Of a stretch of 64,000 bases of DNA, positions 1-64,000 are shown piece by piece. The notes beneath the pieces are model-generated. The model searched no databases. It was not told where the DNA came from and saw nothing but the letters and a program-made list of their open reading frames with translations. This DNA is from an uncultured Bacteroidota bacterium (lineage in GTDB: Bacteria; Bacteroidota; Bacteroidia; Flavobacteriales; Flavobacteriaceae): positions 1-64,000 of the forward strand of contig CACHVZ010000005.1 of the NCBI GenBank assembly GCA_902583445.1. Reading direction: 5' to 3'. A program made the position numbers and the translations under genes. Numbering within the stretch: the stretch's first letter is position 1; each line of letters starts with the position of its first letter.

Positions 1-836
1 CAGCCAAGAGTACACAAAAACTAGACATATATACAAAAGAAAGACCTGTGGGAATTCAAATATTTGGATCAAACCTTGATTCAATGCTTGGGGCGGTAGA
101 CATAGTTGAAAAAACAAACCCAGATATTATTGACATTAATTATGGGTGTCCTGTTAAAAAAGTAGTATGTAAAGGTGCGGGTGCAGGAATTTTGAAAGAT
201 ATTCCCTTAATGGTTAGTCTTACAAAAGAAATAGTAAAAAGAACAAGCCTGCCTGTTACTGTAAAAACCAGACTTGGATGGGATGAAAAATCCATTAAAA
301 TAGTAGAGGTAGCAGAAAGACTTCAGGATGTAGGTATAAAAGCAATTTCTATTCATGGAAGAACTAGAGCTCAAATGTATAAAGGTGACGCTGACTGGAC
401 CCAAATAGCTGCAATAAAAAATAATCCAAGAATGCATATACCTGTTTTTGGAAATGGTGATGTAAACTCTCCAGAGAAGGCTAAAGAAATGAGAGACGAC
501 TTTGGGCTAGATGGAGCTATGATAGGAAGAGCGTCCATAGGAAACCCATGGTTTTTTGACCAAGTAAAACACTATCTAAACACGGGCAATAAAAAAGAAG
601 AACCAGGAATATCAGACAAAGCAAGAATGGCAAAAAGACATTTAGAGATGGCGGTGAAGTGGAAGGGTGAGGTATTGGGGGTTCTAGAAACAAGAAGACA
701 CTATGGTAATTACTTTAAAGGGGTTGCGAACTTTAAAGAAACAAAAAGCAGGATACTTAATGAAAAAGATCCAATCAAAATCTTTCATGAGCTTGATGAA
801 ATAATACACACCTTTTCCCAAAAAGAATTGGTTTAA
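1..836 (+). CDS. dusB: tRNA-dihydrouridine synthase, DusB-type (5' end outside window)
   Basis: FMN enzyme that reduces specific uridines in the tRNA D-loop using NADPH. The frame is open from the left edge (reading frame 3) with no stop, so the gene starts upstream; the GTG at 48 lies inside the conserved stretch leading to GIQIFG and is not the start. About 277 residues are visible of a usual 320-340. The Dus signature NYGCPVKKVVCKGAG is present, with the catalytic Cys in GCP, followed by the TIM-barrel segments VKTRLGWD, SIHGRTR and IPVFGNGDVN and the FMN-phosphate site MIGRASIGNPW. The 3' end overlaps the convergent ABC permease gene by 4 nt. Family assignment is secure; the exact Dus subfamily is inferred from usual Bacteroidetes content. 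Confidence 0.93.
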   Translation, partial: AKSTQKLDIYTKERPVGIQIFGSNLDSMLGAVDIVEKTNPDIIDINYGCPVKKVVCKGAGAGILKDIPLMVSLTKEIVKRTSLPVTVKTRLGWDEKSIKIVEVAERLQDVGIKAISIHGRTRAQMYKGDADWTQIAAIKNNPRMHIPVFGNGDVNSPEKAKEMRDDFGLDGAMIGRASIGNPWFFDQVKHYLNTGNKKEEPGISDKARMAKRHLEMAVKWKGEVLGVLETRRHYGNYFKGVANFKETKSRILNEKDPIKIFHELDEIIHTFSQKELV

Positions 837-2026
837 TCTTCTTTTAAACCAATTGTAGACCACAAAGAAGTAATCACACCTAAAGCAATAATTGTGGTTA
901 AAACAATTAAAACGTTAGAAATAGTAAAAGAAATAGGATACGGTATGGATGTTCCAGGAACTAAAATTAAAGAATAAGAGTTTTGAAAAACTATAATTAA
1001 CCACGCTAAAAGAACACCGACAACCCCTCCAAAAAAAGATGTTACTATGCCCAATAAAAAGAACACTTGATTAATATCATTTTTTTCTCCCCCAAGAGAT
1101 TTAAGAATTCTTAAATCATGCCTTTTTTCAACAATCATAATGGTTAGAGAGCCAACAAGGTTAAACATAGCGACCAATGCGACTAGAGAAAAAATAAGAT
1201 ATACGGCAAAATTTTCAGTATTCAGCATCTTATACAAAGCAGGGTTCAAATCTTGTTTTGTCAATACTTCCGCGTTTTCACCAAGCTCATCCGTGATAAA
1301 AGTTTTAACATCTTTATCAGTAAGCGACTTGTTGGAAAAAATCTCAACAGACGTAAAAGTATTTTCTTGAGCTCCAGTTAAACTAGCCATGGACGCCACT
1401 GAGGTAAACGCATATTTTTTTTCTATATCGCTGCTTATTTGATATATACCTTCAATATCAAATTGCTTAGATGAAAAAGGAGAGAAACCAAAAAGGCTAT
1501 TGGTGTTTCTTTTAGGAGCGGTAGCAAGAAGAGAAAACTCTTTGCTAAGAACAACCTCTAGAGAAGAGGCCAAATCTGCACCAATATAAATTGTGTTTTT
1601 CTTTTCTGGAGAAAAAACACCAACAAGAGAGAGAGAATCAAGCGCAGGCGTAAGATGATAGTCAGAAAAAACACCTTTTAGTATAGTAGCACCAGAATTT
1701 AGCTCATTTGAAAAAACAACCTTTTCTTCAATTACTTCAGAAGCACCTAGAACACCATCAAGTCCTCTAATTTTGTTAAGAGTCTCTTGGCTTACAACAA
1801 GATATTTGCCTTTTTTAGGCACCACTTTATAATCCGGATCAAAAGAACTGGTATAAAAAAGACCAAAATCTTTAAGACCTTCAAAAGCGCTCAGGACAAC
1901 CAACAAAACACATGCAGCAGCAACGATCATTAAAAAAGCAAAACCATTAATTCTATTTACAATTGTTTTAGAGTCCCTTGAAAAAAAATAACGAAAAGCA
2001 ATTTTATATATGTAAGACTTAAACAT
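833..2026 (-). CDS. FtsX-like ABC transporter permease (LolC/LolE type)
   Basis: Integral inner-membrane permease of the MacB/LolCE class, 397 residues. There is one membrane helix near residues 25-45, a long periplasmic domain (about 50-265), then three helices near 270-300, 320-345 and 365-390, with FtsX-domain segments such as VEKRHDLRILKSLGG between helices 2 and 3. Members pair with a LolD-like ATPase to extract lipoproteins from the inner membrane or act on envelope substrates; no ATPase gene is visible nearby, so the partner must be encoded elsewhere. The gene starts 1 nt after the rbfA stop, an operon arrangement common in Flavobacteriia. Whether it is LolC/LolE itself or another FtsX-family exporter cannot be settled from the sequence. 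Confidence 0.85.
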   Translation of the reverse strand: MFKSYIYKIAFRYFFSRDSKTIVNRINGFAFLMIVAAACVLLVVLSAFEGLKDFGLFYTSSFDPDYKVVPKKGKYLVVSQETLNKIRGLDGVLGASEVIEEKVVFSNELNSGATILKGVFSDYHLTPALDSLSLVGVFSPEKKNTIYIGADLASSLEVVLSKEFSLLATAPKRNTNSLFGFSPFSSKQFDIEGIYQISSDIEKKYAFTSVASMASLTGAQENTFTSVEIFSNKSLTDKDVKTFITDELGENAEVLTKQDLNPALYKMLNTENFAVYLIFSLVALVAMFNLVGSLTIMIVEKRHDLRILKSLGGEKNDINQVFFLLGIVTSFFGGVVGVLLAWLIIVFQNSYSLILVPGTSIPYPISFTISNVLIVLTTIIALGVITSLWSTIGLKED

Positions 2027-2027
2027 T

Positions 2028-2387
2028 TTATTTTATAGGATTGTCCGGGTTGTTAATAGAGTCTTCAACTGAATCAATATAATCAAGAGAGTCGTCAAGG
2101 AAAAAAGCAAGCTCAGGAACTTTTCGTAAGTGCTTTTTTAATAAAACAGAAAGATCATATTTTATTTTGGCAGAATTTTTTTGCAACAAAGCAATTTGAG
2201 CAACAGAATTAACACCTGGAAAAATACTCAAATAAACCTTACACAAAGAAAGATCGGGAGAAACGCGAGTTTTGGTTACGGAGATGATAAGGTTTTTGAC
2301 ACCACCCCTTCTAAGGTCTGCGCTAATTAACCCAGCAAGCTCTTTTTGTATTAAAGAAGAAATCTTTTTCTGTCTCTGACTTTCCAT
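2028..2387 (-). CDS. rbfA: Ribosome-binding factor A
   Basis: Single KH-like-domain protein of 119 residues that binds the 30S subunit and helps 16S rRNA 5' maturation. Typical RbfA features are an N-terminal QRQKKISSLIQKELAGLI helix, VSVTKTRVSPDL-type strand (here ISVTKTRVSPDLSLCKVYLSIF), and the C-terminal RKVPELAFFLDDSLDYID segment. It is the first gene of a two-gene minus-strand operon with the FtsX-like permease. A promoter-like TACTTTTG lies only 4 nt upstream of the ATG, so the mRNA leader should be very short. Confidence 0.95.
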   Translation of the reverse strand: MESQRQKKISSLIQKELAGLISADLRRGGVKNLIISVTKTRVSPDLSLCKVYLSIFPGVNSVAQIALLQKNSAKIKYDLSVLLKKHLRKVPELAFFLDDSLDYIDSVEDSINNPDNPIK

Positions 2388-2391
2388 TTGT

Positions 2392-2399
2392 CAAAAGTA
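2392..2399 (-). promoter_or_regulatory. Candidate -7 box of the rbfA promoter
   Basis: On the minus strand this reads TACTTTTG, matching the Bacteroidetes -7 consensus TAnnTTTG. It ends 4 nt before the rbfA ATG, so transcription would start at or next to the start codon. A TTTTTG lies upstream but at only about 14 nt, shorter than the usual spacing, so this is a weak call. Confidence 0.4.
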
Positions 2400-2454
2400 G
2401 TTTAAATAAAAAACAAAAATTTAATTTATGTTTTATAAAAAGATTGTGAAATTG

Positions 2455-2462
2455 TATATTTG
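2455..2462 (+). promoter_or_regulatory. Candidate -7 box of the tRNA promoter
   Basis: TATATTTG, a perfect fit to the Bacteroidetes -7 element, sits 10 nt before the first base of the tRNA. No good TTTG element is visible at the expected -33 spacing. Confidence 0.55.
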
Positions 2463-2472
2463 CGCCAATACT

Positions 2473-2546
2473 GGTCCTATAGCTCAGTTGGTTAGAGTAG
2501 ATGACTCATAATCATTTGGTCCCTGGTTCGAGTCCAGGTGGGACCA
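2473..2546 (+). tRNA. tRNA with CAU anticodon (elongator Met or Ile2)
   Basis: A full cloverleaf can be drawn by eye: acceptor GGTCCTA/TGGGACC, D-arm GCTC/GAGT, anticodon stem GATGA/TCATT with loop CTCATAA (anticodon CAT), T-arm CCTGG-TTCGAGT-CCAGG, discriminator A. The genomic sequence after the discriminator is CCC, so the 3' CCA is not encoded. It lacks the three G:C pairs of an initiator anticodon stem, so it is not fMet. Elongator Met cannot be told from tRNA-Ile2 (lysidine-modified CAU) by inspection alone. A strong intrinsic terminator follows. Confidence 0.95.
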
Positions 2547-2551
2547 CCCTT

Positions 2552-2586
2552 AAACCCTCAACTTCATTGATTTTGAGGGTTTTTTG
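2552..2586 (+). terminator. Intrinsic terminator of the tRNA gene
   Basis: A 10-bp stem AAACCCTCAA / TTGAGGGTTT with an 11-nt loop runs into a T-run (2579-2586). It lies 6 nt after the tRNA. Confidence 0.85.
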
Positions 2587-2698
2587 TTTCAACTCATTAG
2601 ACTACATAAAATAATTCAAGCTATTTAAAATTTTGTTAAGTAACAATTAAATAAAGCTTTGTTAAGATTAATTGTAAACTAAGTCATTAAATTTAATT

Positions 2699-3145
2699 AT
2701 GATTCTAAGAGATTCTCTATTAAACAAAATGCGACCTAAAATTGAGACACGTTTTTTAAAAATTAAAAATTCATCTTCTGAGGAGTCATTTCAAAATATA
2801 GTTTTAAGACCAATTATAAAAGTTCAGACACAACTTTTAGTTGAAGCTTTTAAAAAATATGCTCTTGCTCATAAAGGTGTTTTTTATAAATTAAGACCCG
2901 AAAAAAAGAGTATTTATATTGAAAACTCAATAAAAAAAGATCAAAAGTTTAGAAATTTTTTAAAAGGAATTATCATTGGCATGTTTACAGTTGAAGAGTA
3001 TAATTTGTATAAACTAAATTCATCTAGTTTAAATAAAAGAATGATGAATTTAGTTTACAAAAGGCTATCGGAAAACCTTCAGTTATTTGAATATAGAGAG
3101 GATGATAAAACTAACTCTCATTCAAAAAATCAAATTTCTCAGTAA
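2699..3145 (+). CDS. Conserved flavobacterial protein of unknown function
   Basis: 148-residue soluble, basic protein with no signal peptide. The blocks QNIVLRPIIKVQTQLLVEAFKKY, KFRNFLKGIIIGMFTVEEYNLY and LNKRMMNLVYKRLSENLQLFE resemble a short protein family found across Flavobacteriaceae that databases often label 'glyoxalase'; that label is not supported by any glyoxalase motif visible here. Mostly helical composition. It stands alone between the tRNA terminator and the TonB receptor, with about 130 bp before the next gene. Assignment to the family is from memory; no function is claimed. Confidence 0.8.
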   Translation: MILRDSLLNKMRPKIETRFLKIKNSSSEESFQNIVLRPIIKVQTQLLVEAFKKYALAHKGVFYKLRPEKKSIYIENSIKKDQKFRNFLKGIIIGMFTVEEYNLYKLNSSSLNKRMMNLVYKRLSENLQLFEYREDDKTNSHSKNQISQ

Positions 3146-3252
3146 TGAAAAGCAAACTAATTGTTATTTTGTTAACATCAACTTAATGTTTTTTTTAATT
3201 TTTAATCACAATAGAATAAGGGTTAGGTAATATAATATCTATAAATGACATA

Positions 3253-3260
3253 TATATTTG
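3253..3260 (+). promoter_or_regulatory. Candidate -7 box of the TonB receptor promoter
   Basis: TATATTTG, a perfect Bacteroidetes -7 element, lies 15 nt upstream of the ATG at 3276. A TTG at 3258 that could extend the reading frame falls inside this box, which argues for the ATG as the true start. Confidence 0.55.
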
Positions 3261-3275
3261 GATTTAAAAAATGAC

Positions 3276-5963
3276 ATGAAACAATTTATATTAAATTTAT
3301 TATTTATAGTTCCTTTACTTTCTTATTCTCAAACAACTGTTAAGGGTAGGGTATTAGATTCAAACAATTTTCCTTTACCAGGCGCTACTGTTATTGCTGA
3401 AAATTCAAACGAAATTGCAGTAACTGATTTCGATGGATATTACAGTCTTTTTATTTCAGGTAGTGATAATGTGACAGTATCGTATGTTGGTTTTGAAACT
3501 TCATCAAAAGTTATCAATGAGTCTGATGTAAATGTTACATTTATCTTAGCACCTAATGTCAACGAACTATTAGAAGTTATTGTTTCCGGTTTTCAAGGAG
3601 GAACTATTAAGTCTTTAAACAAGCAAAGAAATGATATAAATGTTACAAATATTGTTTCTGCTGATCAAGTTGGTAAGTTTCCTGATGCAAATATTGGAGA
3701 TGCTTTAAAGAGAATACCAGGTATAAGTGTGCAATCAGATCAAGGAGAGGCAAGAGCGATTAACATTCGTGGTTTTGGTGCTGCATTAAACTCAGTAACT
3801 ATAAATGGTGAAAGAATTCCATCTGCTGAGGGAGATAACAGAAATGTTCAATTGGACTTAATTCCATCAGACATGATTCAAGCTATTGAAGTTAGCAAGA
3901 CTCTTACCCCTGATATGGAGGCAGATGCTATAGGTGGTTCAGTTAATCTTGTAACTAGGTCTAAGCCAGAAGAGTTTAGGTTATCAACTACAATCTCAGG
4001 TGGTTCAAGCCCAATTAGAGATGATTCTTACAATACTCAATTTTCGTTTGTACTTGCTGATAAATTTAGTGATAGATTATCTTATTCACTTAGTGGTTCT
4101 AGAAACATTAATGATTACGGTTCTGATAATATTGAGTTTGAGTGGAATGAATCTGGAGATGATTATCAAATTAATGAAATGGATATGAGAATATACGATG
4201 TAAAAAGACAAAGAGAAAGTATATCCCTTAATTTAGATTATCAAATTAACAGTAATAACAGTATTTATGTTCAGTCAATATATAACGAAAGACATGATTG
4301 GGAAAATAGGTGGAGACTGAGAATGGATGATCCAGGTGATGAGGGTGCTGGAACATATAGGGTAAGAAAATTATCAAAGGGAGGTATTGGAAACGACACT
4401 AATGATAATACTAGGCTTGAACTACAAAAAATGTGGAATATTGCTGTAGGGGGTGATCATACATTTGGTAAGTTAGCTGTAAATTGGAAAATTTCACAAT
4501 CCGAGGCATCAGAGGAAAGACCTGACGAGAGATATATTAGATTTGATCAAAAAGGTGTTAATGTTGACTTTGATATAACAAATCCGAGATTTCCAAGACC
4601 AGTATTTGCAGATGGTGATTGGGATACGCCTGCACTAGCAAAAATAAAAGAGGCTACTTTTGAAAATAAATATACTGAAGAATTAAATACATCTTATAAA
4701 ATTGACTTTACATTACCTTATAATGTAAATGATAAACTTAAATTTGGATTTAAGTATCAGGAAAAAGAAAAAGAACGTTTCAATGACTTTTATGAATATG
4801 ACATTGAGAGTGATTTGGGTATAGAGACTATGGATCAGGTTCCATTGAACAACCCAACTCCAAGAAACTTTATTCCAGGACCACAGTATAATTCAGGCTT
4901 ATTTCCAACTGTTGAATATTTAGGGAGCTTAACAATGAATGAAAATAATTCTGAGCCAGTTTTTGAAGAATTTGCAGCTGCAAATTATATGGCTGAAGAA
5001 ACGGTTACATCAGCTTACATTATGGCAGTGGATAAACTTTCAGATAATACAACAATAATATTAGGTGCCAGACTTGAGGCAACGGATATTAACTATATTG
5101 GAGCATCTTTTGACGTAGAAACAGGTGAGTCTTATGATGATATTGAGCTTAGAGAAGGTTCTAACGATTATGTAAATATACTTCCTAATCTAACGATTCA
5201 GACAAAGCTTTCAGACAATTTCATATTAAATGGAGCATATACTCAGTCTCTTGCCAGACCAGGTTATTATGCACTAACACCATATGAAGAAATTAATTCA
5301 GACGATATGGAAATTTCAGTAGGAAATCCAGATTTAGAGGCAACTGTATCAAATAATTTAGATTTTATGGCTGAATATTACTTCGGTCCTTTAGGCTTAT
5401 TCTCAGCTGGATTTTTCTATAAAAATATAGATAACTGGCTTTATGAATTTACTGATAACAATTATACATATAATGGAGAGACAGGTTATGATTATTCACA
5501 AGTTAGAAATGGTAGTAATGCTGAAGTTACAGGTTTTGAATTCGGTCTTCAAACATCTCTAACGGATAATGTAACTCTATATTCAAATTATACATATACA
5601 GATTCAAAGACTGACGGCATAGAAGGTAGAAGTGATGCTCCACTAGTTGGTGCTGTAAAGAATATGTTTAATGGTTCATTAGCTTATGAAAGTGATAAAC
5701 TCTTTATAAGAGCATCATTAAACTATGCTGATGCATCTGCTGATGAGCTAGGTAGTGAGTCATGGGAAGACAGATATTATGATGATCAGGTATTTGTTGA
5801 TTTAAATGCTTCATATTCATTATCTCCAACGGTTAAATTATTTACTGAGTTTAAAAATTTAACTAATCAGCCGTTAAGGTATTATCAAGGAATACAAAGT
5901 AGAACAATGCAACTTGAGTATTACAGTTATAACTGGAATATTGGTCTAAAAATTGATCTATAA
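3276..5963 (+). CDS. TonB-dependent receptor linked to phytase
   Basis: Outer-membrane active transporter of 895 residues. The chosen ATG gives a clean signal peptide (MKQFILNLLFIVPLLSYSQ). Residues about 20-105 are a carboxypeptidase D regulatory-like domain (VKGRVLDSNNFPLPGATV), then a plug domain with GDALKRIPGISVQ, RGFGAALNSVTINGERIPS and DADAIGGSVNLVT-like segments, then a 22-strand-type barrel ending in GLKIDL. The plug wording matches the Xanthomonas/Caulobacter-type receptor subfamily (TIGR01782) rather than SusC. The next gene is a beta-propeller phytase, so the likely cargo is phytate, inositol phosphates or a linked metal; this is inference from context. An upstream TTG could add 6 codons but lies in the promoter box. 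Confidence 0.92.
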   Translation: MKQFILNLLFIVPLLSYSQTTVKGRVLDSNNFPLPGATVIAENSNEIAVTDFDGYYSLFISGSDNVTVSYVGFETSSKVINESDVNVTFILAPNVNELLEVIVSGFQGGTIKSLNKQRNDINVTNIVSADQVGKFPDANIGDALKRIPGISVQSDQGEARAINIRGFGAALNSVTINGERIPSAEGDNRNVQLDLIPSDMIQAIEVSKTLTPDMEADAIGGSVNLVTRSKPEEFRLSTTISGGSSPIRDDSYNTQFSFVLADKFSDRLSYSLSGSRNINDYGSDNIEFEWNESGDDYQINEMDMRIYDVKRQRESISLNLDYQINSNNSIYVQSIYNERHDWENRWRLRMDDPGDEGAGTYRVRKLSKGGIGNDTNDNTRLELQKMWNIAVGGDHTFGKLAVNWKISQSEASEERPDERYIRFDQKGVNVDFDITNPRFPRPVFADGDWDTPALAKIKEATFENKYTEELNTSYKIDFTLPYNVNDKLKFGFKYQEKEKERFNDFYEYDIESDLGIETMDQVPLNNPTPRNFIPGPQYNSGLFPTVEYLGSLTMNENNSEPVFEEFAAANYMAEETVTSAYIMAVDKLSDNTTIILGARLEATDINYIGASFDVETGESYDDIELREGSNDYVNILPNLTIQTKLSDNFILNGAYTQSLARPGYYALTPYEEINSDDMEISVGNPDLEATVSNNLDFMAEYYFGPLGLFSAGFFYKNIDNWLYEFTDNNYTYNGETGYDYSQVRNGSNAEVTGFEFGLQTSLTDNVTLYSNYTYTDSKTDGIEGRSDAPLVGAVKNMFNGSLAYESDKLFIRASLNYADASADELGSESWEDRYYDDQVFVDLNASYSLSPTVKLFTEFKNLTNQPLRYYQGIQSRTMQLEYYSYNWNIGLKIDL

Positions 5964-5992
5964 TTTTTAGCTATTAAAATTTAATTAGTTTT

Positions 5993-6017
5993 AAGGCGGA
6001 TTTATTCCGCCTTTTTT
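5993..6017 (+). terminator. Hairpin plus T-run abutting the phytase start codon
   Basis: An 8-bp stem AAGGCGGA / TCCGCCTT with a 5-nt loop is followed by a T-run ending at 6017, the base before the phytase ATG. It looks like the terminator of the receptor gene and leaves no room for a separate ribosome-binding site. It may act as an attenuator that makes phytase depend on read-through, or the hairpin may set a leader for phytase translation. Confidence 0.75.
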
Positions 6018-7055
6018 ATGAAAAATTATTTTTTTCTTTTCTTGCTTTTATTCGGATGCTCAATCTATAAAGATGTAGACTACCCATCTGAAATTAAGTA
6101 CTTTGAAGTATATCCTTCTAGCGAAACACAACCTGTCTCATCTAAAGATGATGCTGCAGATGACATAGCGATTTGGGTTAATGATTTAAACGTAGAAAAC
6201 ACAATTATTATAGGAACTAATAAGCAGGCTGGATTAGATACATATAATTTATCTGGAAATATGATTAAGTCTTATAAATTTGGAAGAATAAATAATGTAG
6301 ATGTTTTTCAAGAATTTAATGTTGGAGGAGAAAAATTTCCTCTTGTAATTGGTTCGAATAGAACTGATAACACAATATTTTTAGGCAGGTTATATTCAGA
6401 CGGATCGATTAAAAAAATCTTTAAAAATGATCCAAAGTCATTTATTGAAGAAGTATATGGAATCACTTCCTATAATAGTAATAATAATGATTATGTTTTC
6501 ATTAGCGGTAAAGATGGAACACTTGAGCAGTGGCTTATAGAAGACGATAAAGGCAGTATAAACATGAGTCTTATTAGGACAATTAAATTTAATTCAATTG
6601 TTGAAGGTCTGGTGTCTGATGCTTATTATAAAAAGCTTTATGTTGCAGAAGAAACAGTAGGGTTATGGGAAATAAATATAAATCCAAATATTGATTTAAA
6701 TAAAAAATTAATTTTAAGTGTTGATAAAAAATATTTCAAATCAGATTTTGAGGGTGTTACGTTATATGAAAAAGATAATGGAGATGGGTATATAATAGTT
6801 TCAATTCAGGGCAGTAATAGCTTTGGAATTATTGATAGAAAAACAAAAAAAATTCTTTCAGTATTTAGAATAATATCAAATAAAAATATTGATGAAGTTT
6901 CAGATACTGATGGTATTGATTTAGCTAAATTATCTTCAAATAAATTTCCCAAAGGCTTATTTGTTGCTCAGGATGGATGCAATGAGAATCAAAATCAAAA
7001 TTTTAAATTTGTAGATCTTACATCTATTTTAAATAGTTTAGATACAAAAAACTAA
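6018..7055 (+). CDS. Beta-propeller phytase, surface/periplasmic lipoprotein
   Basis: Ca-dependent hydrolase that removes phosphate from phytate (PF02333 family), 345 residues. A lipoprotein signal ends in LLFGC (Cys14). Family segments are visible in order: DDAADDIAIWVN near residue 45, IIGTNKQAGLDTYNLSG, NNVDVFQEF, FISGKDGTLEQW, KSDFEGVTLYE, YIIVSIQGSNSFGIIDR and the closing DTDGIDL...FPKGLFVAQDG. Asp/Glu-rich sites suited to Ca2+ binding are retained. It directly follows a TonB receptor, a pairing known for bacterial beta-propeller phytases. The ATG lies right after a terminator-like T-run with no Shine-Dalgarno, so expression may require read-through. Confidence 0.9.
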   Translation: MKNYFFLFLLLFGCSIYKDVDYPSEIKYFEVYPSSETQPVSSKDDAADDIAIWVNDLNVENTIIIGTNKQAGLDTYNLSGNMIKSYKFGRINNVDVFQEFNVGGEKFPLVIGSNRTDNTIFLGRLYSDGSIKKIFKNDPKSFIEEVYGITSYNSNNNDYVFISGKDGTLEQWLIEDDKGSINMSLIRTIKFNSIVEGLVSDAYYKKLYVAEETVGLWEININPNIDLNKKLILSVDKKYFKSDFEGVTLYEKDNGDGYIIVSIQGSNSFGIIDRKTKKILSVFRIISNKNIDEVSDTDGIDLAKLSSNKFPKGLFVAQDGCNENQNQNFKFVDLTSILNSLDTKN

Positions 7056-7089
7056 ATTATTGCTTATTAAAAGATTTAATTTACACAAT

Positions 7090-7119
7090 TAATTAAAAAC
7101 CCCCTTAATAAAAGGGGGT
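7090..7119 (-). terminator. Terminator between convergent genes
   Basis: Stem ACCCCCTT / AAGGGGGT (7099-7119). A T-run follows it only when read on the minus strand (TTTTTAATT), so it fits the end of the gene at 7235-7987, about 115 nt downstream of that stop codon; it may also stop the phytase transcript weakly. Confidence 0.65.
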
Positions 7120-7234
7120 CAGTTCAAAAAAAACTTACTTATGAATTTATTTAAAATTAACTTAAGCACAACAAACTTGAAAATTTTAGAGTAGATAGAT
7201 GTTACTTATATTTTAAAAAAATATTAATAAATAA

Positions 7235-7987
7235 CTAATCAATCTTTTTTGCCTTTTGAAAGTTAGCTATCCCTTTATTGCTAGCTGAGAGGTTATAAAT
7301 TTCACATCCATAAAACTTGCCATGTGCCTCAATTAAACTAAATAAATTGCTTAAATTTTCTTTGCCCAATCTTAAAGGATCAGGCGTACCTTGTCCATAA
7401 AATGTATCAGGCTCAAAACCTTTTCCTTTAAAAATTTTTTCTAATTTTTTTTTATTAGTTTCATATTTGCCGTTCCATTTTTTTACCCTGTTAGGATTGT
7501 AATCATGGTCAAAACCAAGGAGGTATATCTTTTTGTACCCTTTAGTAAATGCCCAATTAAGACTGTCAAGAAAAATAGTTTTTCCAACTAAAGGTCTAAA
7601 TGGCAAATTATTATATTTTGCAAAAGCGAGAGTATGATACCTGTAGTTATATTTAGAAATTTTTTCTTTATAAGAATTTTTCCTAGGCATTTCATGTTTT
7701 GGAAAATCTGTTGCACATAAATAATATTCTACAACTAAATCATCAAATGCTTTGATAGAGTTGTTTACAGCCATAACGTCAATATTTTTAAGGTTGTGTT
7801 CTTTGTACTCTAAAGCTGACTTACCGCTTCCAACCAATAAAATGTTCTTTCCTCCAGTATAAATTTCATTTCTTGACTTTTTGTATTCTTTTAATTTGAT
7901 AAAAGTTTCTATTCCAAAAAGATGCTCCTTTAACTTTTTAATTACGTCCCTGATTGGATTGTATATATGTTTTTTTAGTCCTAACAT
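7235..7987 (-). CDS. DUF115 / sialyltransferase-like Rossmann-fold protein
   Basis: 250-residue soluble protein. After a basic N-terminus it has NILLVGSGKSALEYKE (about 48-63), a glycine motif like those at the nucleotide site of DUF115 (MptE-like) proteins and CstI-type glycosyltransferases, then DVMAVNNSIKAFDD, a short YYLCATD strand, and GKTIFLDSLNWAFTKGYKKIYLLGFDHDY, matching the 'Gkkiyl.G.D' block of the same superfamily. This suggests a sugar- or nucleotide-sugar-dependent enzyme acting on surface glycans, but the gene is a lone unit outside any polysaccharide cluster. The function is not established; assignment is at fold/superfamily level only. Confidence 0.7.
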   Translation of the reverse strand: MLGLKKHIYNPIRDVIKKLKEHLFGIETFIKLKEYKKSRNEIYTGGKNILLVGSGKSALEYKEHNLKNIDVMAVNNSIKAFDDLVVEYYLCATDFPKHEMPRKNSYKEKISKYNYRYHTLAFAKYNNLPFRPLVGKTIFLDSLNWAFTKGYKKIYLLGFDHDYNPNRVKKWNGKYETNKKKLEKIFKGKGFEPDTFYGQGTPDPLRLGKENLSNLFSLIEAHGKFYGCEIYNLSASNKGIANFQKAKKID

Positions 7988-8032
7988 AATTTAAATTTGT
8001 GCACAAACACAACGATAAGTAAATATAATTAA

Positions 8033-8149
8033 TTACCTGCAACTCCAGTGAGTGCCATCACATATTCCATAGGGGTTGGATGTTTGTCCGCAAGAACATT
8101 CAACATTTACATAAATGTTAGCGTTTGCATCTAAATCTGAATAGTTCAT
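8033..8149 (-). CDS. Miniature CDGSH-type iron-sulfur protein (38 aa)
   Basis: A 38-codon frame with ATG at 8149 and TAA at 8035-8033. Its core CSCGQTSNPYGICDGTH carries the 3-Cys/1-His ligand set of CDGSH [2Fe-2S] proteins (canonical C-x-C-x2-[ST]-x3-P-x-C-D-G-[STA]-H), with one extra residue between the Pro and the third Cys. The same spaced pattern C-x-C-G-x-T-x2-P-x-G-x-C-D-G-[ST]-H recurs in the 26-residue protein at 19929-20009. The N-terminal 17 residues are acidic and polar; no signal peptide. It lies 45 nt upstream of the DUF115-like gene on the same strand's 5' side and could be co-transcribed with it. Reality rests on the motif alone; expression is not shown. Confidence 0.72.
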   Translation of the reverse strand: MNYSDLDANANIYVNVECSCGQTSNPYGICDGTHWSCR

Positions 8150-8263
8150 TTTTATATTTAAATTATTACATGAACTCTTATTAAACTTTAATTCAATATT
8201 ATTTATATCTTAAATTTTGATTTATAATCTCATTACATTTTTATAATAAGATACTTAAACAGA

Positions 8264-8301
8264 TATTGGGGGTGTTTTGTTTAGACTGTTTTTATTGGGG
8301 G
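8264..8301 (+). repeat. Direct repeat TATTGGGGG, 29 bp apart
   Basis: TATTGGGGG occurs at 8264-8272 and again at 8293-8301 in a region otherwise very poor in G. The spacing (29 bp start to start, nearly three helical turns) would suit a dimeric regulator, but no known site is recognised. Confidence 0.45.
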
Positions 8302-8380
8302 AATATTTTTTTATTTTCTAGATATAATAATTCAAAACTCAAAATAATTTCGTGGTCTTTTTAAGCTTGAACTTAACCGG

Positions 8381-8414
8381 AATTAAAAAGCTCCAAACCT
8401 GGTAAGTTGGAGCT
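8381..8414 (-). terminator. Terminator-like hairpin, leftward
   Basis: An 8-bp stem AGCTCCAA / TTGGAGCT with a 10-nt loop; read leftward it is followed by TTTTTAATT. No minus-strand gene lies to its right before the SsuD-like gene, so the transcript it would end is unknown. Confidence 0.55.
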
Positions 8415-8437
8415 AGATTTAATAAGTCAGATTATTC

Positions 8438-8468
8438 TAAAAAAAGTAAAATGCCCTAAGAAAGGGCA
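8438..8468 (-). terminator. Second terminator-like hairpin, leftward
   Basis: A 6-bp stem TGCCCT / AGGGCA (8452-8457 with 8463-8468), followed leftward by ATTTTACTTTTTTT. It is only about 25 bp from the first hairpin and has the same polarity. Confidence 0.5.
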
Positions 8469-8570
8469 AGTGTCATATTCTTAATTAATATGAAAAGCAT
8501 TCAAAATTAATTATATGTTTGTATGTAGTTATTATATAAACTTTATGGCTTTGTTAAAAAACCTTTATCA

Positions 8571-9719
8571 ATGAACTCTAAAAACCCAAAAGATACTGAC
8601 GGGGCAGAGATTTCTTGGTTTGCTCCTCTTTGTGATGGTGATGATGACTTTTTAGGAAACAGAAACCCTGACTATAAAAGTACTTGGGAAAACACGTCTG
8701 AAATTGTAAAAACTGCTGATGAACTTGGGTTTAGAAACGTTTTATGTCCATCTTCATACCAAGTTGGTCAAGATACATTGTCTTTTGTTGCAGGAATGGC
8801 TCCAATTACAAAACAGATTAATTTTTTAGCAGCTATTCGCTGTGGAGAGGTTCATCCACCAATGCTTGCAAGAAGTATAGCAACACTAGACCACATGCTT
8901 AAGGGTAGATTAACTATTAATATAATATCATCGGACCTTCCAGGGAACGAGCTGGACTCTTCTGAAAGATATGCTCGCTCTCGAGAGGTCATTGAAATTT
9001 TAAAACAAGCATGGAATAAAGACAGAATAGAGTTTAATGGAAAATATTATAAACTAAGTCTGCCTACAGACCCTGTCAAGCCCTATCAACAAAATGGAGG
9101 CCCTCTTCTCTATTTTGGAGGGTATTCACCTGCAGGTGTTGACTTATGCGCAGAACATTGCGATGTTTATTTGATGTGGCCAGAAACAGAAGATAAATTA
9201 CAAGGGCTTATGAATACAATGACACTTAAAGCTTCAGATTATGGACGCACCGTTCAGTTTGGATTAAGAGTTCATGTAATTGTTAGAGAGACGGAGAAAG
9301 AAGCAAGAGATTACGCCAATAACCTTTTATCAAAACTAGACTTAGATCATGGGCTAAATATTAAAAATCGAGCACAAGATCAGAATTCATTAGGAGTAGC
9401 TCGTCAATCACAGATGCGAAATGAATCAGATAACGAATATTATGTTGAGCCACACCTATGGACTGGAATAGGGCTGGCTAGGTCTGGTTGTGGGGCAGCT
9501 ATTGTTGGAACCCCAGATCAAATTTTAAATAAATTGAAACGCTATATGGAAATGGGCATAAGGTCCTTCATATTATCAGGTTACCCTCATCAGCAAGAAT
9601 GTGAGCTTTTTGCTCAACATGTTTTGCCTCAGTTAAAAACAATTTCACTACCTGAAGTTTTTAACAGACGAATTAATGAAACTCCAAACACTCCACTGGG
9701 AAAGGGAGAAAGAAAGTAG
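8571..9719 (+). CDS. LLM-class flavin-dependent monooxygenase (SsuD-like)
   Basis: 382-residue TIM-barrel oxidoreductase of the bacterial luciferase / alkanesulfonate monooxygenase group, which uses FMNH2 from a separate reductase to oxidise its substrate. The SsuD-like order is visible: ISWFAPLCDGD at the N-terminus, GFRNVLCPSSYQVGQDTLSF, FLAAIRCGEVHPPMLARSIATLDHMLKGRLTINIISSD, SSERYARSREVIEIL and the C-terminal IVGTPDQILNKLKRYMEMGIRSFILSGYPH. The position of the SsuD active-site Cys54 (in GLWCED-type motifs) appears to be Gly here, so the substrate need not be an alkanesulfonate. It is 3 nt upstream of a sodium-solute symporter gene, suggesting one uptake-and-oxidation unit. A free flavin reductase is not adjacent; one occurs at 20009. 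Confidence 0.88.
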   Translation: MNSKNPKDTDGAEISWFAPLCDGDDDFLGNRNPDYKSTWENTSEIVKTADELGFRNVLCPSSYQVGQDTLSFVAGMAPITKQINFLAAIRCGEVHPPMLARSIATLDHMLKGRLTINIISSDLPGNELDSSERYARSREVIEILKQAWNKDRIEFNGKYYKLSLPTDPVKPYQQNGGPLLYFGGYSPAGVDLCAEHCDVYLMWPETEDKLQGLMNTMTLKASDYGRTVQFGLRVHVIVRETEKEARDYANNLLSKLDLDHGLNIKNRAQDQNSLGVARQSQMRNESDNEYYVEPHLWTGIGLARSGCGAAIVGTPDQILNKLKRYMEMGIRSFILSGYPHQQECELFAQHVLPQLKTISLPEVFNRRINETPNTPLGKGERK

Positions 9720-9722
9720 ATT

Positions 9723-11264
9723 ATGGTCGATTTTATAATTGTCTTGTTTTATTTTTTTTTAATTATGATCATAGCCCTCACAGGTAAAGTTAAAGCAGAT
9801 AGCTCAGCAGACGAGTATTTTTTGAGCTCAAGAAACCTCCCTTGGTATTCAATTGCTTTATCAACCATTGCAACAAACATTCAGGGATATCAGTTTCTTG
9901 GAATGATGGGTTCAGCATATTTATTTGGCCTCGCCCAAGCAAATCTTGAAATTAATGCAGTTCAAGGTATTTTAATCGGTGCCTTTGTTTTTGTACCGCT
10001 TTTTCTAAGAGAAAAGATTACAACAATTACACAGTTTATATCCAAGAGAGTTGGTGAACGAGTTGCCCTTTTTTATTCACTAGCAAACATTGCCCTTTTT
10101 GCAACTGTTACAATTGGAGCTGCGCTTTTTTGGGGAGCTTATGCTGCAGACTTAGTTTTTGGGGAGCAACTATCATTTCTTCATTCGAACAGAATTATTA
10201 GAATAGCATTACTCATTATAATACTTGGAGTGTTCTCTGCTATTTATACTTATCTGGGTGGCTTAAGTGCTGTTGTTAAAACAGATATAATTCAATTTTC
10301 CGTATTAATTATTGGAGGAGCTGTTGTTTGTTTTACTGCTGTAAATCAGCTAGGCGGCTTGGATCAACTGTATATCCAAACCCCTGATAAAATGCACTTG
10401 CACTTACCAGCAGATCATCCAACCCTCCCATGGACACATCTTTTTGGACTGTTTTTGCTTAACATAAATTATTGGTGTGCAAATCAAACTGTAATGCAAA
10501 GAGCCTTAGCTGCAAAGAATGTTAGACATGCTCAAACTGGCTTAATAGCAGGAGGTGTAATCAAATATATAATGGCGGTGATAATTATTATTCCAGGTAT
10601 AGCTCTTTATGGAATTCTTGGTGACACCCTAGGCGAGCCAGACATGGCATTTCCATATATTGTCAACACCTATTTACCGGTTGGTATAAAAGGTATAATA
10701 TTATGTGGATTATTTGCGTCGCTTATGAGTACAGTAGACTCTACTTTTAACTCACTGGCTACTTTGTGGTCAACTGATATCTATTCAAAATATATTAACA
10801 AACAAGCTAAGGATAAAGAAAAAATAAAGGCAGGTCAAAAAGCCATACTATTTAGCCTAGGCACTGCTCTTGTAATGGGGTTTGTTTTATTATATCTAAA
10901 GTTTGATGACCCTAATTCGGCCTTTACCCACACCTTAAATAATTTACGCTATTATATAAATTGTGGAATAGTAGTTTTGATATGTAGTGCTGTAGTTTTA
11001 TTAAAACCAAACCGAAACATAGTTCTTTTTGCATTCATCGCTACACTTCCACTAAATATCGCTCTGCAACTTTTTATGCCAGAAATGAATTATTTTGTAA
11101 GGGCCTTTTGGGTAATTATAATAGGGTTATTTATCACAATAATTGGTAGCATGGGTAAACTAAACTCATTACTAGCATTATTTCAACCTGCAGATAAATA
11201 TAGCAGAAACTGGGGATGGGCATTAGCAATCACACTAGTCTTATTACATATAGTTTTTCATTAA
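9723..11264 (+). CDS. Sodium:solute symporter (SSS family)
   Basis: Inner-membrane protein of 513 residues with about 13-14 hydrophobic helices from residue 1 onwards. Family signatures include the N-terminal block SADEYFLSSRNLPWYSIALSTIATNIQGYQFLG and the helix with YTYLGGLSAVVKTDIIQF, which is the SSS core motif (TaYGGLrAVvwTDviQ-like), plus GLFASLMSTVDSTFNSLATLWSTDIYSKY, the usual Na2-site region. The transported solute cannot be read from sequence; family members carry sugars, proline, pantothenate or carboxylates. It sits between the SsuD-like monooxygenase (3-nt gap) and the omega-amidase-like gene (21-nt gap), so an organic sulfur or nitrogen compound is a reasonable guess. Confidence 0.9.
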   Translation: MVDFIIVLFYFFLIMIIALTGKVKADSSADEYFLSSRNLPWYSIALSTIATNIQGYQFLGMMGSAYLFGLAQANLEINAVQGILIGAFVFVPLFLREKITTITQFISKRVGERVALFYSLANIALFATVTIGAALFWGAYAADLVFGEQLSFLHSNRIIRIALLIIILGVFSAIYTYLGGLSAVVKTDIIQFSVLIIGGAVVCFTAVNQLGGLDQLYIQTPDKMHLHLPADHPTLPWTHLFGLFLLNINYWCANQTVMQRALAAKNVRHAQTGLIAGGVIKYIMAVIIIIPGIALYGILGDTLGEPDMAFPYIVNTYLPVGIKGIILCGLFASLMSTVDSTFNSLATLWSTDIYSKYINKQAKDKEKIKAGQKAILFSLGTALVMGFVLLYLKFDDPNSAFTHTLNNLRYYINCGIVVLICSAVVLLKPNRNIVLFAFIATLPLNIALQLFMPEMNYFVRAFWVIIIGLFITIIGSMGKLNSLLALFQPADKYSRNWGWALAITLVLLHIVFH

Positions 11265-11285
11265 GATTTTAATTAGATTTAGTTT

Positions 11286-12062
11286 ATGAGTAATAAAATA
11301 AAGATCGCCATTATTCAAACTAGTATATACTGGGAACATACTGAAAAAAATTTAAACAAGTATGATTTATTGATTGAACAAGTCGAAGAAAAAACTAGGA
11401 TTATTCTTTTTCCTGAAATGTTTAACACTGGTTTTAGTATGCGGATTAGTAAAATCTCTGAAACCATGCAAGGAAAAACTGTTTCATGGTTAAAAACAAA
11501 TGCTGTAAAAAAGAACGCAGCAATTGTCGCAAGTTTAGCTATTAAAGAAGGAAAAAAAGTTTTTAATAGACTCATATGGGCACACCCAAATGGAAAACTT
11601 GATTATTATGACAAAAGACACACATTTACACTTGCGGGTGAAAGCAAATTTTATTCAAAAGGTAAAACCAATAAAGTAATAAATTTCATGGGGTGGAAAT
11701 TTTTACCACAAATATGCTATGACTTAAGATTTCCTGTTTGGTCTAGAAACACATTGAATTACGATGTTCTGTTATACATAGCTAATTGGCCAAAGCCAAG
11801 AATTTCTCACTGGAACAAACTTCTTGTAGCACGAGCGATAGAGAACATGTCTTATTGTATCGGAGTAAATATTGTTGGTAAAGATATTGAGAATGAATAC
11901 TCCGGAGACTCTTGTGTAATTAATCCTAATGGAGAGTTGTGCACTACAAAAACAGACAAAGAGAAAATTATATATTGTGAATTGAAAAAAGACAATGTAA
12001 ATGATTGCAGGACAAAATTAAACTTTTTAGATGATAAAGATGATTTTATAATAAATCTTTAA
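11286..12062 (+). CDS. Carbon-nitrogen hydrolase, omega-amidase-like
   Basis: 258-residue nitrilase-superfamily enzyme with the complete Glu-Lys-Cys triad: E44 in FPEMFNTGF, K110 in YDKRH and C144 in ICYDLRFPVWSRN. The surrounding motifs match the YafV/Nit2 omega-amidase branch, which hydrolyses alpha-ketoglutaramate and alpha-ketosuccinamate left by glutamine/asparagine transamination. No signal peptide, so cytoplasmic. It follows the SSS transporter by 21 nt on the same strand and is probably the last gene of that unit. Omega-amidase activity itself is a family-level inference. Confidence 0.88.
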   Translation: MSNKIKIAIIQTSIYWEHTEKNLNKYDLLIEQVEEKTRIILFPEMFNTGFSMRISKISETMQGKTVSWLKTNAVKKNAAIVASLAIKEGKKVFNRLIWAHPNGKLDYYDKRHTFTLAGESKFYSKGKTNKVINFMGWKFLPQICYDLRFPVWSRNTLNYDVLLYIANWPKPRISHWNKLLVARAIENMSYCIGVNIVGKDIENEYSGDSCVINPNGELCTTKTDKEKIIYCELKKDNVNDCRTKLNFLDDKDDFIINL

Positions 12063-12087
12063 AAAGTTTAGCTTATAGTTTTTTGTC

Positions 12088-12118
12088 AGTTTTAATTGTA
12101 ACCAAAATTAAAACTTTT
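12088..12118 (+). terminator. AT-rich inverted repeat after the amidase gene
   Basis: A 10-bp perfect stem AGTTTTAATT (12088-12097) with AATTAAAACT (12106-12115) and an 8-nt loop, followed by TTT. It is 26 nt past the amidase stop. Weak as a terminator because the stem is almost all A:T; it could instead be a regulator site upstream of katG. Confidence 0.4.
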
Positions 12119-12146
12119 AACTATAAAATTTTACTATGTAGATTAA

Positions 12147-14390
<2,244 letters not shown>

Positions 14391-14465
14391 ACTTTTAGAT
14401 AAAAAACAGGTCCAAACGGTACTATGAAACAATTTTCATAAGTTAATTGATTGTTTTGTGCACAA

Positions 14466-14494
14466 GCTAGGCTTTTAAGCTCTAGACCTTTTTT
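14466..14494 (+). terminator. Probable katG terminator
   Basis: CTAGGCT pairs with AGC-T-CTAG (one bulged T) across a short loop, followed after 4 nt by six T. It begins about 75 nt after the katG stop codon. Confidence 0.5.
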
Positions 14495-14540
14495 AAATTT
14501 AATAATTCTTTATATTTATCGTTCTTAAAAAAATATTATT

Positions 14541-16565
14541 ATGAAAAACAAATTATCATACTTTTTGTTGGTTTCTCTTTTTTTAATTTCACTCGATACT
14601 GTTAAATCACAAGAGTATTATGTAAAGTCAAATCTTGAAAACCTTGAAATTGAAGTAGGAGAGGTTTTTGAGCCATCTACATATGCAGTTGACGAAAATG
14701 GGAAAATTACCGCATGTCCAAATCTTGTATATTATAATAAAAACGGTGCTTTAAACAGAGATGATGGAATAAGCGTTAGTAGAAGAAGCGGTACAATTAG
14801 AGGTGAAGAGCCTGGCAATCATAAAGTTGTTGCTCTATGTTTGGGTCTAACCGATGGCTGGTTAGGTAGAGACTTTGATGTTAAAGTAAGTTATGCACAA
14901 GCCAAAGACCTAATTGTAAAATTAAATTCAGACCAAGTTTTTGTTGGAAGCTATGTTCAGCCTTCCTATGTGATTACGGATAACTATGGATTTACAAGAT
15001 ATGATGCAAACATAAAGGTTGAACCAAGTAATGACAATATTCAGATTGATGCTCTTAATAATATTAAAGCTATTAAGCCAGGAAAAGTTACACTGACGTT
15101 TAGTCTTGACAATGTTCAGGCAACCATCAACTTAAATGTAGTCAAAAACCCCATCAACAACCTTGTACTTTCTTCAGACTTGAACACAGCAAGAACAGGA
15201 GACGTTGTTACATTTAGTACTATAGCTTATGATGATAAAAATAGAATTATTGCGGATTTACCTATAGTTTATTCATATTCAGGAGAGTCATTTGATAAGA
15301 GTAATACTGCTGCAGCTATGATTAGAGATGACGGAAAGTTTGTTGCTGAAACTGCAGGAAAATATCTAATAACGGCAACTGCTGGACAAAGGTCTACGTC
15401 AATTCCTCTTTTGGTATATGATAGGGGAATTCAAAGAGAGGTTATTAATGTAGGAACAGGAATTGTTCAAGAGAGACATACATCTGATTTTTGGGTGTTT
15501 GAGGGTGTTGACAATAGAGACTATGCTGTTTCTGGAACATGGGGTGCAGATGGGACAACTTATTTTTGGGACGTAACTGATCCTGCACAAATTCGTAAAA
15601 TTGACAGTATTAAGGTTGATGCCAGAACAGTAAATGATGTTAAGGTTTCTGAGGATGGAAAAATTTCAGTTATTAGTAGAGAAGGGGCATCCAATAGAAA
15701 GAATGGTATTGTTATTATTGACACAACAAACCCTTATGAGGTCAATATAATTTCTGAGTATACAACAAACCTAACAGGTGGAGTACACAATGTATTTATC
15801 TACGAAAATCATGTATATGCGCTTAGTAACGGTGAGAGGTTTTATGTAATTAATATTGAGGATCCAAGCAATCCTTATGAAGTAGGGATGTTTGAAATAG
15901 GAGAAAAAGGCCAGGCTATTCATGATGTTTGGGTTGAAGAAGGAATTGCATATACCTCAAATTGGAAGCATGGCGTATACATTATCGATGTTGGAAATGG
16001 TGTTGCAGGAGGATCACCAAGTAATCCTGTTGTTATGTCAAATTACAGTTATGAGTCAGGAGCACATCATGCAACATTTCCATTTAAGAGTAAATCTACA
16101 GGTAAATTCTATACAATATTAGGTGATGAAATTTTCCCTCAAGGAATTGATTTATATAGTACAAATGAAACTGCAGGATTCCTTCATTTTGTAGATTTTA
16201 CAGATATTGATAATCCTGTTGAAGTTGCAAGATATGAGCTCCCAGGTCATGGTTCTCATAACTATTGGATAGAAGATGATATCTTATATGTTGCAATGTA
16301 TACAGGTGGTGTTAGAATTGTTGATATTAGCGGAGAACTTATGGGAGATCTGTTTAGACAAGGCAGAGAAATTGGCCATATAAACACAGGTAATGCAAAT
16401 GGCTTTATACCAAATGCAACAATGACATGGGGAGCTCAGCTATACAAAGGACACGTTTTTTACTCAGATCATAATGGAGGAATAGGCTCCTCAAAAGTTT
16501 TACCAATTAAGCCTGATAATTCTAGAATAAATGAATATTTAGATACCCCTAGATTAATAGATTAG
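14541..16565 (+). CDS. Secreted Ig-like / LVIVD-repeat beta-propeller protein
   Basis: 674 residues with a signal peptide (cleavage likely after VKSQ, about residue 23). Residues about 25-300 look like three bacterial Ig-like (BIG2-type) domains (VGEVFEPSTYAVDENG, VFVGSYVQPSYVITDNYG, TARTGDVVTFSTIAYDDKN). From about 325 to the end are LVIVD-type propeller blades such as GIVIIDTTNPYEVNIISEY, FYVINIEDPSNPYEVG and GVYIIDVGN. Several blades carry paired histidines (GVHNV, IHDVW, GAHHATF, GHGSHNYW, YSDHNGG) that could bind metal. The next gene, 2 nt away, is another beta-propeller protein. No enzymatic function is assigned; it is likely a cell-envelope binding or metalloenzyme-like scaffold. Confidence 0.8.
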   Translation: MKNKLSYFLLVSLFLISLDTVKSQEYYVKSNLENLEIEVGEVFEPSTYAVDENGKITACPNLVYYNKNGALNRDDGISVSRRSGTIRGEEPGNHKVVALCLGLTDGWLGRDFDVKVSYAQAKDLIVKLNSDQVFVGSYVQPSYVITDNYGFTRYDANIKVEPSNDNIQIDALNNIKAIKPGKVTLTFSLDNVQATINLNVVKNPINNLVLSSDLNTARTGDVVTFSTIAYDDKNRIIADLPIVYSYSGESFDKSNTAAAMIRDDGKFVAETAGKYLITATAGQRSTSIPLLVYDRGIQREVINVGTGIVQERHTSDFWVFEGVDNRDYAVSGTWGADGTTYFWDVTDPAQIRKIDSIKVDARTVNDVKVSEDGKISVISREGASNRKNGIVIIDTTNPYEVNIISEYTTNLTGGVHNVFIYENHVYALSNGERFYVINIEDPSNPYEVGMFEIGEKGQAIHDVWVEEGIAYTSNWKHGVYIIDVGNGVAGGSPSNPVVMSNYSYESGAHHATFPFKSKSTGKFYTILGDEIFPQGIDLYSTNETAGFLHFVDFTDIDNPVEVARYELPGHGSHNYWIEDDILYVAMYTGGVRIVDISGELMGDLFRQGREIGHINTGNANGFIPNATMTWGAQLYKGHVFYSDHNGGIGSSKVLPIKPDNSRINEYLDTPRLID

Positions 16566-16567
16566 CT

Positions 16568-17614
16568 ATGTATAGAATTTTTATTGCACTTCTTTTTATT
16601 AATTTTTGCTACTCTCAGAGCTACTACGTTTATGTTGCAGCAGAGTCTGATGACACTGTTTCAGTATTAAAATTTGATGGTGATAATTTTGAAGAAACAG
16701 ATAAGGTTACTGTGGGTATTATGCCAACTGAAAATGAAGGACCTCATGGAATTACTATAGACCCATTAGGTAAATATTGGTACCTAACTCTAGCTCATGG
16801 AAGTCCAAACGGCTCATTAGTTAAATATTCAACCGAAAATAATGAACCTTTATCAAAAGTAGAGCTGGGACTTTTTCCAGCAACAATGCAGATATCGCCA
16901 AAAACAGGCCTTTTATATGCTGCTAATTTCAATCTTCATGGCTTGATGCGAACCAGTACTGTGTCTGTAGTAGATCCTGAAAACATGGTAGAAATAACAA
17001 AAATAAAAACAGGGATAATGCCTCACGGATCTAGAATCTCTATTGACGGAACAACTCATTATTCTGTAGCTATGATGTCTGGTGAACTATTTGAAATCGA
17101 CGCTTTAGACTTATCTGTTAAAAGAATATTAAGCCTAGATAATAATAGCAATTATAGAAATGCTATGCACCACTCTAAGGTAAAACCAACATGGGTCACG
17201 CCACATCCAAACGGAAAGAAATTATATATAGCTGGAAATGGTTCGGATGAAATATTTGTTGTTGATTTAGAGTCATTTTCAGTTGAAGATAAATTAAGTT
17301 CGGGAAAGGGTCCATACAACCTGGCTATTTCACCAGATGGAAAGATTTTATTGGCTACTCTTAAATCAGAAGGAGCTGTTTCAATATGGTCTTTAAAAAA
17401 CAATAAACTTCTGAAAAAAATTAAAAATACAACCAGTATTCCTCATGGTGTTGTTATTTCACCTGATAATAAATACGCCTTTGTATCTGTCGAGGGAGTT
17501 GGTGGAGACCCTGGAAAAGTAGACGTAATAAACCTTGAAACTTTATCTCTTCAAGGATCGATTAATGTCGGAAAACAGGCAGGAGGAATAGCTTTCTGGA
17601 AAATAGAACAATAG
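16568..17614 (+). CDS. Secreted YVTN-family beta-propeller protein
   Basis: 348 residues with an N-terminal signal (MYRIFIALLFINFCYSQ). It contains repeated YVTN/lactonase-like blades: YVYVAAESDDTVSVLKFDG, HGITIDPLGKYWYLTLAHG, KLYIAGNGSDEIFVVDLES, PYNLAISPDGKILLATL, HGVVISPDNKYAFVSVEG. Conserved PHG triplets recur between blades. Members of this fold include quinohaemoprotein-like, nitrous-oxide-reductase-like and gluconolactonase-like proteins, none of which can be claimed here. It is 2 nt from the LVIVD protein and 12 nt from the aminotransferase, so the three genes form an operon. Confidence 0.82.
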   Translation: MYRIFIALLFINFCYSQSYYVYVAAESDDTVSVLKFDGDNFEETDKVTVGIMPTENEGPHGITIDPLGKYWYLTLAHGSPNGSLVKYSTENNEPLSKVELGLFPATMQISPKTGLLYAANFNLHGLMRTSTVSVVDPENMVEITKIKTGIMPHGSRISIDGTTHYSVAMMSGELFEIDALDLSVKRILSLDNNSNYRNAMHHSKVKPTWVTPHPNGKKLYIAGNGSDEIFVVDLESFSVEDKLSSGKGPYNLAISPDGKILLATLKSEGAVSIWSLKNNKLLKKIKNTTSIPHGVVISPDNKYAFVSVEGVGGDPGKVDVINLETLSLQGSINVGKQAGGIAFWKIEQ

Positions 17615-17626
17615 TAACTTTACTAA

Positions 17627-18838
17627 ATGATCAATTCTTCCGAAATAAGAGACTTTTTCCCTTCTATTGGAAGAGTTGATCATAATAATAATCAAATAAT
17701 TTACTTAGATGGTCCGGGTGGAACACAAGTTCCAATTCAAGTAATTGAAGCCATTTCACAATATTACATAAGATCAAATGCTAATACTCATGGTGAGTTT
17801 ATAACTAGTCAAGAGACTGATAAAGTAATGGATGATTTAAGGCTAAAAATGTCAGAATTTCTTGGCTCAAATAGTCCTGAGACAATATCGATTGGACAAA
17901 ACATGACATCTTTGAATTATAGTCTTGCTAGAGCTTTATCTAAAAAATTTAATTCAGGAGATGAGGTTATTATAACTGAATTAGATCATGAGGCTAATAG
18001 GGGTCCGTGGAAAGTTCTTGAGGAGGCGGGTGTTAAATTAATTGAGGTAAGCCTGCTTAAAAATGGAGAGCTTGATTATGAAGATTTTAGAAATAAGATT
18101 AACGATAAAACAGTAATGGTTTGTATGGGTATGTCGTCAAACGCCCTAGGAACTCTGAATGACTTTAAGTTAGTCAAATCTTTTCTTCCAGAAAACTGCT
18201 TGTTCTTGCTAGATGCTGTACACTTTGCTCCTCATTTCTCAATCAATGTAAATGAGCTTGGATGTGATTTCCTATTGTGCTCTGCCTATAAGTTCTATGG
18301 GCCACATGTTGGCTTTCTCTATTCCAGACCAGGATTATTAGAAAAATTAAAAACTGATCGTTTAGTAGTTCAAGATCAAAGAGCACCATTTATAATCGAG
18401 ACAGGTACTCTAAATCATGCTGCTTGTGCAGGAGTGTCGGCTGCAATTGACTTTATCACTAACATAGGAGGGGGTAATTCATCTAGAGATAAATTAATAG
18501 ATGCATTTTCTAAAATAAGCAGCCATGAATTCGCACTTGCCAAACAGCTTTATGAATCTATAAATAGTTTAAATAAGGTTAATGTCGTTGGTAAAGATTT
18601 TTCAGATACCAAAAGAACACCAACTGTATCATTTGTTCACTCTGATTATACGCCTCAAGAAATATGTAAGGCTCTTGCCTCAGACAATATATGTGCTTGG
18701 GACGGGCACTTCTATGCTTTGAAAGCAATTCAAATACTTGGGCTAGAGCAGAAAGGTGGTGTAACAAGACTTGGGGTTTCTTTATATAATACTAAGGAAG
18801 AGATTGAAAGAGCGGTCTCGGTTATTTCAAAATTATAG
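17627..18838 (+). CDS. Class V aminotransferase, cysteine-desulfurase-like (VC1184 type)
   Basis: 403-residue PLP enzyme of fold type I. The N-terminal YLDGPGGTQVP followed by SNANTHGEF matches the TIGR01976 (VC1184) branch of the cysteine desulfurase / isopenicillin epimerase family. The PLP Lys lies in CSAYKFYGPHVGFLY, preceded by the LLDAVHFAPH strand carrying the PLP Asp and the ring-stacking region ITELDHEANRGPW. It is cytoplasmic, unlike its two secreted operon partners, so the link is regulatory or metabolic rather than structural. Substrate unknown; a SufS/IscS role in Fe-S biogenesis is unlikely because no suf genes are adjacent. Its 3' end abuts a Stealth-like gene remnant on the opposite strand. 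Confidence 0.88.
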   Translation: MINSSEIRDFFPSIGRVDHNNNQIIYLDGPGGTQVPIQVIEAISQYYIRSNANTHGEFITSQETDKVMDDLRLKMSEFLGSNSPETISIGQNMTSLNYSLARALSKKFNSGDEVIITELDHEANRGPWKVLEEAGVKLIEVSLLKNGELDYEDFRNKINDKTVMVCMGMSSNALGTLNDFKLVKSFLPENCLFLLDAVHFAPHFSINVNELGCDFLLCSAYKFYGPHVGFLYSRPGLLEKLKTDRLVVQDQRAPFIIETGTLNHAACAGVSAAIDFITNIGGGNSSRDKLIDAFSKISSHEFALAKQLYESINSLNKVNVVGKDFSDTKRTPTVSFVHSDYTPQEICKALASDNICAWDGHFYALKAIQILGLEQKGGVTRLGVSLYNTKEEIERAVSVISKL

Positions 18839-18906
18839 CCTTTAGTCCTTTTATATTCATCATCAGATCCGTCAACCCAAGCAATAACTGTGTCTAAGCT
18901 TCTCAT
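18839..18906 (-). pseudogene. 5' remnant of a Stealth-type capsule phosphotransferase gene
   Basis: On the minus strand an ATG at 18906 starts a frame whose first residues read LDTVIAWVDGSDDEYKR after MRS. This closely resembles conserved region 1 of Stealth proteins (IDxVxTWVDGSD), which are hexose-1-phosphate transferases making capsule-like polymers. The frame stays open to a TGA at 18730, but beyond codon 22 it is only the antisense of the aminotransferase and shows no similarity. The ATG directly follows the XRE stop codon (TAAATG), as if once co-transcribed. It looks like the stump of a gene lost by deletion. The identification rests on about 17 residues. Confidence 0.5.
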
Positions 18907-19101
18907 TTAAACAAAATAAAAGAGTTTGTCAATGCTAACTTCAAGTGAAGAAGAAATTTTCAATGCAACATCAAGTCCTGGAATGAATTTATTTTTTTCA
19001 ATTGAAATAATAGTCTGCCTGCTTACACCTGTCTTTGAAGCTAAATCTTCTTGTGTTAAGTTTCTACCTTTTCTATAATCTTTTACCCTATTAACTAGCA
19101 T
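18907..19101 (-). CDS. Small XRE-family transcriptional regulator
   Basis: 64-residue Cro/C1-type helix-turn-helix protein with no other domain. The HTH spans about residues 13-35 (NLTQEDLASKTGVSRQTIISIEKNK), followed by FIPGLDVALKISSSLEVSIDKLF, the usual fourth and fifth helices. It belongs to the minimal XRE group (like YgzD/YozG-type proteins) that often represses its own operon. Its ATG is flanked by an operator array of GTAAA-N6-TTTAC repeats, the first copy ending 1 nt short of the start codon, and a TATATTTG promoter box sits within the array. It is divergent from the YceI/mini-CDGSH/FMN reductase operon and may control both directions. Confidence 0.9.
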   Translation of the reverse strand: MLVNRVKDYRKGRNLTQEDLASKTGVSRQTIISIEKNKFIPGLDVALKISSSLEVSIDKLFYFV

Positions 19102-19217
19102 TTGTAAAATAAACTTTACAAATATAATATATTTTTTGTAAAATAAACTTTACATATTATATAAAATAAACAATTTGTAAAATAAACTTTACTTTTATAT
19201 TGTTAAGTTTGCTTTAC
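19102..19217. repeat. Operator-like array: three exact and one diverged copy of an 18-bp inverted repeat
   Basis: TTGTAAAATAAACTTTAC occurs identically at 19102-19119, 19136-19153 and 19175-19192; a fourth copy TTGTTAAGTTTGCTTTAC (13/18 identical) is at 19200-19217. Each contains the dyad GTAAA-N6-TTTAC. Copy 1 lies between the XRE -7 box and its ATG; copy 2 covers where the -33 element should be. This is the classic layout of an autorepressor site. The uneven gaps (16, 21, 7 bp) rule out a CRISPR. Confidence 0.8.
19119..19126 (-). promoter_or_regulatory. -7 box of the XRE gene promoter
   Basis: TATATTTG on the minus strand, 17 nt upstream of the XRE ATG, sharing one base with operator copy 1. 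Binding at copies 1 and 2 would block it. Confidence 0.6.
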
Positions 19218-19315
19218 ATTTATCGACTCTTTAACAGTGTTAAATAATAATTAAAACCAAGCTGTTTATTTTTATCGAATTTTCATTTTTCTAATTTTAC
19301 ATAAATTTTAATCAA

Positions 19316-19927
19316 ATGAAAAAATTATTCACTTTTTTAATGTTAATCATACTAGCTTCATGTAATACTAATCCCAACCAAGCTAGTACACAGCAAGCAC
19401 AGGGTGTTGCAACGGTTGACAATATTTATAATGTAGAGACTGCACAGAGCCAAATTACTTGGACAGGTAGAGAAGTATCTACAAGCTATCACTATGGAAC
19501 ACTAGACTTTGTTTCTGGTAATTTTGAGATTTCTAACGGTGCAATTGTGAATGGCGAGTTTATAGTTGATATGACTTCAATAAATAATCAGGATATGGAA
19601 GGAGATAGTAAAGCAAGATTAGAAGGTCATTTAAAATCAGATGACTTTTTTTCTGTAGAATCATATCCTACAGCGTCTATATCAATTAACAGTTCTGAAT
19701 TAATATCAGATGGTAAATGGAATGTCTCAGCAGATTTATCTATCAAAGGTTTTACTCACCCAGTAAATTTTGAGATGATAAGCTCAGAGGATGGTTGGTC
19801 TGCAAATCTTGTATTTGATAGGTCAAAATACGATGTAAGATTTAGATCAGGATCGTTTTTTGAAAATCTTGGCGATAAACTTATATATGATGATATCGAA
19901 TTATCTATTAACTTAACAACCTTATAA
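19316..19927 (+). CDS. YceI-family lipoprotein
   Basis: 203 residues. The lipoprotein signal MKKLFTFLMLIILASC places the lipidated Cys at 16. After a Q/A/T-rich linker, residues about 37-203 form the YceI lipocalin-like barrel: VETAQSQITWTGREV, HYGTLDFVSGNFEISNG, FIVDMTSINNQD, LKSDDFFSVESYPTASI and LSIKGFTHPVNFEM. YceI proteins bind isoprenoid chains such as polyprenyl-quinones; here the protein would be in the periplasm or outer membrane. It is the first gene of an operon with the 26-residue CDGSH peptide (1-nt gap) and the FMN reductase. About 100 bp separate it from the XRE operator array. Confidence 0.93.
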   Translation: MKKLFTFLMLIILASCNTNPNQASTQQAQGVATVDNIYNVETAQSQITWTGREVSTSYHYGTLDFVSGNFEISNGAIVNGEFIVDMTSINNQDMEGDSKARLEGHLKSDDFFSVESYPTASISINSSELISDGKWNVSADLSIKGFTHPVNFEMISSEDGWSANLVFDRSKYDVRFRSGSFFENLGDKLIYDDIELSINLTTL

Positions 19928-19928
19928 T

Positions 19929-20009
19929 ATGAATTACAGACCTCAATGTGGTTGTGGTAACACAAATGACCCAAATGGTTATTGTGATGGTTCACACAAC
20001 ACAAAATAA
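19929..20009 (+). CDS. Miniature CDGSH-type iron-sulfur peptide (26 aa)
   Basis: A 26-codon gene with ATG at 19929, one base after the YceI stop, and a TAA whose last A is the first base of the next gene's ATG (TAATG). Its core CGCGNTNDPNGYCDGSH holds the three Cys and one His that ligate the [2Fe-2S] cluster in CDGSH/mitoNEET proteins, with one extra residue before the third Cys compared with the canonical motif. Only six residues precede and three follow the core, so it is essentially a bare cluster-binding loop; canonical single-motif CDGSH proteins are two to three times longer and dimerise. The sealed operon position strongly supports a real gene. It may assemble as an oligomer or bind a partner protein. 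Confidence 0.85.
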   Translation: MNYRPQCGCGNTNDPNGYCDGSHNTK

Positions 20010-20545
20010 TGAGCAAAATTCTAGCTTTTGGTGCATCGTCATCAAATAACTCAATGAATAAAAAACTTGCCTCTTTTGTAGCGAAAAAAATTGCTCCTCA
20101 AGAGGCAGTTCTTATTGATTTAAATGACTATGAAATGCCAATTTATAGTGATGACAGAAAAAAAGCTGATGGTATCCCTGAAAAAGCATATGAATTTAAA
20201 AACCTTATTAAAGCTTCAGACGGAATAGTTATATCACTTGCAGAACATAACGGATCATATACTGCTGCATTTAAAAATATTTATGATTGGGTATCTGTAA
20301 TTGAAGAAATTGTGTGGAATTACAAACCCATTCTACTTCTTTCAGCATCAAATGGATCAAGAGGAGGTAAATCAGTTATGAGTGCTGCCTTATTAAGATT
20401 TTCTATACAGAGTAAATTTGAGATACCAAACTTTAGCTTGCCAAAATTTGAAGAAAATTTTTCTGACAAAGAAGGTATAACAAATAAAAAACTAATGGGC
20501 TTATTAGAAGAGCAAATTAAAATCTTCTTGCAACAAATTAATTAA
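20009..20545 (+). CDS. NADPH-dependent FMN reductase family protein
   Basis: 178-residue flavodoxin-like protein (PF03358). The FMN-phosphate loop is FGASSSNNSMNKKLASF (about 6-22), followed by the flavin-ring segment SLAEHNGSYTAAFKNIYDWVS near residue 75-95 and the LLSASNGSRGGKSVM block. Such enzymes reduce FMN, quinones, azo compounds or metals with NAD(P)H. Its ATG overlaps the stop of the mini-CDGSH gene by one base, implying translational coupling and a joint redox role. It could also feed reduced flavin to the SsuD-like monooxygenase at 8571, although the two are not linked. Its 3' end overlaps the convergent methyltransferase gene by 8 nt. Confidence 0.92.
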   Translation: MSKILAFGASSSNNSMNKKLASFVAKKIAPQEAVLIDLNDYEMPIYSDDRKKADGIPEKAYEFKNLIKASDGIVISLAEHNGSYTAAFKNIYDWVSVIEEIVWNYKPILLLSASNGSRGGKSVMSAALLRFSIQSKFEIPNFSLPKFEENFSDKEGITNKKLMGLLEEQIKIFLQQIN

Positions 20546-21147
20546 TACCGGTAACAACCAAGGTTCCTCCCCATTCTTTATCTTGTCCATTTCGCCAAGA
20601 CTTAACATCTTTTAAACCTGCCTTTTCAAAAAAACCTTTCCATTCTTTTTCAGAATGAAGCTTCATAATAGTAATGCAACACTCTTGAGGCCATGAATGA
20701 GAAGCTTTATTTTCAAGATAAAAATCTATACCCATAATAAGTCTACCCTCTTTTTTTATCCAGTTTTTTTGTTATATGATCTATAAGAAGCGCAGGATCT
20801 TCAAAATAATAGAATACCTCCATGGAATGAACAATATCAACTTTTTCTAAAGGAATCCAATTAAGTAAATCTTCACAATAATATTGATTCTTATTATCAA
20901 GTCTCTTTGCCTTGTTTATCATATTTGAAGAACCATCGACACCTATTGCAAGAGAACATTTAGCATCATCTGAAAGATGTCTTATTACCCAACCATTTCC
21001 ACATCCAGCATCAATAAAAGAATACTCTGACAAACCCTTACATGCAAAATCAACCATTTTCATTACTGAGTTATAATGATTTCTTTCCATACCCTCATCT
21101 TTTCCATTTTGAGCCCACTCACTAAAAACATTTATTGGCGTATTCAT
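20538..21147 (-). pseudogene. SAM-dependent methyltransferase split by a frameshift at an A7 run
   Basis: The first part (ATG 21147 to TAG 20743) encodes 134 residues with SAM motif I FIDAGCGNGWVIRHL, motif II region IGVDGSSNMINKAK and DIVHSMEVFYYFEDP. The remainder continues in another frame from about 20757 to 20538. Removing one A from the A7 run at 20751-20757 joins them as LDKKEGRLIMGIDFYLEN, the expected 'GG.li...f' strand of the fold, giving about 202 residues. The defect is thus a one-base insertion at a homopolymer: a real inactivation, an assembly error, or a site for transcriptional slippage. Last gene of a minus-strand operon after the histidine phosphatase (1-nt overlap). Confidence 0.8.
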
Positions 21148-21629
21148 TAATTTACTTCGATTAAGTTGTGAGATATGTTAGAGTCACACATGTTTACAAT
21201 ATACAAATTAGAGTTATTCAAATCGTCTATCTGAGTGTAGACCTGATCATTAATTAATTCGTTAACAAAGTTTGGAATGGTATTGCTATGCCCAACAACA
21301 AGAACTATCTCACCTTTATTTGATGAAATAAAATCCTTATAATCAATACTGGAAGGAGAATATAAAATTGTATTTAAACCTATTGCTTTCTGAATTGGTT
21401 TTACAGTCTCAAGAGTTCTATTATAATTTGTTGAATATATTTTTGAAATGTCTTTATCTATAAAATAGTTTTTCCAATTTAAGGCCCTTAAAATTCCCTT
21501 TTCATTTAATTTAGGATCTCTATCAGATTTATTTGTTCTTACTTTTTCTGCATGTCTAATTAAGTAGAAAGTTGAGCAATCATCTACTGGAATTGAAAAG
21601 AAAAAAAAGATTGTTAAAAGTAGTTTCAC
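21147..21629 (-). CDS. Histidine phosphatase family protein (secreted)
   Basis: 160 residues from the GTG at 21629, chosen because it overlaps the upstream stop as GTGA and gives a signal-like start (KLLLTIFFFFSIPVDDCS). Longer frames would run deep into the preceding gene. The phosphoglycerate mutase/SixA signature FYLIRHAEK holds the nucleophile His; the second catalytic His is in VLVVGHSNTIPNFV. An Arg of the active site is likely in STNYNRTLETVK. Such small exported members often act on phosphate esters or prenyl/undecaprenyl diphosphates, but the substrate is unknown. Its stop overlaps the methyltransferase start. Confidence 0.87.
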   Translation of the reverse strand: MKLLLTIFFFFSIPVDDCSTFYLIRHAEKVRTNKSDRDPKLNEKGILRALNWKNYFIDKDISKIYSTNYNRTLETVKPIQKAIGLNTILYSPSSIDYKDFISSNKGEIVLVVGHSNTIPNFVNELINDQVYTQIDDLNNSNLYIVNMCDSNISHNLIEVN

Positions 21630-22348
21630 AGCACAAGTTTCCTTCTGCTTATTGAGTATACCATGTAAGCTATTATAAGAATAAAAATTTCCCATAGAAG
21701 AATGTAATATGGCCAATCACCAATTACCAAAGGATTATTTACCTCTGGAGGTGCATTAACATACATGTAGTTAGAGTCAAGCAAGAAGTTTATAGGCATA
21801 ATTATGGCCATTAAAATATTTAGATTAATCCACAATTTAAACCATGATAGCCTTGGCAGTTTCATGTCTAGATGAAGAAACATAAAAATTGGTAATGCTA
21901 TAATTAGACCGTGAGAAACATAAAAGTTAAGATAATACCTAATAGTTCCATCAAAGTAATTCATCTGAGGTGTAAGAATGGCCATAACACCACCGATAAT
22001 TCCTGTATAATATACAAACTCAAAAAGTTTTTTCTTGTTTTTGATAAAAGGTAAAACACAGCAGATCAAAGATGAAATTCCACATAATTGAATAGGTAGG
22101 TTATATTGTATATCCCACGTACCTGAAGCAATATATCCGATATTTTCAGCAAAAAAATCAATGATTAAAAGACCCCCCATGATATAAGAAATCATCCTCT
22201 TTTGACTTTTATTTAAAAATCTGGCTAGAATTAAGGGTATAGATATAAAAACTATTGAAAATAAAGACCAAGTAATCCATTCTTGACTCATAAACTCAAC
22301 AACATAAATAGGGATTGGACTTTCTTGCACTTCAATGGTTTTATTCAA
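21626..22348 (-). CDS. TIGR02206/YwaF-like integral membrane protein
   Basis: 240 residues with about six to seven hydrophobic helices. The LPIQLCGISSLICC helix after NIGYIASGTWDIQYN, the FFDGTIRYYLNFYVSHGLI-like loop (here YFDGTIRYYLNFYVSHGL) and the PPEVNNPLVIGDWPYYIL segment near the C-terminus match the family of small membrane proteins around TP0381/YwaF. No function is known for the family. It lies 12 nt downstream of the TIM-barrel isomerase and overlaps the phosphatase start by 4 nt, so these genes are transcribed together. Confidence 0.78.
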   Translation of the reverse strand: MNKTIEVQESPIPIYVVEFMSQEWITWSLFSIVFISIPLILARFLNKSQKRMISYIMGGLLIIDFFAENIGYIASGTWDIQYNLPIQLCGISSLICCVLPFIKNKKKLFEFVYYTGIIGGVMAILTPQMNYFDGTIRYYLNFYVSHGLIIALPIFMFLHLDMKLPRLSWFKLWINLNILMAIIMPINFLLDSNYMYVNAPPEVNNPLVIGDWPYYILLWEIFILIIAYMVYSISRRKLVL

Positions 22349-22360
22349 ATTTAAAAAAAA

Positions 22361-23335
22361 TCAAGTAAGGTTGAAATAAAATGAGTTTCTCAATAATTCT
22401 AAACTTTTAGGCACTGCAGTGTTAGCATCTTCATTTCCTTCAAACTCAAGCGAAATATATCCTCTATAATCATTTTCTCTCATTAATTTACCTATTGCAG
22501 GATAATCAATGTTTATCTCATTAAATGCTGGCCATTTAGCACCTCCAAAATACGTTTTTGCTTGAATTAAACAAGTATGAGGAGCAAGGTCTTTCAACTG
22601 TTTTTCTCTATTTTCAAAAAAATTACCAGTATCTAGAGTTACGCTAAGCCAAGGTGAGTTTATTGCATCTACAATTTTCATAACACCTTTTGATGTAAGC
22701 CCAAGCCCCCAATGATTTTCAAGACCTAAAACAACTCCATTTTTCTCTGCTGTTGGAATACACTGAGCAATCGAGTCAATTACCCATTTAAATCCTTCTT
22801 CTTCGGTATAACCTTCTATTACAGATTCAACACCTTTGTTGTCCATCAAAACATCAAATTCAGATTTATCTCCAGTTGGCTTGGTTGTACCCCATCTACC
22901 TGTATTTATTCTAATGGTAGGAATACCTAGTGAATTCGCTATTTCAATTTGGTGTTTAGTTAGTTCAATGTTTTCTTGTCTTTTATTTGGATCTGGACTA
23001 ACAAAACTTTGATGAGTTGAAAGACCCATCAAATCAAGCCCTGAATCAAATGCTCTTTTTTTTATTTTCTGTAAGTAACTATTTTCTTCTGACTCCATTT
23101 GAATCAATAGGAGCTCTACTCCATCGAACCCAAACTCTGAAGCTTTTTCTACACAATACTCTATAGGTGTTTCTCTTCCATTGAACTGCCAAAATGAATA
23201 CGTTGATACACCAATTGGATTATGTTTTATGTTTTTAAGCTTTTCATTAGAGGAATTACTATAGTTTACACAACCTCCCAGGGGTGCTGCCAAACCTGCT
23301 GTAAGAACTGACTTAATTAAAGATCTTCTTTTCAT
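22361..23335 (-). CDS. Sugar phosphate isomerase/epimerase-type TIM-barrel lipoprotein
   Basis: 324 residues of the AP endonuclease 2/xylose isomerase-like family (PF01261). The N-terminus MKRRSLIKSVLTAG has a twin-arginine motif followed by APLGGC, so it is probably Tat-exported and lipidated at Cys22. Metal-binding barrel segments include FGFDGVELLLIQME, PTIRINTGRWGT, VVLGLENHWG, LSVTLDTGNFFENR and GYISLEFEGNED. Exported members occur widely in Bacteroidetes and are thought to act on sugars or polyols in the periplasm. It is the first gene of a four-gene minus-strand operon and is divergent from the secreted paralogue cluster starting at 23411. Confidence 0.87.
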   Translation of the reverse strand: MKRRSLIKSVLTAGLAAPLGGCVNYSNSSNEKLKNIKHNPIGVSTYSFWQFNGRETPIEYCVEKASEFGFDGVELLLIQMESEENSYLQKIKKRAFDSGLDLMGLSTHQSFVSPDPNKRQENIELTKHQIEIANSLGIPTIRINTGRWGTTKPTGDKSEFDVLMDNKGVESVIEGYTEEEGFKWVIDSIAQCIPTAEKNGVVLGLENHWGLGLTSKGVMKIVDAINSPWLSVTLDTGNFFENREKQLKDLAPHTCLIQAKTYFGGAKWPAFNEINIDYPAIGKLMRENDYRGYISLEFEGNEDANTAVPKSLELLRNSFYFNLT

Positions 23336-23410
23336 GATTTTACTATTTAATGACGGGTCTATTAGTTTTTTGTTTAAATTTAGCTAATTCAAATACAAAA
23401 TGAAATAACT

Positions 23411-24184
23411 ATGAAAACAATTAAACTTATGCTTGCTTTGGCATTTACATTTTCTTTATCAGGGCAAGTAACTTGGGATGTCACTTATTTTGACCTTCCG
23501 GTTGATGAAATTGGAGAATTTGCTGAGGTTCATAAAGACTTCATGGATGTTACTATGGAACAAGGCAGAAAAGTCCAAGATCAATGGGTATACAGACACT
23601 GGTATGGATCAGGTCCATCTATAGTTGTATATACAGAATATGCATCAGCAGAAGACGCTGTAAATGACGATCCGTGGAATGCTCTTGGTCAAGCTTGGCA
23701 AGCTGCAAGTGATGAGCGTAAAAAAGAATTAGAACAGATAGGCCAGAAATATGCTGGATATTTATCTAAACACTCAGATGAAATTAGATCTTTTAATCCT
23801 GAAAACTTTGTTGGCAAACCAGATGTTGATTGGGATACTAATTTTGTTTTCGTTGTAGGTAATTATAACACAAAAAGCGGAGACTGGAATAAATTAGGAC
23901 AAGCTTTTATGAACTGGCAAACAAAACCAGGAGTTGAAAAAGGATTACAATTGGGTGGTGGTTATTCTGTTCACTTTTCAGGTAGCTCATACGATGTACA
24001 AGTATTTCAAGGATTTGCAAATTTTGTTGACTTTGCGAAATCTGTAACAACAGATAGTGTAGCAGACTCTACATTTGCTCCTGATTTTTGGAGTGAGGTG
24101 GATGGTGATCATGAAGACCAAATTTATGTTCACATAGGACACTTAGTAAATGGAAAGTTTGATCTAGCAGGACCTAACAGATAA
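23411..24184 (+). CDS. Secreted protein of unknown function, tandem paralogue 1
   Basis: 257 residues with a signal peptide (MKTIKLMLALAFTFSLSGQ). The mature part is acidic and aromatic-rich and seems to have two similar halves, each about 110 residues (VTWDVTYFDLPVDEIGEFAEVHK and NFVFVVGNYNTKSGDWNKLGQ), suggesting a duplicated alpha/beta ferredoxin-like barrel fold. It is clearly homologous to the next gene: both share SDEIR/TDEIR, WDWDT/VDWDT and the C-terminal KF(D/N)LAGPNR. No enzyme motif is recognised. Gap to the next gene is 11 nt. Confidence 0.82.
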   Translation: MKTIKLMLALAFTFSLSGQVTWDVTYFDLPVDEIGEFAEVHKDFMDVTMEQGRKVQDQWVYRHWYGSGPSIVVYTEYASAEDAVNDDPWNALGQAWQAASDERKKELEQIGQKYAGYLSKHSDEIRSFNPENFVGKPDVDWDTNFVFVVGNYNTKSGDWNKLGQAFMNWQTKPGVEKGLQLGGGYSVHFSGSSYDVQVFQGFANFVDFAKSVTTDSVADSTFAPDFWSEVDGDHEDQIYVHIGHLVNGKFDLAGPNR

Positions 24185-24195
24185 TAATTTGGACT

Positions 24196-24972
24196 ATGAA
24201 AAATTTTAAATTAACAATAGCTTTAATTTTCTCTATAACCTTATCTAGTCAAGGTGTTTATAATCTTACTTATTTAGACATTCCAACACAGGAAATAGCA
24301 ACTTTCATTAATCTTCACGATAAAATAACTGATATGTCTTTTGAAAACAGAGATGGTGTTATGAATGAATTTGTCTTCACACATTTTCAAGGAGCGGGCA
24401 AAGGTGTAGTAATCTGGTCCAATTATGCTTCAGTTGAAGATGTTTATAAAGATGTAAGATTACAGTCAGTTAGAAAAACTTGGGAATCTTTAGAGGGTGA
24501 AGAAAAAGAAAATTTTGAGAAAATGGTAGGTGAATATCTACCATACTGGAATGGTCACACAGATGAGATTAGAAATGTTGACTATCAAAACAATGTTATG
24601 TTTTCTGATGATTGGGATTGGGATACAAGATTTCTAATTTTGATGGGAGACTACCCGACAACTGGAAATACAAATGAAGCAGGGGCGGCATTTAATTCAT
24701 GGGTTACAAAGCCACAAATGGATGCTGGATTTCTTGGTTCAGGAGGTTTCTCTACGCATTTATCTGGATCAGGATCTGACCTTCAGGTTTGGAGTTTATA
24801 TGCAGATATGATGTCGTATGCAAAATCTTTTTCAGTTACAGGGGATACTGAAGCTAGAACAACTTTTTGGACAAATGTAGGCGGGACTCACATAGATAAT
24901 ATGTATAGACATGTTGGTAATGTGAATCGCGAAACAGGCAAGTTTAACCTTGCTGGTCCAAACAGAGAGTAA
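24196..24972 (+). CDS. Secreted protein of unknown function, tandem paralogue 2
   Basis: 258 residues with signal peptide MKNFKLTIALIFSITLSSQ. It aligns end to end with the preceding gene: VYNLTYLDIPTQEIATFINLHDK, FTHFQGAGKGVVIWSNYASVEDVY, YLPYWNGHTDEIRN, DWDWDTRFLILMGDYPT, GSGGFSTHLSGSGSDLQVW and the ending KFNLAGPNRE. Divergence is too high for a recent copy, so the duplication is old or the two genes have separate roles. Same predicted two-half alpha/beta architecture. Function unknown. Confidence 0.82.
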   Translation: MKNFKLTIALIFSITLSSQGVYNLTYLDIPTQEIATFINLHDKITDMSFENRDGVMNEFVFTHFQGAGKGVVIWSNYASVEDVYKDVRLQSVRKTWESLEGEEKENFEKMVGEYLPYWNGHTDEIRNVDYQNNVMFSDDWDWDTRFLILMGDYPTTGNTNEAGAAFNSWVTKPQMDAGFLGSGGFSTHLSGSGSDLQVWSLYADMMSYAKSFSVTGDTEARTTFWTNVGGTHIDNMYRHVGNVNRETGKFNLAGPNRE

Positions 24973-25009
24973 TTAACTAAATTTAAATTAACTTAAACTA
25001 AAAACAAAC

Positions 25010-25768
25010 ATGAGAAAAATATATTTATTACTTACACTTTTTGCAGTAGGATCTCTATCTGCTCAAGGTAATGGAGATTACGTGAATATGTCCTTTATTA
25101 AGACAACTCCGGGTGAAGATTACTTCACTATATTAAATGAAAAATGGAAAGATTTAGCTCAAATGCGAGCTAACGATGGTACAATCACTGGCTGGGATGT
25201 ATGGGTTAACCCATGGGCAACTTCTGAGTCAGATTGGAACATAATGATAGCAACTGTAGCTAAACACCCTGATAGCTTAAATGCAAATGCAGGGGTTCCT
25301 AAAATGAGACCAGATTATAGCGACATGGACGTTGAGATATTTAGTCAAAAAAATATCAAGGCCAGAACAATTGTACATGATCATCTTTTTGTAAATAAAG
25401 GACTTGTTTTTCCAGGTAATGACGGAGGCACTCCTGTTGTTCCAAGAGTTGCAGTTTTAAATCTAATGAAAGTTGGGTATACAGATGGGTTCAATTATGA
25501 AAAAGGTGAAAATAACTTGACCAGTGAAGCTAGCTTAGGAAATAGAGCAGGTTGGGGACTGCTTAAAAGATTAGACCAAGCAGGGACTGATGTATATTAT
25601 AATTATATGACTGTAGACTTTTATGAAGATTGGGATTCATGGTTAATTGACTCTGAATCTTCTGGAAATGGAGGTCCAATTTCGCGACAACTTCGAGACA
25701 TATATAATTTAAGAGAACATAGAAGAGCAATGCCAATGTGGCTTGCAATCTCTGTTCGTCCTGAATAA
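25010..25768 (+). CDS. Secreted protein of unknown function, distant third member
   Basis: 252 residues with signal peptide MRKIYLLLTLFAVGSLSAQ. Length, export and layout match the two genes before it, but sequence similarity is weak: YVNMSFIKTTPGEDYFTILNEKWKDLAQM resembles their first strand-helix unit, and RVAVLNLMKVGYTDGFNYEKGEN their second. It is 37 nt downstream of paralogue 2 and followed by a strong terminator, which closes the three-gene unit. Could be a diverged member of the same family or an unrelated protein of similar fold. Function unknown. Confidence 0.8.
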   Translation: MRKIYLLLTLFAVGSLSAQGNGDYVNMSFIKTTPGEDYFTILNEKWKDLAQMRANDGTITGWDVWVNPWATSESDWNIMIATVAKHPDSLNANAGVPKMRPDYSDMDVEIFSQKNIKARTIVHDHLFVNKGLVFPGNDGGTPVVPRVAVLNLMKVGYTDGFNYEKGENNLTSEASLGNRAGWGLLKRLDQAGTDVYYNYMTVDFYEDWDSWLIDSESSGNGGPISRQLRDIYNLREHRRAMPMWLAISVRPE

Positions 25769-25787
25769 ATTATTTTGAATGTTTATA

Positions 25788-25815
25788 AACCCCTCTCTTA
25801 AGAGGGGTTTTTTTA
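25788..25815 (+). terminator. Intrinsic terminator of the secreted-protein operon
   Basis: A 9-bp stem AACCCCTCT / AGAGGGGTT with loop CTTA, running into seven T. It starts 20 nt after the stop codon at 25768 and ends just before the serine hydrolase gene. Confidence 0.88.
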
Positions 25816-25825
25816 TTTTTGATTT

Positions 25826-26983
25826 GTGAAACAATTTTTTTGTCTGCTTTTTGCTATAATTTTATTTGGTTGTTCTCTTGAAACAAATCCAATAAAATCC
25901 TCGTTAAGAAAAGATGATTTTTTAAAAGAAATAATTAAGGATAAAGAGGAATATCAAATACAAATTCTTCTAACTATAATAAATCAAAACAATACTCAGT
26001 TTGATTTTAATGAATATGAATATCAGCTTGATGACAATCAATATTTCTATCCTGCAAGCACAAATAAACTACCAATTGTAATTTTGACTTTAAAAAAAAT
26101 TAATGAGTTAAGATCTACAGGATCTGAGATTACATTAAAGTCTAAAATAATTCTAAACTATAAAGATGACTACTCTGAATTAGTAATTCGAGACAGCATT
26201 ACTTCTTTTCAAAATCTTATTGCAGATGTCTTTCTTGTAAGTGATAATTCTGCATCTAATATATTAATTGATTTCATCGGATATAATTATTTCAATGATG
26301 AAATGAAAAATGCAGGCTTTGATAAAACTTATCTAAATCACAAGTTTAATCCTGACCCATATGTTAATTCGACATGGGAAATATCAGATCTTGATAATAA
26401 TATAATTTCTTCTTTAAACGATAATCAAAAAATAATTAAAGCTGATGATAATACAAATGGCCTTGAAAAAGGTGATAGAAGATACTTCAAAGGAGAAATA
26501 TTAGACGAATCACTGAATTTTTCTGAAAAAAACAGATCTTCAGTTACTGACATGCATAATCTAATTAAATATATTTTTTATCCTGAGATTTTTGATAGCA
26601 CCAACAACTTTAATTTAAATGTAGAGGATTATGACTTTTTGAGATATTGGATGAGCAGATTTACTTATGAGGATATAGGCGAAAAGTTTATCGGAGATGA
26701 AAATTTTTTTGAAACTTATAATAAGTTTTTTATTTATGGAGATGAGCAAAGTTTATCAAATAAACAAATCAGGGTCTATAATAAAATTGGCCAAGCCTAT
26801 GGAACTTCAATTGACAATGGCTTAATAAAAAATTATCAGGATAATGTTGAATTTATTCTTACAGCTACTATTTATACAAATAAAAACAAGGTTATAAATG
26901 ATAATCTATACGAGTATGAAGAGATAGCTGAACCTTTTCTTGCAAAATTATCTAGAGGTATATATAATGAGCTTGTGGACTAG
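25826..26983 (+). CDS. Serine hydrolase lipoprotein of the class A beta-lactamase fold
   Basis: 385 residues from a GTG start; lipobox LFGC gives Cys16. All three motif positions of penicillin-recognising enzymes are present: S78-T-N-K81 (SxxK) in YPASTNKLP, S139-D-N141 in FLVSDNSASN, and K-I-G near residue 325 in VYNKIGQAYG where KTG is usual. It therefore looks like a beta-lactamase2-type (PF13354) hydrolase. It is about 90 residues longer than class A beta-lactamases, with an insert around residues 195-240. Whether it cleaves beta-lactams, peptidoglycan stems or other esters cannot be told. No start-site alternative keeps the lipobox. Convergent with the oxygenase gene, 4-nt overlap. Confidence 0.8.
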   Translation: MKQFFCLLFAIILFGCSLETNPIKSSLRKDDFLKEIIKDKEEYQIQILLTIINQNNTQFDFNEYEYQLDDNQYFYPASTNKLPIVILTLKKINELRSTGSEITLKSKIILNYKDDYSELVIRDSITSFQNLIADVFLVSDNSASNILIDFIGYNYFNDEMKNAGFDKTYLNHKFNPDPYVNSTWEISDLDNNIISSLNDNQKIIKADDNTNGLEKGDRRYFKGEILDESLNFSEKNRSSVTDMHNLIKYIFYPEIFDSTNNFNLNVEDYDFLRYWMSRFTYEDIGEKFIGDENFFETYNKFFIYGDEQSLSNKQIRVYNKIGQAYGTSIDNGLIKNYQDNVEFILTATIYTNKNKVINDNLYEYEEIAEPFLAKLSRGIYNELVD

Positions 26984-27930
26984 CCCTTGATTAATCCTAA
27001 GTCAATAAGCCTTTCATGTAAGAACTCTCCAGCTGTAATATCTTCATATCCTTTTGGATTATCAGAGTCTATACAAGAATCCAGACAATTTAGCGACATC
27101 TCTTGTCTTGGATGCAAGAAGAAGGGTATTGAATATCTAGAGCTGTTCCAAAGATCTTTTGGGGGATTAACCACTCTGTGAATTGTAGACTTTAATTTAT
27201 TGTTAGTATGTCTTGAAAGCATGTCACCAATATTAACTATAATCTCATCCTCTTCTGCTATAGCGTCAATCCATTCTCCAGAATTATTTAACACTTGCAG
27301 ACCCTTTCCTTGGGCACCCATTAGAAGTGTTATTAGGTTTATATCTCCGTGGGCTGCTGCTCTCTCTGCATTTTTAGGTTCTTCAGTAATAGGAGGGTAA
27401 TGAATTGCTCTAAGGATTGAGTTCCCATTGAAAATATGTGTGTCAAAGTATGTCTCTTCTAGGTTTAGATAACACGCAATAGCTCTAAGAATATGTTTTC
27501 CAGTCTCCTCTAAAAGCTCATAAGTTTTTTGTCCAACAGTATTAAAGTTTTGTAGCTCATTAACTATTACGTTGTCAGGATATTCCTCTTTCAACTTTGG
27601 CTCGTCTTTGACATATTGACCAAAGTGCCAAAACTCTTTTAGATCTCCAATGTTTTTTCCTTTAGCACTTTCTTTTCCAAATGGAGTAAACCCTCTTTGA
27701 CTGGCTAAACCCTTTATAATATACTTAGACTTGACTTCATCAGATAGCTTAAAGAAGCTTCTAACTTCTGTATATAGTTCATCTTTTGTTCTATCATCTA
27801 AAAGATGGCCTTTAATTGCAATAAAGCCTATTTCACTAAATCCCCTTCCAAGCTGTTCAATAAACTCATTCTTAGTCTTTGAATCACCAGTTAAAAAATC
27901 ATTTAAGTTTAAATGCGGAATATTTTTCAT
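26980..27930 (-). CDS. Isopenicillin N synthase-like 2OG-Fe(II) oxygenase
   Basis: 316 residues of the non-haem iron dioxygenase family. The iron ligands are in AAHGDINLITLL (HxD) and STIHRVVNP (distal His), and 2-oxoglutarate or substrate is bound by the R-x-S of SSRYSIPFF. The N-terminal DIOX_N domain (IPHLNLNDFLTG...GFIAIKGHLL) is present. Bacterial homologues are often given IPNS-like names but oxidise diverse small substrates; no antibiotic cluster is present here. Its start overlaps the riboflavin synthase stop by 1 nt, so the two are co-transcribed. Confidence 0.9.
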   Translation of the reverse strand: MKNIPHLNLNDFLTGDSKTKNEFIEQLGRGFSEIGFIAIKGHLLDDRTKDELYTEVRSFFKLSDEVKSKYIIKGLASQRGFTPFGKESAKGKNIGDLKEFWHFGQYVKDEPKLKEEYPDNVIVNELQNFNTVGQKTYELLEETGKHILRAIACYLNLEETYFDTHIFNGNSILRAIHYPPITEEPKNAERAAAHGDINLITLLMGAQGKGLQVLNNSGEWIDAIAEEDEIIVNIGDMLSRHTNNKLKSTIHRVVNPPKDLWNSSRYSIPFFLHPRQEMSLNCLDSCIDSDNPKGYEDITAGEFLHERLIDLGLIKG

Positions 27931-28514
27931 TAGTCTATCTTTTTTATCATTTTTGATATATACTTACCGATTATATCAAATTCAAGATTCACCTTACTTC
28001 CAACATTAATTTGATTAAAGTTAGTATTCTTATAAGTATAGGGTATTATAGCAACAGAAAAAGAATTTTCGGTAGAATCAACAACTGTTAGACTAACCCC
28101 ATTTATAGTTATAGAACCCTTTTCAACAGTTATATTATTTTTTGAGTGTTTGAATACATATTTCCAACTTCCATCAGTTTCGCTAACCTCAGTACAAACT
28201 GCAACTTCATCAACATGTCCCTGAACTATATGCCCATCGAATCTTGAGTTAACTGACATTGATCTCTCTATGTTAACAGTATCACCTGGAACAATCTCAC
28301 CAAAATTTGATCTTTTAATACTCTCAGAGATTACATTTACTGTGTATACATCATTATCTATATCAACAACTGTTAAACAAACCCCGTTGTGACATAAGCT
28401 TTGATCAATCTTAAGTTCATTTGTAATACTTGACTTAAGGGAAATATCTATATTTCCTTTATTTTTTTCTACCTTAACTACAGTAGCCATACATTCAATT
28501 ATCCCAGTGAACAT
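27930..28514 (-). CDS. ribE: Riboflavin synthase alpha chain
   Basis: Dismutates two 6,7-dimethyl-8-ribityllumazine to riboflavin plus a pyrimidine. 194 residues with the two lumazine-binding repeats: MFTGIIECMATV...CHNGVCLTVVDI with NFGEIVPGDTVNIERSMS, and DGHIVQGHVDEVAVC...ITINGVSLTVVD with NVGSKVNLEFD. The order MFTGII at the very N-terminus confirms the start. First gene of a two-gene unit with the oxygenase; divergent from pdxA with 45 bp between. Confidence 0.97.
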   Translation of the reverse strand: MFTGIIECMATVVKVEKNKGNIDISLKSSITNELKIDQSLCHNGVCLTVVDIDNDVYTVNVISESIKRSNFGEIVPGDTVNIERSMSVNSRFDGHIVQGHVDEVAVCTEVSETDGSWKYVFKHSKNNITVEKGSITINGVSLTVVDSTENSFSVAIIPYTYKNTNFNQINVGSKVNLEFDIIGKYISKMIKKID

Positions 28515-28559
28515 TATTATCTTTGTTTTGCATCGGTAAAATTAGCAATTAATTAAAGA

Positions 28560-29564
28560 GTGGTAAAATCAAGGAAAATAAATGTTGGGATAACTATTGG
28601 TGATCCAAATGGTATTGGGATTGAAATAATCTTAAAATCACTATCTAATTATAGTCTATTTAATGAATGTAATTTTATAATATATGCTTCAACTGACTTA
28701 ATTGAAAAACAAAAAAAACATTTTCAAATTGACACTCCTTCAATAATAAAGATAGATAGTGAAGAAGACTTACTGGATACTCAGATAAACATAAAAGAGG
28801 TATTCTCTAATTCTCAATTTAATTTTGGAGAATCTAATAAAGAATTATCTGCACTTGGAGTTGTTTCCTTGAAAGAGGCTACAAAAGATATAAAAGACAA
28901 CAAGATAGATGTATTGGTTACTGCTCCCATAAATAAGGATTTATCCTATTCTAATTCATTTAAATATACAGGTCATACCGATTTCTTTAAGCATTATTTT
29001 AGTACAAATCCATTAATGTTAATGATATCAGAAGAACTTAAAATAGCCTTATTAACAGAACATATTCCTATAAAAGACGTACCAAATGCTATTAATAAAG
29101 ACATTGTTGAGCAAAAAATCAAAGCACTAGAAATAAGTTTAATAAAGGACTTTCAAATAAAAAAACCTAAAATTGCAGTGTTGGCAGTTAATCCACATGC
29201 AGGAGATAATGGTTTAATAGGTAATGAAGATAAATCAATAATTACACCAATAATTAATAGTTTTAAGGGAACTACGAGTTCTATTAATGGTCCATTTTCA
29301 GCAGATACTTTTTTCGTTAATGAAAATTATAAAAAATATGATGGTGTTATTGCTTCATACCATGATCAAGGGCTTATACCATTTAAAACTATCTCGTTTG
29401 GAAAAGGAGTAAATTTTACAGCAGGTTTACCAGTTGTAAGAACCTCACCAGATCATGGTACTGGCTTTGATATAGCTGGAAAAGGAATAGCAGATCACAC
29501 CTCATTTACAAATGCAATAGAATTAGGTCTTCAAGTGTTTAAATTAAGAAACAACTTAGTTTGA
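28560..29564 (+). CDS. pdxA: 4-hydroxythreonine-4-phosphate dehydrogenase
   Basis: NAD-dependent step of DXP-dependent pyridoxal 5'-phosphate synthesis. 334 residues from a GTG start chosen because INVGITIGDPNGIGIEI follows closely, as in homologues. Other signatures are VTAPINKDLSY, YTGHTDFF (metal His), VNPHAGDNG, YHDQGLIPFK (metal His) and the C-terminal VRTSPDHGTGFDIAGK. It probably forms a single-gene unit; the promoter of the next operon overlaps its stop codon. Confidence 0.96.
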   Translation: MVKSRKINVGITIGDPNGIGIEIILKSLSNYSLFNECNFIIYASTDLIEKQKKHFQIDTPSIIKIDSEEDLLDTQINIKEVFSNSQFNFGESNKELSALGVVSLKEATKDIKDNKIDVLVTAPINKDLSYSNSFKYTGHTDFFKHYFSTNPLMLMISEELKIALLTEHIPIKDVPNAINKDIVEQKIKALEISLIKDFQIKKPKIAVLAVNPHAGDNGLIGNEDKSIITPIINSFKGTTSSINGPFSADTFFVNENYKKYDGVIASYHDQGLIPFKTISFGKGVNFTAGLPVVRTSPDHGTGFDIAGKGIADHTSFTNAIELGLQVFKLRNNLV

Positions 29565-29593
29565 CATTAAATAGATAAATTTTTATAAATTTG
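29560..29593 (+). promoter_or_regulatory. Promoter of the yceD-rpmF-fabH-accB-accC operon
   Basis: TTTG at 29560-29563 and TAAATTTG at 29586-29593 match the Bacteroidetes -33 and -7 elements, with a slightly long 22-nt spacer. The -33 element overlaps the last codons of pdxA; the yceD ATG is 18 nt past the -7 box. Confidence 0.6.
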
Positions 29594-29611
29594 CCGCTCA
29601 ATAGTTAAGTG

Positions 29612-30130
29612 ATGAAATCGCTTTCACCATATTTGGTTAAATTTTCAGGACTGAAAGAAGGTGTTCATCTTTTTGACTTTGAAATAGGAAATAAGTTCTT
29701 TAAAAATTTTGATTATTATGATTTTGCTGATGCAAACATTAAAACTATTCTTGAGCTAGAGAAAAAGCCAACCTTACTAAACTTAAAATTTAGGTTTAGT
29801 GGAGAGGTTGAAGTTCAATGTGATCTTTCAATGGAAATGTTTTCATTAGAACTTGAAACTGACTATACTGTAGTTGTTAAGTTTAAAGACGATACAATAT
29901 CATCTGATGACAAAGTAGTCTTTTTACCAACTGGATCAAATAGCATTGATGTATCACATATTATATATGAGAGTATTATTCTTGCTGTTCCACAGAAAAA
30001 AGTTCACCCAGGAATAGAGAATGGATCGTTAAAATCCGAAATAATTGAAAAGCTTGAAGAATTAAAACCTAAAAAAAATTTTAAAGAAAAGACTGACCCC
30101 AGATGGGACAAACTAAAAGATTTATTTTAA
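29612..30130 (+). CDS. yceD: DUF177/YceD family protein
   Basis: 172 residues from the ATG at 29612 (a GTG immediately before it is also possible). The family is needed for 23S rRNA accumulation in some bacteria and is almost always encoded just before rpmF, as here with zero gap. Visible features are the N-terminal PYLVKFSGLKEG, the central strand block VEVQCDLSMEMFSLELET and the C-terminal KKVHPG...LEELKPKKNFKEKTDPRWDKLKDLF. The usual CxxC of the central block is reduced to one Cys (CDLS), as often in Bacteroidetes. Confidence 0.92.
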   Translation: MKSLSPYLVKFSGLKEGVHLFDFEIGNKFFKNFDYYDFADANIKTILELEKKPTLLNLKFRFSGEVEVQCDLSMEMFSLELETDYTVVVKFKDDTISSDDKVVFLPTGSNSIDVSHIIYESIILAVPQKKVHPGIENGSLKSEIIEKLEELKPKKNFKEKTDPRWDKLKDLF

Positions 30131-30322
30131 ATGGCACATCCAAAACGTAAAATATCTAAGACAAGAAGAGATAAACGTAGAACACATATCAAAGCTGAGA
30201 AACAGCAAATATCAATATGTAAAGCTACAGGTGAGTCACACTTATACCACAGAGCACACTGGCATGAGGGGAAGCTTTATTATAGAGGAAAAGTTTTAGT
30301 TGATTCTCTAGAATCAGAATAA
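30131..30322 (+). CDS. rpmF: 50S ribosomal protein L32
   Basis: 63-residue basic protein beginning [19 protein letters not shown], the L32 signature. The zinc CxxC pairs are absent (only one Cys), so it is the zinc-independent form. It follows yceD with no intervening base and precedes fabH, the canonical rpmF-fabH arrangement. Confidence 0.97.
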
Positions 30323-30337
30323 TACTGATCTTTATTT

Positions 30338-30368
30338 ATCAATTTAATTGTCAATTGACAAAATTGAT
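30338..30368. promoter_or_regulatory. Dyad symmetry just upstream of fabH
   Basis: A perfect 14-bp palindrome TTGTCAATTGACAA (30348-30361) is flanked by outer arms ATCAATT (30338-30344) and AATTGAT (30362-30368). The whole element ends 5 nt before the fabH ATG. It could be an operator for a fatty-acid regulator or an mRNA hairpin over the start; no known regulator is claimed. Confidence 0.45.
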
Positions 30369-30373
30369 GTTAG

Positions 30374-31378
30374 ATGAAAACTAACAAATCAAATATTAAA
30401 GCTGCAATTACTGCAGTCGGAGGGTATGTTCCCAAAGACTTTATTTCAAATAATGATTTAGAAAAGCTTGTTGATACCAACGATGATTGGATTACAGCAA
30501 GAACAGGCATAAAAAAAAGAAGAATTCTTAAAGAGAAAGGTAAAGGAACCTCATTTTTGGCTATTAATGCTGCAAAGGATCTTTTAGCAAAGAAAAAAAT
30601 AGACCCTGAAACTATAGACTTAGTAATTGTTTCCACTATAACACCTGATTTTCATGTTGCATCAACTGCTCCTACTGTTGCTTCAGCAATTAATGCAAAG
30701 AACGCCTATGCCTATGACTTAAGTGCTGCATGTTCAGGATTTCTATACGGTATGTCTACAGCTACTAGTTTCATTGAATCAGGAAGATATAAAAAGGTTC
30801 TTATAATCGGTGCAGATATGATGTCTTCAATTGTGGATTATACAGATAGGTCAACGAGTATTCTTTTTGGAGATGGAGCAGGGGCTGTATTAGTTGAGCC
30901 CAGTATTAATGGATATGGTTGGGAAGATGAGTATCTAAGATCAGATGGTATTGGTGCAGAGTGGCTAAATATTAAATCTGGAGGGTCTCTTCATCCTATA
31001 TCAAGTGAGACAATTGAAAATAAATGGCATTATATAGCTCAGGATGGAAAAACAGTTTTTAAATCAGCTGTATCAGAGATGGCACACGCTACAGAGCAAA
31101 TTATTCTGAGAAATAAACTTAAATCTGAGGAAATAAAATACTTAATCCCACATCAAGCAAATAAAAGAATTATTGATGCTACCGCAGAAAAGATTAATTT
31201 AGATAAAAATAAGGTTCTTATGAACATTGAGAATTATGGAAATACTACTGCTGCTACAATACCCTTATTAATGTATGATTATGAAAAAAACTTCAGTAAA
31301 GGTGACAAACTAATTCTGGCTGCCTATGGTGCTGGTTTAACATGGGGTGCAGCTTATTTAACATGGGCATATAACTAA
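30374..31378 (+). CDS. fabH: Beta-ketoacyl-ACP synthase III
   Basis: Condenses acetyl-CoA (or branched primers) with malonyl-ACP to start fatty-acid synthesis. 334 residues with the Cys-His-Asn triad in order: active Cys in YDLSAACSGFLYG, His in YLIPHQANKRI and Asn in MNIENYGNTTAA. The N-terminal DWITARTGIKKRRI is typical. It is the third gene of the yceD-rpmF-fabH-accB-accC operon, linking acyl initiation with malonyl-CoA supply. Confidence 0.97.
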   Translation: MKTNKSNIKAAITAVGGYVPKDFISNNDLEKLVDTNDDWITARTGIKKRRILKEKGKGTSFLAINAAKDLLAKKKIDPETIDLVIVSTITPDFHVASTAPTVASAINAKNAYAYDLSAACSGFLYGMSTATSFIESGRYKKVLIIGADMMSSIVDYTDRSTSILFGDGAGAVLVEPSINGYGWEDEYLRSDGIGAEWLNIKSGGSLHPISSETIENKWHYIAQDGKTVFKSAVSEMAHATEQIILRNKLKSEEIKYLIPHQANKRIIDATAEKINLDKNKVLMNIENYGNTTAATIPLLMYDYEKNFSKGDKLILAAYGAGLTWGAAYLTWAYN

Positions 31379-31388
31379 ATTTAATTAA

Positions 31389-31871
31389 ATGGATATAAAA
31401 GAAATACAAAATTTAATCAAGTTCGTTCAAAAGTCTGGAGTAGAAGAAGTGAAGATTGAAAGGGATGACTTTAAGATTACTATAAAAACTAAGTCTGTTT
31501 CACCACAACATTTAATTGTTGAGGATGTTCCTACGCCAATTTCAATTCCTTCTAGTCAACCAGTTACTCAAGCTGTTCAAGAAGTTAATACACAAGAAAC
31601 ATCTGAAGCAGCAAATCTGGAAAATGACAATCAAATTATAGTTAAATCACCGATTATAGGAACTTTTTATAGGAAACCATCTCCTGATAAGCCATCATTT
31701 GTTGAAGTTGGTCAAAGTATTGTAAAAGGAGACGTTTTATGTGTAATAGAAGCAATGAAATTATTCAACGAAATTGAATCAGACTTCTCCGGTAAAATTG
31801 TTAAAATTTTAGTTGATGATCAAAGCCCTGTTGAATTTGATCAACCTTTATTCATTATTGATCCTTCCTAG
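31389..31871 (+). CDS. accB: Acetyl-CoA carboxylase biotin carboxyl carrier protein
   Basis: 160 residues: an N-terminal helix region ([27 protein letters not shown]), a Pro/Gln/Thr-rich linker of about 50 residues, and a C-terminal biotinyl domain with the biotinylated Lys in [14 protein letters not shown]. The thumb loop [15 protein letters not shown], typical of AccB, is present. It is 2 nt upstream of accC. Confidence 0.97.
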
Positions 31872-31873
31872 AG

Positions 31874-33208
31874 ATGTTTGATAAAATTTTAATTGCCAAT
31901 AGAGGAGAGATTGCTATGCGTGTTATTAGGACGTGTAAAGAGATGGGTATTAAAACCGTTGCAGTTTACTCAAAAGCAGATGAAGAAAGTCTTCACGTTA
32001 GATTTGCAGATGAAGCAGTCTGTATCGGGCCAAGTGCAAGCTCAGACTCCTATTTAAAAACAGCAAATATTATTGCTGCTGCAGAAATTACAAATGCTGA
32101 TGCTATTCACCCTGGATATGGATTTTTATCAGAAAACAGTAAGTTTTCAAAAATTTGTGAAGAGCATAAAATTAAATTTATTGGTGCTTCTCCAGAAATG
32201 ATCAATAAAATGGGGGATAAATCTTCAGCAAAAGAAACTATGAAAGTTGCAGGAGTACCTACAATTCCTGGATCTGAGGGTCTGGTTCCTACTCTTGAAG
32301 ATGCTCAAAATATTGCTCTTGAAATAGGTTACCCCGTGATGTTAAAAGCTACTGCTGGAGGAGGAGGTAAGGGTATGAGAATAGCAAATGATGCCAAAGA
32401 ACTTTCTTCGGCATGGGAGCTTGCACGCCAGGAATCAAAATTGGCTTTTGATAATGATGACATGTATTTAGAAAAATTCATAGAAAATCCTAGGCATATT
32501 GAATTTCAAATCATTGGAGACTCTTATGGTAAAGCATGTCATTTATCAGAAAGAGATTGTTCAATCCAAAGAAGACATCAAAAATTAATTGAAGAAACAC
32601 CCTCGCCTTTTATGACAAAGCCATTAAGAAAAGCAATGGGTGAGGCCGCAGTAAAAGCTGCTGAATCAATAAAGTATGAGGGTGCAGGTACTATTGAATT
32701 TTTAGTTGATAAGCATAAAAATTTTTATTTTATGGAAATGAACACTAGGATACAAGTTGAACACCCGATAACTGAACAAGTAATTGATTATGATTTAATA
32801 AGAGAACAGATCTTAGTTGCTGCAGGTGAACCTATATCCGGTAAAAATTATTTTCCAAAGCTTTGTTCAATTGAGTGTAGGATAAATGCAGAAGACCCTA
32901 ATAAAGATTTTATGCCAAACCCAGGAAAAATCTTAACTCTACATTTCCCTGGAGGTCATGGCGTAAGAATTGACACACATGTATATAGTGGCTACTTAAT
33001 TCCACCTTTTTATGATTCAATGATAGCAAAACTTATAACTACAGCCCAAACTAGAGAAGAGGCAATAAATAAAATGAAAAGAGCGTTAGATGAATTTGTA
33101 ATTGAGGGTGTAGAAACAACAATACCCTTCCATCAAAAGATGATGGAACATCCAGACTTCATCTCAGGAAATTATACTACTAAATTTATGGAGTCTTTTG
33201 AAATGTAA
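31874..33208 (+). CDS. accC: Acetyl-CoA carboxylase biotin carboxylase subunit
   Basis: ATP-dependent carboxylation of biotin on AccB. 444 residues with the start [25 protein letters not shown], the [10 protein letters not shown] signature, the ATP-grasp glycine loop [28 protein letters not shown] and the metal site [27 protein letters not shown]. Last gene of its operon; its stop is 1 bp from that of the convergent asd gene. The accA and accD subunits are not in the window. Confidence 0.98.
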
Positions 33209-33209
33209 G

Positions 33210-34199
33210 CTATATAAGCTTCATTTCAATTAATTTCTCAGCTATTTGAATTGTATTTGTAGCAGCCCCTTTTCTAAGGTTATCTGCAACGACCCAGATA
33301 TTTAAGCCGCTTTCAATACTAAAGTCTCTTCTAATTCTACCAACAAAAACCTCGTCTTTATTTGCAGAGTTTATTGGCATGGGATATTTATTGTTTGCAG
33401 GATCATCCTCTACGACAAGACCAGGAGACTTTTTTAAAATTTCAAATATTTGATCCAATTCAAATTGATTTTCGAATTCAATATTTACAGATTCACCATG
33501 ACAAATTTCAATAGGAACTCTAACAGCAGTTGAAGTAATTTGAATTGAATGATCATTTAAAATTTTTCTAGTCTCATTTATCAATTTGTTTTCTTCTTTT
33601 GTATAACCACCTTCCTCAAAAACATCACAATGAGGAAGAAGATTTTGATCAATTTTATAAGGATATATCATTTCAGGGTCTGAATCTCTTCTTTCTCCAT
33701 TTAGCTGATCAATAGCATTTTTTCCTGTTCCAGATACTGATTGATATGTGGATATAACTAACCTTCTGATTTTATATACTTTATGTAAAGGAGCTAAAAC
33801 TACCATTAACTGCATTGTTGAACAATTTGGATTAGCAATAATGTAATCATCCTTTGTTAAAACTTCAGAATTTACTTCACTTACAACTAATTTTTTAGAT
33901 GAATCCATCCTCCAGGCAGAAGAATTATCAATAACTCTTGTTCCAACCTCAGCAAATTTTGGAGCCCATTCTAAAGATGTTGATCCCCCCGCAGAAAATA
34001 ATGCAATATCTGGTTTCATTTTTACAGCATCTTCAATGGAAACTATATCATAGTGTTCATTGTTAAAGAGAATTTTATTGCCTATTGACTTTTCAGAGGC
34101 GACAGGGATTAAATTACTTACTGGGAAATTTCTGCTTTCAAGAAGACTAAGCATAACATTTCCAACAACCCCAGTTGATCCTATTATAGCTACTTTCAT
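33210..34199 (-). CDS. asd: Aspartate-semialdehyde dehydrogenase
   Basis: NADPH-dependent reduction of aspartyl phosphate for lysine/diaminopimelate, threonine and methionine synthesis. 329 residues with the nucleotide loop GSTGVVGNVML, FSAGGSTSLEWAP, catalytic Cys in IANPNCSTMQLMVVLAPL and the active His region VRVPIEICHGESV. Its start overlaps the thymidine kinase stop by 4 nt (ATGA), so it is the second gene of a tdk-asd unit. Confidence 0.97.
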   Translation of the reverse strand: MKVAIIGSTGVVGNVMLSLLESRNFPVSNLIPVASEKSIGNKILFNNEHYDIVSIEDAVKMKPDIALFSAGGSTSLEWAPKFAEVGTRVIDNSSAWRMDSSKKLVVSEVNSEVLTKDDYIIANPNCSTMQLMVVLAPLHKVYKIRRLVISTYQSVSGTGKNAIDQLNGERRDSDPEMIYPYKIDQNLLPHCDVFEEGGYTKEENKLINETRKILNDHSIQITSTAVRVPIEICHGESVNIEFENQFELDQIFEILKKSPGLVVEDDPANNKYPMPINSANKDEVFVGRIRRDFSIESGLNIWVVADNLRKGAATNTIQIAEKLIEMKLI

Positions 34200-34783
34200 T
34201 TTGATTTATTTTTTTTCATTTTTTTAAAAAAAACCGCCCTACTTAGAGGTTCATATTTATCTTTCTCACCTATTACAACAATATCTTTTTTTTTATTTTT
34301 TCTATAGCTATAGTTAGCAACATTCCCAGATTTTTTACATACCGCATGAACTTTAGTAACATACTCTGAAATGGCCATCAGATTTGGCACTGGCCCAAAT
34401 GGATTTCCTAAATAATCCATATCTAATCCCGCAATAATTACCCTTATTCCATTATTTGCAATTTGGTTACAAACATCAACTATTTCATTATTAAAAAACT
34501 GAGCTTCATCAATAGCTACTACATCACAATTTTCTATATTATTTAGAATCTCTGATGACGATTTTACCTCAATTGACTCAAGTTTGTTGTCGTCATGTGA
34601 TTCAATATAGTTTTTACTTCTTGAATCAACAATAGGTTTAAAAATCTTAACTTTTTGATTAGCTATTTTAGCTCTTTTTACTCTCCTTATTAATTCTTCA
34701 GTTTTACCAGAAAACATTGATCCACATATTACCTCAATCCATCCAAATTGTTCATTATTGTATGCAGGGTTTTCTAAAAACAT
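34196..34783 (-). CDS. tdk: Thymidine kinase
   Basis: Salvage phosphorylation of thymidine with ATP. 195 residues from the ATG at 34783; a longer frame exists but would pass through the promoter box and the divergent gene. P-loop GSMFSGKTEELI, the Asp/Glu site AIDEAQFF and the lasso region GLDMDYLGNPFGPVPNLM are clear. The structural zinc cysteines of type II kinases are partly replaced (VCKKSG, no CxxC pair), as commonly seen in Bacteroidetes. Followed by asd with a 4-nt overlap. Confidence 0.95.
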   Translation of the reverse strand: MFLENPAYNNEQFGWIEVICGSMFSGKTEELIRRVKRAKIANQKVKIFKPIVDSRSKNYIESHDDNKLESIEVKSSSEILNNIENCDVVAIDEAQFFNNEIVDVCNQIANNGIRVIIAGLDMDYLGNPFGPVPNLMAISEYVTKVHAVCKKSGNVANYSYRKNKKKDIVVIGEKDKYEPLSRAVFFKKMKKNKSK

Positions 34784-34809
34784 TTTGTAATTTAAATTAA
34801 AAAATAAGG

Positions 34810-34817
34810 CAAATTTA
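34810..34817 (-). promoter_or_regulatory. -7 box of the tdk-asd promoter
   Basis: TAAATTTG on the minus strand, 26 nt before the chosen tdk ATG; it supports the shorter tdk start. A matching -33 TTTG is not evident. Confidence 0.5.
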
Positions 34818-34850
34818 TCAAAAAGTAATTCATTATTATAATTTATAGAA

Positions 34851-35168
34851 GTGTTTAAAAAGATAGAAAATAAAATAAAAGAGATTGCAGGAAAAATTAA
34901 CAAATCCAATACATCAAATCAAGATGAGATTTATAATAATGCAAAAAAAATATATGAGCTTGCTGTCATATATAAATTCTTATCAAAAAATAAACAAAAT
35001 ACTGACTGGGTATTGTACTCTGAGAAATTGAAGGAGACATTAAGACAGCTTGATTTATCTTCAGAAAAAAATCAAGAATTACCCTATAATGAAAGTGAAA
35101 TAATTCCACTAATTGATTCTATCAAAGACTTAGTTACTGAGATACCAGAAACTGACGATGACAAATGA
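34851..35168 (+). CDS. Hypothetical protein upstream of rsmI
   Basis: 105 residues from a GTG start; highly charged and helical (FKKIENKIKEIAGKINK, then DEIYNNAKKIYELAVIYKFLSKN). No motif or signal peptide is recognised. It overlaps rsmI by 11 nt and shares its direction, which supports translation. Composition suggests a small soluble helical protein. A start a few codons later cannot be excluded. Function unknown. Confidence 0.72.
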   Translation: MFKKIENKIKEIAGKINKSNTSNQDEIYNNAKKIYELAVIYKFLSKNKQNTDWVLYSEKLKETLRQLDLSSEKNQELPYNESEIIPLIDSIKDLVTEIPETDDDK

Positions 35169-35835
35169 TCCTCAATTATATATCGTGCCAACCCCTATTG
35201 GCAATATGGAAGATATTACCTTAAGGGCTATAGAAACACTTAAAAATTCAGATATTATTTTGGCCGAGGATACAAGGCATGCAAAAAAATTACTAAAGAA
35301 CTATAACGTTTTAACCAAGGTTAATAGTTACCATCTGAATAATGAGCATAAAAGAGTTGATGAATACATTCAAATGATAATCAATGGAAGTAAAGTCTCC
35401 TTAATAACAGACGCTGGAACTCCTTGTATATCTGATCCAGGATTTTTACTAATTCGTGAAGCAATTAAACATAATATATTAATTACTTGCTTGCCTGGTC
35501 CTACAGCTTTTATACCCGCACTTGTTATGAGTGGACTACCCAGTGATAGTTTTATTTTTGAAGGGTTTTTACCAAAAAAAAAGGGGAGAAAGTCTAAACT
35601 AAATGAAATCTCTAAAAATACTAAAACTACAATCCTATATGAATCCCCTTTCAGAATAATTAAAACCCTCTCTGACATGAAATACACTATTGGTTCAGAC
35701 AGAAAAATTGCTGTAGTTAGGGAAATATCTAAAATCTATGAAGAGGTATTTAGAGGCACAATTGATGAAGCAATTCTAGAATATAATGAAAGAACAATAA
35801 AAGGTGAGTTTGTAATCTGTATTGATAAAGCTTAA
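35158..35835 (+). CDS. rsmI: 16S rRNA (cytidine1402-2'-O)-methyltransferase
   Basis: 225 residues of the tetrapyrrole-methylase-like family. It has the opening YIVPTPIGNMEDITLRAIETL, EDTRHAKKLL, LITDAGTPCISDPGFLL and LPGPTAFIPALVMSGL motifs that define RsmI. It modifies C1402 in the 30S P-site. Its ATG lies inside the preceding small gene and its stop overlaps the recJ start by one base, so three genes are translationally linked. Confidence 0.97.
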   Translation: MTNDPQLYIVPTPIGNMEDITLRAIETLKNSDIILAEDTRHAKKLLKNYNVLTKVNSYHLNNEHKRVDEYIQMIINGSKVSLITDAGTPCISDPGFLLIREAIKHNILITCLPGPTAFIPALVMSGLPSDSFIFEGFLPKKKGRKSKLNEISKNTKTTILYESPFRIIKTLSDMKYTIGSDRKIAVVREISKIYEEVFRGTIDEAILEYNERTIKGEFVICIDKA

Positions 35836-37505
35836 TGAAGAATTGGATTAAAATTGATCAACCCAATATTGATGAGGTAAATTCTCTTCAAATGGACTTA
35901 AAAATTCCTCACTTTATTTGTTCACTTTTACTTCAACGTGGTGTTAATTCTTTAGATAAAGCAAAATTTTTTTTTAGACCCGAATTAGATTCTCTTCATG
36001 ACCCATATCTAATGAAGGATATGGAAAAAGCTATAGTTAGGATTAATAATGCTTCAAGTGAAAAAATTATGATTTTAGGAGATTATGATGTTGATGGAAC
36101 TACTTCAACATCTTTGCTGTTTACCTATTTTAGTCACAGGAATTATGACCTATTATATTACATACCAGACAGATATAAAGAAGGATATGGGGTATCGTTA
36201 GAATCAATTGATTACGCTAAAGACAATAATATCACATTAATAATCACTGTAGATTGTGGAATAAAAGCAGTAAATCAAGTTGAATATGCCAATTCAAATG
36301 GAATTGATATTATTATTTGTGATCATCATTTACCTGATACTAAAGTTCCTGAAGCTTACGCGGTTTTAAACCCTAAACAATCAGACTGTACCTATCCTTT
36401 TAAAGATCTTTGTGGTTGTGGAATAGCTTATAAATTAATAACAGCACACAATCTAAAATCAGAAAATAAATTAAATATTCGCAGTCTTCTAGACTTTGTT
36501 GCATTAGCAACTGTTTCTGATATGATGCCTTTAATTGATGAAAACAGAGTTATGGTATTCCACGGATTAAAAGAAATTAATAATAACCCTAGACTAGGAA
36601 TTAGAAACTTTTTGAAATCAAATAATAATAAAGTAGATGAATCAAAGATATCGTTTAACATTGGGCCAAGAATAAATGCTGCAGGAAGAATGAAAAATGG
36701 AAAAATTATTGTGGACCTTCTAGTTGAGGAAGACCCTAACAAGGCTATGTCTTTATCAAACGAAGTAGAATTCCTAAATTCAAAACGAAGGGCTACAGAA
36801 AAAGATGTATTTGAAAATGTGGTTGAAAAAATTGACCATAGTAAGTACTCTAATATTATATATGGACAAAACTGGAGTACAGGCGTATTAGGAATTGTTG
36901 CATCAAGAATAATTGAAAAATCTTATAAACCAACTATAATAATTACTGATTTTGACCAAGAGTTACTTACTGGATCTGTAAGATCTGTATCTGGATTTAA
37001 TGTTTATGATGCATTGGTTAAATGTGAAAATTATTTACATCAATTTGGGGGGCATAAATTTGCAGCGGGTGTAAAAATTGAAAAATCTAAACTAAATCTA
37101 TTTTGTGAACATTTTGAAAAAACTGTTAAAGAAACCGTTGATGGAAATATGTTTGAAAGAAAGCATAAGTATGATCTTGAAGTTTCTTTCTCAGATCTTT
37201 CGATTGAAAATGTAAAGATAATTTCCAGAATGTCTCCATTTGGCCTAGAAAATAGAAGACCAGTGTTTAGAACCAACAATTGTACTATCACCGAGGATTT
37301 AAAATTTATAGGTAAAGAATCACAAATTGTAAAGTCAAAGATTCAGGATTCATTATTAAATAAACTTCCATTTATATGTTTTGACAAGAAAGATGAGCTT
37401 GTTAATTTAAAATCAAAATTTGATATTCTTTATACAGTGGGGATAAATAAATATTCTGGTAGAGAAGAAATTGATATAATTCTAAAACAAATTTGTGTAA
37501 AATAA
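35835..37505 (+). CDS. recJ: Single-stranded-DNA exonuclease RecJ
   Basis: 5'-3' single-strand exonuclease for recombination and mismatch repair. 556 residues with the DHH-superfamily motifs in order: LGDYDVDGTTSTSLL, TVDCGIKAVNQ, IICDHHLPD (DHH) and the DHHA1 part GPRINAAGRM and YDALVKCENYLHQFGGHKFAAGVKI. Last gene of the small unit; closed by a bidirectional terminator shared with the convergent TonB receptor gene. Confidence 0.96.
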   Translation: MKNWIKIDQPNIDEVNSLQMDLKIPHFICSLLLQRGVNSLDKAKFFFRPELDSLHDPYLMKDMEKAIVRINNASSEKIMILGDYDVDGTTSTSLLFTYFSHRNYDLLYYIPDRYKEGYGVSLESIDYAKDNNITLIITVDCGIKAVNQVEYANSNGIDIIICDHHLPDTKVPEAYAVLNPKQSDCTYPFKDLCGCGIAYKLITAHNLKSENKLNIRSLLDFVALATVSDMMPLIDENRVMVFHGLKEINNNPRLGIRNFLKSNNNKVDESKISFNIGPRINAAGRMKNGKIIVDLLVEEDPNKAMSLSNEVEFLNSKRRATEKDVFENVVEKIDHSKYSNIIYGQNWSTGVLGIVASRIIEKSYKPTIIITDFDQELLTGSVRSVSGFNVYDALVKCENYLHQFGGHKFAAGVKIEKSKLNLFCEHFEKTVKETVDGNMFERKHKYDLEVSFSDLSIENVKIISRMSPFGLENRRPVFRTNNCTITEDLKFIGKESQIVKSKIQDSLLNKLPFICFDKKDELVNLKSKFDILYTVGINKYSGREEIDIILKQICVK

Positions 37506-37506
37506 A

Positions 37507-37532
37507 AAAACCTGCCGAAGCAGGTTTTTTTG
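37507..37532. terminator. Bidirectional terminator between recJ and a TonB receptor gene
   Basis: Stem AAAACCTGC / GCAGGTTTT with loop CGAA, A-rich on one side and T-rich on the other, placed 2 nt after the recJ stop and 17 nt from the opposing stop. Confidence 0.9.
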
Positions 37533-37548
37533 TTAAATTTACTTTTGA

Positions 37549-40089
37549 CTAAAAATCAAAAGTAACACCTAAATTCCAGGATGTACCTCTACCAAAATTC
37601 ACAATGTTTGTTGTATTAACTCCATTCCAAGTCCTTCCTCCATCTGCAAAGAAATTAGTACTAGAATCCGCGATGTATTCTTCATCGAATAAGTTATTTA
37701 CATTAGCTCTTACTCGAGTATTCATTCCTAAAAACCTCGTTCTATATGTTGCACCAATATCAACAATTGAAAAACTTGGTAATTGAAGAGATCCTCTGTT
37801 ATTAGCAGAAGAGAACTCACTATCTAATGGTCCAAAATTACCATATAGGTTATCAAACGACTGAAAATCTAGATCAACTGAAAAGTTATAGCTAAATCTA
37901 TAATCTGCTCCTAAATATAGAATTGTTTGTGCATGATTTCCAATTTTCACACCGTCCATGTAAAGAGTAGCTGTTTGACCATTTGGCTGATTATTATCAG
38001 CATCAAATCCTTGACCAATAAAGTTTTTTGTATACTTATGATCACCTAAAGAAGCCATACCTCTAATTTTTAGTTGACTCGTTGGATACCATGTTAATTC
38101 TGCTTCAATACCCTGATGAGTTTGTTCAACACCTTCATAGACAAACCTAACAGCGTCTTCACCAGAACCAGAAAATCTGCTAAGAACTCTATTACCCCAA
38201 ACTGTTGAATAAGCATTTAGGTTTAGTTTTACATTAGAGGATAGAAAACCATAACCTAATTCAAAAGAGGTTATCTCTTGTCCATCTTGATTTTCTGCTT
38301 GTTGGTAGTCATAATCACCATTAATAAAAATGTCATCAACAAGCGGAGATTTTTTAATCTTACCTACGTTTGCATACACATTAGATTTTTCACTAATATT
38401 ATAGTTAGCACCAGCTTTCAAATAGTTTCCATTCTTTCTAACAACTTCACTTTTTGTTTCAGGTGGAGCTGTATAAAAATGCTCAAGCCACATTCTAGAT
38501 GTAGTTGTTCCAGCTTGAAGAACAGCTGAAAAGTTTTCACTACCAACGTATTCAACAAGACCGTTTACTCCAGTCCAGTTGTTGTATCCAATATAATATC
38601 TTTGGGTTCCATTTGGATCATCCATTCCAAGATTGTTAAATGGAGTAGATTCATATGCAGTTGTTACAACGTGCCCGACTCTATCAAAGTTTCCTGAGAA
38701 GACATAATCGTTTATTGTCGAAATGTAACCATCAAGACCTAGAAAGTCACTTATTCCTCTTCTATGATAAGCTTTATAAGATCTAAGATCAATCCCTAAT
38801 TCATATCGAAAGTTTTCACTATCTAATTTTAGCTTGGAAATTCCACCAACCCAATTATGGGAGTTTGTACCAAATCTTCTAACTTTACTAGCAACAGCCC
38901 ATCTACTAGGAGTTTCGCCATCTGTATCATTGTGATAACCTAGTTTCATTCCTGCAAAAGGACCTTCAGATGGTATATAAGCGTTATTAACGTTTTGCGA
39001 TACTACAGCATCCCAGTTAACTGTCATATCTGATCTTCTAAAGGCGTCTCCTCCATCAGCAAGGTGGTCTGTCATTGATCTTCTATATGAAGTAACATCA
39101 TAATTTCTTCCTCTATCACCCGTTCCTCCACCTCTACCTGCAGATGCATAAAGCGATGTAGCAAGAGTTACATTACTTGAAATTTCCCAGTCCCAGTTTA
39201 ATGTTGCTAAAGGCTTATTATAGTAGTTTCTCAAAAAAGAAAACTCTTCACCTTTATATTCACCGTAAACTTGGTTGTATTTTCTAAAATCATCTCCTTG
39301 AGTAGGACCGTGATCGAGATAGTCTTCTAGCCATGGAGTATAATAAGCCTGATGATGCCATTGTCCAGCCCCAATAACTGAAAGGTTAAACTCATGATCT
39401 CCTCCTCTTGGAGTATATCCAACGGAGAAAGCATAGGTTAAACCTGCTCCTGCTGTTCCATTTCTCCATCCATCACCTTCCCAAAGGCTAAGTAAATAAC
39501 TCGATGACCAACCAAGATCATTCACTCCAGTATTATGTGAAACGCTAATTTTTTGATAACCATCATTACCTTGTAATAGTTTAACAGAAGAACCTGGCTC
39601 TAATTCAGCTGCTCTAGTATTAACTGAGATAGTACCACCTGCAGATGGAGTAGCTAATGAAGTTGACCCAAGACCTCTTTGAATTTGAATACTTGAGGTA
39701 AGATCAGATAAACCAGCCCAGTTAGACCAGTATACCCAACCATTTTCCATATCGTTAACAGGTTGACCATTAATTACAACTGCAACATTAGTCATTCCAA
39801 AGCCTCTAAGTCGAAGAGCACCGTCTCCATATCCACCTCCACTTGTAGGAGAAGTATAAACACCAGGAGTTCTTTTAAGAAATTCAGGTATTTCAAGATT
39901 CCCACCCTTTATTTCTATCTCTGCACCTGTAACAGTACTAAATGCAATTGGAGTTTCACGCTCCTTTGCAACATCAATTACTTTCGATGAAACTGTAACC
40001 TCTGCAAGAGCAATAGAATCTAGGGCAGGCTCTTGAGAATGTAGGTTAGCTGAGAAAATAATTATAAATGATAAGATTAATTTTTTCAT
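37549..40089 (-). CDS. TonB-dependent receptor
   Basis: 846 residues with signal peptide MKKLILSFIIIFSANLHSQ. It lacks the carboxypeptidase-like front domain; the TonB-box/plug region starts at about residue 24 (LAEVTVSSKVIDVAKERETPIAFSTVTG) and includes LEIPEFLKRTPGVYTSPTSGGGYGDGALRLRGFGMTNVAVVINGQPVNDMENG. The barrel ends NFGRGTSWNLGVTFDF with the terminal Phe expected by the BAM machine. Single-gene unit with no linked enzyme or SusD, so the cargo is unknown. About 115 bp of AT-rich non-coding DNA separates it from pgi. Confidence 0.93.
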   Translation of the reverse strand: MKKLILSFIIIFSANLHSQEPALDSIALAEVTVSSKVIDVAKERETPIAFSTVTGAEIEIKGGNLEIPEFLKRTPGVYTSPTSGGGYGDGALRLRGFGMTNVAVVINGQPVNDMENGWVYWSNWAGLSDLTSSIQIQRGLGSTSLATPSAGGTISVNTRAAELEPGSSVKLLQGNDGYQKISVSHNTGVNDLGWSSSYLLSLWEGDGWRNGTAGAGLTYAFSVGYTPRGGDHEFNLSVIGAGQWHHQAYYTPWLEDYLDHGPTQGDDFRKYNQVYGEYKGEEFSFLRNYYNKPLATLNWDWEISSNVTLATSLYASAGRGGGTGDRGRNYDVTSYRRSMTDHLADGGDAFRRSDMTVNWDAVVSQNVNNAYIPSEGPFAGMKLGYHNDTDGETPSRWAVASKVRRFGTNSHNWVGGISKLKLDSENFRYELGIDLRSYKAYHRRGISDFLGLDGYISTINDYVFSGNFDRVGHVVTTAYESTPFNNLGMDDPNGTQRYYIGYNNWTGVNGLVEYVGSENFSAVLQAGTTTSRMWLEHFYTAPPETKSEVVRKNGNYLKAGANYNISEKSNVYANVGKIKKSPLVDDIFINGDYDYQQAENQDGQEITSFELGYGFLSSNVKLNLNAYSTVWGNRVLSRFSGSGEDAVRFVYEGVEQTHQGIEAELTWYPTSQLKIRGMASLGDHKYTKNFIGQGFDADNNQPNGQTATLYMDGVKIGNHAQTILYLGADYRFSYNFSVDLDFQSFDNLYGNFGPLDSEFSSANNRGSLQLPSFSIVDIGATYRTRFLGMNTRVRANVNNLFDEEYIADSSTNFFADGGRTWNGVNTTNIVNFGRGTSWNLGVTFDF

Positions 40090-40204
40090 TTTAATAGAAT
40101 TTTTTTGTTGTTTATTTTTTCAAAAATATAACTATTAATTATTGGTTAGATAAACTAAATATTAACAGAACCTTAAACAATTATGATGTTAATAATAATA
40201 AAAT

Positions 40205-41761
40205 TTATTGGAGATTGTCATAAACCTTTGAAGATGATTTGTCTAGGTTAGATTTGCCATCTTTCAAAATTTGTTTAGCTATTGATTTTCCTAACTCAAC
40301 CCCCCATTGATCAAAACTATAAATATTCAAAATGGAACCTATAACAAAAATCTTACTTTCATACATAGCTATTAAAGAGCCAAGTCTGTGAGGAGTTAAC
40401 TTGTTAATAAGTATTGTGTTGGAGGGCTTATTCCCGTCAATATTCTTTTGAATTTCATTTCCAGATTTTTTATTACCTACCATTAAAGCATTTGTCTGAG
40501 CTAAGAAATTTGAGGTTAAAATTTTATGTTGCTCTTTATCATTGTATAAAGGTTCTTTAAACGCTATAAAATCTGCTGGAATAAGTTTTGTTCCTTGATG
40601 CATTAGTTGAAAAAATGCATGCTGTGCATTTGTTCCTGTTGACCCCCATATTATTGTTCCTGTCTGATAATCAACCTTATTGCCCTCCCTATCTATACTC
40701 TTACCATTGCTCTCCATACTTGCTTGTTGAAGATAATCTGGAAGCTTACCAAGAAATTGATTATAAGGAAGAATGGCTTCAGTTTCACACTTAAAAAAGT
40801 TATTGTACCATATACTTAGTAAAGCAAGCACAACGGGTATGTTTTTTTCAAAAGGCGTTTCTTTAAAATGTAGATCCATTTCTCTTGCACCATTTAAAAA
40901 ATTATCAAAATTTTTAGATCCAACACAAATTGAAATAATTAAACCTACAGAACCCCAAAGTGAGAATCTTCCACCTACCCATTCAGGTATGGGAAGAATA
41001 TTATTAGATTCAATACCGAATTCTTTTGGATCTTCAGTGTTATTTGAAACTGCAATGAAATGATTTTTCATTGATTCTTCATTTACATTCTTAACAAACC
41101 ATTTTTTGACTTTTTTGGCATTTTCAAGTGTTTCAATGGTTGTAAATGTTTTGGAAACAATAATAAAAATTGTTGTATCAGGATCGAGAGATTTCAATAA
41201 ATTTTCTGTGTAGTCTGGGTCTATATTTGAAATGAAATAAGGTTTAATACTTTGTGCGTAAAAACTTAAAGCTTCAGTGACCATTTCTGGCCCAAGGTGT
41301 GAGCCACCTATACCTATATTCACAACATTCTCAATCTTTTTTCCAGAATGTCCAAGCCTAGCTCCATTATTTATCTCATCTGAAATAGTTTTCATTTTAG
41401 ATAAAGTATTTTTTACCTCTTCAGATATTTCGGTTGAGTCATTATTTTTAGATCTCAATGCTGTATGCAGAACTGACCTGTTTTCAGTTTCATTAATGGA
41501 AGAACCATTAAAATACTTATTTATATTTTCTTTAAGGTCTGTTTCCTTACAAAGTTCAATTAATAGATCAAAAGCTTTTTTACTGATTCTATTTTTAGAA
41601 AAATCAACATATAAATCATTAAAACTAATTGTAAACTTTTCAAGTCTATCATTTTCACTTTTAAAATAATCGTTGATATGTATATTATTTTCTTGATTAT
41701 AGAGTTTCTCTAGGCTAGACCATGATTTCTGACTTGTGGGATTCTTTTTTGATAAAGCCAT
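40205..41761 (-). CDS. pgi: Glucose-6-phosphate isomerase
   Basis: Interconverts glucose 6-phosphate and fructose 6-phosphate. 518 residues with NIGIGGSHLGPEMVTEAL, FIIVSKTFTTIETLENA, VGGRFSLWGSVGLII, the Glu-containing MESNGKSIDR, and QWGVELGKSIAKQIL near the C-terminus. It overlaps the upstream M23 peptidase gene by one base and is the last gene of a uvrC-DUF3108-M23-pgi minus-strand unit. Confidence 0.97.
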   Translation of the reverse strand: MALSKKNPTSQKSWSSLEKLYNQENNIHINDYFKSENDRLEKFTISFNDLYVDFSKNRISKKAFDLLIELCKETDLKENINKYFNGSSINETENRSVLHTALRSKNNDSTEISEEVKNTLSKMKTISDEINNGARLGHSGKKIENVVNIGIGGSHLGPEMVTEALSFYAQSIKPYFISNIDPDYTENLLKSLDPDTTIFIIVSKTFTTIETLENAKKVKKWFVKNVNEESMKNHFIAVSNNTEDPKEFGIESNNILPIPEWVGGRFSLWGSVGLIISICVGSKNFDNFLNGAREMDLHFKETPFEKNIPVVLALLSIWYNNFFKCETEAILPYNQFLGKLPDYLQQASMESNGKSIDREGNKVDYQTGTIIWGSTGTNAQHAFFQLMHQGTKLIPADFIAFKEPLYNDKEQHKILTSNFLAQTNALMVGNKKSGNEIQKNIDGNKPSNTILINKLTPHRLGSLIAMYESKIFVIGSILNIYSFDQWGVELGKSIAKQILKDGKSNLDKSSSKVYDNLQ

Positions 41762-42981
41762 TATATAGAAGTTTTATTTCTTATCACAATTGAATCAAGC
41801 TGAGACTTAATTAAAACTACATCACTAAAGTACTTCTTTTTTAGTGATTCATTGATTGGTTTAGCTTCTGGTAGTTTTTGTTTAAATGGGTCAACTTCAA
41901 CTCCATTTTTTCTAAACCTATAACAAACATGAGGACCAGAGGTATTTCCTGTCATCCCGACAAAACCTATAACATCTCCTTGTTCAACAAATTGTCCAAC
42001 TTTGACATTTGTTTTTTGCATATGTAGATACTGAGTAGTATATGTGTTATTATGTTTAACTTTCACATACCTTCCATTAGCCCTTGTGTAGCTTACTTCA
42101 GTTATAGTTCCATTAGCAGTTGATAATATAGGGGTTCCAACAGGAGCCGCAAAGTCAGTTCCCTTATGAGGTCTTACTCTATTACCATAATACGCAATTC
42201 TTCTTCTAAGATTATACCTTGATGAAATTCTACCAAATTTTATTGGTGACTGAAGAAAAGCTCTTCTTAAATTTTTAGCATCTTGATCTAAATACTCTAC
42301 GATTCCTTTAATAGAGTCTGTCTCATATTCAAAGGCATACTGTTCTTTCCCTTTGTGAAGGAAATAGGCAGCTTTAACCTTAGTAATCGCTACTGGAATT
42401 GTATCATCAACAAATGCTTGAGTATATATTACTTTGAATTTATCCCCTTTATCAAGTCTAAAAAAATCAATTGTCCAAGCATAAATATCAGACAAATAGT
42501 ATGTTAATAAAGGATCTTTACCTTGCTCTTCAAGAGTCAAATACAATGAATTATCAATAGTTCCAGATGCTGATAAATCTTTATAGCTTCTAGGTTTTGA
42601 AAAAGTCTTACCATATACACTATCCCTAAGTTGAATAAATGAATACCCTTCAATGGTTGGGTGATAAACGAATGCTTTAAGTTTTCTTATTGAATCATTT
42701 GTAAAAATTAAGGTATAAGGTTTACCTAATTGAAGTTTTCTAAAGCTAACATCATCTTTTGTTTTTTCAATTGCTTGATATATTTCTGGATAGTCAATAC
42801 CCTCATCTTCAAGTATGTCTCCAAACGTATCACCTCTTTTTACTTTTCTTTCCTCAAAAACATATTTGCTTTGATCATAGCCATATTTGTATATTATGGG
42901 GTCCTCCTTAACTTGTTTATTATCCTCTGAGCTGCAAGAAAATAAAACGGCAATAGTTAGTAATGTAAATAATTTCTTCAT
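41761..42981 (-). CDS. M23-family peptidoglycan peptidase lipoprotein
   Basis: 406 residues; lipobox LFSC gives Cys16. A LysM-like or OapA-like region with RGDTFGDILEDEGID is followed by a mid domain and, from about residue 265, the LytM domain with zinc ligands in RPHKGTDFAAPVGTPI. The second zinc site usually reads HxH (GPHLHFE), but here it is GPHVCYRF, so the last His is Cys. Such HVC variants may still bind zinc or may be inactive activators of other hydrolases. It overlaps its neighbours on both sides by one base. Confidence 0.88.
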   Translation of the reverse strand: MKKLFTLLTIAVLFSCSSEDNKQVKEDPIIYKYGYDQSKYVFEERKVKRGDTFGDILEDEGIDYPEIYQAIEKTKDDVSFRKLQLGKPYTLIFTNDSIRKLKAFVYHPTIEGYSFIQLRDSVYGKTFSKPRSYKDLSASGTIDNSLYLTLEEQGKDPLLTYYLSDIYAWTIDFFRLDKGDKFKVIYTQAFVDDTIPVAITKVKAAYFLHKGKEQYAFEYETDSIKGIVEYLDQDAKNLRRAFLQSPIKFGRISSRYNLRRRIAYYGNRVRPHKGTDFAAPVGTPILSTANGTITEVSYTRANGRYVKVKHNNTYTTQYLHMQKTNVKVGQFVEQGDVIGFVGMTGNTSGPHVCYRFRKNGVEVDPFKQKLPEAKPINESLKKKYFSDVVLIKSQLDSIVIRNKTSI

Positions 42982-43778
42982 TAATTTTTAATTACAATTT
43001 CAAAGGGGTTAGCAATCCCTGTAAATTTTTCTAAATCTGCTTTTATTGAACCTACTAAAAGGTCTGCTTGAACTCTTACAGGAATTCTGTTTTTGTCATT
43101 TGTAAGCCAAATAGTAATGCTCCCCTCACCTTTAAAAATTCTACTTCTATTTGTTGTTGGCATAAACTTTAAACATTCAATCTTACCAAATTTTGTATTG
43201 ATTATATCTTTGCCTAAATATTTTAAAGGTAATTCTCTATTTTTTGAATCATAGAACATGTTAATTGTAAATGACTCTCCAACACTTACCTTTTCTTCAG
43301 AAAAATTTTTCCTTAGGTAATATAATGAAGAAATTAAGTCTTGAACATTATCTTTTGTATTAATTGTCTCGATGGTTTGATTTTTTATATTGTTTACTGT
43401 AGCATTTTGAAGCTCTGAATTGAACTTTACTTCCAAATTTTTTGTGTATCCACCTTCATAAATATTTCTTTTAAAAAAATATGGTGTAACAACTGTATCA
43501 TCAAAGTAGCTGCTGTAATAGTCTTCAACCTTAAAAAAGAGTCTTGCTAAACCAATAGTTTTACCATACCCAGATGCTAGTAAAAAGTCTTTACCATCTA
43601 ATTTTTCATTAGTTAATTTAAGTGATGCATAGCTAGCATTGAAAATTCCATAGTGTACAATATACTCTAGATTTTCCCCTGCTTTAAAAGGCTTTGAATC
43701 AGAAAGGATATTCTGTCCGAAAGTTATATTTATGCTTAACAGGAGAACTTGAAGATATAGGGCAATAATTTTTGTCAT
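42981..43778 (-). CDS. DUF3108 domain-containing exported protein
   Basis: 265 residues with signal peptide ending ITFGQ. The start of the mature protein, FKAGENLEYIVHYGIFNASYASLKL, is the hallmark of DUF3108, followed by VEDYYSSYFDDTVVTPYFFKRNIYEGGY and DLISSLYYLRKNF. Predicted beta-rich periplasmic or outer-membrane-associated protein. Its stop overlaps the M23 peptidase start, and this pairing recurs in Flavobacteriia, hinting at a shared envelope role. Function unknown. Confidence 0.88.
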   Translation of the reverse strand: MTKIIALYLQVLLLSINITFGQNILSDSKPFKAGENLEYIVHYGIFNASYASLKLTNEKLDGKDFLLASGYGKTIGLARLFFKVEDYYSSYFDDTVVTPYFFKRNIYEGGYTKNLEVKFNSELQNATVNNIKNQTIETINTKDNVQDLISSLYYLRKNFSEEKVSVGESFTINMFYDSKNRELPLKYLGKDIINTKFGKIECLKFMPTTNRSRIFKGEGSITIWLTNDKNRIPVRVQADLLVGSIKADLEKFTGIANPFEIVIKN

Positions 43779-43801
43779 TTCTTTCTCAAAATTAACTAAA
43801 A

Positions 43802-45592
43802 TTAATTTTTTAATTGTTTAAAAATTGACCTACCTCTAGAGTTTCCTAGAAATTCAATTAAATCTTTTTCACTTGCACTTTTCAATCTTTTAAATGATTT
43901 ATATTTCTTTAATAGTTTTTCTTTTAAAATTGGACCAACTCCTTGAATATCATCAATTCCAGATTTTAGTGCTTTTTTACTTCTCCTGTCCCTATGAAAG
44001 TTTATAGCAAATCTATGAGCCTCATTTCTTAATTGTTGAATTAACTTCAAAGTTTCAGATTTCTTATCAATATATAATGGAAGCTTGTCACCTGGTTTAA
44101 AAATTTCCTCAAGCTTTTTTGCAATCCCTATTATAGATACTTTATTGTCTAAATTTAATTTTTTTAAAATGTTTAAACCTGATGATAATTGCCCCTTCCC
44201 ACCGTCAACTATTATCAAGTTTGGCAAAGATTGTCTTTCATTCATTAGTCTTTTCAATCTTCTATAAACGACTTCTTCCATTGATGCAAAATCATCTGGA
44301 CCTTTTACACTTTTTATTTTATAATGACGATAATCCTTTTTGGAAGGTTTTGCATTCTTAAAAACCACACATGATGCGACTGGGTTTGTTCCCATCAAAT
44401 TTGAATTATCAAAACACTCAATATGAATAGGTTTTTTTGATAGTTTTAAATCCATTTTAGCCTGTTCCATAATTCTATTAACATGTGCCTCTGGATCTAC
44501 AATTTTAATTTGTTTTAATTTGTCAATTCTGTAAAACTTTGCATTACGCAATGATAGATCTATAAGACTTTTTTTCTCTCCCTTTTTAGGAACTTGAACT
44601 TTAATTTTCTCACCAAGATTTATTCTAAATGGTAGATAAACTTCCTTTGAGCTTGATAAGAACCTTTCTCTTAATTCAATAATACTTAGCTGCAGTATCT
44701 GTTTATCTGATTCATTAAGTTTTTTTCTAATTTCCAGAGTATGTGACCTTACAATTGAGCCATATGATACCTGTATGAAGTTCACATAAGCATAAGACTC
44801 ATCAGATATTATAGTAAAGACATCTACATCACTAATTTTTGGGCTAACTATAGTTGACCTAGATTGATAATTTTTAAGTGATTCAAGTTTTTCTTTAATT
44901 TTTTGAGCTTTTTCAAACTCAAGACTATTCGAGAAATCAATCATTTTATCTTCTAGTCTTTTCAAAGATGCCTTAAAATCACCTTTAATAATATCCCTTA
45001 TTCCCTTCAAGTTTTTTTCATAATCATTAACCTTAACTTTACCAACGCATGGACCCTCACAGTTTTCTAGGTGGTACTCTAGACAAAGCTTAAACTTTTT
45101 ATTATATATGTTTTCTTTAGTTAATTTATAGTTACATGTTCTAAGCGGATAAATTTCCTTAATTATCTCAAGTAGAGTAATCACAGTTTTAACATTTCTA
45201 TACGGACCATAGTATTCGGATCCGTCGCGAATAGCTTTTCTAGTATAAAAAACCCTGGGGAAAGGCTCTTTTTTTATGCATAACCAAGGATATGATTTAT
45301 CATCTTTAAGAAGAACATTATACTTTGGCTTATATTTTTTGATTAAGTTATTTTCAAGAAGAAGTGCATCCATTTCAGTATCAACAATTATTCTCTCAAT
45401 TTTATCTATACTTTTAACAAGAAGCTTTAACTTATTGGTGTCATGTGATTTGGTGAAATAGGATGAAACTCTTTTTTTGAGATTTTTGGCTTTACCTATA
45501 TATATTATCTCATTCTCCTTATCAAAGAATTGATAAACTCCTGGTTCTTCGGGTAGAGACTTAGCTTTTATATATACCTTACTTTCTTTCAC
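43802..45592 (-). CDS. uvrC: Excinuclease ABC subunit C
   Basis: Dual-incision nuclease of nucleotide excision repair. 596 residues: GIY-YIG domain at the N-terminus (PGVYQFFDKENEIIYIGKAKNLKKRVSSYF), UVR domain around 200-240 (KIKEKLE), the RNase H-like half with FDNSNLMGTNPVAS and VDGGKGQLS, and two helix-hairpin-helix motifs at the end (DDIQGVGPILKEKLLKKYKS). First gene of the uvrC-DUF3108-M23-pgi set, with 23 nt to the next gene. Confidence 0.97.
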   Translation of the reverse strand: MKESKVYIKAKSLPEEPGVYQFFDKENEIIYIGKAKNLKKRVSSYFTKSHDTNKLKLLVKSIDKIERIIVDTEMDALLLENNLIKKYKPKYNVLLKDDKSYPWLCIKKEPFPRVFYTRKAIRDGSEYYGPYRNVKTVITLLEIIKEIYPLRTCNYKLTKENIYNKKFKLCLEYHLENCEGPCVGKVKVNDYEKNLKGIRDIIKGDFKASLKRLEDKMIDFSNSLEFEKAQKIKEKLESLKNYQSRSTIVSPKISDVDVFTIISDESYAYVNFIQVSYGSIVRSHTLEIRKKLNESDKQILQLSIIELRERFLSSSKEVYLPFRINLGEKIKVQVPKKGEKKSLIDLSLRNAKFYRIDKLKQIKIVDPEAHVNRIMEQAKMDLKLSKKPIHIECFDNSNLMGTNPVASCVVFKNAKPSKKDYRHYKIKSVKGPDDFASMEEVVYRRLKRLMNERQSLPNLIIVDGGKGQLSSGLNILKKLNLDNKVSIIGIAKKLEEIFKPGDKLPLYIDKKSETLKLIQQLRNEAHRFAINFHRDRRSKKALKSGIDDIQGVGPILKEKLLKKYKSFKRLKSASEKDLIEFLGNSRGRSIFKQLKN

Positions 45593-45633
45593 TGTAACAA
45601 AATTAAACCTATTTTTAGTTTAAATAATATTAA

Positions 45634-46209
45634 GTGATAACTGCAGACAAAACTTTTCTAAGATCTCATTATAAGAAGAAAAGACTTTCCTTAACAAAAC
45701 AAGAGGTTGATCATTTAAGTCAGAGAGTTTGTAAACAATTAGATAAACTTAACATTTGGAAATTAAAGCACTATCATATTTTTATATCAATTTCAAAATA
45801 TAATGAACTAGACACATCTTTTATAATTAATAAATTAAAGTCAGAAAAAAAAAATATAATAGTTCCAAAAATCTCAAATAATGAACTTGTTCATATTGCA
45901 ATAAATGATAAAACTGAGTTTAGTATAAATGAGTACGACATAGAAGAACCTAATAATGGCAATAGTTTTATAATTGAGAATTTAGATCTAATATTTATTC
46001 CACTTCTAGCTTATGATTTAGAAGGGCATAGAGTAGGATATGGTATGGGCTATTATGATAAATTCCTAAAGCTTACCAATAAAAGTTCATTAAAAATAGG
46101 ACTTTCATTTTTTGATCCTATTAATAAAATCCAAGATATTGATGACAATGATGTTAAACTAGATTATTGTATCACACCAACACAAGTGCATAAATTTGAT
46201 CACATTTAG
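45634..46209 (+). CDS. 5-formyltetrahydrofolate cyclo-ligase family protein
   Basis: 191 residues from a GTG start. The family converts 5-formyl-THF to 5,10-methenyl-THF with ATP. It shows an N-terminal KTFLRSHYKKKRLSLT helix with basic residues, FIPLLAYDLEGHRVGYGMGYYDKFL (the GxGxGYYDR Mg-ATP motif) and the C-terminal LDYCITPT. Lone plus-strand gene between uvrC (divergent) and lspA (convergent, 4-nt overlap). Confidence 0.93.
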   Translation: MITADKTFLRSHYKKKRLSLTKQEVDHLSQRVCKQLDKLNIWKLKHYHIFISISKYNELDTSFIINKLKSEKKNIIVPKISNNELVHIAINDKTEFSINEYDIEEPNNGNSFIIENLDLIFIPLLAYDLEGHRVGYGMGYYDKFLKLTNKSSLKIGLSFFDPINKIQDIDDNDVKLDYCITPTQVHKFDHI

Positions 46210-46841
46210 ACCTTACTATTAAATATTAATAATAGAAGTACTCCTGTACTTATATATGAGTCTGCAAAATTGAAGACATACTCGAAAAATGTGTATTCTT
46301 GACCGCCAATTACAGGAAGCCACTCTGGCCAAATCCAAGTTGCTAGAGGAAACTGAATCATATCAACTACACTTCCATAAAAGAGAGGCGCATATCCAAC
46401 TTCAGGAAATAAAGATGCTACTTGACCGTAGCTCGAAGAAAAGATAATACCATAAAATACTGAGTCAATAAGGTTACCAATTGCACCAGCTAATATTAAA
46501 CACAGACAAAAAATTAATAATTGAGAAGCTTTCTTCTTAATCATATTTCTTAACCAAAAACCTAGACCAATACAAGCAACAATTCTAAATAAAGTTAAGA
46601 TCAATTTTGCAGTATTATCGTCAAGAAAAGGTAATAATGTATTTACGCTAGCACCCATGGCCATACCCTTATTCTCAATAAATAATAGCTTAAAAAATCC
46701 AATATCAATTATAGGAGGTTCACCAATGGTGAGAGGATAATTTAATTTAATGTAAAATTTAACTACTTGATCTAAAAATACTAAAGCTATAATCAGAGCT
46801 AATGATTTTCTAGCATCAATATTTTTAATGAAAGGAATCAA
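46206..46841 (-). CDS. lspA: Lipoprotein signal peptidase
   Basis: Aspartic protease that cleaves prolipoprotein signal peptides after lipidation. 211 residues with four membrane helices. The catalytic Asp pair is in AGAIGNLIDSVFYG and FNFADSYISTG, and the conserved N-terminal region LDQVVKFYIKLN is present. A 30-40 residue periplasmic insert between the two motifs (about 130-170) is typical for Bacteroidetes. It ends the ileS-dksA-lspA unit. The many lipoproteins encoded in this window are its likely clients. Confidence 0.96.
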   Translation of the reverse strand: MIPFIKNIDARKSLALIIALVFLDQVVKFYIKLNYPLTIGEPPIIDIGFFKLLFIENKGMAMGASVNTLLPFLDDNTAKLILTLFRIVACIGLGFWLRNMIKKKASQLLIFCLCLILAGAIGNLIDSVFYGIIFSSSYGQVASLFPEVGYAPLFYGSVVDMIQFPLATWIWPEWLPVIGGQEYTFFEYVFNFADSYISTGVLLLLIFNSKV

Positions 46842-46852
46842 GTTTTCAATTT

Positions 46853-47236
46853 TTAGTTTTGGATATTTTTCGCTTCTATACTAAGTGTTGCGTGGGGAAC
46901 TATTTTAAGTCTTTTCTTATTGATTAGCTTACCAGTAACTCTACATATACCATATGTCTTATTTTCAATTCTCACAAGGGCATTCTTTAAATCCCTAATA
47001 AATTTTTCTTGTCTCAAGGCTAGTTGAGTGTTAGCTTCCTTTGACATTGTTTCAGATCCTTCCTCAAATGACTTAAAGGTAGGAGATGTATCGTCAGTTC
47101 CATTATTGCTATCATTCATGTATGCACTCTTTAATAAATCTAAATCAACCTGCGCCTTTTCAATTTTTTTGTTAATTATTTTTCTAAAGCTTTCTAATTC
47201 TTTATCTGAATATCTATTTTTTGAACTTTTACTCAT
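46853..47236 (-). CDS. DksA/TraR-family protein without the zinc cysteines
   Basis: 127 residues. An N-terminal coiled-coil hairpin (about 10-85) precedes the globular domain YGICRVTGKLINKKRLKIVPHATLSIEAK. Canonical DksA has four zinc Cys (CxxC...CxxC); here only the first remains, the others being Thr, Ser and Ala. Such zinc-free members are usual in Bacteroidetes and presumably bind the RNA polymerase secondary channel. It starts 1 nt after the ileS stop and is followed by lspA after 11 nt. Confidence 0.9.
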   Translation of the reverse strand: MSKSSKNRYSDKELESFRKIINKKIEKAQVDLDLLKSAYMNDSNNGTDDTSPTFKSFEEGSETMSKEANTQLALRQEKFIRDLKNALVRIENKTYGICRVTGKLINKKRLKIVPHATLSIEAKNIQN

Positions 47237-47237
47237 T

Positions 47238-50200
47238 TTAAATTTTGTTTATAGTTATTACAGTTTTAATATCATCAAACTCTAAAGTCTCACCTTCATT
47301 ATCCAAATTCTCGCTAAAATATAATTTATTTGCTAATGTTTCACCCTTGATATAGTCTAATTTTGACTTAATCGCATTTTCCAATTTTTCCGACTTTTTG
47401 ATATTAATCTCAATTTTGTCGGTTACTTCCAAGTCTTTACTCTTTCTTATATTTTGAATCCTATTAACAAGCTCTCTAGCAATACCCTCATTGATAAGAT
47501 TTTCATTTAGTTTAAGATCTAATGCAATAGTTGTCCCATCACCACTTGCAACTGATAATCCCTCTATGTCTTTATAGTTTATTTCAACATCGCCCAGATC
47601 AATTGTAACATTAGTATCTTTAATCATAAAATTTGCTTTTCCATCTCTTTCTAAATCTTCAATTTGCTTTTGAGTGAAGCCTTTGATGATATTAGAAACA
47701 TCATTAATTATTGAGCCATATCTTGGTCCTAAAAGTTTAAAATTAGGCTTCAGTTCCTTAACAAGCAACGAATCTTTACTGTCTAAAAATTCTATAGATT
47801 TTACATTAATTTCAGATAATATTTGAGCCTTAGCATTTTCAATGTCATTTCTTTCATTTTTATCCTTAACAGGGATAATGATCTTATTAAGTGGCTGTCT
47901 TACCTTTAGCTTTTCTTTTTTTCTAATTGATAGAGCAAGTGAACAAATATTTCTTACTTGATTTATTTTCTTTTCTAATTCTAATTTAATTAAATCCTTA
48001 TCTGAAGTAGGAAATTCAGATAAATGAACTGATTCATAGTCCTCTTTTTTAGTTACGGAGTTAATACATTGATAAATATATTCTGAGTAAAAAGGTGCAA
48101 TTGGTGAAATAAGTTTACTTGTAGATGATAAGCACTCATAAAGAGTCTGATAAGCTGAAATTTTATCATTATTATATTCACCCTTCCAAAACCTTCTTCT
48201 TGATAATCTAACATACCAATTACTTAATTTCTCTTGAACAAAATCACTAATTTCTCTGGAGGCAGGTGTCAAATCATACTCATTGTAATAATTATCTACT
48301 CTTTTTATTAAAGAGTTCAATTCTGATAGTATCCATTGATCTAATTCTGATCTTTTTTCAAAAGCTATTGTATTTTCTTTATATGAAAAATTATCGATAT
48401 TGGCATAAAGACTAAAAAAACTGTATACATTATGAAATGTGCCAAAAAACTTTCTCTTAACTTCAGCCACACCCTCCTGATCAAATTTTAAATTATCCCA
48501 TGGATTTGAGTTTGAAATCATATACCATCTAACTGCATCTGCACCATATTCATCAATCATTTTAAATGGATCTACTGCATTACCAAGTCTCTTAGACATT
48601 TTCTGTCCATTTTTATCAAGAACTAAACCATTTGACACTACGTTTTTATATGAAATTGAGTCAAACACTAAAGTTGAAATAGCATGAAGAGTATAAAACC
48701 ATCCTCTTGTTTGATCAACACCCTCTGCAATGAAATCAGCTGGAAAATTAATTTTATTATCAATTAAATCTTTGTTCTCAAAAGGATAATGAAATTGGGC
48801 ATAAGGCATTGATCCTGAATCAAACCAAACATCGATAATATCTTTTTCCCTTTTCATTGGCTTACCTTTACTTGATGTAAGAGTTATTTCATCAACAATA
48901 TCCTTATGAAGATCTATACTCAAATAATTCTCATCTGACATATTGCCAATATCAAAATCAGGGTATGGATTAGATGACATATGGCCATTTTGAACTGAAA
49001 CTTCAATTTCATTAATAAGCTCTTCTGCCGAACCAATTACTTTGATTTCTTCATTTTCTTCATCGGTCCAAATTGGTATAGGAATTCCCCAGAATCTTGA
49101 TCTTGAAAGATTCCAATCATTAGCAGTCTTTAACCAATTTCCAAATCTACCATCACCAGTTGACCTGGGTTTCCAATTAATTTCCTGATTTAATTCAAAC
49201 ATTCTGTTTGATAAGCTATCCATTTTTATAAACCAAGATTCCATTGGATAGTATAGAACTGGCTTATCAGTTCTCCAACAATGAGGGTAAGAATGTGAAT
49301 ATTTCTCTACTTTAAATGCGCGATTTAATTCTTTAAGTCTAATGGATATTTCAACATCAACAGACTTTTCTGGAACAGAATCTGATTCATAATATTCATT
49401 TTTTACATATTTGCCACTTATTAGACCAATTCCGTCAATAAATTTTCCTTTAAGATCAACAAGTGGAACTTTAATGCCATTTTTATCTAAAACTTGTAAT
49501 GGTGGAACTTCAGGTTTTGCTGATTTTGCAGCCTTATAGTCATCTGCTCCAAATGTTGGAGCTGTATGAACAATTCCCGTTCCGTCATCAGTAGTAACAA
49601 AATCTCCACTTATTATTCTAAATGCATTTTCTGGATTATCCAATGGCAAAGGAGATTCTTCCCAAATTCTTTCATATCTGATATTTTCTAAACTTTCACC
49701 AGATACTTCATGGCATATTAAATAAGGTATATCGCGCTTTTCATTGTTATATGAGTCTAATTCTTTCTCAGTTCTTACCTCATAAAAAATCTTAGAAAAA
49801 ATCTTATCAATTAGTTTAGAGGCAATTACAACAGTTACTAACTCTTTTGTGTATTGATTATATGTTTTAATAAAAGAATATTTAATCTTCTTGCCAATAG
49901 TTAATGCTGTGTTTGAAGGTAGTGTCCATGGTGTAGTTGTCCATGCAAGAAAATAAAATGGATATAGATTAATCAATTCAATGGGGAGTCCTTCTTTTAT
50001 AGATTTAAACTGAGCCACAATAGATGTATCACTAATATCTCTATATGCGTCAGGCTGATTAAGTTCATGTGAGCTTAAACCAGATCCGGCAGCAGGTGAA
50101 TAAGGCTGAACAGTATAGCCTTTGTATATCAAATTCTTACTGTAAATTTCTTTTATAATCCACCATACGGATTCCATATATTTAGATTCAAATGTTACAT

Positions 50201-50639
50201 AAGGATCAGACATATCAATCCAATAACCCATCTCTTTTGTTAAAGATTCCCAGTCAGAAGTATATTTCATAACCGCTTCTTTACATGCTCTATTATATTC
50301 CGATACACTAATCTTATTTCCAATATCATCTTTTGAAATCCCCAGTTCTTTTTCTACACCTAATTCAACAGGAAGTCCATGGGTGTCCCATCCAGCCTTT
50401 CTTTTAACGTTAAATCCTTTGATAGTCTTATATCTACAAAAAGCATCTTTTATCGTTCTTGCCATTACGTGGTGAATTCCAGGCTTGCCGTTTGCAGAAG
50501 GAGGACCTTCAAAAAAAACAAAGCTTTCTCTATTATCTCTGTTGGATGATTTGATAAAGACATCATTTTTAGCCCAGAAATCTTCAATCTCTTTTGCAAT
50601 TGAATTAAGTGAAAAAATTTTTGATTCTTTGAATTCCAT
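47238..50639 (-). CDS. ileS: Isoleucine--tRNA ligase
   Basis: 1133-residue class I synthetase. The HIGH motif is the variant PGIHHVMART near residue 57, the KMSKS motif is GQKMSKRLGNAVDPF, and the editing domain (CP1) includes TWTTPWTLPSNTAL and GTGIVHTAPTFGADDY. The C-terminal anticodon-binding and extension region is long, as in eukaryote-like/Bacteroidetes IleRS (type 2, often mupirocin-tolerant). First gene of ileS-dksA-lspA. Sixty-one bp separate it from the TonB receptor gene upstream. Confidence 0.98.
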   Translation of the reverse strand: MEFKESKIFSLNSIAKEIEDFWAKNDVFIKSSNRDNRESFVFFEGPPSANGKPGIHHVMARTIKDAFCRYKTIKGFNVKRKAGWDTHGLPVELGVEKELGISKDDIGNKISVSEYNRACKEAVMKYTSDWESLTKEMGYWIDMSDPYVTFESKYMESVWWIIKEIYSKNLIYKGYTVQPYSPAAGSGLSSHELNQPDAYRDISDTSIVAQFKSIKEGLPIELINLYPFYFLAWTTTPWTLPSNTALTIGKKIKYSFIKTYNQYTKELVTVVIASKLIDKIFSKIFYEVRTEKELDSYNNEKRDIPYLICHEVSGESLENIRYERIWEESPLPLDNPENAFRIISGDFVTTDDGTGIVHTAPTFGADDYKAAKSAKPEVPPLQVLDKNGIKVPLVDLKGKFIDGIGLISGKYVKNEYYESDSVPEKSVDVEISIRLKELNRAFKVEKYSHSYPHCWRTDKPVLYYPMESWFIKMDSLSNRMFELNQEINWKPRSTGDGRFGNWLKTANDWNLSRSRFWGIPIPIWTDEENEEIKVIGSAEELINEIEVSVQNGHMSSNPYPDFDIGNMSDENYLSIDLHKDIVDEITLTSSKGKPMKREKDIIDVWFDSGSMPYAQFHYPFENKDLIDNKINFPADFIAEGVDQTRGWFYTLHAISTLVFDSISYKNVVSNGLVLDKNGQKMSKRLGNAVDPFKMIDEYGADAVRWYMISNSNPWDNLKFDQEGVAEVKRKFFGTFHNVYSFFSLYANIDNFSYKENTIAFEKRSELDQWILSELNSLIKRVDNYYNEYDLTPASREISDFVQEKLSNWYVRLSRRRFWKGEYNNDKISAYQTLYECLSSTSKLISPIAPFYSEYIYQCINSVTKKEDYESVHLSEFPTSDKDLIKLELEKKINQVRNICSLALSIRKKEKLKVRQPLNKIIIPVKDKNERNDIENAKAQILSEINVKSIEFLDSKDSLLVKELKPNFKLLGPRYGSIINDVSNIIKGFTQKQIEDLERDGKANFMIKDTNVTIDLGDVEINYKDIEGLSVASGDGTTIALDLKLNENLINEGIARELVNRIQNIRKSKDLEVTDKIEINIKKSEKLENAIKSKLDYIKGETLANKLYFSENLDNEGETLEFDDIKTVITINKI

Positions 50640-50700
50640 TAGACCTAGAATTAAAGGCGAAATTAATGATTTTAGATCAAAATAAAGTTAATTAGGTACT

Positions 50701-53193
50701 TTATAATTTAAGATTTAAACCTGCTTGGAAAGATCTTCCAGGTGCAGAAATTCCGGAAGCAAATGTTCTGTAATGAATATCAAAAATATTCGTAATCCCA
50801 AGTCTTAATGTGGAATTTGATGATATTTTTTTGCTTGCAAAAATTGAAAAATCTGACCAACTTGGGGTTCCTAAGAAATTTTTTAATCCATCTTGACCGA
50901 TAATATATGGGGTTTCATCAAGACCATCTTCTCCTCCTATACTATATTCTGAAGGATCTTTTGAATCACTAAATTTATATACACCCCTAATTGTTAAATC
51001 ATTATTAATATAGTTCAAGGAAAGTGATCCAAATAGAGGTGATATTGAAGGAAGTGGACCATACGATTCATTATTATCCCCTTTCGTATATGTTAGGCTG
51101 TAATCAATTTTTAAACCTCTACTTAGATTATTAAAACCATCAATTGAAAATCCATGAATGAACCTGTTGCCCAGATTCTTATTAGCAATTGTAGTTACTT
51201 CCTCATTATTATAGATAATTGTAGATGTATCAGGAGTAGTAATATCAGAGTAAACTATATATTCTGCTCTCCCAATATGTCTAGAAATTATTGTACTAAA
51301 ACCTCTAATTGAGAAATAACTTTTGCTATCAAGAGATTTATAATCAACCCCTAAATCTAAATTATATGCATATTCAGGTTTTAAAAATGTATTAGGAACA
51401 ACTAACAATCCATTATTTTCTCTAATCTTCCCAATATCATCAATATTTGGATTTCTAAAACCACTTGATAAAACTGTATTTATTTGAATTTTATTAGTTG
51501 GCCTTAATTTCATTGACACAGTAGTCGTTAATGCCTCAGAATTTAAATTAACTTTTGATAATTGAGGATTTACTGATATAACATCATTCCAACTAGCATT
51601 TAATTTTGTAAATGTTAGTCTTGTTCCGACATTGAAGGTAAAAAACTCACTCATGTTCCATGACCAGTTTACATAAGATGCAAAGCTTGCGTATGAACTT
51701 CCATCACTAGGATATCTGGTGGGTATTGCAGTTTTTTCACCTAACCCTACAACATTATTACCATCGACACTTAAAGTCCTGTCATACGCTTTAGAATAAT
51801 TATGGTTATATGTTGTCTCTACTCCATATGAAAGAGTATGTCCATTATTAAAAGATGTATCAAAGTCACCATTTAAGCTAAACACTATTAAATCCTCTAT
51901 CTGATGAGATCTATTTAATGAGTAAAACTTTCTTTTAATTCTACTCTCATTAATTTTCTGGAATCCAAAAGTTATAACACCTTTATCCATGAATTTCTCT
52001 TTTGGAAAAATTCTTAGACTAGGAGAAATCAATAATCTTTTTTGAGGTCCATAATACCATTCGCTAAATTTTAATGAATCATCCTTTGGAATATTGAGTT
52101 GATCAAATCTATCAATATCACTTGATTCAGAGAATTGAATATTTAAATTAAGAAGATTATTATCACCAATTCTAAATAGAAACTTTTGAAATAAATCAAC
52201 CTGACTATAACCAGTATTTTTTTGAATATTTTTATCTAAGTTAACAGATGGCTCAGCATAAAACTTATATCTTGAATTTTGAGAAAATATTGAAGAAAGG
52301 CCCCAATCTGAATAACCATGATTTCTTTTTTCTCCCATTTTAATATCACCGTATTTTGAAATAGAAATTGAAGTGATGCTACCCCAATTACCAGAACTGT
52401 AATTAGTGTTAAAATTATTAGTCACACTGTTGTTGGCTGAATTAAAGTTTGAAGTAAAACTTGATGATATTTTTTTAGAATTTTTTAGTATTGGATTCTT
52501 TGTATAGTAATGAATGACACCACCCATTGCATCTGATCCATAACCTACAGATGAAGATCCAAATATTACTTCTGCTCTTTCAATATTGCTAGGATCTATT
52601 GTTATGGAATTCTGTAAATGACCAGATCTATAAATAGCATTATTCATTCTTACACCATCAACAACTATTAGTACTCTATTTGCTTCAAATCCTCTTATAA
52701 TTGGGCTCCCACCTCCTCCTTGACTTTTTTGAATTCTAACTCCAGGGCTTAGTTCTAGCATTTCTGCACCTGAGCTTGGCGATGAAATAAATAAATCCTC
52801 GGACTTAATAACTGAAACTTTTTCTGCAATTTGGTTTACACTAGATGCAGATCTTGCAACTGATAAAATTACTTCATCAAGATTTTGGCTTTCTGGATAT
52901 AAAAAAACTGTACTTCCATCTTGAATATCATCTATATATAGTTCTAATAAGGAATACCCAAGTAATTGGAAAAATATTTTCTTTTCATTAGAAAATAAGT
53001 CAAGATCAACATTTCCATTTTCGTCACTTATTATTGATTTGTCTTTACTTTCATTAAATACTGCAACATCGGGTAAGACTTCGTCAGTCTCACTATCCTT
53101 TACACTGATCTGCTGTGCAAACGAAACACTAGTAAATAAAAGAAGGAGAAGTGTCTTCTTACAAATTTGTATTGACTTATTTGAAAACTTCAC
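50701..53193 (-). CDS. TonB-dependent receptor, haemin/haemoglobin-receptor-like plug
   Basis: 830 residues. Signal peptide MKFSNKSIQICKKTLLLLLFTSVSFAQ; carboxypeptidase-like domain about 28-105; plug about 115-225 with GAEMLELSPGVRIQKSQGGGGSPIIRGFEANRVLIVVDGVRMNNAIYRSGHLQN. That plug wording is typical of the TonB haemoglobin/transferrin/haemin receptor family, so haem or an iron complex is a plausible cargo. Barrel ends PGRSFQAGLNLKL. Its start lies 17 nt inside recO, so it is translated from the panC-gdhA-recO message. No haem enzyme is adjacent. Confidence 0.92.
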   Translation of the reverse strand: MKFSNKSIQICKKTLLLLLFTSVSFAQQISVKDSETDEVLPDVAVFNESKDKSIISDENGNVDLDLFSNEKKIFFQLLGYSLLELYIDDIQDGSTVFLYPESQNLDEVILSVARSASSVNQIAEKVSVIKSEDLFISSPSSGAEMLELSPGVRIQKSQGGGGSPIIRGFEANRVLIVVDGVRMNNAIYRSGHLQNSITIDPSNIERAEVIFGSSSVGYGSDAMGGVIHYYTKNPILKNSKKISSSFTSNFNSANNSVTNNFNTNYSSGNWGSITSISISKYGDIKMGEKRNHGYSDWGLSSIFSQNSRYKFYAEPSVNLDKNIQKNTGYSQVDLFQKFLFRIGDNNLLNLNIQFSESSDIDRFDQLNIPKDDSLKFSEWYYGPQKRLLISPSLRIFPKEKFMDKGVITFGFQKINESRIKRKFYSLNRSHQIEDLIVFSLNGDFDTSFNNGHTLSYGVETTYNHNYSKAYDRTLSVDGNNVVGLGEKTAIPTRYPSDGSSYASFASYVNWSWNMSEFFTFNVGTRLTFTKLNASWNDVISVNPQLSKVNLNSEALTTTVSMKLRPTNKIQINTVLSSGFRNPNIDDIGKIRENNGLLVVPNTFLKPEYAYNLDLGVDYKSLDSKSYFSIRGFSTIISRHIGRAEYIVYSDITTPDTSTIIYNNEEVTTIANKNLGNRFIHGFSIDGFNNLSRGLKIDYSLTYTKGDNNESYGPLPSISPLFGSLSLNYINNDLTIRGVYKFSDSKDPSEYSIGGEDGLDETPYIIGQDGLKNFLGTPSWSDFSIFASKKISSNSTLRLGITNIFDIHYRTFASGISAPGRSFQAGLNLKL

Positions 53194-53896
53194 TTAAAAT
53201 ATCAATTGATTTAGGGGATTTGAACATTTGTAAATGTAAAGAATAATAGTCAATTATATGATTAAGTAATGTTAGTCTAGAATTTTTATTTATCTCCATA
53301 TAGTTTAAATCCTCAAATTTCATGCCTAACAATTGAGTAAATAAACAATAATCATCAAAGTCAATAGATTTAGATATGGGTTTTATGCTTGAGCTGGATC
53401 CAGATTCAAGATTAAAGAACTTGTCTTTTTCACTGCTAATGTTTGGATAGAATCCTATATATCTGGTTAATTCAATTAAGAATTTAATATGAAAATTATT
53501 ACAACTTTCTTGGTTGTCATACCAATTTAAAGATCTGTCTAAAAAATTAAACAAATTTTTATTTTCTTCACCTTCTTCTTTAAATATACTGTTTAAAATT
53601 TCTGATAAAAAAATTATAACAGCGCTTTTCTCTACATTAGAATGTAAACTCTTATAAAGCTTTAAGGGTTTTACTTCATTGATATAACCTAGTCTACCGG
53701 TCTTACTTACACTATAATCTATACTGATGAAATTAAGTGGAAAAAAATGTGCCTTTCTAAACTTATTGTTTTTAGTTCCATAGATTCCCTTTACTATGAA
53801 GCTTTGTAAGCCAACATCATCAAGATAGCACGATACAATCATGCTTGTCTCACCATTTTTAATTGATTTTACAACAAAACCTTTTGAATTGGACAT
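53177..53896 (-). CDS. recO: DNA repair protein RecO
   Basis: 239 residues: N-terminal OB fold (GFVVKSIKNGETSMIVSCYLDDVGLQSFIVKGI) and a helical C-terminal domain with LIELTRYIGFYPNIS. The zinc-binding Cys set of some RecO proteins is absent. RecO loads RecA onto SSB-coated DNA with RecR. Gap to gdhA is 1 nt; its 3' end overlaps the TonB receptor by 17 nt. Confidence 0.95.
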   Translation of the reverse strand: MSNSKGFVVKSIKNGETSMIVSCYLDDVGLQSFIVKGIYGTKNNKFRKAHFFPLNFISIDYSVSKTGRLGYINEVKPLKLYKSLHSNVEKSAVIIFLSEILNSIFKEEGEENKNLFNFLDRSLNWYDNQESCNNFHIKFLIELTRYIGFYPNISSEKDKFFNLESGSSSSIKPISKSIDFDDYCLFTQLLGMKFEDLNYMEINKNSRLTLLNHIIDYYSLHLQMFKSPKSIDILSEVFK

Positions 53897-53897
53897 T

Positions 53898-55238
53898 CTA
53901 AACTACTCCTTGTGCAAGCATTGCATCAGCCACTTTAACAAAACCAGCAATATTTGCTCCCTTTAGGTAATTTATTTCGCTTTTTGATGAACCATAATTG
54001 ACACATGACGAATGAATGTCAGATATTATCTCCTTTAATTTAGCATCTACAGCATCTCGGGTCCAAGTATACCTTAGGGAATTTTGTGCCATTTCTAATC
54101 CAGAAACAGCTACCCCACCAGCATTTGAAGCTTTACCAGGTGCATACAAAATTTTGTTGTTTATAAATAATTCGACCGCATCAGGTGTACATGGCATATT
54201 AGCCCCTTCACCAACAGTAGAACACCCATTCTTTATCAAAGAATCTGCATCTTTTAAATCTAGCTCATTTTGAGTAGCACATGGAATGGCAATATCACAT
54301 TTAATATTCCAAGGTGATTTTTTTGGGTAGTATTCTGCTTTAGAATATTTCATCAGATACTCTGAAATTCTGGCTCTTTTAACATTTTTAAGCTCCATAA
54401 TATATTGGAGTTTTTCGGAGTCTATACCATCTTTGTCATAGATGAATCCAGAGGAATCAGAAAGAGTTAAAACCTTAGCCCCCAAGTCGATGCACTTTTC
54501 AGTAGCATATTGAGCAACATTTCCAGATCCAGATATAGTAACTTTCTTATCTTTTAAAGTATCTCCCTGATGCTTCAACATTTCATCTATAAAATATACA
54601 ACCCCATATCCTGTTGCTTCAGGCCTAATTAATGATCCTCCCCATGACATTCCTTTACCTGTTAAAACACCCGAAAATTCATTTTTGAGTCTTTTGTACT
54701 GGCCAAAAAGATAACCAATTTCTCTACCACCAACCCCAATATCACCAGCTGGAATATCTTTATTGGGACCTATATGTCTAAAAAGTTCCGTCATAAAGCT
54801 CTGACAAAATCTCATTACTTCTGTATCGGATTTACCTTTTGGATCAAAATCAGAGCCTCCTTTTCCCCCTCCCATTGGAAGTGTTGTTAAAGCATTTTTA
54901 AAAACTTGTTCAAATGCCAAAAATTTTAAAATGCTTAGGTTAACAGATGGATGAAATCTAAGCCCACCCTTGTAAGGACCAATTGCAGAGTTCATCTCAA
55001 TCCTGTAGCCTCTGTTTACCTGAATTTCTTCATTATCATCAATCCAAGCTACTCGAAAAGAGACTACTCTTTCAGGTTCAACCATTCTTAATAGAATATT
55101 TTGACCATAGTATATGTCTTGACTTACTATATATGGAATAACAGTCTCTGCAACCTCAGTAACAGCCTGCATAAATTCAGGCTCATTTTGGTTTTTGTGA
55201 CTTACTTGTGATAAAAACTCTTTTATTATTCTTTTCAT
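53898..55238 (-). CDS. gdhA: NADP-type glutamate dehydrogenase
   Basis: Assimilates ammonium into glutamate. 446 residues from the ATG at 55238; a longer frame would overlap the upstream gene by about 50 nt. Typical blocks are RVAWIDDNEEIQVNRGYRIEMNSAIGPYKGGLRFHPSVN with active Lys in LPMGGGKGGSDFDPKGKS, DIPAGDIGVGGREIGYLFG, the dinucleotide loop TISGSGNVAQYATEK and ANMPCTPDAVE. The subunit length and sequence fit the hexameric small type. Gaps to neighbours are 1 nt on both sides. Confidence 0.97.
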   Translation of the reverse strand: MKRIIKEFLSQVSHKNQNEPEFMQAVTEVAETVIPYIVSQDIYYGQNILLRMVEPERVVSFRVAWIDDNEEIQVNRGYRIEMNSAIGPYKGGLRFHPSVNLSILKFLAFEQVFKNALTTLPMGGGKGGSDFDPKGKSDTEVMRFCQSFMTELFRHIGPNKDIPAGDIGVGGREIGYLFGQYKRLKNEFSGVLTGKGMSWGGSLIRPEATGYGVVYFIDEMLKHQGDTLKDKKVTISGSGNVAQYATEKCIDLGAKVLTLSDSSGFIYDKDGIDSEKLQYIMELKNVKRARISEYLMKYSKAEYYPKKSPWNIKCDIAIPCATQNELDLKDADSLIKNGCSTVGEGANMPCTPDAVELFINNKILYAPGKASNAGGVAVSGLEMAQNSLRYTWTRDAVDAKLKEIISDIHSSCVNYGSSKSEINYLKGANIAGFVKVADAMLAQGVV

Positions 55239-55239
55239 T

Positions 55240-56190
55240 TCAATCACTTGTATAAAGCAAAGGTAGCACAAAAAAGGATAGAGCTCCAAAAATCAAAGTT
55301 ATAATTGCTTGACAAGACCAAGCCAACCATCCATATGTTAATCCTATTTCAGTGTTAATTCCAAAATTTGCAAGAAATAAGGATATTGCTAACGGATAAA
55401 CACCCAACCCATGATTAGAAAGAGATATACTATAAACTCCAACAACAAATGCAGGAAAAATTAAATTAGAATCTATATAACTAAGTTCAAAAATTGAAAA
55501 TTTAATCATATAAAAAGCCAGGATGTAGCATGACCAAATCATTAATGAAAATACAATAAAAAAAACCAAATTTGAATTTAGCTTAGTTATTGATAATAAA
55601 CCTTCTAAAATGCTTTTAAAAAAAGTTCTTATGCCCCTATTTTTTTTTAAAAAAAAAATAAATATCAATGAAACTACAATAATAAAAAGACTTATTAGAG
55701 CAATATTATCATTTATAAAATATAATATGTTTGTGTTAAAAAAAGATTCAACTACAACTTGGTATTGAAGGACCCAAACAGTTATTAAAATAACAAAAGA
55801 AATAATAACATCTACTACTCGCTCTGCTGCAATAGTTCCAAATGTTTTACCAATGGGAATTTTATTGTAATTACTTAAAACAGAGGCTCTTAAAAATTCA
55901 CCTGACCTCGCAATTGCCATATTGGATGTATAGCACATAAAAACACTAGCAACACTGATCAAAGGATTTGTTTTGTATCCAATTGACTTAGATAATAGTT
56001 GCCACCTTAATCCTCTTATTATATCTGCAAATGCACCAAAAAACATTGCCACTAGTATAAATTCAATTTTAGCAGACTTAATATATTTTAAGATTAAATC
56101 TCTTTCTTCTTGACTTGTCAATTCATATGTGATGTATAAGAAGAAAATACCAAGTATAATTGGAACTACTATTTTAAGTTTTTTTTTCAA
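55240..56190 (-). CDS. Lysylphosphatidylglycerol synthase TM-region family protein
   Basis: 316 residues with about eight membrane helices, belonging to the UPF0104/AglD-like flippase family (no MprF catalytic domain). Visible segments are ADIIRGLRWQLLSKSIGYKTNPLISVASVFMCYTSNMAIARSGEFLRASVLSNYNKIPIGKTFGTIAAERVVDV, typical of the family's first half, and LSNHGLGVYPLAISLFLANFGINTEIGL. Proposed to move lipids across the membrane; here substrate unknown. Sits between panC (4-nt gap) and gdhA (1-nt gap). Confidence 0.88.
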   Translation of the reverse strand: MKKKLKIVVPIILGIFFLYITYELTSQEERDLILKYIKSAKIEFILVAMFFGAFADIIRGLRWQLLSKSIGYKTNPLISVASVFMCYTSNMAIARSGEFLRASVLSNYNKIPIGKTFGTIAAERVVDVIISFVILITVWVLQYQVVVESFFNTNILYFINDNIALISLFIIVVSLIFIFFLKKNRGIRTFFKSILEGLLSITKLNSNLVFFIVFSLMIWSCYILAFYMIKFSIFELSYIDSNLIFPAFVVGVYSISLSNHGLGVYPLAISLFLANFGINTEIGLTYGWLAWSCQAIITLIFGALSFFVLPLLYTSD

Positions 56191-56194
56191 ACTA

Positions 56195-57013
56195 TTAAAT
56201 GGGTATGTTGTCTATAAGTCGTGTTTTCCCAATCCAGCAAGCTATAAAAATCCTTTTCCCATCTTCCACTAAAAATTTTGAGTACCTGCCAAGATCATCT
56301 ATTTCAAAATACTCTAATTTGCAACAGTTTAAGCTATTCAATTTCTCTTTAACCTTCTCTCTAATCTCCTCAACAGAATAACTTATATACATTTTTTTTG
56401 CTTTAAACAATAATTTATTTATTTCTCTAGCATCACCTTTCTCTTCTTTACTCATCAAATTATTTCTTGAACTTAAAGCTAAACCAAATTTATCTCTAAT
56501 TGTCTCGCATCCAATTATTTTTATCCTTAATTTAAGTTTTTTAACAAGAGCTTTAATAATTAGTAATTGTTGAAAATCTTTCTCTCCAAAATAAGCATTA
56601 TTTGGTTTAAACATTGTAAACAGCTTTTGAACTATAGTTGCAACACCATTAAAATGACCAGGCCTATATTTACCTTCCATAACTTTACCTAATTCATCAA
56701 AGTCGTAATCTTTTGAAGTCATTTTGTCATAAACATCATTGTCAGAAGGGTTGTAGACAATAATGTCCTTAAAATCTCTAAGCTTTTCAAGATCCTTATC
56801 AATATTTCTTGGATATGCTTTTAAATCTTCTTTATTATTAAACTGAGTAGGGTTTATGTATATTGAAACTATTACCTGATTATTATCATTTAATGCTTTT
56901 TTTACTAATGATAGGTGACCATCATGAAGCGATCCCATTGTAGGTACTATACCAATTAAACTTTGATTATTTATTGATTTTAAAAGTTCTTTATTAGAAG
57001 AAAAAACTCTCAA
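56195..57013 (-). CDS. panC: Pantothenate synthetase
   Basis: Joins pantoate and beta-alanine with ATP. 272 residues with VPTMGSLHDGHLSLVKKAL, VSIYINPTQFNNKEDL, EGKYRPGHFNGVATIVQKLF, NAYFGEKDFQQL and LALSSRNNLMS. First gene of a five-gene minus-strand operon with the LPG synthase TM protein, gdhA, recO and a TonB receptor. The aspartate decarboxylase gene panD, often adjacent in relatives, is not present in this window. Confidence 0.96.
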   Translation of the reverse strand: MRVFSSNKELLKSINNQSLIGIVPTMGSLHDGHLSLVKKALNDNNQVIVSIYINPTQFNNKEDLKAYPRNIDKDLEKLRDFKDIIVYNPSDNDVYDKMTSKDYDFDELGKVMEGKYRPGHFNGVATIVQKLFTMFKPNNAYFGEKDFQQLLIIKALVKKLKLRIKIIGCETIRDKFGLALSSRNNLMSKEEKGDAREINKLLFKAKKMYISYSVEEIREKVKEKLNSLNCCKLEYFEIDDLGRYSKFLVEDGKRIFIACWIGKTRLIDNIPI

Positions 57014-57069
57014 TTTTGAGAAATTAATTTAAAGATAGGGTTTTTATATACTTACTCTTATAATTTTCG

Positions 57070-57077
57070 TAATTTTG
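57070..57077 (+). promoter_or_regulatory. Candidate -7 box for the glycogen-synthase-like gene
   Basis: TAATTTTG matches TAnnTTTG and lies 25 nt before the TTG start at 57103. No good -33 element is seen. Confidence 0.42.
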
Positions 57078-57102
57078 CCATGCTATAGCCAATATTTAGA
57101 TT

Positions 57103-57912
57103 TTGAAGTTACTTAAAGATAAAAAGGTACTTGTCATATCCTCCGAGGTAGTTCCTTATTTACCTCAGACAGAGAAAGCAGTTAATTCATTTACAATTTC
57201 AAAGAAAATAAATGATAGTGGGGGAATGACTAGAATCTTTATGCCTAAATATGGAATTATCAACGAAAGAAGACATCAGCTTCATGAAGTTATTAGGCTG
57301 TCTGGGATGAACATGATTATAGATGATCAATATATGCCACTTATCATTAAGGTTGCATCAATACCGAAAGAGAGAATGCAAGTCTATTTTATAGATAATG
57401 AGGAATATTTTAAAAGGAAAGATCTTTTACTAGATAAAAATGACAAACTATTAAAAGATAATGATGAGAGAATGATTTTTTTTACAAAAGGAGTAATAGA
57501 AACAGTGAAAAGGCTTAATTGGTCTCCAGATATTATCTATCTTCATGGCTGGTTTACTTCTCTTTTCCCTTTGTATTTAAAAAAGCTATATGCGGATGAG
57601 CCAATATTTGAAAATAGCAAGATAGTTTCATCACTATACTCTAATGCCTTTAGTGGATCTTTATCAAAAAAGCTTGCTGAAAAAATTCATTTCGACGGAA
57701 TTGACATGAATCTAGACTCAATTTCAGAGCCTGATTTTATTGCCTTAAGTAATTTGATGGTTAAGCTCTCTGATTCGGTAGTTTTGTCATCAGAAAATAT
57801 TGACAAGGATATTCTGGACTCAATAAAAGATAACTTTAAAGACTGTCTTTCATTTAAAGAATATTCTAAAGATAATAAATTAATAGATTTTTTATTAAAA
57901 AATACTGGTTAA
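57103..57912 (+). CDS. Glycogen-synthase-like protein (N-terminal GT5 domain only)
   Basis: 269 residues from a TTG start. It resembles only the N-terminal Rossmann domain of glycogen/starch synthase: KKVLVISSEVVPYLPQTEKAVNSFTISKKINDSGGMTRIFMPKYG, HGWFTSLFPLYLKKLYADEP. The catalytic KxGGLGDV motif near the start is missing, and the whole C-terminal ADP-glucose-binding domain is absent, yet this short form occurs next to panC across Flavobacteriia. It is therefore probably not a glycogen synthase. Divergent from panC; one-base overlap with the DUF4270 gene. Confidence 0.85.
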   Translation: MKLLKDKKVLVISSEVVPYLPQTEKAVNSFTISKKINDSGGMTRIFMPKYGIINERRHQLHEVIRLSGMNMIIDDQYMPLIIKVASIPKERMQVYFIDNEEYFKRKDLLLDKNDKLLKDNDERMIFFTKGVIETVKRLNWSPDIIYLHGWFTSLFPLYLKKLYADEPIFENSKIVSSLYSNAFSGSLSKKLAEKIHFDGIDMNLDSISEPDFIALSNLMVKLSDSVVLSSENIDKDILDSIKDNFKDCLSFKEYSKDNKLIDFLLKNTG

Positions 57913-59738
57913 TGAACTTGAGAGTTATTACGGCAATCCCTTTTATTATTATATTTTTTTTATTTGGATCGTGTAATAAAGATTATTATTCTGTTGGAAT
58001 TGAAATATTTGATGATCAATTTGAAGATTTAAAAGTAGAGACTTTTCCAATTTTCTCATATCAAGAGTCTATGGATAAAGTTCAGACAAATAACTTAAGT
58101 AATGTTCATTTAGGCTCTTATAATGATAGCTTTTTTGGTAAGATAAATTCAAGTTTTATATCACAATTAGATATCTCTTCCTTTCAATTTTTTGGAGATT
58201 TAACTCAAGATCAAGAAAACAATGGCAGCCAACTTAATTTTATTAATGAAAATGAACAATTAAAAGCAGTTTATCTTGATTTGCCATTCTTTAATAATAC
58301 TAATGATAAAGATAATGATGGAGTAATTGATTTATATGATGTTGATCCAAACAATAGTTCAAGTGACTCGGATAATGATGGTTTATCTGATATTCTTGAG
58401 ACACAAGCTGGAACAAACCCTTTAAGTGCAGATACAGATAACGACGGAATTTTAGATCCAGATGACCCTGAAATTAACGGATATAATGCTGAAAGACAAG
58501 TATATGAGATTGACTCTATATTTGGGAACAGAAATGCTGACTTTAATCTTGAGGTTTATGAGTTAACTTATCATTTAAGCTCTTTAGACCCAGCAAATAA
58601 TTTTGAAACTTTTAAAGAATATTATTCTGATGACGATTTCTATGAAAAAGGATTCTCTGGAAGAAAATTTTATGATGGCAAGGTTTCTCTTGACTTAAAT
58701 GATATCCCAGTCTTTTTTAAAGAAGATGATCCGTCTACCGAAGATATTGATGAGTTAAATGAGATAGATTATTTTGAAACGCCAAGAATAAGAGTTTCTC
58801 TTGATAAAGATTACTTCCAACGAGCAATTGTTAACAAGGAGGGAACAGAAGACTTACAGAATCCATCTAATTTTAATAATAGCTTCAGGGGGTTAATAGT
58901 AAAAGCTAGCAATTTCTCTGACGACCTTTATATGCTATTAGATATTTTTAATGCAAGACTTGTCTTTGAATATGAGTATGATGTCTATAATAATAATGGA
59001 ACAAGTAGCGAGCTATCTGATGATTTTACTGAGATAAAAGAAAAAACAAGTATTATTCCTCTAGGAGGTATAACAATCAATCTATTTAATCATAAAGATT
59101 TTAATCAAGAGATCACAAATGAAATTAACTTATCAAAGGAGAACATTCCATCCAAAAAATTATATGTGAATGGCTCTAAATTTGTATCAAAACTAAAATT
59201 ATTTACCTCAGATAATTCTATCTCTGACGATCTCATGGAGCTCAAGTCAAAAAATATTTTAATTAATGAAGCGAACATTGTATTGCATTTAGACCAAAAT
59301 ATTCACAGAGAAAATTATCAATATCTTCCGAACAGATTATACTTATATTCTTATAATAACGGAGAACCAATTGAGGATTATAATAAAGACTTTACTATAG
59401 ATTACGAAGTTGGTGCAGTAAATGCAAATAAATATTTATTTGGCGGCTTTTTGCAATATGACACAAATAATAATCCAACTAGCTATAAGTTTAATGTTAC
59501 TAACCATGTTTCTAATATTATTAGACACGACTCTTTAAATATAGACTTAGGGCTAACACTTACATCTAACATTGAAAACTCATTTGTTCGAAAAGCATAT
59601 ACATCAGATCTTAAAAAAGTTAATATACCTGATGCTTCTATTTCAGTTCCATTTCCTGTTGCTTTATATGGTTCTAATATTGATGAGAACAACTTATCCA
59701 ACAAGCTTAAGTTAGAGGTTATTTACTCTGAATATTAG
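57912..59738 (+). CDS. DUF4270 lipoprotein with thrombospondin type 3-like repeats
   Basis: 608 residues; lipobox LFGSC gives Cys21. DUF4270 features include the opening DYYSVGIEIFDDQ and the VHLGSYNDSFFGKINSSFISQL block. Within it, at about residues 135-190, is an Asp/Asn-rich stretch of Ca-binding repeats: NDKDNDGVIDLYDVDPN, SDSDNDGLSDILETQAGTNP, ADTDNDGILDPDDPE. This fits an outer-membrane or surface lipoprotein stabilised by calcium, suitable for seawater. Function of the family is not known. Follows the glycogen-synthase-like gene with a one-base overlap. Confidence 0.88.
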   Translation: MNLRVITAIPFIIIFFLFGSCNKDYYSVGIEIFDDQFEDLKVETFPIFSYQESMDKVQTNNLSNVHLGSYNDSFFGKINSSFISQLDISSFQFFGDLTQDQENNGSQLNFINENEQLKAVYLDLPFFNNTNDKDNDGVIDLYDVDPNNSSSDSDNDGLSDILETQAGTNPLSADTDNDGILDPDDPEINGYNAERQVYEIDSIFGNRNADFNLEVYELTYHLSSLDPANNFETFKEYYSDDDFYEKGFSGRKFYDGKVSLDLNDIPVFFKEDDPSTEDIDELNEIDYFETPRIRVSLDKDYFQRAIVNKEGTEDLQNPSNFNNSFRGLIVKASNFSDDLYMLLDIFNARLVFEYEYDVYNNNGTSSELSDDFTEIKEKTSIIPLGGITINLFNHKDFNQEITNEINLSKENIPSKKLYVNGSKFVSKLKLFTSDNSISDDLMELKSKNILINEANIVLHLDQNIHRENYQYLPNRLYLYSYNNGEPIEDYNKDFTIDYEVGAVNANKYLFGGFLQYDTNNNPTSYKFNVTNHVSNIIRHDSLNIDLGLTLTSNIENSFVRKAYTSDLKKVNIPDASISVPFPVALYGSNIDENNLSNKLKLEVIYSEY

Positions 59739-59876
59739 AAAAATCTATTAATTAAGTAATTTACATAATATATATCTATACAAATATTTAATAAATATAT
59801 TTTTTTGAATATTGTTAAATAATATACATGTTACCATAATAAAAAATTATGAAAAAATTTTTTCAATAGTATAAAA

Positions 59877-60827
59877 CTATACTTTAGCTTTAAGTTCTTG
59901 TATAAGTCTAGGTATAACCTCAAAAGCATCTCCCACAACACCATAGTCAGCTGCTTTAAAAAAGGGAGCTTCAGGATCACTATTTATTACTACTTTAACT
60001 TTAGATGAATTTATTCCTGCTAAGTGTTGAATTGCTCCAGAAATTCCTATAGCTATGTATAAATTAGAAGATACGGGCTTTCCTGTTTGCCCTACATGTT
60101 CGCTATGAGGTCTCCAACCCATATCTGAGACTGGTTTCGAGCAGGCTGTAGCCGCTCCTAGCAAACCAGCTAGTTCCTCTATCATTTTCCAATTTTCAGG
60201 ACCTTTTAAACCCCTTCCAGCAGAAACAACTATATCAGCATCTGCAATTGTCACACTCCCAGATTGCTTTTCAATATTTGTTACTTTATGATTAGTTTCA
60301 ATTTCATCAACTTTAAACTCTTCTTGTGAACCCTTACCTTCTTTTTCAAAGATCCCATATGAATTGGATGAAATACTAATTATTTTTAAATCACCCTTAA
60401 GTTCAGTAGAAGAAAATGCTTTGTTAGTGAAACAACTTCTTTTTACAATAAATGGATTTATACTTTCAGGAAGTTCAACTACATTAGAAATGTAGGACCC
60501 ATAAGTATATCCAGCTAAATATGCGCCTAAATATTTTGAGTCAGCAGATGATGATAATATTACAGTAGATACATTTTCAGTTTCTATAACTTTTAATAAT
60601 AAAGTTGAATATACCTTACAAGTAAACTCTTGAGAGTTCTGACTTTCAATATTGAAAATTTTATCAGCACCAAAATTTTTTAATTTTTGGGAATTTGAAC
60701 AATTAAATGTCACGCAAATTAATTCAACTCCCATTTTATCTGCAAGAGACTTTCCATATGAGACAGCTTCATATGAAGATTTTTTAAAACTGTTTTTCTC
60801 TGATTCTGAATATACTAATACTGACAT
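59877..60827 (-). CDS. etfA: Electron transfer flavoprotein alpha subunit
   Basis: 316 residues. The C-terminal FAD-binding domain is complete: SAGRGLKGPENWKMIEELAGLLGAATACSKPVSDMGWRPHSEHVGQTGKPVSSNLYIAIGISGAIQHLAGI and VINSDPEAPFFKAADYGVVGD. Accepts electrons from acyl-CoA and other dehydrogenases and passes them to ETF:quinone oxidoreductase. Third gene of the HMG-CoA synthase-etfB-etfA unit; 2 nt after etfB. About 138 bp of AT-rich DNA separates its stop from that of the convergent DUF4270 gene; this contains a perfect 16-bp palindrome TGAAAAAATTTTTTCA (59850-59865). Confidence 0.97.
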   Translation of the reverse strand: MSVLVYSESEKNSFKKSSYEAVSYGKSLADKMGVELICVTFNCSNSQKLKNFGADKIFNIESQNSQEFTCKVYSTLLLKVIETENVSTVILSSSADSKYLGAYLAGYTYGSYISNVVELPESINPFIVKRSCFTNKAFSSTELKGDLKIISISSNSYGIFEKEGKGSQEEFKVDEIETNHKVTNIEKQSGSVTIADADIVVSAGRGLKGPENWKMIEELAGLLGAATACSKPVSDMGWRPHSEHVGQTGKPVSSNLYIAIGISGAIQHLAGINSSKVKVVINSDPEAPFFKAADYGVVGDAFEVIPRLIQELKAKV

Positions 60828-60829
60828 AT

Positions 60830-61576
60830 CTATAATACTTTGGCTTCGTTTTCTAATAAGTCAATAAGCTTATCAATCTCATCTGCATTTATTAGTTTTA
60901 CTTCACCTTTTTCTTCAGGTTTAAAAAACTTCTTATCAACTGCTTGATTACTAAAATCTTTTGATTCTATTACTTCTAATGGCTTTTGACGTGCCATCAT
61001 AATACCTCTCATGTTGGGAATAATTAAATCACTTTCCTCGACCAGACCTTTTTGGGCACCTATTACAATTGGTAATTTACATTCACTAGTTTCTATTCCA
61101 CCAGAGATCTCTCTTGAACATTTTACATCATCAGAGTTTATATCAAGACTAACACAATTTGTAATAAAATTATAATCTAAATAACCAGCAAGAAGACCTG
61201 GGACTAGACCACCATTGTAGTCAATTGACTCTCTTCCACAAATAATTACATCATAATTAATTTCATTACAGTGGGCTTCAATTTCCTTTGCAACAGAGTA
61301 TGCATCTAAAGCTTCACAGTCAATCCTAATAGCATTGTCAGCTCCAATTGCAAGACATTTTCTAAGTATAGCCTCTGAAGAAATATCACCAACAGTAAGA
61401 GCTGTAACAGAAGCATTATTAGATTCTTTCATCCAAACAGCTTTAGTCAGTCCAAATTCATCGTTTGGATTAATTATAAATTGAACACCATTTTTATCAA
61501 ACTTTGAATCAGAGTCAGTAAAATTGATTTTTGAAGTTGTGTCAGGGACATTACTTATACAAACTAATATCTTCAT
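60830..61576 (-). CDS. etfB: Electron transfer flavoprotein beta subunit
   Basis: 248 residues with the AMP-binding ETF beta signature: MKILVCISNVPDTTSKI, FIINPNDEFGLTKAVWMKE, VTALTVGDISSEAILRKCLAIGADNAIRID, VIICGRESIDYNGGLVPGLLAGYL and the recognition loop region IPNMRGIMMARQKPLEVIE. Partner of etfA. It begins 5 nt after the HMG-CoA synthase stop. Confidence 0.97.
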   Translation of the reverse strand: MKILVCISNVPDTTSKINFTDSDSKFDKNGVQFIINPNDEFGLTKAVWMKESNNASVTALTVGDISSEAILRKCLAIGADNAIRIDCEALDAYSVAKEIEAHCNEINYDVIICGRESIDYNGGLVPGLLAGYLDYNFITNCVSLDINSDDVKCSREISGGIETSECKLPIVIGAQKGLVEESDLIIPNMRGIMMARQKPLEVIESKDFSNQAVDKKFFKPEEKGEVKLINADEIDKLIDLLENEAKVL

Positions 61577-61581
61577 AAAAT

Positions 61582-63024
61582 TTAATATTTAAAATAATTT
61601 CTAAGACCCTCAGTAAATTCACCCTTGTCAATTTTCTTCAACTTGATAATCCCTTGGTTATTGTTAATATTAGATGAAACCTTTCTTTTGTGAAGTTGCT
61701 CATAGATATCTATGCTAATTTTTTTTCTAGAATCTAAATTTTGAAATAAATTAATTTTTCCAATTTTATCCTTCCAATTATTTTGGATAGTGCCTTCAAA
61801 AATCTTTGCTTTAGAACCGCTACCATAACTAATAAATCCAATCTTTTTATTAGCAAGTTCATTACCATTTGATGATGCCTCAACTAGTGAACTAATTAAT
61901 GACATAAAAATTGAGGCGGTGTACATATTTCCAATCTCAGAAGATGCCTTTTCGCCAGGAGCGATCTTTTGATCAACAAAATTTTTATAGACACTAGATT
62001 TTGAAACTTTTTTTATCCATTCTTTATCTATCTCAGACTTTGGATTACCTACTTCTGAGTATATATTCTCAGAATATCCATTTTTTTCCATCCATTCTAT
62101 CCATTTATGAGTTATCATTCTTCTACCATGATATGCATATGGAAGATGAAAAATTATATTTTCCCATTCTTTTAAAATATTTCTTTCATTTTGATTATTG
62201 AAATCATCAATTGCTTCATAAACCCTTGCCCTATAACTTTCATTAGAAAACTGACCTTCAAAAATAGGCTCTTCCTTGTATACTTCAATAATATCGTTTG
62301 TATCAGACCAGAATTTTGATTGAGTATTTTCTAATAAGGTTTCCGCTTCCTCTTGGGATACTTCTTTATCAAGAATTTTTGCTGCCTCTATTAAAATATT
62401 AGCTTTTTTATATTGTCTTCTTGGCTTAAAAAAATCACCAATACCTTTTGTTGAAACTCCCCAAGATCCATTAAATAAAATAATGGATGGATTTTCGCAG
62501 ATAAGCATTGATACAGAACCAGCACCTTGTGTATATTCTCCACTAGAGTTAAGCTCGTATTTCGCTATATCTGATGCTATAACAACTGCTTTTCTATTAT
62601 CACCATTTTTAACCCAATCACAGCAGTTTTGAAGCGCATCTACAGCACCTGCACAGGCAAATGTTAGATCAACAATATCACAATTCATAAAACATCTTTC
62701 CCCATATTTATCCTTGAATATTTCTTCAAGTATTTCAACAACATAGGATGATGTTGGTTTAGAGGAGTCAACACCACTCTCGGTTCCTAAATAAACTCTT
62801 CCAATTTCTTTAGGATTAATATTGTTTTCCGATATCAGTCTAAAAAGTGAATTTGCAGCAATGGATGCAGCGTCTTCATCAAAGTCAGGAGTTGCCATTT
62901 TTTTTAACCCCAATCCATGTACTAGTTTTTCAGCTGGGATATTTCTCTTCTTAGCCAATTCCTTAATATCTACATAAAGAGATGGAACATAATATGCTAA
63001 AGAGTCAATACCTACTTTTTTCAT
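61582..63024 (-). CDS. Hydroxymethylglutaryl-CoA synthase
   Basis: Condenses acetyl-CoA with acetoacetyl-CoA to HMG-CoA, feeding the mevalonate route to isoprenoids used by Flavobacteriia. 480 residues from the ATG at 63024; a 15-codon longer frame would include the promoter box, so the shorter start is right. Catalytic Glu82 lies in GTESGVDSSKPTSSY, Cys124 in DLTFACAGAVDALQN and His in FHLPYAYHGRRM. A KYELNSSGEYTQGAGSVSMLI block is typical of bacterial forms. A near-ideal promoter precedes it. Confidence 0.93.
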   Translation of the reverse strand: MKKVGIDSLAYYVPSLYVDIKELAKKRNIPAEKLVHGLGLKKMATPDFDEDAASIAANSLFRLISENNINPKEIGRVYLGTESGVDSSKPTSSYVVEILEEIFKDKYGERCFMNCDIVDLTFACAGAVDALQNCCDWVKNGDNRKAVVIASDIAKYELNSSGEYTQGAGSVSMLICENPSIILFNGSWGVSTKGIGDFFKPRRQYKKANILIEAAKILDKEVSQEEAETLLENTQSKFWSDTNDIIEVYKEEPIFEGQFSNESYRARVYEAIDDFNNQNERNILKEWENIIFHLPYAYHGRRMITHKWIEWMEKNGYSENIYSEVGNPKSEIDKEWIKKVSKSSVYKNFVDQKIAPGEKASSEIGNMYTASIFMSLISSLVEASSNGNELANKKIGFISYGSGSKAKIFEGTIQNNWKDKIGKINLFQNLDSRKKISIDIYEQLHKRKVSSNINNNQGIIKLKKIDKGEFTEGLRNYFKY

Positions 63025-63040
63025 TGCTAATACTAAGCTC

Positions 63041-63070
63041 CAAATATAGTTACATAAATGCTTATCCAAA
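63041..63070 (-). promoter_or_regulatory. Promoter of the HMG-CoA synthase-etfB-etfA operon
   Basis: On the minus strand TTTG (63070-63067), an 18-nt spacer, then TATATTTG (63048-63041): both Bacteroidetes elements at ideal spacing. The box ends 16 nt before the ATG at 63024. The -33 element lies in the T-run of the upstream receptor's terminator. Confidence 0.8.
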
Positions 63071-63098
63071 AAAAAAGAGCAACCAAAGTTGCTCTTTT
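63064..63098 (-). terminator. Terminator of the right-edge TonB receptor gene
   Basis: An 11-bp stem AAAAGAGCAAC / GTTGCTCTTTT with loop of 4 nt (63073-63098), followed leftward by a run of nine T. It is 24 nt past the receptor stop codon at 63122. Confidence 0.88.
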
Positions 63099-63121
63099 AA
63101 GATAAATTTATGAAGTGTTAT

Positions 63122-64000
63122 TTATAGGTCAAATGTAAGTTTACCTAAAATTCTTCTTCCAATTACAGGAAAGTTTCTGTAAACTTGATATTCTTGATTA
63201 AAAATGTTTGTTCCTGATAAATCAAATCTAAGTTTTGGAGAAAATTTATAACCCAAGTTGATATCAACTAGATTCTGCTCGTCAGTTGATCCAAATGAAA
63301 TTGAGTTATTTGAAAAGAAAGAATCTTTATGGTGAAACTTAGCTGACATATTAAATTTACTTGCTGTTGGAAAATAGTTAAACCCAATATTATATTGAAT
63401 TTTAGGTTTCTCAAGATATGTGTCAGATCCAAGGTTATCATCATTGCTTTCGCCGACAATCCACTCATTTTGACTTACCCAAGATGAGTTAAAAAATAAA
63501 TTTAAACCTTCATTTACGTAATAATCTAATGCAAGATCAATACCCCAGTGATCACGAGGAGCATTAAAATTTCTATATCCATAAGCTATATGTGTAATAC
63601 CATCACCCTGGGGGGCAGCAGATGATTCTTCAGCTCCTAAAGCAGAGAATGAATTAGGATTTCCTGCAAGAACGGTATCTATTAATCCTTGACCTCCTTG
63701 TGCAAATGCTCCTCCAACAAACTGAGCTATTTGTGGTCCATAAAGAGGTAATAGATCAGCTGCTACACCTGCACCAAGAGCAGAAGCAATTTCCTCATAA
63801 TTTTGCAAAGCATAAACAGTTCCTACTTGACCAAACTCTATTCCACCATTTCTCCAAAGTGTATAAAAGTCTAAACCAATGGACAATTTTTCACCAATAA
63901 TTCCTTTATATCCTATTTCCCATGACCTTACCTCTTCAAAACTTGTTGTTGATGTATTTCTATTTTCGGTAAAAGATTCTCCAGTTATTGGATTAACTCC
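63122..64000 (-). CDS. TonB-dependent receptor, C-terminal part (5' end outside window)
   Basis: About 293 residues are visible with no stop up to the right edge; the frame reads NPITGESFTENRNTSTTSFEEVRSWEIGYKG at the edge, typical of paired barrel strands and extracellular loops. A TTG at 63886 is inside the barrel and is not the start. The barrel continues with strands such as WGIDLALDYYVNEGLNLFFNSSW, KPKIQYNIGFNYFP, VDINLGYKFSPKLRFDLSGTNIFNQEYQVYRNFPVIGRRIL and the terminal LTFDL. Plug, N-terminal domain and possible partners lie outside, so the substrate is unknown. Confidence 0.9.
   Translation of the reverse strand, partial: GVNPITGESFTENRNTSTTSFEEVRSWEIGYKGIIGEKLSIGLDFYTLWRNGGIEFGQVGTVYALQNYEEIASALGAGVAADLLPLYGPQIAQFVGGAFAQGGQGLIDTVLAGNPNSFSALGAEESSAAPQGDGITHIAYGYRNFNAPRDHWGIDLALDYYVNEGLNLFFNSSWVSQNEWIVGESNDDNLGSDTYLEKPKIQYNIGFNYFPTASKFNMSAKFHHKDSFFSNNSISFGSTDEQNLVDINLGYKFSPKLRFDLSGTNIFNQEYQVYRNFPVIGRRILGKLTFDL

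Follow-up and report, generated by a model that had tools for sequence, protein, structure and literature searches.

Comparison of sequences, rather than expression, identifies the reading frame at positions 19929-20009, in DNA of an uncultured member of the Flavobacteriaceae, as a protein-coding microgene under purifying selection. Its product, a peptide of 26 residues (MNYRPQCGCGNTNDPNGYCDGSHNTK) referred to here as the mini, displays the arrangement of three cysteines and one histidine typical of CDGSH iron-sulfur domains with little else. It belongs to a family whose core, judging from the sequences collected, occurs as a free peptide, fused to YceI proteins and fused to PSP1 (RicT-like) proteins. 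No published description of such a peptide was found in the titles and abstract beginnings of the open-licence literature and, as far as that literature shows, the family has not been described before.

The mini gene and its locus

The window, i.e. the whole stretch of 64,000 nucleotides that was analysed (G+C content 31.6%), comes from a genome of 1.02 Mb that is 73% complete and distributed over 27 contigs. The features that matter here are the following:

19316..19927, + strand, YceI family protein, 203 aa (Pfam PF04264, 1.8e-25, above the curated cut-off)
19929..20009, + strand, mini-CDGSH gene, 26 aa, candidate ligands C7, C9, C19 and H23
20009..20545, + strand, NADPH-dependent FMN reductase, 178 aa (Pfam PF03358, 8.4e-29, above the curated cut-off)
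8033..8149, - strand, second mini-CDGSH-like frame, 38 aa, core CSCGQTSNPYGICDGTH, tail WSCR

The ATG of the mini (19929-19931) lies 1 nt past the end of the YceI gene (19927), and the A of a TAATG sequence is common to its TAA stop (20007-20009) and to the reductase ATG that begins at 20009. The first-pass annotation of this DNA had reported just such a frame, separated from YceI by one nucleotide and overlapping the reductase gene by one base. The PDB relatives of the window YceI, which carries a lipobox-like LASC recognized by eye, include polyisoprenoid-binding proteins, and those of the reductase are azoreductases, YieF, and quinone and chromate reductases. The regulator gene nearest YceI encodes a 64-aa HTH_3 protein (18907-19101, Pfam), and there is no HxlR gene beside the window mini. 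A methyltransferase gene (20538-21147, - strand) is read as two frames here, near a T run, and as a single frame of 202 aa in two other loci (L008 and L062).

The second frame, which the first-pass annotation did not mention, represents a different and longer subfamily and adjoins neither YceI nor a reductase gene. Close copies of it were found in 4 of the 25 genomes of the genus, including the source genome.

A coding sequence under selection

The expectation for frames of the form CxC(6-11)C[DN]G[STA]H was calculated over the six frames of the 64 kb, with amino acid frequencies drawn from dinucleotide-model sequence and positions treated as independent. It amounts to 6.5e-5 frames in the window, against two that are present, so that chance does not account for the frame.

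The loci of the genus were collected through YceI and not through the motif, by searching YceI in 60 relatives that include all 25 available genomes of the genus. A YceI orthologue was found in 19 of these 25, and the mini follows it in all 18 loci resolved by script as well as in a nineteenth (L267, genome G930). The synteny check proposed at the outset thus finds the mini behind YceI in every one of the 19 genus genomes that have YceI. The mini ATG lies 1 nt after the YceI stop in 17 of the 18 resolved loci, and the TAATG junction with the reductase gene is present in 16. Within the genus, the 17 distinct minis have a pN/pS of 0.241, compared with 0.295 in YceI and 0.274 in the reductase. 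The dN/dS near 1 that had been named in advance as an argument against a genuine gene was therefore not encountered, and the minimal CDGSH-like frame is, on the sequence evidence, real and selected. Among the 88 distinct bacterial cores, which were selected by motif, pN/pS is 0.141, 69% of the differences fall at third codon positions, and the information per base reaches 1.66, 1.77 and 0.81 bits at codon positions 1, 2 and 3, respectively; starting 67 nt downstream of the first Cys codon, in a region that lies mainly beyond the stop, it falls to 0.24 bits. All these ratios are pairwise averages calculated without a tree and motif-found sets lean to conservation, so that the genus set found through YceI is the fair one.

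Because the start and stop of the mini are so closely tied to the adjoining genes, one might suspect an inert peptide, with the stretch serving solely as RNA or to couple translation. This is very improbable, as codon positions 1 and 2 are conserved, the module survives in fusions and it is also present without any coupled gene. A purely RNA element was rejected, since the conservation of amino acids contradicts it.

A repeat profile search detected the mini in 20 of the 25 genus genomes, namely the 19 with YceI and G920; completeness is 54-84% in the five genomes where it was not detected. The mini of G920 (L312) stands alone between other genes, and its first Cys codon contains an ambiguous base; YceI was not found in this genome, and neither YceI nor a reductase gene lies within 4.3 kb of the mini. 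The idea that the mini and YceI had been lost jointly in six genomes of the genus was rejected once this search had found the G920 mini without YceI; it rested on a search made with the other mini subfamily, which also missed the copy of G924.

Relationship to canonical CDGSH proteins

The core of the family can be written C-x-C-G-x-[TS]-x2-P-x-G-[YF]-C-D-G-[ST]-H, where P and Y/F are usual but not invariant. The 3Cys-1His set, as CxC and CDG[S/T/A]H, is present in all 17 distinct genus copies found through YceI; the detector required CxC and CDGxH, yet every resolved genus locus gave a match. The distinct cores, 88 from bacteria and 22 from viruses, carry this set by the manner of their collection. 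In their ligands, in the spacing within CxC and CxxxH and in the S/T after CxCxx, the minis agree with the CISD/NEET proteins (zf-CDGSH, PF09360), to which they also show profile similarity. Indeed, hhalign joins the mini to canonical CDGSH with 97.4% probability and a one-residue gap, and a common origin of the two is therefore likely as far as such profiles can tell.

The two forms differ in spacing. Between CxC and the third Cys there are nine residues in 113 frames of at most 60 aa from stop to stop (14 + 13 + 62 + 24, from overlapping searches), which pool into 94 distinct core-and-tail sequences. An eight-residue spacer was found in 29 cases, all in frames of 61 aa or more, and the canonical spacing CxCx2(S/T)x3PxCDG in no frame of 60 aa or less, although the searches were seeded with nine-spacer minis and short eight-spacer frames could escape them. 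Nine viral counts of a seven-residue spacer are a parsing artefact, CxCGC having been read from its second Cys. In the accessible text of two papers, published CDGSH domains have the eight-residue spacer (PMC5859297, PMC3174974); the second also gives 53 residues for a type 3 CDGSH protein and reports a beta-sandwich for inter- or intramolecular dimerisation in the CDGSH structures then known (PMC3174974). Stand-alone minis have 25-38 residues from the chosen ATG (85-row alignment), and the 26 residues of the window copy leave no room for the beta-sandwich, the N-strand or the lid-proline motif, all of which are absent.

Neither Pfam nor NCBIfam matches the window mini; in particular, PF09360 does not match it, nor anything in its own genome at E 10, and matches 32 of the 85 minis weakly (best E 0.005). 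A profile search of the PDB gave only E 0.39 and 0.74, to the CDGSH-containing chains 3tbm and 3tbn. AlphaFold returned a weak model of a 30-residue member (mean pLDDT 68.4, pTM 0.24), for which Foldseek found no match in the PDB. When the 85 minis were run against NCBIfam, only four members gave a weak match, with a model of an allose kinase at a best E of 0.086, which is put down to chance. With PHROGs and six typed minis, the single outcome was that the window copy matched a family of HNH endonucleases at E 0.19.

By spacing, Pfam and fold, the mini is thus not filed as a CISD member. Nor is it, on this comparison, a fragment of a canonical CDGSH protein, because its spacer has nine residues instead of eight and its length could not accommodate the beta-sandwich; no longer CDGSH protein of which it might be a piece was found, eight-spacer cores being confined to frames of at least 61 aa. 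The frame is admittedly very short and escapes Pfam and NCBIfam in its window form, as might be expected if it had arisen by chance or were what decay had left of a longer CDGSH protein. Such an origin is hardly credible: the mini retains its place within the genus with a pN/pS of 0.24, the chance expectation is minute, and the eight-spacer core was seen in none of the frames of 60 aa or less. Both versions of it, chance and decay, were rejected on the chance expectation, the selection data and the spacer data. The first-pass annotation had spoken of a bare cluster loop as a new minimal form; the minimal form stands, but the loop exceeds the canonical motif by one residue, which makes it a separate form rather than the bare canonical loop.

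Distribution

Twenty-five of 199 genomes of the family matched at E 0.1. Thirteen of them carry 14 nine-spacer minis, one of which is fused in frame to YceI (L015); among the other 12, nine encode canonical CDGSH proteins and three encode neither kind. At the level of the order, 30 of 395 genomes matched and 29 of them have the nine-spacer core, one of these (L151) in a YceI fusion whose module is interrupted by an in-frame stop. At the level of the phylum, eight of 395 genomes matched, the nine-spacer core being present in the window genome only and canonical CDGSH proteins in the other seven. Relatives are further encoded by 193 stretches of GTDB-representative contigs and by 186 stretches of uncultivated phages in IMG/VR, of which the best 80 in each case were examined. 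According to their titles, the best 80 of the 193 come from Bacteroidetes, mostly uncultured Flavobacteriales with some Polaribacter, and the isolate names suggest that most are marine. One copy (L128) belongs to a cultured strain, Polaribacter septentrionalilitoris ANORD1. The length of the gene is at or below the usual cut-off of gene callers, and it has therefore probably been missed in many genomes and phages.

Neighbours and fusion partners in bacteria

Neighbours were counted for 81 motif-found frames from 80 genome-contig loci (the best 80 of 193), three of which have less than 300 nt upstream. YceI lies directly upstream of the mini or is fused to it in 55 of the 81 frames, and a reductase gene directly downstream in 19. 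Other associations are a divergent HxlR gene (14/81) and the order MarR-YceI-mini-TrpE-like (17/81), the gene downstream of the mini being presumably TrpE-like; 14 of the 81 frames have no scored neighbour. In 38 of 55 loci, 1-5 nt separate the YceI stop from the start codon of the mini, and in 13 of 20 the mini stop and the reductase start codon have an A in common. Loci without a reductase gene behind the mini show a terminator-like hairpin there in 28 of 59 cases, compared with 8.4 (sd 2.5) in mononucleotide shuffles. In one locus (L121), two different minis lie in tandem (3980-4069 and 4237-4320) behind a single YceI gene.

The YceI-FMN reductase gene pair described by the first-pass annotation is confirmed around the window mini, but YceI is the stronger link. 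Relatives without the frame, which had been named in advance as counting against the proposal, are not found among YceI loci of the genus (19/19 have the mini), but 27 of the 30 closest reductase homologues in the family lack it, the mini being upstream of only three, the window included.

Single examples of the neighbours were identified by Pfam as HxlR, MarR, DoxX, DoxX_2, pirin, YceI and PSP1. Among 25 distinct HxlR neighbours, 23 have a Cys within their first 15 residues; of the remaining two, one frame is apparently cut at its start and one is extended. According to the accessible text of PMC6943732, an N-terminal Cys allows YodB, CatR and HypR to sense quinones, diamide and HOCl. These DUF24/HxlR redox regulons of Bacillus invite comparison: some mini loci combine an N-terminal-Cys HxlR with YceI, pirin or DoxX, and the window reductase resembles azo/quinone reductases. 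The comparison has its limits: HxlR and a reductase share a fetched locus only once among the 80 genome-contig loci (L065; best 80 of 193) and the window locus has no HxlR. To our knowledge, the YodB, CatR and HypR regulons of Bacillus comprise no CDGSH microprotein. Since HxlR and the reductase co-occur once and the window has an HTH_3 regulator, a combined stress operon is a synthesis across loci.

In ten YceI fusions, the module follows the protein start and precedes the hydrophobic core of the signal peptide. Seven have no Met between the module and the hydrophobic core, so the module is part of the YceI protein and should face the cytoplasm. The others have a Met after the module (L064 and L152) or at the edge of the hydrophobic stretch (L015), and YceI could therefore also start there. 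In five further loci (L163 and L167-L170), a PSP1-type protein of some 380-395 aa (Pfam run on one) carries the module at its C-terminal end; we take these proteins to be RicT-like. Three genomes (G377, G474 and G482) each have one shorter frame and one 390-aa frame of this kind. The PSP1 (RicT-like) family is linked to iron-sulfur clusters.

Phage relatives

Among the viral loci (best 80 of 186), 39 have frames of at most 60 aa, with 22 distinct cores, and 41 have frames of 96-128 aa. Pfam or PHROGs identified three of the ten upstream genes tested as holin genes (L189, L203 and L255), and in these IMG/VR loci the minis overlap or directly follow the holin genes. In twelve viral loci (best 80 of 186), the mini is preceded by a protein of 134-136 aa with two hydrophobic segments, the tested examples of which were not named holin by Pfam or PHROGs. 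Other named neighbours are a chaperonin (L181), PhoH (L180) and an exonuclease (L205), and L229 has a tape-measure-like protein and an XkdF protease. The mini precedes the chaperonin gene in L181 (tested) and L204 (similar sequence). A tblastn search of INPHARED phages gave no match at E 1, which the short query and the size of the collection may explain. The phage copies lie beside unrelated genes, and this points to a more general role.

Proposed function

The metal, the fold and the partners of the mini can be proposed as follows. The peptide would stay in the cytoplasm, because it has no signal and because its module lies before the signal peptide in YceI fusions. Its 3Cys-1His set would bind a metal centre, most likely a [2Fe-2S] cluster, and in redox or electrophile defence the peptide may be a small relay situated at the membrane face. 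NAD(P)H would supply electrons to the FMN reductase, which would hand them to the cluster of the mini, and the final acceptor would be a carrier, quinone or lipid, such as YceI binds. We hold tentatively, as the most likely reading though at somewhat less than an even chance, that the mini is such a cytoplasmic metal peptide working with YceI and, in some lineages, with the flavin reductase.

The strongest outside support for a relay comes by analogy from mitoNEET: in the accessible text of PMC9490426, flavin reductase and FMN reduce its CDGSH cluster in vitro, and the electrons then go to O2 or ubiquinone. The proposed relay mirrors this flavin reductase-FMN-mitoNEET-ubiquinone chain, but mitoNEET is a longer, membrane-anchored dimer, whereas the partner genes of the mini are bacterial and known from sequence alone. 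Several points count against this reading: the nine-residue spacer, the absent beta-sandwich and lid-proline strand, and the weak AlphaFold model. To these are added the pooling of the stress-operon picture across loci, the 14 of 81 frames without a scored neighbour, the lone mini of G920, the mini in only 3 of 30 closest reductase homologues, and the phage copies beside unrelated genes.

Some of these points would suit a zinc-binding knuckle, structural or serving as a metal buffer, with no redox role. The spacer departs from that of every canonical CDGSH protein found here, the beta-sandwich is missing, and natural zinc knuckles are about as large as the 17-residue C-x-C-x9-C-x3-H unit. The minis nevertheless retain the CDGSH pentapeptide, the CxC pair and the S/T of [2Fe-2S] domains, and several gene contexts are those of redox chemistry; a zinc knuckle is thus rather unlikely, although a real contender. 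Equally doubtful is a mini that binds [2Fe-2S] as a cluster donor, an iron carrier or a redox sensor for its partners, and not as an electron relay. Its occurrence as the C-terminal tail of PSP1 (RicT-like) proteins, alone in some genomes and in unrelated phage proteins suits a portable cluster carrier or sensor, but YceI is the partner most often linked to the mini, and 19 of the 81 frames are followed by a flavin reductase gene.

Significance for the family

Returning to the [2Fe-2S] relay, a broader proposal, a little more doubtful still, is that these peptides of 25-38 residues are [2Fe-2S] microproteins, among the smallest natural iron-sulfur proteins, used as a portable redox plug-in without a beta-sandwich: beside YceI and reductases in Flavobacteriales, in the n-region of YceI signal peptides, as tails of RicT-like proteins and, in phages, by holin and chaperonin genes. 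If the cluster is held, the known size of a CDGSH-type iron-sulfur protein would be lowered, and the cluster loop would work without the dimerisation domain of the known CDGSH structures. The mini may then rank among the smallest natural metal-cluster proteins and would offer a simple model of the minimum protein that an iron-sulfur cluster needs. Furthermore, its repeated pairing and fusion with YceI make the function of YceI testable.
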